From NCBI GenBank assembly GCA_001303705.1, contig LJUI01000013.1:1-29112 (forward strand): a stretch of 29,112 nucleotides of DNA, in the 5' to 3' direction. Below are positions 1 through 29,112 of the stretch, in pieces. The notes below the pieces were generated by a model. It did no database searches. It had not been told where the DNA came from and worked only from the letters and a program-made list of their open reading frames with translations. The position numbers and the translations under genes are program-made. Source of the DNA: a candidate division TA06 bacterium SM23_40 (lineage in GTDB: Bacteria > LJUI01 > SM1-40). Within the stretch, counting starts at the first letter, position 1, and each line of letters begins with the position of its first letter.

Positions 1-203
1 TGGAACACACCTATGACCTGCTCGGGGTTCCCTGGATTGTACGAAGAAAATGTCTGCTTCGTACGGACCCGCTCGCCCCCGATCACGATGTCGTATGTCT
101 CCCCGAGACGCGATGCGACGTCGGCGATCGCCCGCTCCATCCGAGCCTTCTCATCCGGAGCGGAGAAATCGAGATAGGTCTCGTTTGTGAATTCGCCTCT
201 CAT
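1..203 (-). CDS. L-glutamate gamma-semialdehyde (1-pyrroline-5-carboxylate) dehydrogenase, N-terminal part
   Basis: The first 67 codons of a minus-strand gene that runs off the left edge. The protein begins MRGEFTNETYLDFS and contains IIGGER-like and YNPGNPEQV segments, the layout of the N-terminus of Bacillus/Thermus-type 1-pyrroline-5-carboxylate dehydrogenases (aldehyde dehydrogenase superfamily). These enzymes oxidise glutamate semialdehyde to glutamate with NAD+ in proline and arginine catabolism. The catalytic Cys and Glu lie outside the window, so activity cannot be judged. The ATG at 201-203 is preceded by a clear GAGGAG ribosome site. The upstream region holds a CRP/FNR-type palindrome and hairpins described separately. 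Another aldehyde dehydrogenase is possible, but the N-terminal sequence fits this subfamily best. Confidence 0.8.
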   Translation of the reverse strand, partial: MRGEFTNETYLDFSAPDEKARMERAIADVASRLGETYDIVIGGERVRTKQTFSSYNPGNPEQVIGVF

Positions 204-279
204 CAGAGATCTCCTCATAGTGTGCAGTTCGTGGGCCGAAAAAGATGCGCGCCCTCCCTGGACGTCAGCCCCAAAATGT

Positions 280-295
280 TGTGAATAAAATCACA
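280..295. promoter_or_regulatory. CRP/FNR-family operator-like palindrome
   Basis: TGTGAATAAAATCACA matches the textbook TGTGA-N6-TCACA symmetry of CRP-family sites. Its near edge is 77 bases upstream of the dehydrogenase ATG. It lies between a weak minus-strand -35 (TTGAGG, 298-303) and -10 (AACATT, 275-280), so binding could block that promoter. The regulator is not in the window. Confidence 0.55.
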
Positions 296-307
296 TGCCT
301 CAACATC

Positions 308-329
308 AAAAAAACCGCCTATAGGCGCC
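308..329 (-). terminator. Hairpin with T7 tract, second of two in the dehydrogenase leader
   Basis: On the minus strand CGCCTATAGGCG (4-bp stem, TATA loop, 5-6 bp if flanking G-C pairs form) is followed by G and seven T. It looks like a short intrinsic terminator or attenuator about 105 bases before the dehydrogenase start codon. Confidence 0.45.
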
Positions 330-406
330 ATCTTCGTTCGGATTCGGGCTGTCCGACCGCTGTCAACTCAATGCCTATAGTCGGGGACCGACGTGTGCAT
401 GGGGCG

Positions 407-427
407 AAAAAAATCAGGCGGACCTGA
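407..427 (-). terminator. Hairpin with T7 tract, first of two in the dehydrogenase leader
   Basis: On the minus strand TCAGG-TCCG-CCTGA forms a 5-bp stem with a 4-base loop, followed directly by seven T. It is enclosed by GGGG and CCCC that could extend the structure. It lies about 90 bases downstream of the start site predicted from the promoter at 519-547. Confidence 0.5.
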
Positions 428-518
428 CCCCGCCGTATCTCACGGAAGACTAATCGTCGGCACCCGTAAGAGGACGTTCTTTGGGGAGTTAACTATGACG
501 ATATCGCTTCTCGCTCTT

Positions 519-547
519 ATCCTAACCGGTCATCTGCCAGTTGTCAA
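519..547 (-). promoter_or_regulatory. Sigma70-type promoter, minus strand
   Basis: TTGACA (542-547) and TAGGAT (519-524) on the minus strand are separated by exactly 17 bases. Transcription would start near 512 and give a leader of about 310 bases before the dehydrogenase, passing through both hairpin/T7 structures; alternatively it makes one or two small RNAs. Confidence 0.55.
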
Positions 548-673
548 GCGAAATCTGGCCTTTTTCGTCCGTGCCACCAGGCACGTAAGACCTTATAGAT
601 TAGGAAGTTAGCGGAGATGACGAGGGGGCTGATCTGGATGGCCCGGCACCGATGCCCGGTGCTAGAGAAAAGG

Positions 674-702
674 TTGACATCCGCCCGGCACCCCTCTATC
701 GT
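674..702 (+). promoter_or_regulatory. Sigma70-type promoter for the GNAT gene
   Basis: TTGACA (674-679), a 17-base spacer and TATCGT (697-702) lie on the plus strand. The predicted start near 710 leaves a leader of about 165 bases to the acetyltransferase ATG. Confidence 0.5.
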
Positions 703-876
703 CAAGATGAGATCGGGGAAGCGGTTGAGCCGGAACAACAAGATGAGACAGGAGATGGCGAAGACGGCCGTCGCTTCATTCGCGCGTTCAAGAATGCCGG
801 ATGCGAATACCTGCGAATCTGTTCGGAGCTGACGTGCAGGATCGGCCCGAGCAGATGTTCACTGTGAGGTATCGAG

Positions 877-1461
877 ATGCAGATCGAGATCAGAGAGGCC
901 GGGCCGGATGAACTGCGGCAGTACGCAGCAATCCCGATCGCGTTCGAGGTCGAATCCATACTTCGCGTCGAACTCCTCGATCGAGGATTGGGCGGGATCG
1001 CCCTGCGCGAAGAGCACCTCGACACACCGTACACGAAAGACTACGACAGCTATGAAGACGCGGGCCCTGAACGATGGCAGACACGATTCGAGATTCGCAA
1101 CTGGGGGATCTTCATCGCCGTCTATGGAGGCCGCAACGTAGGGGGTGCAGCCGTGGCATTTGACATACCCGGCGTGCACATGCTGGAGGGGCGGCACGAT
1201 CTCGCGGTACTCTGGGATCTACGGGTCGCTGCGGATCTTCGGCGCAACAATATCGGGACGAGGCTCTTCCAGCATGCCGTCAATTGGTGCCGTGCCAGAG
1301 GGTGTACGCACCTGAAGATCGAAACACAGAACATCAACGTTCCGGCCTGCCGATTCTATGCCAAGCAAGGGTGCCGCCTGGGACAGATCCACCGCTACGC
1401 CTATGTCGGCCACCCGCAACTCAAGAACGAGGTGATGCTCATCTGGTACCTCGACCTGTGA
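877..1461 (+). CDS. GNAT N-acetyltransferase, streptothricin-acetyltransferase-like
   Basis: A 194-residue acetyl-CoA-dependent N-acetyltransferase. The GNAT core is visible from about residue 108: strand beta4 (LAVLWDLRVAADL), the acetyl-CoA pyrophosphate loop RRNNIGTRLF, and the C-terminal block with IETQNINVPACRFYAKQGC followed by IHRYAY. The IETQNINVPACRFYxxQGC block is characteristic of the streptothricin acetyltransferase (Sat)-like branch, which acetylates a lysine-type amine. Whether the substrate here is an antibiotic or a metabolite cannot be told. The ATG at 877 has GAGG about 7 bases upstream. The gene stands alone between a promoter and a strong hairpin at 1471-1516. Confidence 0.85.
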   Translation: MQIEIREAGPDELRQYAAIPIAFEVESILRVELLDRGLGGIALREEHLDTPYTKDYDSYEDAGPERWQTRFEIRNWGIFIAVYGGRNVGGAAVAFDIPGVHMLEGRHDLAVLWDLRVAADLRRNNIGTRLFQHAVNWCRARGCTHLKIETQNINVPACRFYAKQGCRLGQIHRYAYVGHPQLKNEVMLIWYLDL

Positions 1462-1470
1462 TAGAACGAA

Positions 1471-1516
1471 AGACGCCGGGGGCTCTCCTGTCCGGAGGAA
1501 AGCCCTCGGCGTGTCT
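1471..1516. terminator. Strong hairpin between convergent genes
   Basis: The arms AGACGCCGGGGGCT and AGCCCTCGGCGTGTCT pair almost completely (one G-U, one small bulge) around a GC-rich loop, 10 bases after the GNAT stop codon. There is no long T tract. It probably ends the GNAT transcript and perhaps the opposing HtrA transcript; a smaller hairpin CCCCT-TGAC-AGGGG (1582-1595) lies closer to the HtrA stop. Confidence 0.5.
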
Positions 1517-1604
1517 GGCCCGCCTGTGCTGTGTGAGGCTTCGCTGGCTTCACTGCACCACGAGAGGATGTTCACACCCGACCCCTTGACAGGGGCCTCA
1601 TGTA

Positions 1605-2909
1605 TCACTTCTTTTCCTGTTCCAATCTCTTGAGCTCCTTGGCGAGCTCCTGTAGTTTCTGCTCCAGGCGCCTGATCTCGACCCTCAAGTCTACGTCCAG
1701 CTTCCTCTCAGCCTCGTGCAGTTTCCCCTCAGCCTCCTTCAGCTTCTCTGCACCGGCCCTGAGTTGCTCACGCCACTCTTTGTCGTACAGCGAGAGCACA
1801 TCCGGCCATTCCTGAAGACTGACAGCCTTCTCCGCCCGGCTGGTGACATTGACTCTCAGTCTCTTCGTCTCACCGTCACGTTTCACCTCGATCGTGACGC
1901 GCTTTCCTGGCGATGTTCCCATAACCATGCGCCGAAAGTCGCTCGTCGATTCGACTGCCTGGCCGTCATATCCAACGATTACATCGCCCACCTCGAGTCC
2001 TGCCTCTTCTGCCGGACTCGACTCGACGACCCGCTTCACGATGATGCCGTTCTCGACGCCGAGCCCCTCCTTCAGCTCCTCATCGAGATCCTGCATGGCA
2101 ATACCGAGCCAGCCGCGCTCAACCCGTCCGTGTGCGATTAGCTCGTCCGCGACTTCAAGCACGTTGTTGATCGGAGTGACGAGGCTCGATACACGAGACG
2201 GCATATTAAGCACCCGCAGCTCGTCTTTCCCGGACTCTCCGCCGAGGCTGAGCGTGAGCGGATCAGAGAGCGATGCATTCAGAATGCCTATTACCTCCCC
2301 GGCACTATTGAAGACAGGACTCCCGCCGCTCCCCGGGCTGACACTGGCGCTCACCTGAAATAGGCCATCGTTCCGCACCGCGTTGACCATGCCGAACGTG
2401 ATCGAAGGTGAGACCCCGAACGAGTTGCCCAGGACGATGATCCAGGAGCCGGCTCGTATCCGGTCGGAGTTGCCGAACACGGCCGGCCTCGGGGAACCTG
2501 ATTCGAGCTTCACGACAGCGATGTCGCTCAGCGGATCGCTGCCGATCACCTCGCCGTCCAGCTCTCGCCCGTCTGAGAGGACGACCTTCACATCTCCTCC
2601 CGTTACCTTGGAGATGCCGCTGGTCGTCAGGATGTAGCCTTCTGCATTCAACACCACGCCAGAGGCGACCGCCCCTGGCCAGGGATGTCCGAAGAAAAGC
2701 AGTTCATGACCCTCGACCACGGGCAAAGGCGGAGCCGTTCTCACCGTCACCACAGACTCTTTGGTCTGTTCGAACAGGTCACTCAGCTCCCGCTCGAGCG
2801 AGGTGAGAAACCGCTCAGCCGCACCCGCCAGGCCGGCGCTGACGAAGATCACGAGAACCGTGGCCGAGAGGAGCCCTCGGGCGGCCTTCCACGCACGTTG
2901 TTCCTTCAT
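1605..2909 (-). CDS. HtrA/DegP-like PDZ protein with degenerate catalytic residues (probable pseudoprotease)
   Basis: A 434-residue envelope protein. Residues 1-31 form a signal peptide or anchor (hydrophobic LLSATVLVIFVSAGLAGA), about 35-250 are a trypsin-like HtrA domain, 262-358 a PDZ domain (WLGIAMQDL... VGDVIVGYDG), and 378-434 a charged coiled coil. The usual His motif TNNHV reads TTSGI (Gly98 where His is expected). The Asp motif DPLSDIAVV keeps Asp129. The nucleophile loop PGNSGGP reads PGSGGSP, putting Gly195 in the Ser position. Two of three catalytic residues therefore appear lost, so a chaperone, adaptor or sensor role is more likely than proteolysis. The ATG at 2909 has GGGGAG 8 bases upstream; an in-frame start 11 codons earlier lacks a comparable site. 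It is third in a run with an ECF sigma factor and its anti-sigma factor, as in sigma-E envelope-stress loci. Confidence 0.85.
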   Translation of the reverse strand: MKEQRAWKAARGLLSATVLVIFVSAGLAGAAERFLTSLERELSDLFEQTKESVVTVRTAPPLPVVEGHELLFFGHPWPGAVASGVVLNAEGYILTTSGISKVTGGDVKVVLSDGRELDGEVIGSDPLSDIAVVKLESGSPRPAVFGNSDRIRAGSWIIVLGNSFGVSPSITFGMVNAVRNDGLFQVSASVSPGSGGSPVFNSAGEVIGILNASLSDPLTLSLGGESGKDELRVLNMPSRVSSLVTPINNVLEVADELIAHGRVERGWLGIAMQDLDEELKEGLGVENGIIVKRVVESSPAEEAGLEVGDVIVGYDGQAVESTSDFRRMVMGTSPGKRVTIEVKRDGETKRLRVNVTSRAEKAVSLQEWPDVLSLYDKEWREQLRAGAEKLKEAEGKLHEAERKLDVDLRVEIRRLEQKLQELAKELKRLEQEKK

Positions 2910-3007
2910 GGCACATTCTCCCCGCCTCTCAGAAGCGAGCATCCCAAGCCATGGTGCTCACCCCGAGACAGCTCGTCTGCGGGCCCCCTCTGCCCATTCG
3001 ACCTGTT

Positions 3008-3724
3008 CTAGTACGTCGAGATCACATTCCCGCGCTCTGTCGAGACCGCCGGCAGCAGGTAGAAGACGCTGTCGCCCGCTGGCCTCCTCTCCGGTGCGAC
3101 ACGCGGTTCTCCCGCACTGCTGACATCAACAGCCATCACCCCGGAGGGCAGATTGTCGAGCAGGTACACGGTGCGAACCGGCGCGCCGGTTCGGAACGGC
3201 GTCTCCGCGACCCGCGGTGAACCGACCGTCTCCGCTTCGCCCACAGTCACACCCGCGGACGGCGCCAGGGCCTCCGCGGCCTCCTTCTCAACTGACTCTC
3301 CGCGGGCGAGCAACTCGGTCGCGGGAGCTTCGATCGGCGGCATCGACTCGGCCACCGGAGGAAGGCTATCTGCGCTCCGCATCCAATTCGACCACCAGAC
3401 CGCACCTCCCACCAGTATCACCAATGAGGCCGCCACGACAAGCGCGGCCAACCTCCACGAAGGGACGGCCTGGGGCCTCGGGATAGGTATCTCGACTATA
3501 TCCTCCTGGAGCCTGTGCCTTAGCCGGACCTCGAATCCAGGGGTCGGCTCCAGAGTCTCCATACTCCTGATCTCGCTGACCAGGCGCGTGAGGCTCGCGA
3601 CATGTCGGCGACACCGGCCACATCGATCGAGATGGGCCCGGAATGCCCGCTTCTGATCGACAGGCAGCGTATCGTCGAGATAGTCGCTCACCAACCCTCT
3701 TATTTTGCGGCACGTGAACACCAT
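3008..3724 (-). CDS. Membrane anti-sigma factor with zinc-finger (zf-HC2) domain
   Basis: A 238-residue single-pass membrane protein. The cytoplasmic N-terminus has the anti-sigma zinc motif H31-x3-C35-x2-C38 (HLDRCGRC) preceded by Cys5, as in the ZAS/RsrA-ChrR family. One membrane helix spans about residues 91-112 (LAALVVAASLVILVGGAVWW). The rest (113-238) would be periplasmic, is rich in Pro, Ala and Glu, and matches nothing I know. It should hold the sigma factor encoded just upstream inactive until an envelope signal arrives. The ATG at 3724 has GGAG 5 bases upstream; a GTG two codons earlier is less well placed. It starts 23 bases after the sigma gene ends and is followed by the HtrA-like gene. 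Confidence 0.85.
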   Translation of the reverse strand: MVFTCRKIRGLVSDYLDDTLPVDQKRAFRAHLDRCGRCRRHVASLTRLVSEIRSMETLEPTPGFEVRLRHRLQEDIVEIPIPRPQAVPSWRLAALVVAASLVILVGGAVWWSNWMRSADSLPPVAESMPPIEAPATELLARGESVEKEAAEALAPSAGVTVGEAETVGSPRVAETPFRTGAPVRTVYLLDNLPSGVMAVDVSSAGEPRVAPERRPAGDSVFYLLPAVSTERGNVISTY

Positions 3725-3747
3725 ACACACTCCTCGAACAGTAGAGA

Positions 3748-4338
3748 CTACTCTGTGGTGCCGTCCAGGTAGGGACGCAACCGCTTCTGCATTTCAGCTC
3801 TCGCCCGGTTCACGCGTGACTTCGCAGTCCCCAGCGGAATCGAAAGAACCTCCCCGATCTGTTCGTAGGAGAGACCCTCGATGTCCCGCAATATGAACGC
3901 CATCCGATATTTGGCGTTCAACGACTCCATGGCGACCAGGATGTGACGGCGTATCTCTGCGCGCGCCAGATCCTCCTGAGGCCCCCGTGCCATCGCGAAA
4001 GACGCCCCCTGCTTCTGCCTGATGCTATCTTCAAATGAGACGAATGACCACCGCTTCCGGCGCCGCAACTCGTCCCTCGCAAGATTGGCGGCAATTGTGT
4101 ATGTCCATGTGGAAAACTTCTTGATGCGATCATGCTCCTGCCGCTTTCGATATATCCGGATGAATGTCTCCTGTAACAGATCCTCTGCCTGATCCGGGTC
4201 ACCGACCATGCGGCAGATGAAGTTGTACAGCTTGACCTTATACCGCTCCACCAGGTGGTCGAACGCGCTCGGATCCCCTTCCCAGGACTCCCGAAAGAGC
4301 TCCTCGTCCGACAAGCCTCTCAGCTCACTACTGGCCAT
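3748..4338 (-). CDS. ECF-type RNA polymerase sigma factor (RpoE-like)
   Basis: A 196-residue group-4 sigma factor. Region 2 lies at about residues 24-95, with the core-binding stretch DPDQAEDLLQETFIRIY and the -10-recognition part WTYTIAANLARDELRRRKR. A linker follows, and region 4 (about 135-190) has the helix-turn-helix LSYEQIGEVLSIPLGTAKSRVNRAR. It directs RNA polymerase to envelope-stress-type promoters. The start ATG at 4338 has GAGGAG 8 bases upstream. The next gene is its anti-sigma factor. A GGAACCTT / TCTGC element immediately upstream suggests that it drives its own operon. Confidence 0.93.
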   Translation of the reverse strand: MASSELRGLSDEELFRESWEGDPSAFDHLVERYKVKLYNFICRMVGDPDQAEDLLQETFIRIYRKRQEHDRIKKFSTWTYTIAANLARDELRRRKRWSFVSFEDSIRQKQGASFAMARGPQEDLARAEIRRHILVAMESLNAKYRMAFILRDIEGLSYEQIGEVLSIPLGTAKSRVNRARAEMQKRLRPYLDGTTE

Positions 4339-4357
4339 TAGCCCAGCTCCTCACCAG

Positions 4358-4386
4358 GCAGACGCTCCAGGGCCGGGAAAGGTTCC
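4358..4386 (-). promoter_or_regulatory. ECF (sigma-E-type) promoter, probable autoregulation
   Basis: On the minus strand GGAACC(TT) at 4381-4386 and TCTGC at 4358-4362 are spaced about 17-18 bases apart, close to the GGAACTT-N16-TCTGA pattern of RpoE-type ECF promoters. The sigma gene starts 20 bases downstream of the -10. Confidence 0.55.
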
Positions 4387-4426
4387 CCCCGAAATCTCCC
4401 CGAAATCTGAGCCTGGATCCGGCCAT

Positions 4427-4906
4427 CTAAGGCCCGAATTGCCCGCATATCGCCCGGATCAGCCCGCTCGTCGATCGGCCGGGGACGGGCTCCACAACCT
4501 CCACACGGCCGCCCGCACCCTCCACCGTCTCGCGGCCCACGATATCCTCGACGCGATAGTCTCCACCCTTGACCAGCACGTCGGGGACGAGAGCGGCAAT
4601 CAGCCTGGCCGGGGTCGTCTCGCCAAAAATCGTGACGTAGTCGACGCACTCGAGCGCCGCAACTATAGATGCTCGCTCATCCTCGGGAATGATAGGCCTG
4701 CCCTCACCCTTGACCCGGGTGACCGAGGCGTCGTCATTCAGGCCGACGACGAGTATATCCCCGAACTGACGAGCCCGGCCGAGATAGTGAACATGTCCGA
4801 GATGGAGCAGGTCGAAACACCCGTTGGTGAAGACAACCGTCTTCCCTTCGTCCCTTGCCCGGTTCCGGATCGGCAGCAATTCGCTCAACGCGATTACTAT
4901 TCCCAC
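4427..4906 (-). CDS. rfaE2: D-glycero-beta-D-manno-heptose 1-phosphate adenylyltransferase
   Basis: A 159-residue cytidylyltransferase-fold enzyme that transfers AMP from ATP to heptose-1-phosphate to give ADP-heptose for the LPS inner core. The signature FTNGCFDLLHLGHVHYL holds the HxGH nucleotide-binding motif, and the C-terminal GRSTSGLI corresponds to the ISSSxLI-type nucleotidyltransferase motif. I chose the GTG at 4906 (AGGGG 9 bases upstream), which gives the usual family length; the frame is open to an ATG at 5008 whose extra 34 residues look unlike the family. The kinase that makes its substrate is the next gene upstream, so the two activities, fused in E. coli HldE, are separate here. 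Confidence 0.88.
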   Translation of the reverse strand: MGIVIALSELLPIRNRARDEGKTVVFTNGCFDLLHLGHVHYLGRARQFGDILVVGLNDDASVTRVKGEGRPIIPEDERASIVAALECVDYVTIFGETTPARLIAALVPDVLVKGGDYRVEDIVGRETVEGAGGRVEVVEPVPGRSTSGLIRAICGQFGP

Positions 4907-5100
4907 ATCGCATCGCCCCTGTTCGGACCCTGCGTCGCGCACTACCAAACCTCCGGCCTCCTCGGACGGCAGCAGAAAACCGCTACCCCTCAACGCCTGA
5001 CCGGGCACGGCAGCAAAGTGATCTCACGCCCTGGGGCCGCGGCTGTTCGAGACATCGTATTCGTTTCGCCATTCCGGAAGCCGCCTCGGCGTACACCCAG

Positions 5101-6120
5101 TCAATCACCGCCGTCGAGCAGGACCCGAGACAACTCCTGGTACCTGACGGGAACGACGCCGATCTTGCCCACCTCGATTCCCGCGGCATGGTTCGCAATC
5201 GCGGCAGCCTCTTCGATACTCCCGCCGGCAGTGAGCGCGAGAGTAAGTGCGGCCATCGTCGTGTCGCCGGCTCCCGAGACATCGTAGATCTCTCTCGCCA
5301 TCGTGGGAATGACGGTCGCCTCGCCGGTCGCCTGAAACAGCACCATGCCGCGTTCCCCTCGAGTGATGAGCACTGATGCTCCTCCCAACAAGTCGAGAAG
5401 CTGGCTGCCTGCGACGAGAAGATCTTCATCGCTCTCGATCTTGATCCCCAAGACCCGCTCGGTCTCGGCCTGATTCGGCTTGAACAGGTTGACTCCGCGG
5501 TAATCGAAGAAATGATCGAACTTCGGATCTGCCGCGACGATCACGCCGTTCGCTCGCCCGGATTCGATAATGCGGCGAATCACCGAGGCCGTCAGGACTC
5601 CCTTGTCATAGTCCTCGAAGATAACAGCCTCGACACTGCCAAGAGCACCCTCAACGGCGGCAACCAGACGCTTCTGTACTGCCCTCCCGACCCTCGTCGT
5701 CGACTCCCGGTCGACCCTCACCACCTGCTGCTGATGTGCAATGATGCGGGTCTTGACCGTCGTCGCGCGACCGCTCTCGAGGAATATGCCGTCTCTGTCT
5801 ATGCCCGCATCATCAAGCGCGCGGAGCAACCGCTTCCCCTGGGGATCTCTCCCTACGACACCGAAGAGCACCGGTTCAGCACCGAGGCAGACGAGATTCG
5901 CCGCGACGTTTGCTGCACCACCCAATCCCACCGACTCACTCGATACCTCCACGACCGGCACGGGCGCTTCCGGCGAGACCCGGGTGACGTTCCCCCAGAC
6001 GTACTCGTCGAGCATGAGGTCGCCGACAACCGCTATCCGCTTGCCCTTGAAGAGCGACAGGATCTTCCTAGCTCGCCGGCGCGTGATGCCGTTGCCAGGC
6101 AATTGCTTTGCGGTCAGCAT
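5101..6120 (-). CDS. rfaE1: D-glycero-beta-D-manno-heptose-7-phosphate kinase
   Basis: A 339-residue PfkB/ribokinase-family sugar kinase that phosphorylates heptose-7-phosphate at C1 to the 1,7-bisphosphate. Visible signatures are GDLMLDEYVWGNVTRVSPEAP near residue 33, the sugar-binding GLGGAANVAANL, KPNQAE, and the ATP/anion-hole motif DVSGAGDT with the catalytic Asp. These are diagnostic for RfaE domain I. The ATG at 6120 has AGGAAG adjacent and AAGGAG 12 bases upstream, and overlaps the end of the preceding gene by about 50 bases, so a slightly later start is possible. With rfaE2 it supplies ADP-heptose, evidence for LPS. Confidence 0.9.
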   Translation of the reverse strand: MLTAKQLPGNGITRRRARKILSLFKGKRIAVVGDLMLDEYVWGNVTRVSPEAPVPVVEVSSESVGLGGAANVAANLVCLGAEPVLFGVVGRDPQGKRLLRALDDAGIDRDGIFLESGRATTVKTRIIAHQQQVVRVDRESTTRVGRAVQKRLVAAVEGALGSVEAVIFEDYDKGVLTASVIRRIIESGRANGVIVAADPKFDHFFDYRGVNLFKPNQAETERVLGIKIESDEDLLVAGSQLLDLLGGASVLITRGERGMVLFQATGEATVIPTMAREIYDVSGAGDTTMAALTLALTAGGSIEEAAAIANHAAGIEVGKIGVVPVRYQELSRVLLDGGD

Positions 6121-6916
6121 CTTCCTTTTGTTCGCTCCTTGCCGTACCCGGTTGCCTCACACCAAGATCGGGATAGGCCCAACGCAGAGCGGCCTTCGAG
6201 GACCCGCCAAAACAGCGCGTGAGCATTCCGCCCAGGCCGTGTCTGCGGAACAGCTCATATGTCATCTCTGAGAAGACACGCTCCCGCGGAATGTTCAGTA
6301 CCTCTTCAACGAGCCACCTGGTCGCAGCACGCGCATTCTCCATGCCCTGCTCGCCAGACCAGAAGTGCTTGGGAACGTTCTTGAACTCCCACGGCTGATA
6401 GCGTCCGGGATAGGCATTCTCGATCGCCCGATAACAGGAGCCATGGAAGCACATGGAAAGCATGCCGGAGAGATCGTACTTCGCGAATATCTCGGGAGTC
6501 ACCTCTCGGGGCACCTCCTCGGCCCCGACATTCTCCATCTTGACCATCCAACGAGTCGCCTCGGCGGCGAGCTCCAGCCCGCGAGCTCCTCTCCAGATGC
6601 CCTTGACATTGAACTGCCACGGCTTGTAGTACCCGGGATAGGCATTCTCGATCGCCTTGTATGGCGACCAGCCGAAGCACTTGCCGAGCATCCAGGCAAG
6701 CCCATTCTCGTAGAAGAGCTTCTTGTGCATCCTCACGGGAATCTGATCGGGCGGGATCTTCAGCTTCTGATCAAACAGGTAGCGTGTTACGATCCGTGCT
6801 CGCTTCTTCCCGTCCTGACCGTCGAAGAACTTGTTGGGAAACCGCCTCTCCTCTCCGGCAAGAACCTTCTCATACATCGCCACGACTTCCTGGTGTGAAT
6901 TGATGCCTCCTCTCAT
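6068..6916 (-). CDS. Three-repeat protein, probably DUF4046
   Basis: A 282-residue cytoplasmic protein of unknown function. It is built from three imperfect repeats of about 67 residues. Each has a basic helix (VTRYLFDQKL, ATRWMVKMEN, ATRWLVEEVL), then GLxxML..CF.GS..KAIENAYP and a KPWQF / QPWEF motif ending in an IWRG or FWSG turn; the third repeat stops after RWAYPDLGV. This resembles Pfam DUF4046, recalled rather than searched. There is no signal peptide, membrane helix or known catalytic motif. The ATG at 6916 has GGAGG 8 bases upstream. Its end overlaps the heptose kinase start, so it is probably co-transcribed with the heptose genes, although nothing in the protein suggests sugar chemistry. 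Confidence 0.7.
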   Translation of the reverse strand: MRGGINSHQEVVAMYEKVLAGEERRFPNKFFDGQDGKKRARIVTRYLFDQKLKIPPDQIPVRMHKKLFYENGLAWMLGKCFGWSPYKAIENAYPGYYKPWQFNVKGIWRGARGLELAAEATRWMVKMENVGAEEVPREVTPEIFAKYDLSGMLSMCFHGSCYRAIENAYPGRYQPWEFKNVPKHFWSGEQGMENARAATRWLVEEVLNIPRERVFSEMTYELFRRHGLGGMLTRCFGGSSKAALRWAYPDLGVRQPGTARSEQKEDADRKAIAWQRHHAPAS

Positions 6917-7120
6917 CTCGACATCCTCCGGCGATAGGTTGAGCCAGCCTCGTTCAGGATGACACTCGATTCGACGGTGCCGCCCCTCACATCTGCTCCA
7001 ATCCATCCCGTCGGTGACCACCGATCAGATGTGATCGTGTGGCGCATAGCAACCATTCTCCAACTCCCTCCCCCACTCTGCATTGACAGCCCCGGTGGGG
7101 AGGTCGCCTGCTCCGACCCG

Positions 7121-8293
7121 CTATGCAGGAACGACCGTTCGAAGCAGACGAAAGACGCGGTTGACCATCGGCGGCCTGTCTATGGAGATCGCACCCTGCG
7201 GACACATCTCTTGGCAGCAGAAGCACCGGATACAGACACTGAGGTCGGTATCGGGCCTCCCGTTCGTAAGGACGATGGCCCCCGCAGCGCAGGCCTCTAC
7301 ACAGGTTCCGCACCCGTCGCACCGCTCTGGCGCGAGCACCGGCCTGGGCCGAAGCAGGCGTTTGATGACCGCCTTCACCTCGGCGGGCATGGACTCCGTG
7401 ATCAGCCACAGACGCGGCACGGCGAAGTCACTCACCCCAACCCTGTGGAGAGGTGCGCCGACGAGATCCAGTTCCTCGAGACTGCGTAGCCCCAGACCCC
7501 GTGCTATCGCAGCCCGCGTCGTCGTCACCTCCATCGGCGGTATGCCGACCACAGCGGCCGCCACCATATCAACGCTAAGACTTGAGGTGCCGGCGATGAG
7601 GACACCCAACCACCGGGGATCGCCGCCACCCGGTCCATTTCCCTCCATACCGACAATCCCATCCATGACGGTAAGACCTGGAGCTGTGAGCATCCAGATA
7701 TCGACCAACATCTCGCTGAAGTCGGAGCGGTCCGGCCATCGCAGATGGTACTGCGCCTTCTCTCTCCCGGGGACCGCTCCGAACATGTTCTTAACGCCGC
7801 CAGTAAGCAGCGTAAGGCCGTGAGTCTTCAGCTTTGGCAGATTGATGATGAGGTCGGCGGAGAGAATCGCATGGAGTAACCGTGCCCGACTGATAGCCTT
7901 CCCGCCCGGGACAGGTTGTTCCACGAGCTCCACGTCACAGGAGAGAGCAGCCCCGGATTCACGGGAGGCTGTCTCCATGCCTGTCGATCGGTACACGGAC
8001 TGGAGCTCGGCTGTCGAAAACGGTCCAGATGGGCTGTCTGCGATGATCGGATGTGCGCCCAGCTCGGCCACGTGTCTTGCCACGGCGCAAACGAGTGCGG
8101 GGTGCGTCGTCACCGCGGCCTGCGGCTCCCGTCCCGCCAGGAGATTCGGCTTGATGACGACGCGCATGTCAGGGCGGACGTAATGGTCCAGTCCTCCCAG
8201 CAGGCGAAAGGCGCGTGCCACTCCATCGTCAACGTGCTGTGGAGCGTAATCTTCACAGCAGACTACAGCGACCCGCTCATCGGTAGCGGGCAT
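7121..8293 (-). CDS. DUF362 domain protein with two C-terminal [4Fe-4S] sites
   Basis: A 390-residue protein. Residues 1-290 form a DUF362 domain (VVIKPNLLAG near 45, INLPKLKTHGLTLLTGGVKN, MDGIVGMEGNGP), a family of unknown reaction common in anaerobes. The C-terminus carries a bacterial ferredoxin pair, CDGCGTCVEACAAGAI and CIRCFCCQEMCPQGAI. In the first cluster the fourth Cys is followed by Ala instead of the usual Pro. A redox role is likely but the substrate is unknown. The ATG at 8293 sits 8 bases after GAGAGGGG; a GTG three codons upstream would overlap that ribosome site. Its neighbours give no pathway. Confidence 0.85.
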   Translation of the reverse strand: MPATDERVAVVCCEDYAPQHVDDGVARAFRLLGGLDHYVRPDMRVVIKPNLLAGREPQAAVTTHPALVCAVARHVAELGAHPIIADSPSGPFSTAELQSVYRSTGMETASRESGAALSCDVELVEQPVPGGKAISRARLLHAILSADLIINLPKLKTHGLTLLTGGVKNMFGAVPGREKAQYHLRWPDRSDFSEMLVDIWMLTAPGLTVMDGIVGMEGNGPGGGDPRWLGVLIAGTSSLSVDMVAAAVVGIPPMEVTTTRAAIARGLGLRSLEELDLVGAPLHRVGVSDFAVPRLWLITESMPAEVKAVIKRLLRPRPVLAPERCDGCGTCVEACAAGAIVLTNGRPDTDLSVCIRCFCCQEMCPQGAISIDRPPMVNRVFRLLRTVVPA

Positions 8294-8333
8294 GGCGTCC
8301 ACCCCTCTCCGGATGACCGATGTCCGTATGATT

Positions 8334-10049
8334 TTACTCGGGGGAACCGAGCATTCGGAGCTTCTTGCTTACTTCCCTGTTGTCCGGATCAAGCTCCAGA
8401 GATCGTTCCCAATGTCTCCGGGCACCCTCGAGTGAGCCCCCTGCATAGTAGGCGTCGCCAAGGTGATCGTGAACGGCTGCATCCTCGACGAGCTGGGCCG
8501 CCCGCTCTAGCTCGGCCACTGCCTCCTCCAGCCTCCCCTGCCGGAAATAGGCCCACCCGAGACTATCGATGTAGAATCCGTTGTCGGGATCGAGCGCAAG
8601 CGCCTTCTCAATAAGCTGGACAGACTCTCGTAAATTGATGCCACGCTCCGCGTACGAGTATCCGATGTAATTGTAGGCCGATGCCATGTCCGGATCAAGC
8701 TCGATCACGCGCCTGAAGGCCGAAACGGCATCCTCGACTCGCCCCAACCTGTCGTACAGTGTGCCCAGGTCGTACCAGATCTCAGCGTCATCGGGTCTCG
8801 ACTTGAGTCCTGCGCGATATGCCCGCAGCCCATCACTGAGTCTGCCCATTCTGACATAGGCGACACCGAGAACATGATTCAGGTATCCCTCGTCACCTCC
8901 GAGAGCGAGCGCTCGGCGAAACGAGGCTGCGGCCTGGCCATACTCCTCTCGCTGAAGACTGACAAACCCAAGGTACGTCCAGGCATCGATGTGGCCCGGA
9001 TCGAGCTCGACGACCTTCTGCAGCTCCTGTTCTGCCCGATCGTCGAGTCCGCGAGCATAGTAGAGCCTCGCTACATAGTAGCGGGCCTCGGCATCCTCGG
9101 GCGATATCCCCAGGATGATGAGGAACTCCCGCAGCGCCTCGTCAAACAGGCCCTTCTGATAGAACGCATAGCCTGCTTTCCGGTGAGCTCCCACATCAAT
9201 GGGATCGGCGGCAATGAGCACCCCACAGTGATGGAGGGCAGCATCATAGTCCTGGAGCCGGATGGCAACGTTCGCCAGCCTCCGATGGAGGTGCCTCTGA
9301 TGCGGAAAGAGATCCACTGCCCTTTCGTAGACGTCGCGCGCCTCCGAGAAATCCTCGAGCTCTTCCCAGGCAAGGCCCAGGCGGATGTATGCGCTCGGTT
9401 CGAGCGAGTCGAGTTCGATCGCTGCTTGATAGTAATCGATGGCCTCATCGAATCTCCCCAGCCGCTCGAGCATGAGACCCTGCTTCAGCAACGGGCGCGG
9501 CGATCCGGGATCGAGCTCAGCCGCCCTCCTGAAGGAACCGAGTGCGCCCTCGAAATCGGCCATTGCCTCCAGGAGAGAACCGAGCAGGAGGTAGTTCTCT
9601 GCATCGTCAGGCTCGAGGTCGACCACCCGGAGATACGCTCGCACCGCGTACGGAATATCCCCGGTCTCAAAAGCAATAGTACTGAGGAGCGCGTGCATTT
9701 CCGAATCGAGCGGATCGAGGTCAACTGCTTTCGCCGCGGCGCGGCGGGCTAACGTGAATTCACCAACGATAAAGTACCCGCGCGCCAGCTCGCGCTGCAC
9801 CTCCGCCGATCCAGGATCGACGCGGGCTGCGGCCTCGAACTTCTTCAACGCCTCCTCCACCCTTCCCTCTTCGCGCAGCACCACCCCCTCAGTGAAGTAG
9901 CGGTATGCATCCGCCTGCCGCCTCCCGCCCAGCTCCGGAAGAGAGGCGCATCCGCTCCAGATCGCCGCCGCCAGGATGAGCCCCCCCACTCGCAACCCGA
10001 CAGCCAGGCTTCTGTGCCGACAGAACCAGATAGAGTATGGAATCGCCAT
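8334..10049 (-). CDS. TPR-repeat lipoprotein
   Basis: A 571-residue tetratricopeptide-repeat protein. The N-terminus has a basic/hydrophobic signal (LRVGGLILAAAIWSGC) with a lipobox-like WSGC, Cys34 being the probable lipidation site, followed by about 14-15 TPR units of 34 residues (patterns such as A..YLRRVVDLEPDDAENYLLLGSLLE and GWAYFRQGRLEEAVAELERA) up to the C-terminus. Such proteins act as periplasmic or outer-membrane-bound scaffolds; the partner is unknown. The start is uncertain: the nearest ribosome site (GGGAGG) is 14 bases from the ATG at 10049, so a start nearer the hydrophobic segment is possible. It ends 40 bases before the DUF362 gene begins, so the two may be co-transcribed. 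Confidence 0.85.
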   Translation of the reverse strand: MAIPYSIWFCRHRSLAVGLRVGGLILAAAIWSGCASLPELGGRRQADAYRYFTEGVVLREEGRVEEALKKFEAAARVDPGSAEVQRELARGYFIVGEFTLARRAAAKAVDLDPLDSEMHALLSTIAFETGDIPYAVRAYLRVVDLEPDDAENYLLLGSLLEAMADFEGALGSFRRAAELDPGSPRPLLKQGLMLERLGRFDEAIDYYQAAIELDSLEPSAYIRLGLAWEELEDFSEARDVYERAVDLFPHQRHLHRRLANVAIRLQDYDAALHHCGVLIAADPIDVGAHRKAGYAFYQKGLFDEALREFLIILGISPEDAEARYYVARLYYARGLDDRAEQELQKVVELDPGHIDAWTYLGFVSLQREEYGQAAASFRRALALGGDEGYLNHVLGVAYVRMGRLSDGLRAYRAGLKSRPDDAEIWYDLGTLYDRLGRVEDAVSAFRRVIELDPDMASAYNYIGYSYAERGINLRESVQLIEKALALDPDNGFYIDSLGWAYFRQGRLEEAVAELERAAQLVEDAAVHDHLGDAYYAGGSLEGARRHWERSLELDPDNREVSKKLRMLGSPE

Positions 10050-10130
10050 CTAGTAGAAACAACCTCCCCAGACCGCTATTCGAATCGGACGGAGGAGGCT
10101 TCCTCTCAGAATAAAGTTCGCTCTGTTGCC

Positions 10131-10574
10131 CTATCCTCTCTCCGTGCTCCTCTGACGCGCTTTTTCTTTCGCGTTCTTGGCCGACAGTTGCTGCTCGACA
10201 TACGTATCAATCTTCGCCCGATCGGTAGAGCGCAGATTCATGAATGACAGGGCACATCTGTACTCTTCTTGCCCTGGCCGCGGTTCCTCAGGTTCAGTCC
10301 TGACGACGATCGCCTCACACCTGATCACTTCTGTCTTCTTCCGACCCCTGCGTGTTCGGATCGGAATCAACATTGTGACTCCCAGCTTTGTCAGAGGTGC
10401 GACGTAGGTCGAAACTCGGCAATAGGCACCGCCAGAGCTGATATTGCACGTCTGGGTCATCAGAGCGCCCTCAGCGAGTTCTTCCTCGATGCCCCCCATC
10501 TTGACCGGGACTTCGACAGCAGCCCGCCGATGGGCCCGACGATCACGGATAGGCTTTGATCCCCGCTGACTCAT
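10131..10574 (-). CDS. PilZ domain protein
   Basis: A 147-residue single-domain PilZ protein. The two c-di-GMP-binding motifs are recognisable: an Arg cluster RDRRAHRRAAV near residues 10-20 for RxxxR, and NISSGGA at 44-50 for (D/N)xSxxG. The C-terminus EYRCALSFMNL and the following helix fit the PilZ barrel. It probably binds cyclic di-GMP and acts on another protein. Its ATG lies inside the stop of the upstream nuclease-family gene (ATGA, 4-base overlap), so the two are translationally coupled. The C-terminal 20 residues are a charged tail. Confidence 0.82.
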   Translation of the reverse strand: MSQRGSKPIRDRRAHRRAAVEVPVKMGGIEEELAEGALMTQTCNISSGGAYCRVSTYVAPLTKLGVTMLIPIRTRRGRKKTEVIRCEAIVVRTEPEEPRPGQEEYRCALSFMNLRSTDRAKIDTYVEQQLSAKNAKEKARQRSTERG

Positions 10575-11053
10575 ATCTTGTACTTCCCGAAATCCTCGGG
10601 ATTGAGGCGCTCGAGATACTCACGCAAGGCTCTCGCCTTTGTCTCATCATCGATCTCGAGCGTGGTGCCGCTCGACGTCATGACATCTTCGGCCACGTAG
10701 ATCGGCACTTTCACACGCAAGGCGAGGGCGATGGAGTCCGAAGGCCGCGCATCGATGTTAACGATCGATTGCTTCGCCTCCACGTAGATCTTGGCGTAGA
10801 AGGTGTTATCCTTCAGATCGCTGATGACGATCTTGCTCACCTTCGCCTCAAGACCTTCGATCATAGTCGCCATCAGGTCGTGCGTAAGGGGCCGCTCGGC
10901 CTGAATTCCCTCCAGTGCCATGGCAATGGCGTTTGCCTCCGGAGCGCCGATCCAGATCGGCAGAACTCGCTCGCCGTTTCGCTCTTTGAGAAGAACAACT
11001 GGAGTATTATTGGAGCCATCCAGCGCCAACCCCGATACCTTCACTTCGATCAT
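10571..11053 (-). CDS. Bifunctional nuclease family protein (DUF151/BFN)
   Basis: A 160-residue protein of the DUF151 / bifunctional nuclease family: VLPIWIGAPEANAIAMALEG at about 30-50, RPLTHDLM, TFYAKIYVE and the invariant DARPSDSIALALR at about 101-113. Plant and Mycobacterium relatives have been reported to have nuclease activity or to respond to stress; the bacterial role is poorly defined. It is a complete single-domain form without the UVR domain seen in some relatives. It is the first gene of a two-gene operon with a PilZ protein, behind a good promoter at 11287-11315. Confidence 0.9.
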   Translation of the reverse strand: MIEVKVSGLALDGSNNTPVVLLKERNGERVLPIWIGAPEANAIAMALEGIQAERPLTHDLMATMIEGLEAKVSKIVISDLKDNTFYAKIYVEAKQSIVNIDARPSDSIALALRVKVPIYVAEDVMTSSGTTLEIDDETKARALREYLERLNPEDFGKYKI

Positions 11054-11286
11054 GGCTGCACATCCTCGCGTGTAGAGCCTTCAGGAGTGTAGAGCATCCC
11101 ATCACAGCGGTTGGCTAACTTCCCTCCGAGCCAGCGACGACGCTGAAGACGAAGGTGAGACCCGGGCTCCGTCGCCATAGCCGGTATCCACGTGGAACGA
11201 GCCCTACAGGGATCAATAGATAGAAGAACCCGCCGAGAGCGGCAGCAGACACTGCTTCCCAGCGCGCCCGTATGCGTCCGGTTCAG

Positions 11287-11315
11287 AATATAGCAAAATC
11301 ACCCTTGACCGTCAA
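11287..11315 (-). promoter_or_regulatory. Sigma70-type promoter for the DUF151-PilZ operon
   Basis: On the minus strand TTGACG (11310-11315), a 17-base spacer and TATATT (11287-11292) make a strong match. The start near 11280 gives an untranslated leader of about 225 bases. The gap 11054-11359 otherwise holds no open frame or RNA family I recognise. Confidence 0.65.
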
Positions 11316-11359
11316 GATAATAATGGGAACGGATCGAGGCGCATGCGCTCTCCGCCCGC

Positions 11360-12484
11360 CTATTCGCCCAGGTCCGTCCGTATCCGCAGAAGGTGCATGA
11401 CGTCCCGCCGGGTCAGGATTCCCACGAGCTCGCCGTTCTCGATGACCGGGAGCCGACCGAGGTCGGCCCTCAGCATACGCGCCAGCGCGTGGGATGCATC
11501 CTCGTCCGGGTGGGCGTAGCCATCGGGCGCAAGAGGACGCATCACCTCGATCACCCGAACGGTCGGCCAGACCTCCCGCGCCACGCGCTTCATCTCATCG
11601 AGCCCGACCATCCCCACCACCTCTCCTTCCTGCAATACAGGGAAGCTCGAATATCGGTACCCCAGGAAATAGTCGTGGGCAAGCCGCTCAAGAGTCAGGG
11701 AAGGATCGACAGCCACGACCTCAGCCGTCATGAGCTCCCGCACCTTTATGCCCATCAGAGAGCGCCGCACCATCACCTGTCGATAGCCTAACTCCGCAGC
11801 CTGCTTGAGGAAGAGCCCGATCAGCACCAGCCAGACTCCACTGACGAGCTGGCCGCTGAGGAAACTCACGACCCCCAGAAGAATGAGCAGGATAGCGAAG
11901 CCCTGCCCCACAGCACTGGCAATCCTGGTCGCCTGCCTGATGTCGTTCGTCCTCATCCACAGGAGCGCCCGCAGCACACGCCCGCCATCGAGGGGAAAGC
12001 CGGGGACCAGATTGAAGAACGTCAAGATGAGATTAAGCGTGGCTACGTAGGTCAAGACCGCGACGAGAGGACTCCTCCCCACGGTGATGTAGAAAAAGGC
12101 CGCACTCGCCCCGAAGAGAACTGCCAGCAGCACGCTCGCTGCCGGCCCTGCTACAGCCATCTTGAGTTCGGTCCTCGGGTCTTTCACGTCCTCGCCCATC
12201 TGGGCCACGCCGCCGAAGATGAAGAGCGTGATCTCCTTGATCGGGAGCCCGCTCCGACGCGCCACGAGCGAGTGCGAGAACTCGTGGAACAGGACTGAGA
12301 CGAACAGGAGCAATGCGGCCACTGCGCCCACCAGCCAGTACACCCAGGGCGATAGCCCGGGATAGGTGGAGGGAAAGTAGCGGACAGCGAGCGTCCACGT
12401 GATGAGAGCGAAGATGATGAACCACGTGTAGTTGAGCGAGACCTGGATCCCGAACAGACGGAACAGTCCGATACGTCGCAGCAT
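11360..12484 (-). CDS. Site-2 protease family (M50) membrane metalloprotease with CBS pair
   Basis: A 374-residue intramembrane zinc metalloprotease. The zinc motif HEFSH is at residues 67-71 inside a transmembrane helix, and the third ligand lies in NLVPGFPLDGGRVL (Asp166). Five or six hydrophobic segments fill residues 15-225, and two CBS domains occupy about 240-374 (IKVRELMTAEVVAVDPSLTL; VRVIEVMRPLAPDG). This is the Rip3/SpoIVFB-like class, which cleaves membrane-bound regulators, with CBS domains sensing adenine nucleotides. The ATG at 12484 follows GAGGTGAC by about 5 bases; an in-frame start 11 codons upstream has a poorer context. The substrate is unknown; the anti-sigma factor at 3008-3724 is a conceivable but unlinked target. 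Confidence 0.92.
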   Translation of the reverse strand: MLRRIGLFRLFGIQVSLNYTWFIIFALITWTLAVRYFPSTYPGLSPWVYWLVGAVAALLLFVSVLFHEFSHSLVARRSGLPIKEITLFIFGGVAQMGEDVKDPRTELKMAVAGPAASVLLAVLFGASAAFFYITVGRSPLVAVLTYVATLNLILTFFNLVPGFPLDGGRVLRALLWMRTNDIRQATRIASAVGQGFAILLILLGVVSFLSGQLVSGVWLVLIGLFLKQAAELGYRQVMVRRSLMGIKVRELMTAEVVAVDPSLTLERLAHDYFLGYRYSSFPVLQEGEVVGMVGLDEMKRVAREVWPTVRVIEVMRPLAPDGYAHPDEDASHALARMLRADLGRLPVIENGELVGILTRRDVMHLLRIRTDLGE

Positions 12485-12570
12485 AGTCACCTCAATGGGT
12501 TCCTGATTGGATCTCAATCACGAATAGACCAGTAACGAGAGCCTCTGCCGTCGGAAGGAATGCGCTCTAT

Positions 12571-12599
12571 AGGGTAAACAACGCCCCTTCCGCCGTCAA
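12571..12599 (-). promoter_or_regulatory. Sigma70-type promoter for the site-2 protease gene
   Basis: On the minus strand TTGACG (12594-12599), a 17-base spacer and TACCCT (12571-12576), about 85 bases upstream of the protease ATG. Confidence 0.5.
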
Positions 12600-12629
12600 G
12601 CGCATTCCTAACCGGAACAAGCTTTTCTG

Positions 12630-12658
12630 TTGACACCAGAGACCTCGACCTCTTATCG
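12630..12658 (+). promoter_or_regulatory. Sigma70-type promoter for the thiamine operon
   Basis: TTGACA (12630-12635), a 17-base spacer and TTATCG (12653-12658) on the plus strand, about 105 bases before the thi4 ATG. The short leader contains none of the conserved TPP-riboswitch segments. Confidence 0.5.
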
Positions 12659-12763
12659 TATCTTCGCATACCTCAAGACACAGTCCTCAGGCTGACATTC
12701 CGGCCCGCAGGTGATCTCGATAAATCCCTGTACAGGCGCAGATGAGACGAGGAGGAAGAGCAG

Positions 12764-13549
12764 ATGCCGATATTCGAACCCGTAGGAGAGAAGGAAGTCA
12801 CCCGCGCCATCATAGACAGCTTCATGAAGCAGTTCCATGCGTACGCCGAGTCCGACGTCATCATCGTCGGCGCAGGCCCGAGCGGACTCATGGCGGGCCG
12901 CGAGCTTGCCGCGGCCGGGGCGAAGATACTTATCACGGAGCGCAACAACTACCTGGGAGGAGGATTCTGGCTGGGCGGGTATCTGATGAACAAGGTTACC
13001 GTGCGGGCGCCGGGACAGGAGATACTCGCAGAACTCGGTGTCCCGTTTGAGCAGGCCACACCCGGACTGTACGTCGCCGACGGACCTCACGCGTGTTCGA
13101 AACTGATCGCCGCGGCCTGCGATGCAGGAGCCAAGTTCGCCAACATGACGATCTTCGATGACGTTGTCGTGCGCGATAGCCGAGCCGCGGGAGTCGTCAT
13201 CAACTGGACGCCCGTCGCCGCCCTCCCACGCGAGATAAGCTGCGTCGACCCGATTGGAATCGAATCAAAACTCGTCATCGACGCCACCGGCCACGACGCC
13301 TGCGTCGCCCGCAAGATGGAAGAACACGGTCTTGTCACACTCCGGGGTACCGGCGCGATGTGGGTGGAGCGATCGGAAGATGCCCTCGTCGACCACACGG
13401 GCGAACTCTATCCTGGACTCATCGTGACGGGAATGGCGGTAACCGCTGTCTACGGCCTGCCGAGGATGGGTCCGACATTCGGCGCGATGCTCTATTCCGG
13501 CAGACGCGCGGCTGAGGTCGCTCTCGAGAAACTGAAGGAATTCGCCTAG
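12764..13549 (+). CDS. thi4: Thi4 thiazole synthase
   Basis: A 261-residue Thi4-family flavin/NAD-type protein that makes the thiamine thiazole (ADP-thiazole) from NAD and glycine. The dinucleotide-binding motif is [17 protein letters not shown] near residue 33; [20 protein letters not shown] and the C-terminal [18 protein letters not shown] are family hallmarks. At the sulfur-donor site the sequence is SCVDP, giving Cys160, as in plant and yeast suicide enzymes, whereas the archaeal sulfide-using enzymes have His there. The ATG at 12764 has GAGGAGG about 8 bases upstream. It is first in a plus-strand run with an unknown gene and thiE. Confidence 0.92.
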
Positions 13550-13576
13550 CGGCTTGTCCACACGGGATCATACAGG

Positions 13577-14443
13577 ATGCCAGCGACGATCGACCAGAGG
13601 CGCCTCCCCAGCACCATCTATCTGTACCACGACGGAGCGGCGTCTACCCTCGATCTCGACGCCATCGCGAGCTACCTCCACGATCTCTTCCCGACCCTAG
13701 CGGTGACACAACGTATCGACTTCGCCGTTCACCACCTGAGGTCGATCCCCGACGCCGAACGCTCACAGCGTCAAGAGAGTCTGGCGAAGAGTCTCGCCTC
13801 ACTGCGCATACACGACCCCGCACAACAGATCGATCGCCAGGGTCAGCCTGACCTCTTATCCGGGGAGATCGAATTCGAAGCGCGACAACTGGCCGCGCCG
13901 CACCGCACAAGCGGCGGCGTCCTGTACGAGGGCTCGCTCCTGGCGCACACTCTCGCCCTGCTCGTCCCCCACGAGGAGTCGAGCCTAGAGCATCTGCACA
14001 TCGTCCTCACGCGGAGGCTCTTCGCCACGTGGGAGCAAGCCGATGGGCGCTATCATGCGCGCGTCATCCTCTGCGGGTACCCTTCGCTCATCTCCACGAG
14101 CGGGGTCGTCGAGGCGCCGGCCAGGCCCCGTGAGTACTATGTACTCCGGCGCCAGGCGGCGGCCGGAGGGCCGAGCTTACAGGCTCTCATCGACTGGGAA
14201 CGCACAAACAGGCCCCGATTCCTCGACCACGATGACGAACGCCTTACCGATGTGATCCTCGGTTATGTGATGCAGGCATTCATGTTCCACGTGAGCGGCG
14301 AACCGTTCTGTCAGGAACCCACATGTCGACTATACAATGCGCACTGGCAGGAGGATCTGATCAGAGCACAGCTGGGTGCCGGCCCGGACTTCTGCCCACA
14401 TCATGCAGAGATGATCGAAGCCACAGGCACATCGTATAAATGA
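13577..14443 (+). CDS. Uncharacterised protein in thiamine operon (DUF6775-like)
   Basis: A 288-residue protein of unknown function between thi4 (27 bases upstream) and thiE (83 bases downstream). The most distinctive parts are LEHLHIVLTRRLFATWEQ and GRYHARVILCGYPSLISTSG in the middle, and a C-terminal Cys/His block: FCQEPTCRLYNAHWQEDLI followed by FCPHH. The family, which I recall as DUF6775 in archaea and some bacteria and labelled a putative metallopeptidase, has not been checked; no HExxH motif is present. The Cys/His arrangement would fit a metal site. There is no signal peptide or membrane helix. Its position suggests a link to thiamine synthesis or salvage. Confidence 0.7.
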   Translation: MPATIDQRRLPSTIYLYHDGAASTLDLDAIASYLHDLFPTLAVTQRIDFAVHHLRSIPDAERSQRQESLAKSLASLRIHDPAQQIDRQGQPDLLSGEIEFEARQLAAPHRTSGGVLYEGSLLAHTLALLVPHEESSLEHLHIVLTRRLFATWEQADGRYHARVILCGYPSLISTSGVVEAPARPREYYVLRRQAAAGGPSLQALIDWERTNRPRFLDHDDERLTDVILGYVMQAFMFHVSGEPFCQEPTCRLYNAHWQEDLIRAQLGAGPDFCPHHAEMIEATGTSYK

Positions 14444-14526
14444 TCTCTGGAGGGGGAACGCTGACGAGCGCATCCCGGCGCGGAGACCTCGGCGAGGTAG
14501 CTCCAATGGCCTGATGAGGGATCCCC

Positions 14527-15180
14527 ATGAAACAGAGACGATCCCCGGACTATAGCCTCTATGTCATCACCGACCGCAGGCTGGCCCGCGGCCGGCCGCT
14601 GGAGGCCCTTGTCGCCCAGGCGATCGCTGGAGGTGCCACGATCGTCCAACTCCGCGACAAGGAATCGAACGACCGGATCCTGTACGAAGATGCCCGCTCT
14701 CTGAGAAAGCTCACCGGAGAACGCGGGATTCCGCTCATCATAAATGATCGCGTCGACCTCGCCCTGGCGGTCAATGCAGATGGCGTCCATCTCGGCCAGG
14801 AGGATATGCCGCCCGATGTTGCCCGCCGCCTTCTCGGTTCGGGGAAGATCCTCGGGCTCTCGACACACAGCGAGGATCAGGCGCGAGCGGCGGCCAGGGC
14901 CTCCCCCGACTACATTGCCATCGGACCGATCTACGCGACGACGACCAAGGAGAACGCCCTCCCGCCGCTGGGAACGGAGATCATCGCCGGACTCAGGCCG
15001 GAGCTGCGCGTTCCGATCGTCGCAATTGGCGGAATCGACAAGACAAATGCTACACTCGTGGGGCGAGCAGGGGCGGATGGAATCGCTGTCATCTCGGCCG
15101 TCATGGGTGCCGACGATGTGATGGCAGCGGCGAGTGATCTGCGGGCGGCATTCAGGCAGGGAAAGGAAGAAGCCAGGTAG
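14527..15180 (+). CDS. thiE: Thiamine phosphate synthase
   Basis: A 217-residue TIM-barrel enzyme joining HMP pyrophosphate and thiazole phosphate to thiamine phosphate. Hallmarks in order: LYVITDRRL (11-19), ATIVQLRDKE (about 39-48, substrate-binding Gln and Arg), LIINDRVDLALAVNADGVHLGQEDMP (about 75-100), GLSTHSEDQA, DYIAIGPIYATTTKENA, and VPIVAIGGID. The length is typical. The ATG at 14527 has GAGGG 7 bases upstream. It is the last gene of the plus-strand thiamine run and supplies the step after Thi4. Confidence 0.96.
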   Translation: MKQRRSPDYSLYVITDRRLARGRPLEALVAQAIAGGATIVQLRDKESNDRILYEDARSLRKLTGERGIPLIINDRVDLALAVNADGVHLGQEDMPPDVARRLLGSGKILGLSTHSEDQARAAARASPDYIAIGPIYATTTKENALPPLGTEIIAGLRPELRVPIVAIGGIDKTNATLVGRAGADGIAVISAVMGADDVMAAASDLRAAFRQGKEEAR

Positions 15181-15239
15181 CGATCTGTACCCGCTCCCTC
15201 GGCTGCCCGACGCATGTACAGGGGACCTGGATTCTCTGC

Positions 15240-15276
<37 letters not shown>

Positions 15277-15288
15277 GAACGCTGTCTA

Positions 15289-15294
15289 TATACT
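15289..15294 (+). promoter_or_regulatory. Possible -10 element upstream of hdrA
   Basis: TATACT, a five-of-six match to TATAAT, lies 91 bases before the hdrA ATG. No -35 consensus is present; the GA tract occupies that position. Weak on its own. Confidence 0.3.
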
Positions 15295-15313
15295 ACTCAC
15301 ACAAGCAGATCAC

Positions 15314-15379
15314 AGCACTCACACAATCAGACAAGAGCACTTACACAATCAGACAAGAGCACTCACACAATCAGGGGAG
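15314..15379 (+). repeat. Three tandem copies of a 22-bp unit before hdrA
   Basis: Units at 15314-15335, 15336-15357 and 15358-15379 share AGCACTCACACAATCAG; the second has one C-to-T change and the third ends GGGGAG instead of ACAAG, supplying the ribosome site of hdrA. The units are purine/C rich and would be unstructured in RNA. Confidence 0.9.
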
Positions 15380-15384
15380 AGACC

Positions 15385-17937
15385 ATGAAGGGTTCGGTAC
15401 TCGTCATTGGAGCCGGAATCAGCGGGATGCGGGCCACGGCAGAGCTCGTTCAGGAGGGGTTCAAGGTCTTTCTGCTCGAGCAGAGGCCCACGATCGGCGG
15501 CACCATGGCCCAGTTGGACAAGATGTACCCGACGAACGAGTGCGCTACCTGCACTCTGCTGCCTAAGATGCTCGAGCTGACCAGCAATGAGAACGTCACC
15601 CTCCTGGCTTTTTCGGAACTGAAGGAGGTCACGGGTGCTGACGGCGGGTTCAAGGTACGTTTAGAGAAGAAGGTCCGCTATGTCGATCCCACCAAATGCA
15701 ATGCATGCACCGAGTGCTTCCCGGTCTGTCCGGTGGGCGCAGTGCCCATGGAATTCAACTTCGGCCGCGGCGCGAGCAAGGCGATCAGATTCTGGTCCCC
15801 CTTCCCGCCACGAAAGGCGCTGATCGACCCCGAGGCGTGCACCTACATCAGGGAGGGAAAGTGCGGAGAAGGCACCGAGCCCCTCTGCGCCGAGGCGTGT
15901 GAACCCGATGCCATCGACTTCTCTCAGAAACCAGCAGAGGTGGAGATCGAGGTGGGCTCTATCATCCTGGCTGCCGGGGCAAAGGAAGAGCGAGGTGAGC
16001 CCCTGGCGCGGCTCGGACACGGAAGGCTGGACAACGTGCTCACCTCCCTCGAATACGAACGGCTCCTCTCGGGGTTGGGGCCCACCGGCGGCGTGGTGAA
16101 GCGTGACGATGAGACCGTTCCCCACCGAGTTGCCTGGATCGTAACAGAGGACTTCGACTCCGGCGGCCGGCCGCGCTCTCCTACCGCGTTCATGTCCGCC
16201 ACCTCCGAGGCCCTCGGCACCCTTGAGCGGGATGCCGGGGCCGAGGCAATCGTCATCTCGGGCGGCCCGAAGCTGGAGGGCAGGGGCTATGAGGCGTTCT
16301 GGAACGATGCCAGGGAGAGGGGAGTCCAGTTCACCACAGCCTCCGCCGCGGAGGTGACACAGGGACCCGATGGAGCCCTCGTCGTCTCCTGCCAGGGGGG
16401 CGACAGAGACGAGATCGAGGCCGACATGGTTGTTCTCTCTCCGCCCCTTGTCGCGTCCAAGAGCATGACGGACCTGGCCGAAAGACTCGGGATCGGGCTC
16501 GACGATCATGGGCTTCCTGCCACCCCGGACGCACACCCCCTCAAAACAACCCGAAAGGGCGTCTATCTCTGTGGGATCGCGCAGGGATCCAAGGGGATCC
16601 GCGAATCGGTGATCGATGCCTGTGCCGCCGCAGCGGCGTCCGCAGCCCGCCTCGCCGGGGTGCGGGGAACCGAGATCACCTCACCGAGCCCGCCCGAGCT
16701 CCTGCCGGTGACGGCAGACGACGAGGCGAAGACCGCTGTGATGATCTGCCGGTGCGGCGCGAATATCGCCGGCGTACTCGACATCCAGGAGCTGGCCGAC
16801 TACGTCGGCACTCTCCCCCATGTGGCCCGGGTGGAGATCACCCCGTTCGGGTGTGATGGCGTCAAGATCAAAGAGCTGCTCGGGTCTGGAGAGTACAATC
16901 GCCTGCTGGTGGGCGCCTGCTCCCCGAGAACGCATGAGCCACTCTTCCAGATGTACACGGAGGCGGGCGGCCTCAACCGCTACTTGATAGAGATCGTCAA
17001 CCTGCGCAACCAGTGTACCTGGGTTCATGCCCATGACAAGGAGGGAGTCGCCAGAAAGGCACGGACCCTCATGCGCATGGGGGCGGCCAGAGTAGCGCTC
17101 CAGGAGCCGCTTACCGGACTCTCCATCCCGGTCACTCAGAGCTGCCTGGTCATCGGCGGCACTCCGGCCGGCATTGCCTGCGCCGCAGAACTGGGAGAGA
17201 TGGGCTACGCCACCTATCTGGCTATCGCGGAAGACGAACCCGGCGCGGGCCTGGATGCGAATGCCACGCGACTTCTGGCACCTCACCTGGAGTCCATGCG
17301 GGAGTCGGGTAACGTTACGGTCTACCCTCGGGCGACGATAGGACAGGTACAGGGTTTCGTCGGGAACTACACCGCAGAGGTAGTGACCGAAGGAGGCTCG
17401 AATCAGGTTGAGGTGGGGACGATCGTGATCGCGACGCGCGATAAGATGGGACGGCCGGGTGGAGAGGAGGACTACGAACATGCCCTGTATCTCACGCGGG
17501 ATGACGACGGCTTCTTCGTCGGCGCTCTGGGCAATCTGAATCCGCTCGACTTCAACACCGACGGAGTGTTCATGTGTGGCTCTGCCCGGGACGACACGTC
17601 TGCAGCATGGTCGATGGTGAGCGGCGAGGCTGCCGCCTCGCGGGCAGCAGCCATCATATCTCACGGCGAGATGGCTGAGTCACCCGTGGTCTCTTGCGTC
17701 GTCGACGAAAACTGCGACGGCTGCGCATACTGCATCGAGCCCTGCCCGGCTCATGCCATAACCCTGATCGAGTACATGAAGGGAAAGGAGATAAAGAAGA
17801 CCGTGGAGGCGAACGAGGCACTCTGCAAGGGCTGTGGGTCATGCATGGCGACTTGCCCCAAGGAGGGGATCTTTGTACACCACTTCAGACCCGATCACCT
17901 GCGGGCAATGGTTGATGCCCTTCTGGAGGTTGCGTAG
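15385..17937 (+). CDS. hdrA: HdrA-like FAD/iron-sulfur protein (heterodisulfide reductase subunit A family)
   Basis: An 850-residue flavin- and Fe-S-containing electron-transfer protein. Order: FAD Rossmann motif VIGAGISG (7-14); NECATCTLLPKM (Cys53, Cys56) of the HdrA-specific cluster; ferredoxin motif CNACTECFPVCP (Cys105-115); an irregular Cys set (152, 160, 168, 172); an insertion domain with ICRCGANIAG and GACSPRTHEP; a second, degenerate dinucleotide motif (VIGGTPAGIACA, about 594); and two C-terminal [4Fe-4S] motifs, CDGCAYCIEPCP (777-787) and CKGCGSCMATCP (814-824). In methanogens and sulfate reducers HdrA bifurcates electrons among ferredoxin, a disulfide and H2, formate or NADH. The stop codon abuts the ATG of mvhD. 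No HdrB or HdrC gene is in the window, so the terminal acceptor is unknown. Confidence 0.9.
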   Translation: MKGSVLVIGAGISGMRATAELVQEGFKVFLLEQRPTIGGTMAQLDKMYPTNECATCTLLPKMLELTSNENVTLLAFSELKEVTGADGGFKVRLEKKVRYVDPTKCNACTECFPVCPVGAVPMEFNFGRGASKAIRFWSPFPPRKALIDPEACTYIREGKCGEGTEPLCAEACEPDAIDFSQKPAEVEIEVGSIILAAGAKEERGEPLARLGHGRLDNVLTSLEYERLLSGLGPTGGVVKRDDETVPHRVAWIVTEDFDSGGRPRSPTAFMSATSEALGTLERDAGAEAIVISGGPKLEGRGYEAFWNDARERGVQFTTASAAEVTQGPDGALVVSCQGGDRDEIEADMVVLSPPLVASKSMTDLAERLGIGLDDHGLPATPDAHPLKTTRKGVYLCGIAQGSKGIRESVIDACAAAAASAARLAGVRGTEITSPSPPELLPVTADDEAKTAVMICRCGANIAGVLDIQELADYVGTLPHVARVEITPFGCDGVKIKELLGSGEYNRLLVGACSPRTHEPLFQMYTEAGGLNRYLIEIVNLRNQCTWVHAHDKEGVARKARTLMRMGAARVALQEPLTGLSIPVTQSCLVIGGTPAGIACAAELGEMGYATYLAIAEDEPGAGLDANATRLLAPHLESMRESGNVTVYPRATIGQVQGFVGNYTAEVVTEGGSNQVEVGTIVIATRDKMGRPGGEEDYEHALYLTRDDDGFFVGALGNLNPLDFNTDGVFMCGSARDDTSAAWSMVSGEAAASRAAAIISHGEMAESPVVSCVVDENCDGCAYCIEPCPAHAITLIEYMKGKEIKKTVEANEALCKGCGSCMATCPKEGIFVHHFRPDHLRAMVDALLEVA

Positions 17938-18351
17938 ATGAACGAAACATACGAACCAGTCGTAGTCACCTTCTGCTGTAATTGGTGCTCATATGCGGGC
18001 GCGGATGCAGCCGGTACCGCTAAAGTGCAATACCCCTCCAACGTCCACATCGTCCGGGTGATGTGCAGCGGGATGCTCCATCCCAACATCGTCATCGATG
18101 CCCTGAGCAAGGGAGCCGACGGCGTCCTGGTCTGCGGCTGTCATCCAGGGGATTGCCACTATCAGGAGGGAAACTTGAAGGCAGAGAAACGGGGCGAGGC
18201 AATAGGCCTGATCCTGGAAGATCTCGGGCTCGAGCCGGAACGCTTCCGCCTCGAGTGGGTCTCTGCCTCGGAAGGAACGCGGTTCGCCCGGATCGCTACC
18301 GAGATGGTCGAGACCCTGCGGGAGCTCGGCCCGAATCCGTTCAGGTCCTGA
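17938..18351 (+). CDS. mvhD: MvhD/FlxD-like [2Fe-2S] hydrogenase delta subunit
   Basis: A 137-residue iron-sulfur protein of the MvhD/FrhD family that passes electrons between HdrA and a hydrogenase, formate dehydrogenase or flavin oxidoreductase. The family Cys pattern is complete: TFCCNWCSYAGAD (Cys13, 14, 17), VMCSGM (Cys43), and VCGCHPGDCHYQEGN (Cys66, 68, 73). The ATG follows the hdrA stop with no gap, so the two are surely co-expressed. It is a stand-alone version, not fused to HdrA as in some lineages. It is followed by a hairpin at 18361-18396. Confidence 0.93.
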   Translation: MNETYEPVVVTFCCNWCSYAGADAAGTAKVQYPSNVHIVRVMCSGMLHPNIVIDALSKGADGVLVCGCHPGDCHYQEGNLKAEKRGEAIGLILEDLGLEPERFRLEWVSASEGTRFARIATEMVETLRELGPNPFRS

Positions 18352-18360
18352 TGGGATCCC

Positions 18361-18396
18361 GGCAAACGGAGGATGTCCTGGCTTCTCCTCCTTGCC
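18361..18396. terminator. Hairpin between convergent mvhD and phosphodiesterase genes
   Basis: GGCAA-ac-GGAGGA pairs with TCCTCC-TTGCC (11 bp with a 2-base bulge) about 10 bases after the mvhD stop. No clear T tract follows. An alternative stem CTTCTCC / GGAGAAG overlaps it. Confidence 0.45.
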
Positions 18397-18440
18397 GTCG
18401 GAAGGTGGGAGAAGAAGTCCGGCCCGGCGGAGATCTCGCT

Positions 18441-18992
18441 TCACTCAGTTTCACCCGACCGTTCAAGTCTCCCCGAGGCTATCTCGCGTCCCGTTTTCAG
18501 CTCGAGTATACGAGTATTCATGATCCTGCCGGAGATGTCGAGAAGGGCGTAGCTCGCCGGCGCGCCCTTCTTATCCTTCCGGCGCAGATGTCCCGGATTA
18601 AGCCACATCACCCTCTCCTCCTGCTCCAGACGCGGCAGATGGGTGTGCCCGTAGGCAATGACGTCGACAAGGCCTGTCTGGGCGAGTATGACCGGGTCCG
18701 GATCGCCGGGCAGATCGTTCTCGTGCGACTCGGGCGAATGAGTGAGCAGAATGCGGATGTCGTCGAACTGACGCACGATGCGATTTTCGATCTGGCTATC
18801 TCTGTAGTACGAACTGTACACGCCTGGCACACGCACTACCTCTGCTCCTCGGTCGAACAGCTCTTCGGCATCCTCATAGTCGTCGCCCAGATGTATGATG
18901 ACATCTACCCGATGGTCTTCCACCAGCTCTCGTGCCGCATCGCGCAGCAGCCGGACATCCCCATGACTATCGCTCACAACACCGATCCGCAT
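18441..18992 (-). CDS. YfcE/MJ0936-type metallophosphoesterase
   Basis: A 183-residue calcineurin-like phosphoesterase. Metal-binding motifs are DSHGD (about 8-12), HLGDDY (about 34-39), LTHSPESHE and GHTHLP. The normal GNxD/E motif after the second strand is replaced by VPGVYSSYYRD, so the Asn that normally binds metal is missing or shifted. Related small proteins hydrolyse phosphodiesters such as bis-pNPP or cyclic nucleotides; the natural substrate is unknown. The ATG at 18992 has GGAGGG 10 bases upstream. It is convergent with mvhD and shows no operon partner. Confidence 0.85.
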   Translation of the reverse strand: MRIGVVSDSHGDVRLLRDAARELVEDHRVDVIIHLGDDYEDAEELFDRGAEVVRVPGVYSSYYRDSQIENRIVRQFDDIRILLTHSPESHENDLPGDPDPVILAQTGLVDVIAYGHTHLPRLEQEERVMWLNPGHLRRKDKKGAPASYALLDISGRIMNTRILELKTGREIASGRLERSGETE

Positions 18993-19195
18993 CTTCGATA
19001 TCCCTCCAGTCCAGAATTTGCAGCCCCTCGCCCCTCTTCAGCTGCTTCAGGAGTCAGCACAGATCTCTTCTCGGGTGATAGCCTGCCCGGGGGACCGCAG
19101 CGAGGATAGACTGCGAGCGCCGGTTATCCAGTAGAGATCCAGGCACAGCCTGGACCCGACGGGAACCGAGAGATATCGTACCCGACCCCCGAGCC

Positions 19196-19483
19196 TCACT
19201 TGGAGACTGTCATCTTCACGACGTTTCCTGACGAATCGACCGTCGCCCTCACGACTCGCGGCATACTCGACCCATCCTCCGTCGTCAGACTGCACGTGAA
19301 CGTCAAAGTGTGCAGGTCGCGCGCGGGCCGGCCGGGAGGCGCAGCGCCCAGCTTCCTTACGAGGCGCGGATCGACCCCGGATGGACAGGGCGCTACATCG
19401 GGCTCGACACCGGCCATCTCAGGGAACTCCTCCGCGACCTGTCGCTTCACCGCCTCAATTATCTCGCGACTCAGTTCTGACAT
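19196..19483 (-). CDS. Small uncharacterised protein
   Basis: A 95-residue protein beginning MSELSREIIEAVKRQVAEEFPEM, an amphipathic helix, then a Pro-rich middle with one Cys, a charged linker, and a beta-strand-like C-terminus (LTFTCSLTTEDGSSMPRVVRATVDS). I know no family. The ATG at 19483 has GGGGAG 11 bases upstream; the frame is open for 13 more codons. Amino-acid composition looks like a real protein. It lies 190 bases downstream of the cysteine peptidase gene on the same strand and could belong to that module. Confidence 0.5.
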   Translation of the reverse strand: MSELSREIIEAVKRQVAEEFPEMAGVEPDVAPCPSGVDPRLVRKLGAAPPGRPARDLHTLTFTCSLTTEDGSSMPRVVRATVDSSGNVVKMTVSK

Positions 19484-19672
19484 GGATCGTACGACTCCCC
19501 TGCGATCGAACAGCCCGGGCACCGTCTACCACGGTTCCCGGCAGTTCTCATGTGGTCGACTCTTCTCGCTCTTCACCCCTCCATCGCCGCGTGCCCCAGT
19601 CAGATCCTCCGCACCTCCCGAGAGACCCGATCATCTCTCACCGTTCTACGGCATTCCGATCCATCCGACCGA

Positions 19673-20809
19673 TCAGTCCGATGACACGACGAAGATCGGA
19701 TCAGCGAATAGTACGAACTCCAGAAGCGTTTTTCTGTCGTCCGCGTCGAGGAAACCCTGCCGCTCAAGCATCGTCTCTGCGAACTCCACCTTCGCCCGCA
19801 GAAACGCCTGACCGAGCGACATCCCGGCCGAGGCCCAGCGCAGGAAGCCTGCCACCAGAAGATCGGCCTCGGACGGAGGCGGCCTGGCGGGACCGTATGA
19901 CGTGGCGGTCGATCCGACGAAGCCGCGCGCACCGGCGTCCAGGAATGCAAGAGCGAGCGAGGTGGCGTGGTCTTCGCCGACTACATTCGCTCCGTAGCAG
20001 GCCTCGGAGGCGATGACCGCCCCCGATGCACGCCCTATCTGCGTGGGATCGATCAGGCAGGGATACGCCGGATACTCCGGAGGATCATCGGGGGCCGCCT
20101 GCCCATACCACCCCGGCCGGTCGGGAAGACCGTGCAGATTGAAGTACAGCCAGCGCCTGGCTGCAAGCCAGGTAGGAGAAAAGTTCTCCCGTGTGAGCGG
20201 CGGAGAGATCCGCAAATCGTCCGGCTCACCGATGACGCTGAACACTACCCTCGATGAATCCTTCCATACGCTCGCAGAGCAGCCGAACGCCTCGGCGCGG
20301 TCTGTCGACGCAGGACATCGGGTCTCGACCGGACCGAGAGATTGTTCGATCACTGCAAGCCAGCGTCGAGGATCGCCCGCTCCTGAGCCTGAGAGCACTC
20401 CATCGGGGAGACGTCCCAGAGACCTTTCCGGAACGAGGAACTCGTCGTCACGAGATGCATACGGATTGTCGGAGAGGACGATCTCGTCGCCATCGAGGGT
20501 CGGGTTCGGCAATCGATAGAAGGGGACGATGTCATCTCCGCCCAGGATGCAGTAATGTACGGGAAGTTCGCCGCGCCGATCGAGCGAGGCATCGAGGCGG
20601 TCGAGCAGGCGCTTGATAGCCTCGGGTTCGATGCTACGAACCGGGGCCACTCCCAGCGGACGGACGTACCGTTCGTCGTCGATGAACAGAAGCTGCCTTT
20701 CCGGGCCCCCGCCAGCGCCGCGCCCGAGGATTCGCTCCAACGCGCCGATTACCCCCTCCCCGTATTTTGCAACCAGATTCGATCGCGCCGTGAGTACCAG
20801 TTCCTGCAT
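19673..20809 (-). CDS. Gingipain-like (C25/caspase-fold) cysteine peptidase, cytoplasmic
   Basis: A 378-residue protein with the features of clan CD peptidases of the C25 type. The N-terminal half has ILGGDDIVPFYRLPNP and SDNPYASRDD, the usual family lead-in. The catalytic pair is LYFNLHGL (His226) followed by GWYG, and VIASEACYG (Cys271). The C-terminus has the fold motif GARGFVGSTATSYG and a helix with SLGQAFLRAK. Unlike gingipains it has no signal peptide, propeptide or adhesin domains, so it probably acts inside the cell. The ATG at 20809 follows a weak GGAAG; a GTG one codon earlier is an alternative. It starts 34 bases after the broken HEPN gene, in a likely operon with that toxin/antitoxin pair. 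Confidence 0.75.
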   Translation of the reverse strand: MQELVLTARSNLVAKYGEGVIGALERILGRGAGGGPERQLLFIDDERYVRPLGVAPVRSIEPEAIKRLLDRLDASLDRRGELPVHYCILGGDDIVPFYRLPNPTLDGDEIVLSDNPYASRDDEFLVPERSLGRLPDGVLSGSGAGDPRRWLAVIEQSLGPVETRCPASTDRAEAFGCSASVWKDSSRVVFSVIGEPDDLRISPPLTRENFSPTWLAARRWLYFNLHGLPDRPGWYGQAAPDDPPEYPAYPCLIDPTQIGRASGAVIASEACYGANVVGEDHATSLALAFLDAGARGFVGSTATSYGPARPPPSEADLLVAGFLRWASAGMSLGQAFLRAKVEFAETMLERQGFLDADDRKTLLEFVLFADPIFVVSSD

Positions 20810-20843
20810 CACTCAGCTTCCAGAAGTGAACTCACGATCTTCT

Positions 20844-21259
20844 TCATCTCAGAATCTCAGACGAGAACTCTATCGCCAGGCTGATGCTATCTGTCGCTTC
20901 CTGTTCAGAGACCAGGCCGGCTACCTCGTACACTGCCCGGTGACGTCGCCTCCGAATCCGATCGAGGCGCTTGAGACGACTCTTCCACGCCTCGCCCAGA
21001 ACGCTCTGTGCAAACATGATAGCGGTCTTGTGCCTCTCAGGGCCTCTCGTTCGATATCCGTGCACTTGCATGAGAGCAAGGCACGATTGAAGCATCGAAT
21101 TATACGCTAGATTATGAGCCCAATCGAGATCGTGTGCGGTCAGGACCTGAGCAATCTTCAAGTCTCTCTCTCGACAATAGAGAGAAGACTGTCTATCTCG
21201 CCAGGAATGACCGGCACCTTCTCAATGAGGTGTTTCCTTTCGAGTTCTTCAGAGGGCAT
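20844..21259 (-). pseudogene. HEPN-domain toxin-like gene, frameshifted in a GA tract
   Basis: Two frames together encode one HEPN protein of about 137 residues. The first runs from ATG 21259 (MPSEELERKH... LLSIVERET) and stops. Removing one GA from the (GA)5 tract at 21163-21172 would read VERDLKIAQ and continue into AHDLDWAHNLAYNSMLQSCL and the HEPN RNase motif RIRRRRHRAVYEV, ending at 20844. The second half alone (from an ATT-adjacent start near 21161) would lack the first helix. HEPN proteins are RNases or AMPylation targets neutralised by a nucleotidyltransferase partner, here the gene just upstream, which overlaps this one by 11 bases. The break may be natural decay, a phase-variable switch or a sequencing error. 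Confidence 0.75.
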
Positions 21260-21821
21260 CTTCAGATCCAATGAGATAAATCTTTGGCTGGGCCCGTATC
21301 TGGCGAACGAAGGAAGTCCCTTGCTTCTGTTCCCATTCTTCGGGAGTGAAGACCGTACAGTTTATTTCTCGTCTGAGGCTTTCCTCGGCCTCATCGATTG
21401 CCCGGCTGAGCTCATCCAGATCCAGTCTCCCGATGATCATAATGTCGATGTCAGACCCGATCTCTTCGTTGCCCTTGGCCACCGAACCATAGATGAAGCA
21501 GATCTGGACATCTTTTACGCTAGACATGCGCTGTCTGAGGAAGTCTCCTATGCCCACGGTTTTGAGGAATATCGCCTTCAAATCGGGATAGATCGGGCAG
21601 TCCTGGTCAATACGATAGTACCTGACATTAGCCTCCTTAGAGCTCGTGAGCAGACCGATCCTCTCCAGGTTCTCGAGCTCCCTCTGCAGACTGGAAGGTC
21701 GCTTACCGAGTTCCTTCGCCAACCCATGGAGGTAGAATCCCTCTGTGGGATGACTCAGGAAGAGAGCGAGAAGCTCGGCCCGCACCGTTGACGAGAAAAG
21801 GCGATTCAAGTGACCTTTCAC
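21249..21821 (-). CDS. HTH-nucleotidyltransferase (MNT-type antitoxin/regulator)
   Basis: A 190-residue fusion. Residues 1-75 form a winged helix-turn-helix (TVRAELLALFLSHPTEGFYLHGLAKELG... SSLQRELENLERIGLL), and 100-185 a minimal nucleotidyltransferase with the signature YGSVAKGNEEIGSDIDIMII (Gly112-Ser113; metal ligands Asp124 and Asp126). MNT proteins of this type pair with HEPN toxins and inactivate them, by AMPylation in characterised cases. The fused HTH suggests autoregulation through the large palindrome at 21857-21894. The start is a GTG at 21821 with AGGTGAT 7 bases upstream. Its 3' end overlaps the HEPN gene by 11 bases. Confidence 0.85.
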   Translation of the reverse strand: MKGHLNRLFSSTVRAELLALFLSHPTEGFYLHGLAKELGKRPSSLQRELENLERIGLLTSSKEANVRYYRIDQDCPIYPDLKAIFLKTVGIGDFLRQRMSSVKDVQICFIYGSVAKGNEEIGSDIDIMIIGRLDLDELSRAIDEAEESLRREINCTVFTPEEWEQKQGTSFVRQIRAQPKIYLIGSEDAL

Positions 21822-21856
21822 GGATTATCACCTACCTTAGACCGTCAGGCAGAATC

Positions 21857-21894
21857 GTACGTGATATGCGTATAATTATACGCAGTTTACGTAC
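21857..21894. promoter_or_regulatory. 38-bp symmetric operator upstream of the MNT-HEPN module
   Basis: An uninterrupted 18-bp palindrome TGCGTATAATTATACGCA (21867-21884) is flanked at equal distance by GTACGT (21857-21862) and ACGTAC (21889-21894), all sharing the same centre. TATAAT within it could be the -10 of the module. The MNT GTG is 36 bases downstream. Likely the target of the HTH-MNT protein. Confidence 0.7.
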
Positions 21895-21957
21895 AAAATT
21901 GCATCGCTCGCACACAATGTCAAGGAAAATGAGATGATTCCAGAGCTGCGGGCTCGC

Positions 21958-22434
21958 CTACTTGCGGCAGATCACGTGGAGGCAGAAGGGATCACCTCTG
22001 GGGATGGAGCGCTCGATGAAATAGTCGAGGTCCTCGTTCAGCCCGCGAACGAGGGCTTCCTCCATCGTCGTATGGGCCTCGCATATCTCGGGGCTGGTGA
22101 ACGGGTAGGGACAGGCAGTGGCCTTGATGGCGATTCGATCCTCATCAAACTCCGTCACTTCGCCTTCGACGAGAACATTGTTGAACACCCTGACGACGAA
22201 GTGTCCTACGTCGGCGATCTCCATCTTCCCTTCTCGATCCCGCACGCGCCGGGCGATCGACTCGCCATAGTCCCGGCTCACATCTCTGATAAGCTCCAGC
22301 CCCTCGTCGCCGAACTTCTCGACGATGGCCTCGTACAGAATACGTATGCGGGTCGCCAGCCCCCTGACAACCTGGCGATTGCGCACCTCCAGAGGGACTT
22401 CCTCAGTCTCCATCGACGGCGGATACCGAATCAT
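21958..22434 (-). CDS. ATC-hydrolase-family protein
   Basis: A 158-residue protein resembling the L-2-amino-thiazoline-4-carboxylate hydrolase family (PF14196): the C-terminal half has ATACPYPFTSPEICEAH (Cys108, Cys118, His121), GLNEDLDYF and a terminal RGDPFCLHVI (Cys151), the usual order in that family. In Pseudomonas the namesake opens a thiazoline ring in L-cysteine production, but most relatives are uncharacterised and occur in anaerobes. The conserved Cys/His set would also suit a metal or Fe-S site. The ATG at 22434 follows GGGGG by about 6 bases. It is the last gene of the long minus-strand metal/Fe-S run. Confidence 0.7.
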   Translation of the reverse strand: MIRYPPSMETEEVPLEVRNRQVVRGLATRIRILYEAIVEKFGDEGLELIRDVSRDYGESIARRVRDREGKMEIADVGHFVVRVFNNVLVEGEVTEFDEDRIAIKATACPYPFTSPEICEAHTTMEEALVRGLNEDLDYFIERSIPRGDPFCLHVICRK

Positions 22435-22503
22435 GCGATTCCCCCTTCGTCGATCTCGTGCGCCACAGCATCCCGCGTCGGTCCAGACGGAGCGGCAGAG
22501 CGC

Positions 22504-22965
22504 CTATACCGCCGCGTGCGGGTCGTTGGCAAGCCGGATGTCCGCCTCGATACGCACCTCGGGTCTCACAGACAGGGTTACCATACAGAGTGATCGGGCC
22601 CTCTCGAGCGCCTGGCGAGCTTCTTCTTGCGACCGCTCGTCCCTGACATAGATTCTCGGTCTCACCGTGACTGTCACGAACCGAAGCTCTCCGCCGACAA
22701 TCGTCGCCAGGGCATCGGCCTCACTTTCATAGGAGACGAGTTCGACCTTCTGCCGCTCAGCGAGCGACACGAAGGTCGTCATCACACAGACATTGATCGA
22801 CGAGACGAAGAGATCCTCGGGCGACCAGAACCCACCTTCGCCCCCAAACTCAGGCGGGCAGGCGACCTCCACATCGGCCTTGCCTGCGGCCGACATCGTC
22901 CCTCGATGCTCTCCGGTCCAGCGAACAGATGTCTCGTAGCGGTAACGCTTCGGCTTGAGCTCCAC
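22504..22965 (-). CDS. OsmC family protein
   Basis: A 153-residue OsmC/Ohr-superfamily protein. It contains FWSPEDLFVSSINVCVMTTF with Cys60 and ARSLCMVTLSV with Cys127, the two redox Cys of thiol-dependent peroxidases in this fold. The start is taken as the GTG at 22965 (AGGGAG about 5 bases upstream), which gives a normal OsmC N-terminus; the frame is open to 23046 but that would overlap the FmdB gene. Family members reduce organic hydroperoxides with dihydrolipoyl or other thiols. In this context a role in protecting sulfur or metal centres is plausible. Confidence 0.85.
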   Translation of the reverse strand: MELKPKRYRYETSVRWTGEHRGTMSAAGKADVEVACPPEFGGEGGFWSPEDLFVSSINVCVMTTFVSLAERQKVELVSYESEADALATIVGGELRFVTVTVRPRIYVRDERSQEEARQALERARSLCMVTLSVRPEVRIEADIRLANDPHAAV

Positions 22966-23017
22966 CGACTCCCTCCCTCGATCGTCCAGGAACCAGCTCG
23001 AGAGGGACGAACGTCCA

Positions 23018-23245
23018 TCAGCGGCCGCAGCACCGCTTCGGATCATCGCACGGGTTGGTGGTGCCGCAGCACGACTCCTGACTCTCCCCTTCAGCAGCCC
23101 TGACGAAGATGCCAGCCCCTCCGCTGATGAGACGTTCAGCCTTCGTCCCGCATCTCGGACAAGCTGCTCGTGGCTCGGAGGTCATCGCCTCGTACTTCTC
23201 GAATTTCTTCCCGCACTCAGGACATTGGTATTCATAGGTCGGCAT
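23018..23245 (-). CDS. FmdB-type zinc-ribbon protein with Cys-rich tail
   Basis: A 75-residue protein starting MPTYEYQCPECGKKFE, the standard FmdB/CxxC zinc-ribbon opening (Cys8, Cys11), with the second pair ACPRCG (Cys29, Cys32) and the GGAGIF stretch that closes the family domain. It then has a tail ESCCGTTNPCDDPKRCCGR with five Cys, which could bind metal. The ATG at 23245 has GAGGTG about 9 bases upstream; two further in-frame starts lie 3-4 codons earlier. It begins 16 bases after the DUF1847 gene. Confidence 0.85.
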   Translation of the reverse strand: MPTYEYQCPECGKKFEKYEAMTSEPRAACPRCGTKAERLISGGAGIFVRAAEGESQESCCGTTNPCDDPKRCCGR

Positions 23246-23261
23246 CGAGTACATCACCTCG

Positions 23262-23960
23262 CTATGTGGTGCTGCTCTTCCTCATCCACGGGTGGTACGA
23301 GTCGAGCGTATAGAGGATGGCCAGCGGGTTGTGTCCCAACAGGCGATCCTTCACCGCGAGGACCGTGGTCAACGCTTCGGAGAACTTGAAGAACAGGGCA
23401 TCATGGCCAACGCAGAGCCCGAGCACCACATTGAAATCGGTCCCTGCCTCATTGAGCACCATAGCTTGGCCGACTGGATTGCACATGGCTTCGGGTGATC
23501 CGATGTTGATCTTTTCATCATCCCGTACGCCGATGCTCTTTTTCGGCACACCCCCAACCTTGCATACCACAGAGACAACGTCGAATCCCTGCGCGCGGAA
23601 GACCTCTGTCGCCAGCCGGGCCTCCTCGTGGAGCCCCGAGCAGAATGCAAGGCCGAGACGCTCATAGCCCATGCGGTGGGCAAACTCCACTATCTCCTGA
23701 ATCCTCGGCTTCACAGGACGCTTCACGTACGGGACGACCTCCCGGCCGGCATAGCACGCAGCCTCCTGGATCGAGGCCTGGCGAGCGTATTCGCGCACCT
23801 CAGGGCGGGTATAGATCGATTCCACCTGTTTGTATCTATCTCCAAAGCCGATGGAAGGACAGCCTTTCGGCCCCGTTCCCTCAGGCATCCTGCATATGCG
23901 CCGATCGGCCGGGAGCGGGCAATCGGCGCATGAGGCTCGGCGGCCCGAACTAGTGGTCAC
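23262..23960 (-). CDS. DUF1847 Cys-rich protein
   Basis: A 232-residue protein of the DUF1847 family, which occurs mainly in anaerobes and is annotated as metal-binding. The Cys-rich start (SCADCPLPADRRICR... KGCPS) is followed by EAACYAGR, LAFCSGLHEEA and the C-terminal GLCVGHDALFFKFSEALTTVLAVKDRLLGHNPLAILY, which is the family signature. I choose the GTG at 23960 (GGGGAG about 8 bases upstream), which lies inside the last codons of the Mrp-NifX gene and so couples translation; a TTG seven codons earlier is less likely. No reaction is known. Eight or more conserved Cys suggest an Fe-S cluster or metal site. Confidence 0.85.
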   Translation of the reverse strand: MTTSSGRRASCADCPLPADRRICRMPEGTGPKGCPSIGFGDRYKQVESIYTRPEVREYARQASIQEAACYAGREVVPYVKRPVKPRIQEIVEFAHRMGYERLGLAFCSGLHEEARLATEVFRAQGFDVVSVVCKVGGVPKKSIGVRDDEKINIGSPEAMCNPVGQAMVLNEAGTDFNVVLGLCVGHDALFFKFSEALTTVLAVKDRLLGHNPLAILYTLDSYHPWMRKSSTT

Positions 23961-25314
23961 AGATATTCTCCCCCGTCGCAAGCGTCCCGCTCAGGTACTG
24001 ACTAACGAGGTCATGAGGAGGAAGGGATGGCGCTCCAACCACGACCTCAATGCCATTCTGCGCGAAGATCGCCCGTGCCCGCTGCCCCATTCCGCCGGCT
24101 ATGATGATGTTCGCTCCGTTCTCGTGAAGCCAGCGAGGCAGGGCGCCGGGCTCATGTGGGGGTCCGGTCTTCATCTCGGTTCCTCTGATCTCTCCCCCTA
24201 CGACATCAACAAGGGCGAATGTCTCGCAGTGACCGAAGTGGGCGGAGAGCTTGCCGTCTGCGATCGGGACCGCTATCCTCAACGTTTCATCGGAACGAGG
24301 AATCATATTCTCCTCCTCTGAATCACATGGTGCGCCGTGCCCCGGCCCGGCACCTCCTCCCGAGGCCTGCCTCCTTCTGCCGTCGTCCCCGGAGGTGCCC
24401 GCCCTCTCCATGGGAGAACGACTGTCGAGGCTCAGTATACGCTCAACGATGTTTCCGAATGCCTGGCCAGCGGGCGTGGCCGACTCCCCCGTGAGCAACG
24501 GCTGCCCGCGGTCAGAACGATCGACGATCTCTGGCTCGAGGGGGATGCTCGCGAGGAATGGCACACCCATCTCGAGCGCCATCTTCCTCCCCCCGCCGGT
24601 CTTGAATACATCGATGCGTTTCCCACAGTGGGGACAGGTGAGCCAGCTCATGTTCTCCACCACCCCGAGCACCCCAAGACCGAGACGCCGGCAGAATGTG
24701 ATGCACTTGCGGACATCGGAGAGTGCGAGCTCTTGAGGAGTCGTCACGATTATCGCCCCGTCGGCCTGACCGATGAGCTGAATGATGGAGAGCGGCTCAT
24801 CGCCAGTTCCCGGAGGCGAGTCAACGATGAGGTAGTCGAGTTCGCCCCATTCGACATCCTTGAGGAACTGCTTGATGGCGCCCATCTTGAGAGGACCGCG
24901 CCAGATGATCGGTGCCTGGTCACTGCTCAGCATGAAGCCGATCGACATCACCACGAGATTGGGGCCGGCCTTGACCGGCGATATGCCCGTCGGCGCGGCG
25001 CCGGGACGCTTGCCCTCCAGCCCGAGGAGCTTCGGAACACTCGGGCCGTGGATGTCGATGTCAAGAAGCCCCACGCGCTTCCCCGCAACCGCCAATTGAA
25101 CTGCAAGATTGACGGCAACCGTGCTCTTGCCCACACCTCCCTTCCCGCTCAGTACCACTATCTTATGACCGATCGATGCCATGCGCCGGCCGATAGCCAG
25201 TCGGTCCATATCGACGTTCGGGCCACTCGTCTCTCCGTGTCCCGTTCTCCCACTGGCCTCTGTCGACGCGCCCGATCCCTCGCTATCTCCCGATCTATCT
25301 TCTCGTTTTGCCAC
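23950..25314 (-). CDS. Mrp/NBP35 ATPase fused to NifX/ORP domain (MrpORP-like)
   Basis: A 454-residue two-domain protein. Residues about 40-300 are an Mrp/NBP35/ApbC Fe-S carrier ATPase: deviant Walker A SGKGGVGKST (56-65), LLDIDIHGPS, YLIVDSPPGTGDEP, and the cluster-binding TCPHCG (Cys227, Cys230). A Gly/Arg-rich linker (300-340) leads to a NifX / dinitrogenase-cofactor domain (344-450: RIAVPIADGKLSAHFGHCETFALVD... ANIIIAGGMGQRA). The same fusion, MrpORP, is known from sulfate-reducing Desulfovibrio as part of the orange-protein complex, where the ORP domain can bind a Mo-Cu-S cluster. The start is a GTG at 25314 with AAGGAGG 8 bases upstream. Two ferredoxin-ATPases lie directly upstream, matching that complex. 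Confidence 0.93.
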   Translation of the reverse strand: MAKREDRSGDSEGSGASTEASGRTGHGETSGPNVDMDRLAIGRRMASIGHKIVVLSGKGGVGKSTVAVNLAVQLAVAGKRVGLLDIDIHGPSVPKLLGLEGKRPGAAPTGISPVKAGPNLVVMSIGFMLSSDQAPIIWRGPLKMGAIKQFLKDVEWGELDYLIVDSPPGTGDEPLSIIQLIGQADGAIIVTTPQELALSDVRKCITFCRRLGLGVLGVVENMSWLTCPHCGKRIDVFKTGGGRKMALEMGVPFLASIPLEPEIVDRSDRGQPLLTGESATPAGQAFGNIVERILSLDSRSPMERAGTSGDDGRRRQASGGGAGPGHGAPCDSEEENMIPRSDETLRIAVPIADGKLSAHFGHCETFALVDVVGGEIRGTEMKTGPPHEPGALPRWLHENGANIIIAGGMGQRARAIFAQNGIEVVVGAPSLPPHDLVSQYLSGTLATGENICDH

Positions 25315-25340
25315 TCCAGTTCCTCCTTAATTTCTTCTCC

Positions 25341-25385
25341 GATGGGGGACGACGCTCACACCCGATCTCATGCGTCTCCCCCATC
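25341..25385 (-). promoter_or_regulatory. Long hairpin between the ferredoxin-ATPase and Mrp-NifX genes
   Basis: On the minus strand GATGGGGGAGACGC pairs with GCGTCGTCCCCCATC (14 bp with a single-base bulge) around a 16-base loop. It lies 8 bases after the ATPase stop and 27 bases before the Mrp-NifX start. No T tract follows, so it is more likely an mRNA processing, stabilising or partial attenuation element than a terminator. Confidence 0.6.
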
Positions 25386-25392
25386 TGCCCGA

Positions 25393-26256
25393 TCAACGGC
25401 CCAGCGATGCCAGGACGCCATCCCATACTTCCTCTATCGCTGAGGCCGCACCGTCACTACAGTATTCGACCACCGATTGTCGGTGGATCATCGCCTCCGT
25501 CACCCTCTGGTCGAACGGTATCCGCCCGCAGAGTCGGATCCCTTCACGGTTACAGAGCGTATCGATTCTCGCGGTCATGTCAAGGTTAATGTCGTATCGA
25601 TTGATGCACGCGATGACCGGTATATCGAAGTGGACAGCCAATCCCACGATACGCTCCATGTCGTGGATCCCTGAAAGCGTCGGTTCAGCGACGACCAGAA
25701 CGAGGTCTACTCCGGTTATCGAGGAGATGACCGGACACCCGATCCCTGGCGGGCCATCTATCAGTACCAGACCCAGCCCCCGCTCCCTACCCAGGGTCTT
25801 CGCCTCATTCCGAATAACAGCGACGAGCTTCCCCGAGTTCTCCTCAGCGATCCCCAGGCGGGCGTGGACGAGCGGCCCCACCCGCGTCTCTGAGACGAAC
25901 CACTCGCCTGAGACGTTCTCTTCGAGGTCAATGGCCTGCTCAGGACAGACGTGCGCGCAGACACCGCACCCCTCACAGGCGAATCGATCGACGATGAGGT
26001 CACTCGATATCGCATCGAACCGGCAGACCTCGCGGCATTCGCCACAGGCAGAACAGGCTCCCTCGTCGATACATGCCGTCCGGCTGGAACGGAACTCCTC
26101 CCGTCTCACAATAGTGGGCTCGAGGAGAAGGTGGAGATCGGCCGCATCGACATCGCCATCTACGAGGACCGAGTCCTTCGCGAGAGAGGCGAGAGATGCT
26201 ATGACGCTCGTCTTTCCCGTCCCGCCCTTTCCGCTGACGACCGCTACCTGCTTCAT
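25393..26256 (-). CDS. MinD-family ATPase with inserted double [4Fe-4S] ferredoxin (ORP-complex type)
   Basis: A 287-residue MinD/ParA-like ATPase: Walker A SGKGGTGKTS (8-17), LVDGDVDAADLH, and Walker B-like LVLIDGPPGIGCPVIS. A ferredoxin domain is inserted at about 60-110 with two clusters, ACSACGECREVCRF (Cys68, 71, 74, 78) and CEGCGVCAHVCPE (Cys94, 97, 100, 104). In the first cluster the Pro after the last Cys is replaced by Arg. Paired copies of such proteins flank the ORP genes in Desulfovibrio and form the orange-protein complex. Its ATG overlaps the stop of the paralogue upstream (ATGA), so the two are made together, probably as a heterodimer. Confidence 0.92.
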   Translation of the reverse strand: MKQVAVVSGKGGTGKTSVIASLASLAKDSVLVDGDVDAADLHLLLEPTIVRREEFRSSRTACIDEGACSACGECREVCRFDAISSDLIVDRFACEGCGVCAHVCPEQAIDLEENVSGEWFVSETRVGPLVHARLGIAEENSGKLVAVIRNEAKTLGRERGLGLVLIDGPPGIGCPVISSITGVDLVLVVAEPTLSGIHDMERIVGLAVHFDIPVIACINRYDINLDMTARIDTLCNREGIRLCGRIPFDQRVTEAMIHRQSVVEYCSDGAASAIEEVWDGVLASLGR

Positions 26257-27122
26257 CGACTCACCTCATGGTGGAGAGCACGGCCGCGAATCGCACGCTC
26301 CTCGATGCTCCGGAGAAGTGTCTGAAAGGCGACTCTCCACTCCGCCATCATCTCGACCAACAGCTCCCCCCGCGAGTACGCTTCGGCAATACGGCGGTCG
26401 AACGGTATCTCTAAGTCAATCGGTATCCCTTGATCGCGGCAGTAGTGATAGACTTCCTCATCACCGAGGCCTGCCCGGTTGACCACCACACTGAATGGTA
26501 TTTGCAGCTCACGCACTGTCTGTACCGCCAGTACCAGGTCATTCAGTCCGAAAGGAGTCGGTTCGGTGACGAGGAGCACGAAGTCGGCCCCCCTGATACT
26601 CTCGATCACGGGGCAGGAGGTGCCCGGAGGAGCATCGATAATAACGAGTCTCGATCTCTCGATCCTTTTCTTCACCGCCCGAATGAGCGGAGGGGACATC
26701 GCCTCTCCGATCCGAAGCCGGCCGTGGACGAAATCGATGCCCCCCGCAGTCCCCCATTCGACCGTACCGATCTCCCGCGGTATTTCCCGGATGGCATCTG
26801 TGGGACAGACGAGAGAACAGCCGCCGCAGCCGTGGCAGAGCTCCTGGAATGTGAGGACCTGATCGCCCAGCACCGCGATCGCATGGTAGGCACATATCTC
26901 CGCGCATTCACGGCAAAGGTTGCACTTCTCCATCTCGACATCAGGTACGGGTATGGTCACGCACTCCGAACCGCGTATCTCGGGCCTGAGGAAGATATGC
27001 ACGTTCGGCTCCTCGACATCGCAGTCGAGCAACTGCACAGCTGAGGCACTGGACGCGGCGAGGCTGGTCGCGACTGTCGTCTTGCCGGTGCCGCCTTTGC
27101 CGCTCGCAACAGCAACGATCAT
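26253..27122 (-). CDS. MinD-family ATPase with inserted double [4Fe-4S] ferredoxin, paralogue
   Basis: A 289-residue paralogue of the next gene: Walker A SGKGGTGKTT (7-16), LLDCDVEEPNVHIF, ferredoxin clusters CNLCRECAEICAYH (Cys67, 70, 73, 77) and CHGCGGCSLVCPT (Cys96, 99, 102, 106), then LVIIDAPPGTSCPVIES and LLVTEPTPFGLNDL. Here too the fourth Cys of the first cluster lacks the following Pro. The ATG at 27122 begins a two-gene unit about 90 bases after the zinc-ribbon gene. ATP hydrolysis could gate cluster transfer or electron flow to the NifX/ORP proteins encoded alongside. Confidence 0.92.
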   Translation of the reverse strand: MIVAVASGKGGTGKTTVATSLAASSASAVQLLDCDVEEPNVHIFLRPEIRGSECVTIPVPDVEMEKCNLCRECAEICAYHAIAVLGDQVLTFQELCHGCGGCSLVCPTDAIREIPREIGTVEWGTAGGIDFVHGRLRIGEAMSPPLIRAVKKRIERSRLVIIDAPPGTSCPVIESIRGADFVLLVTEPTPFGLNDLVLAVQTVRELQIPFSVVVNRAGLGDEEVYHYCRDQGIPIDLEIPFDRRIAEAYSRGELLVEMMAEWRVAFQTLLRSIEERAIRGRALHHEVSR

Positions 27123-27213
27123 AGATCAGGTCCTTAGTTGCTGCCCTCTCATAGCCGAGAACAGGTCGAACTCGTCTCTGTAGCTATCCCGACAGAACCC
27201 ACGGGGGAGAGTT

Positions 27214-27423
27214 TTACCGTGCGCGGGTCATCGCAGCCCCACACTTCGGGCACTTGACCGAATTACACGGCACCCCACGCTGGTGTGGTACTTTCGCTCC
27301 ACAATCCGGACAGACACAGTCCCCTCCGGGCCCCAATCCGTACCCCCCCATCCTTCCACTGCCCTGTCCCTGTCCACCCCCACCGGGTTCTCCGGGCGGT
27401 CCAGTTCCATTCCCACGTGGCAT
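27214..27423 (-). CDS. Gly-rich small zinc-ribbon protein
   Basis: A 69-residue protein: MPRGNGTGPPGEPGG, a Gly/Gln-rich first half, then a ribbon with CVCPDCGAKVPH and CNSVKCPKCGAAM (four Cys in two CxxC pairs plus two extra). The opening resembles the MPGxDGTGPxG start of DUF5320 proteins such as the one at 28388-28816. The ATG at 27423 has GGGAGG 9 bases upstream and sits at the stop codon of the NifU-like gene, so translation is likely coupled. Proteins of this kind are common beside NifX genes in anaerobes and archaea; a metal-delivery role is only a guess. Confidence 0.8.
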   Translation of the reverse strand: MPRGNGTGPPGEPGGGGQGQGSGRMGGYGLGPGGDCVCPDCGAKVPHQRGVPCNSVKCPKCGAAMTRAR

Positions 27424-27424
27424 C

Positions 27425-27865
27425 TCAGTTCCCTCCCTTCGAATGGATGTCATCGATGGCCCGCCGCAACGTCGCCACCGCCAGCTCGGCGCAGTGTGCG
27501 TACGACTCAGGCAGGCCGCCGAGAATCTCGAGTATGTCCTCGGGCATAATTCTTGCAGCCTCCTCTCCCGTCTTCCCCCTTGCGATATCTGTCACTACGC
27601 AACCACAAGCAAGGCTCGGTCCGCACCCGTCGGTCAGGAACGTCGCTTCGCGTATCCGACCGTCCCTCACTCCGAGAAAGATCGACATCGTGTCCCCACA
27701 CGGGCCTGTGAACGTAGCCTGCCCATCAGGATCCTCGAGCTCGCCGACATTGATGGGATCGAGGAAAAGCTCTATCACTCGCTCGCTGAATACCTTCCGT
27801 GCATCGGCGAGGATCTGATCCTGAATGTCGCGCGCCACCCTATCCAGATCCATTTCCGGGGACAT
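27425..27865 (-). CDS. NifU/IscU-like Fe-S scaffold protein
   Basis: A 146-residue protein of the NifU N-terminal / IscU family, on which Fe-S clusters are assembled. All three cluster Cys are in place: GPCGDTM (Cys56, with Asp58), TDGCGPSLACGC (Cys81, plus two extra Cys at 87 and 89) and YAHCAELA (Cys125). ARGKTGEEA and LGGLPES are further family marks. The LPPVK chaperone-binding motif of classical IscU is replaced by LGGLPES. The ATG at 27865 follows GGGAGGG by about 10 bases; an ATG four codons on is an alternative. No cysteine desulfurase is encoded in the window. Confidence 0.9.
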   Translation of the reverse strand: MSPEMDLDRVARDIQDQILADARKVFSERVIELFLDPINVGELEDPDGQATFTGPCGDTMSIFLGVRDGRIREATFLTDGCGPSLACGCVVTDIARGKTGEEAARIMPEDILEILGGLPESYAHCAELAVATLRRAIDDIHSKGGN

Positions 27866-27943
27866 CCTTGCTCGTTCCCTCCCTCTGAGGCCGACTGATG
27901 ACCGACGCCTCGTCCGGCACCGGTCGGTGAGTCGGCGGCTCGA

Positions 27944-28306
27944 TCACGCCCAATGGCTTTCCTTGTCGGGACCCGTTACCACCGCCAGCTTTCCCTGTCT
28001 GAACTGCTCGATGGCCTCTCGCACGGTCCCGGTCGCACCTACTACGACCTTGATCTGTCCGGCGGCGAGGGTGCGGAACGCCTTCGGACCGCAGTGGCCG
28101 GTGATGACATGAGTCACCCCGCGCTGGGCTATGTTCTGCGCCGCCTGGATCCCTGCCCCCTGCGGCGCCGACAGGGTCTGAGAATTGTCCACCCATTCGT
28201 ACTCCATTGACTCCAGTTCGACGATAATGAAACCCGCCGCCCTGCCGAAGCGCTCATCTACTGGCGAATCGAGATCTCTCCCCTTGCTCGTGATACCGAT
28301 CTTCAT
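27944..28306 (-). CDS. NifX/NifB-type dinitrogenase-cofactor domain protein (ORP-like)
   Basis: A 120-residue single-domain protein of the dinitrogenase iron-molybdenum cofactor biosynthesis family: MKIGITSKGRDLDSPVDERFGRA at the start, then SAPQGAGIQAAQNIAQRGVTHVITGHCGPKA and IKVVVGATGTVREAIEQF. The same fold carries FeMo-co precursors in NifX/NafY and the Mo-Cu-S cluster in Desulfovibrio orange protein. With no nitrogenase genes nearby, an ORP-type function is more likely. The ATG at 28306 has GGGAG 8 bases upstream; the frame is open 18 codons further without family similarity. The single Cys (GHCGPKA) is a possible ligand. Confidence 0.92.
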   Translation of the reverse strand: MKIGITSKGRDLDSPVDERFGRAAGFIIVELESMEYEWVDNSQTLSAPQGAGIQAAQNIAQRGVTHVITGHCGPKAFRTLAAGQIKVVVGATGTVREAIEQFRQGKLAVVTGPDKESHWA

Positions 28307-28387
28307 TCTCCAGCTCCCGGGTGTGGTGTTATAGACGGGCGACACGAGGGCGGAGTTCACCGCCTCCGTCCCCGCGTCGCCCAGGCC

Positions 28388-28816
28388 TTATTCAGCCTCT
28401 TTCTTGCTCTTGCTCAGCTCTTTCATTCGGGCCCTGATCTCATCCATCTCCGCCTGGAGATCGGCCATCTCCTGTTCCAGAAACGCCCTCTCATCCGCCG
28501 GTGAGGGCGCACCCTCATACGGAGCGCCGTACGGGTAGGGCCCACCGTACCCCCAGTACGGGTGCGGGAACTGCCCTCCGCCGAAAGACCACCATCCCCG
28601 CCCCCGGCCCTGTCCACCACCCCAGCCTCTGCCGACGCCCCAACCTCTGCCGCCACCCCAGGCCCGACCTCTTCCCCCACCCCAGGGGAATCCGCCGCGC
28701 CCGACGCCGAACCGGGGCGTGCGGCCGTAGTACCCGCGGCCGCCGGTGCATAGCCCGAGCCCGCGCCCGGTCATGGGGCCAGCTCCCATCGGCCCTGTGC
28801 GATCAAGTCCTGGCAT
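28388..28816 (-). CDS. DUF5320 protein, Gly/Trp/Arg-rich with C-terminal coiled coil
   Basis: A 142-residue protein beginning MPGLDRTGPMGAGPMTGRGLGLC, the DUF5320 hallmark, followed by a long Gly-Arg-Trp-rich low-complexity stretch (residues 24-95), a Pro/Tyr segment and a C-terminal coiled coil (ERAFLEQEMADLQAEMDEIRARMKEL). Such proteins accompany NifX-like and Mrp genes in many anaerobes; function unknown. The ATG at 28816 has GAGGAGG 9 bases upstream. The frame remains open 81 codons upstream into the NifX gene. Confidence 0.88.
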   Translation of the reverse strand: MPGLDRTGPMGAGPMTGRGLGLCTGGRGYYGRTPRFGVGRGGFPWGGGRGRAWGGGRGWGVGRGWGGGQGRGRGWWSFGGGQFPHPYWGYGGPYPYGAPYEGAPSPADERAFLEQEMADLQAEMDEIRARMKELSKSKKEAE

Positions 28817-28874
28817 GATGCATACCTCCTCGTAGTAGAATTGCTCCTCATCTGGTCCCCTGTGGGGCCCCGGT

Positions 28875-29112
28875 TCATCGATCGGCCAGCCTCCTGGTGG
28901 GCGGCCAGCGGTGCCTGCCCAACGGCGTCCTCCCGCGCATACCTCTGCTCCGTCCCCGTCCTCGACTCCGCCGATGCCACCTGTGCGCTGAGTGCCGGGC
29001 TCTCGCCGGTCCGCCAGCAAGGAACTCCGCGAGCACCTCCTCAACCGGACCGGCGGCAAACGGGATCACCTGAACGCCGTGGCTGGCCAGGAGCCTCCCG
29101 GAAAACGCGCTT
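28875..29112 (-). CDS. NifX-domain protein, C-terminal part (cut by window edge)
   Basis: The last 79 codons of a minus-strand gene entering from the right edge. The visible start GRLLASHGVQVIPFAAGPVEEVLAEFLAGG is the C-terminal strand-helix of the NifX/dinitrogenase-cofactor domain (compare VVVGATGTVREAIEQF in the neighbour at 27944-28306). After it comes an Arg-rich tail of about 45 residues that looks unlike the family, so the true end may differ. The gene precedes the DUF5320 gene by about 60 bases. It would be the third NifX-type domain in this cluster. Confidence 0.65.
   Translation of the reverse strand, partial: SAFSGRLLASHGVQVIPFAAGPVEEVLAEFLAGGPARARHSAHRWHRRSRGRGRSRGMRGRTPLGRHRWPPTRRLADR

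Follow-up and report, generated by a model that had tools for sequence, protein, structure and literature searches.

The stretch of DNA analysed (hereafter the window) is contig C46, 29,112 bases long, of a MAG that comprises 189 contigs and 2.88 Mb, with a completeness of 89.8% and a contamination of 1.3%; the relatives returned for this genome carry a rank given as "same domain" only. Twelve genes on its minus strand form an operon that reaches from position 29112, where the contig stops, to 21958. Eleven of the genes are complete and one is cut by the contig end, and their order is NifX fragment, DUF5320, NifX1, NifU, small zinc ribbon, MinD1, MinD2, MrpORP, DUF1847, FmdB, OsmC and V4R-like. 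The complete genes are separated by only -32 to +91 bases, with three overlaps, a spacing that would be consistent with a single transcript. The 5' end of the operon lies outside the contig, as would its regulator, if there is one; no sigma54 activator was seen in the operon as far as the contig reaches, the operon start being located beyond the contig end. An earlier note on this DNA had counted eleven consecutive minus-strand genes, several of them overlapping; the correct count is eleven complete genes plus the truncated one.

The ORP core and the small accessory proteins

The eighth gene of the operon encodes MrpORP (23950..25314, minus strand, as are all the genes described here), in which an Mrp/NBP35 P-loop domain with a CPHC motif is followed by a C-terminal NifX domain ending in CDH. 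This two-domain protein scored 541 bits with the model NF041136, above the curated equivalog cut-off of 450, so that the NifX-Mrp fusion described in the earlier note is indeed an MrpORP. The published Di-Nase motifs of MrpORP are CXHFGHCE and a terminal CDH (PMC6345978). The corresponding sequences in the window are SAHFGHCE and ENICDH, in which the first Cys of CXHFGHCE is replaced by Ser and the remainder is retained. The two upstream genes, MinD1 (26253..27122; PF01656, PF10609 and Fer4) and MinD2 (25393..26256; PF01656 and Fer4), overlap by 4 bases and encode MinD-type ATPases, each with two 4Fe-4S ferredoxin motifs detected by HMM, as in Orp3 and Orp4 (PMC6345978).

Three NifX domains had been proposed for this locus. 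Two of them stand, namely the C-terminal domain of MrpORP and NifX1 (27944..28306; PF02579, 87 bits). Among PDB sequences, NifX1 is closest to the ORP 2wfb (94 bits, the runner-up scoring 68), and on sequence grounds it is an orthologue of ORP of the single-domain, Orp8 type. The PDB record of 2wfb names only ORP, which we take to be the D. gigas protein. The third is a C-terminal fragment at the contig edge (28875..29111), with about 25 domain residues and 13.9 bits against a PF02579 cut-off of 26.3; it aligns best with the third NifX paralogue in the ORP-type clusters L173, L056, L163, L054 and L161. In the whole MAG, PF02579 was matched by three proteins: NifX1, MrpORP and a 509-residue protein, apparently a CDF-type transporter with NifX at one end. 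Although the NifX fold (PF02579) is common to nitrogenase NifB/NifX, none of these three proteins is NifB-like and the MAG gave no NifB-like match, and nitrogenase cofactor synthesis was therefore dropped as an explanation.

Several small proteins surround this core. The DUF5320 gene (28388..28813; PF17253, 62.4 bits) encodes a small Gly-rich protein starting with MPGLDRTGPMGAGPMTGRG. Several sibling NifX1 homologues carry an in-frame, DUF5320-like Gly-rich extension, and the window NifX1 is without such a tail. Of the two zinc ribbons reported previously, the FmdB-type protein (23018..23257; TIGR02605, 61 bits; PF09723) was recovered as such; the other (27214..27423), a double-CxxC protein with a Gly-rich start, falls under every Pfam cut-off, yet homologues of it recur in sibling clusters. 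The remaining genes are NifU (27425..27853; PF01592, 86 bits), DUF1847 (23262..23981; PF08901, 188 bits), whose start is perhaps a GTG near 23960, OsmC (22504..23046; PF02566, 56 bits), with an alternative GTG start at 22965, and the last gene (21958..22434). The identities given earlier for NifU_N, DUF5320, DUF1847, OsmC and the two ferredoxin-containing MinD ATPases were all confirmed by HMM searches.

The NifU subfamily and its gene neighbourhoods

The window NifU conserves in alignment the ligand residues C, D, C, H and C, i.e. the three Cys, the Asp and the His of IscU. Its closest solved structure is 4eb5_C (NifU-1; 102 bits), and the other structural matches are also NifU/IscU proteins. 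Its scores lie far under the cut-offs of all the NCBIfam equivalogs NifU_clost, IscU, NifU_proper and SufU (the highest being NifU_clost, 97.5 against 187.9 bits), and thus, as far as profile scores tell, the protein is a member of the NifU_N domain family that belongs to no named NCBIfam group. The subfamily carries the motif TDGCG, the conservation of which is biased in our NifU set because TDGC was preselected by the scan patterns. In a tree of 138 columns, in which the window sequence was not placed with support, cluster and control NifUs part with two label changes, as compared to 19.5 in shuffles; a test for one split between the two groups did not reject it (p-AU 0.843).

In order to survey the gene neighbourhoods, an alignment of three NifUs of this kind was used to scan genome contigs, and 80 of the 256 relatives obtained were retained. 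NifX lies within 9 kb of the NifU gene in 54 of these 80 loci and Mrp in 50; the figures are 44 for DUF5320, 41 for each of MinD1 and MinD2, 37 for the double-CxxC zinc ribbon, 34 for FmdB and 10 for DUF1847. The loci were picked by likeness to the window NifU and about half of them are from Chloroflexota, so that the counts are not independent events; many of the contigs are short. Where more than 5.5 kb of upstream sequence was available (42 loci), NifX was present in 34, Mrp in 29 and each MinD in 24. As a control, 20 IscU/NifU loci of other genomes were analyzed, and NifX was found at one of them and no other cluster gene at any. Since the control loci are almost without cluster genes, the arrangement exceeds chance.

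NifX and both MinDs occur together at 39 of the 80 loci. According to the taxonomy of the records themselves, the bacterial lineages concerned are Chloroflexota, Myxococcota, Thermodesulfobacteriota, Pseudomonadota, Actinomycetota, Acidobacteriota, KSB1 and Aminicenantes, and the archaeal ones are Thermoplasmatota and Methanobacteriota, with one locus each. Five siblings (L155, L158, L161, L163 and L173) combine a fused MrpORP with NifU. The order of the genes is shuffled among loci, and their content stays. NifU within an ORP-type cluster is thus widespread among anaerobes and not peculiar to the window. Additional searches of the phyla around G119 and G024 covered seven and three genomes, respectively, and gained little.

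The association was also viewed from the side of MrpORP. At 13 MrpORP loci in a sample of 192 other genomes, NifX was present at all 13, both MinDs at 10, FmdB at 7, DUF5320 at 6 and NifU at a single one (L055), and NifU is therefore optional to the ORP core. In other words, the NifU subfamily mostly resides with ORP-type genes, and the majority of MrpORP loci lack NifU. The comparison of neighbourhoods that the earlier note had called for, run from MrpORP as well as from NifU, thus returned a conserved association. The enlarged ORP cluster described in that note holds for the ORP-type core, NifU, FmdB and the rarer DUF1847, all of which recur elsewhere; it does not extend to OsmC or to the supposed ATC hydrolase (see below). 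No paper describing NifU in ORP-type clusters was found in a search of mainly open-access literature.

Clustering of the remaining ORFs in the 80 loci revealed other recurrent neighbours, each family being named after the Pfam match of one member: radical SAM (32 loci), metallo-beta-lactamase (26), methyltransferase (20), pyridine nucleotide-disulfide oxidoreductase (17), DUF134 (15), sigma54 activator (14) and ARMT1-like (13). The window operon showed none of these families; on contig C9 of the MAG there is a distant homologue (31% identity) of the radical SAM protein.

DUF1847, OsmC and the last gene

An alignment of 32 DUF1847 homologues shows eight invariant Cys, four close to the start (1, 4, 13 and 24) and four in the body of the protein (97, 123, 150 and 173), as well as invariant His 176 and His 200. 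The gene that DUF1847 directly follows is Mrp in L082 and L086, NifX in L098, L134 and L140, and NifU in L139 and L143. Moreover, G024 and G171, which represent one further lineage, encode single proteins that match NifX (19 bits, cut-off 26.3) and then DUF1847 (110 bits); as the NifX match is weak and under the cut-off, a NifX-DUF1847 fusion is probable, short of proven. Among 20 DUF1847 loci drawn regardless of NifU, two adjoin Mrp and 18 have neither Mrp nor NifX alongside. The tie of DUF1847 to Mrp and NifX is therefore recurrent and not general, most DUF1847 genes being located outside such clusters. The AlphaFold model of the protein (mean pLDDT 79.6) has a Rossmann-like body, for which no decisive relative emerged: Foldseek gave no match at E 0.001 or better, and Z scores of up to 9.8 were obtained with varied Rossmann-like domains, including Dph2. 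No function was read from the fold. A search of mainly open-access literature yielded no paper on DUF1847.

OsmC was not found at any of 140 related loci with an HMM of 22 sequences, which rules it out as a conserved part of the cluster and makes it a lineage-specific neighbour. The last gene had been described as ATC-hydrolase-like, a label that was discarded: PF14196 scores 23.3 bits against a gathering cut-off of 28.1, and the predicted fold is V4R/Bet3-like. The model of this small protein (mean pLDDT 83.5, built on an alignment of two sequences; best Foldseek E 3.6e-5) gave Z scores of 13.9 over 140 residues with Bet3, 11.7 with the sensor domains of MopR/PoxR and 9.0 with vinyl-4-reductase proteins. 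The prediction of a V4R-like protein concerns the fold only, and a role in sensing small molecules or metals is no more than a plausible guess. A homologue with 41% identity, itself without a Pfam match at E 0.001, immediately follows NifU in L123, from a Dehalococcoidales MAG, and is the one clear case; a match in L145 is DUF6125, outside the family of the last gene, and that in L107, which aligns with L145, is probably likewise.

A putative route of metal-sulfur centre assembly and its alternatives

We propose, with a probability of roughly 0.6, that the operon encodes an anaerobic route for the assembly and delivery of a metal-sulfur centre, built around the ORP machinery and equipped with its own NifU-type scaffold. 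The proposal starts from what was observed, i.e. the gene identities, the ligand residues and the cross-lineage association set against its control; the order of the steps combines the gene content with published data from D. vulgaris and H. pylori. Sulfur would be provided by a NifS encoded elsewhere, and an Fe-S cluster would be put together on NifU. MrpORP would accept this cluster and, with ATP, pass it on to the two ferredoxin-MinD ATPases, which would form a complex with NifX1, the metal-sulfur centre being carried on the NifX-type subunits. DUF1847 might be an additional cluster carrier or client, as suggested by its eight invariant Cys and its tie to NifX domains. Transfer of Fe-S from MrpORP to Orp3-Orp4-Orp8 has been shown in vitro for D. 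vulgaris (PMC6345978). For H. pylori, a two-hybrid test gave an interaction of NifU with ApbC, the Mrp homologue, and a flow from NifU to ApbC was proposed by the authors (PMC8144621). What we infer here is the step from NifU to MrpORP, the kind of centre finally formed and the part played by DUF1847. Against the route it must be said that proximity of genes is not function, and that the first Cys of the MrpORP motif is Ser.

Compared to the ORP complex of D. vulgaris Hildenborough (Orp3, Orp4, Orp5, Orp8 and Orp9/MrpORP), the window has in common the MrpORP with its NifX domain, the pair of ferredoxin-MinD ATPases and the ORP-type NifX. It adds NifU, DUF5320, two zinc ribbons, DUF1847, OsmC and the V4R-like gene, all in one co-directed run. 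In the described ORP system the proteins form a physical complex and ORP carries a Mo-Cu-S centre. The D. vulgaris genes are arranged as two divergent operons, controlled by sigma54 and an activator of the DVU2106 type; a sigma54 activator is also found in the sibling loci L055 and L094. With the NIF/ISC systems, such as NifS-NifU-ApbC of H. pylori, it shares NifU_N and its ligand residues, an Mrp/ApbC carrier and a NifS in the genome. Unlike in those systems, NifU lies with ORP genes and away from NifS, carries the TDGCG motif, and the carrier is fused to a NifX domain.

The question is whether NifU is a scaffold devoted to the ORP machinery or the only scaffold of the cell, sited in an ORP operon. 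The latter reading, in which a housekeeping Fe-S scaffold came to lie in the operon by chance and MrpORP and the MinDs are ordinary clients or carriers, appears to us unlikely, though well worth considering. The window NifU is the sole PF01592 match in the MAG and SufB/D were not found in this 90% complete genome, so that NifU may serve all the Fe-S proteins of the cell, as in H. pylori, whose single NifS-NifU pair supplies the entire cell (PMC8144621). A NifS-type desulfurase is encoded on another contig of the MAG, beside IleRS, LspA and MnmA-like genes (the neighbours being named by eye). However, the absence of a second scaffold is weak evidence, because at 90% completeness it may simply be missing from the assembly; G024 and G001 each hold a NifU of the subfamily plus a further NifU, and the subfamily is found in the ORP-type clusters of many lineages, unlike the control IscU/NifU genes.

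Two other readings are much less probable. The locus might store or mineralise iron and sulfur, with no cofactor being built, in the manner of IssA of Pyrococcus furiosus, a thioferrate-storing member of the NifX family that has a basic, Gly-rich tail (PMC5524996), and the Gly-rich extension of several sibling NifX1 homologues recalls that tail. We consider this improbable, since the window NifX1 is tail-less and closest to ORP among PDB sequences, and the ATPases, MrpORP and NifU suit delivery better. The partners of NifX1 also differ from those of IssA. Still more improbable is an incidental clustering of conserved anaerobe genes that share no pathway. It would account for the different gene orders and for OsmC and the V4R-like gene, which are non-conserved neighbours, but not for a content that is kept despite the changes in order, across several phyla of bacteria and at two archaeal loci, and that the controls lack; furthermore, the core proteins of the D. 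vulgaris complex co-purify (PMC6345978).

The 2019 paper (PMC6345978) left open whether the clusters on MrpORP are provided by the general Fe-S machinery or by a route that runs parallel to it. A NifU subfamily that travels with ORP genes is a concrete candidate for the donor and offers a testable order of hand-over. More tentatively, and with rather less confidence than in the route itself, the NifU subfamily, as the scaffold of the ORP machinery, and DUF1847, as an eight-Cys cluster protein, may belong to one and the same undescribed pathway of anaerobes, because DUF1847 adjoins NifX and is probably fused to it in one lineage; DUF1847 would hereby gain its first functional context. The recurrence of these genes across anaerobic bacteria and some archaea suggests a putative, widespread route for the building or delivery of a metal-sulfur centre.

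Gene families around NifU

In the 80 loci surrounding relatives of the window NifU (L094-L173), radical SAM, metallo-beta-lactamase and methyltransferase families were found near the cluster in 32, 26 and 20 loci, respectively. Two of these loci, L097 and L103, carry two NifU-type genes per cluster, which flank MinD1 on both sides. Among the 13 MrpORP-centred loci of the sample, NifU was present only in L055, where a MOSC-domain gene (7662-8105) is also placed between MinD2 and FmdB.

Genes beside the operon

A Peptidase C25-like protein (PF01364, 30 bits), encoded at window positions 19673-20812, adjoins the operon, and HdrA-like and MvhD/FlpD genes can be observed on the plus strand at 15385-18351, 3.6 kb past the operon 3' end. 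Loci L101 and L169 likewise have MvhD close to NifU, and in L190 and L191 it lies in the vicinity of the NifX-DUF1847 proteins (probable fusions).

NifX domain fusions

Elsewhere in the same MAG (G000, contig C14; locus L070, 6794-8323), a single 509-aa frame encodes a CDF-type cation transporter, identified by eye, followed by a C-terminal NifX-type domain. In the DUF1847 locus L086, a gene fusing a MerR-type DNA-binding domain to a NifX domain (12852-13550) adjoins the NifX-MinD-Mrp-DUF1847 cluster; its product is possibly a metal-sensing regulator.
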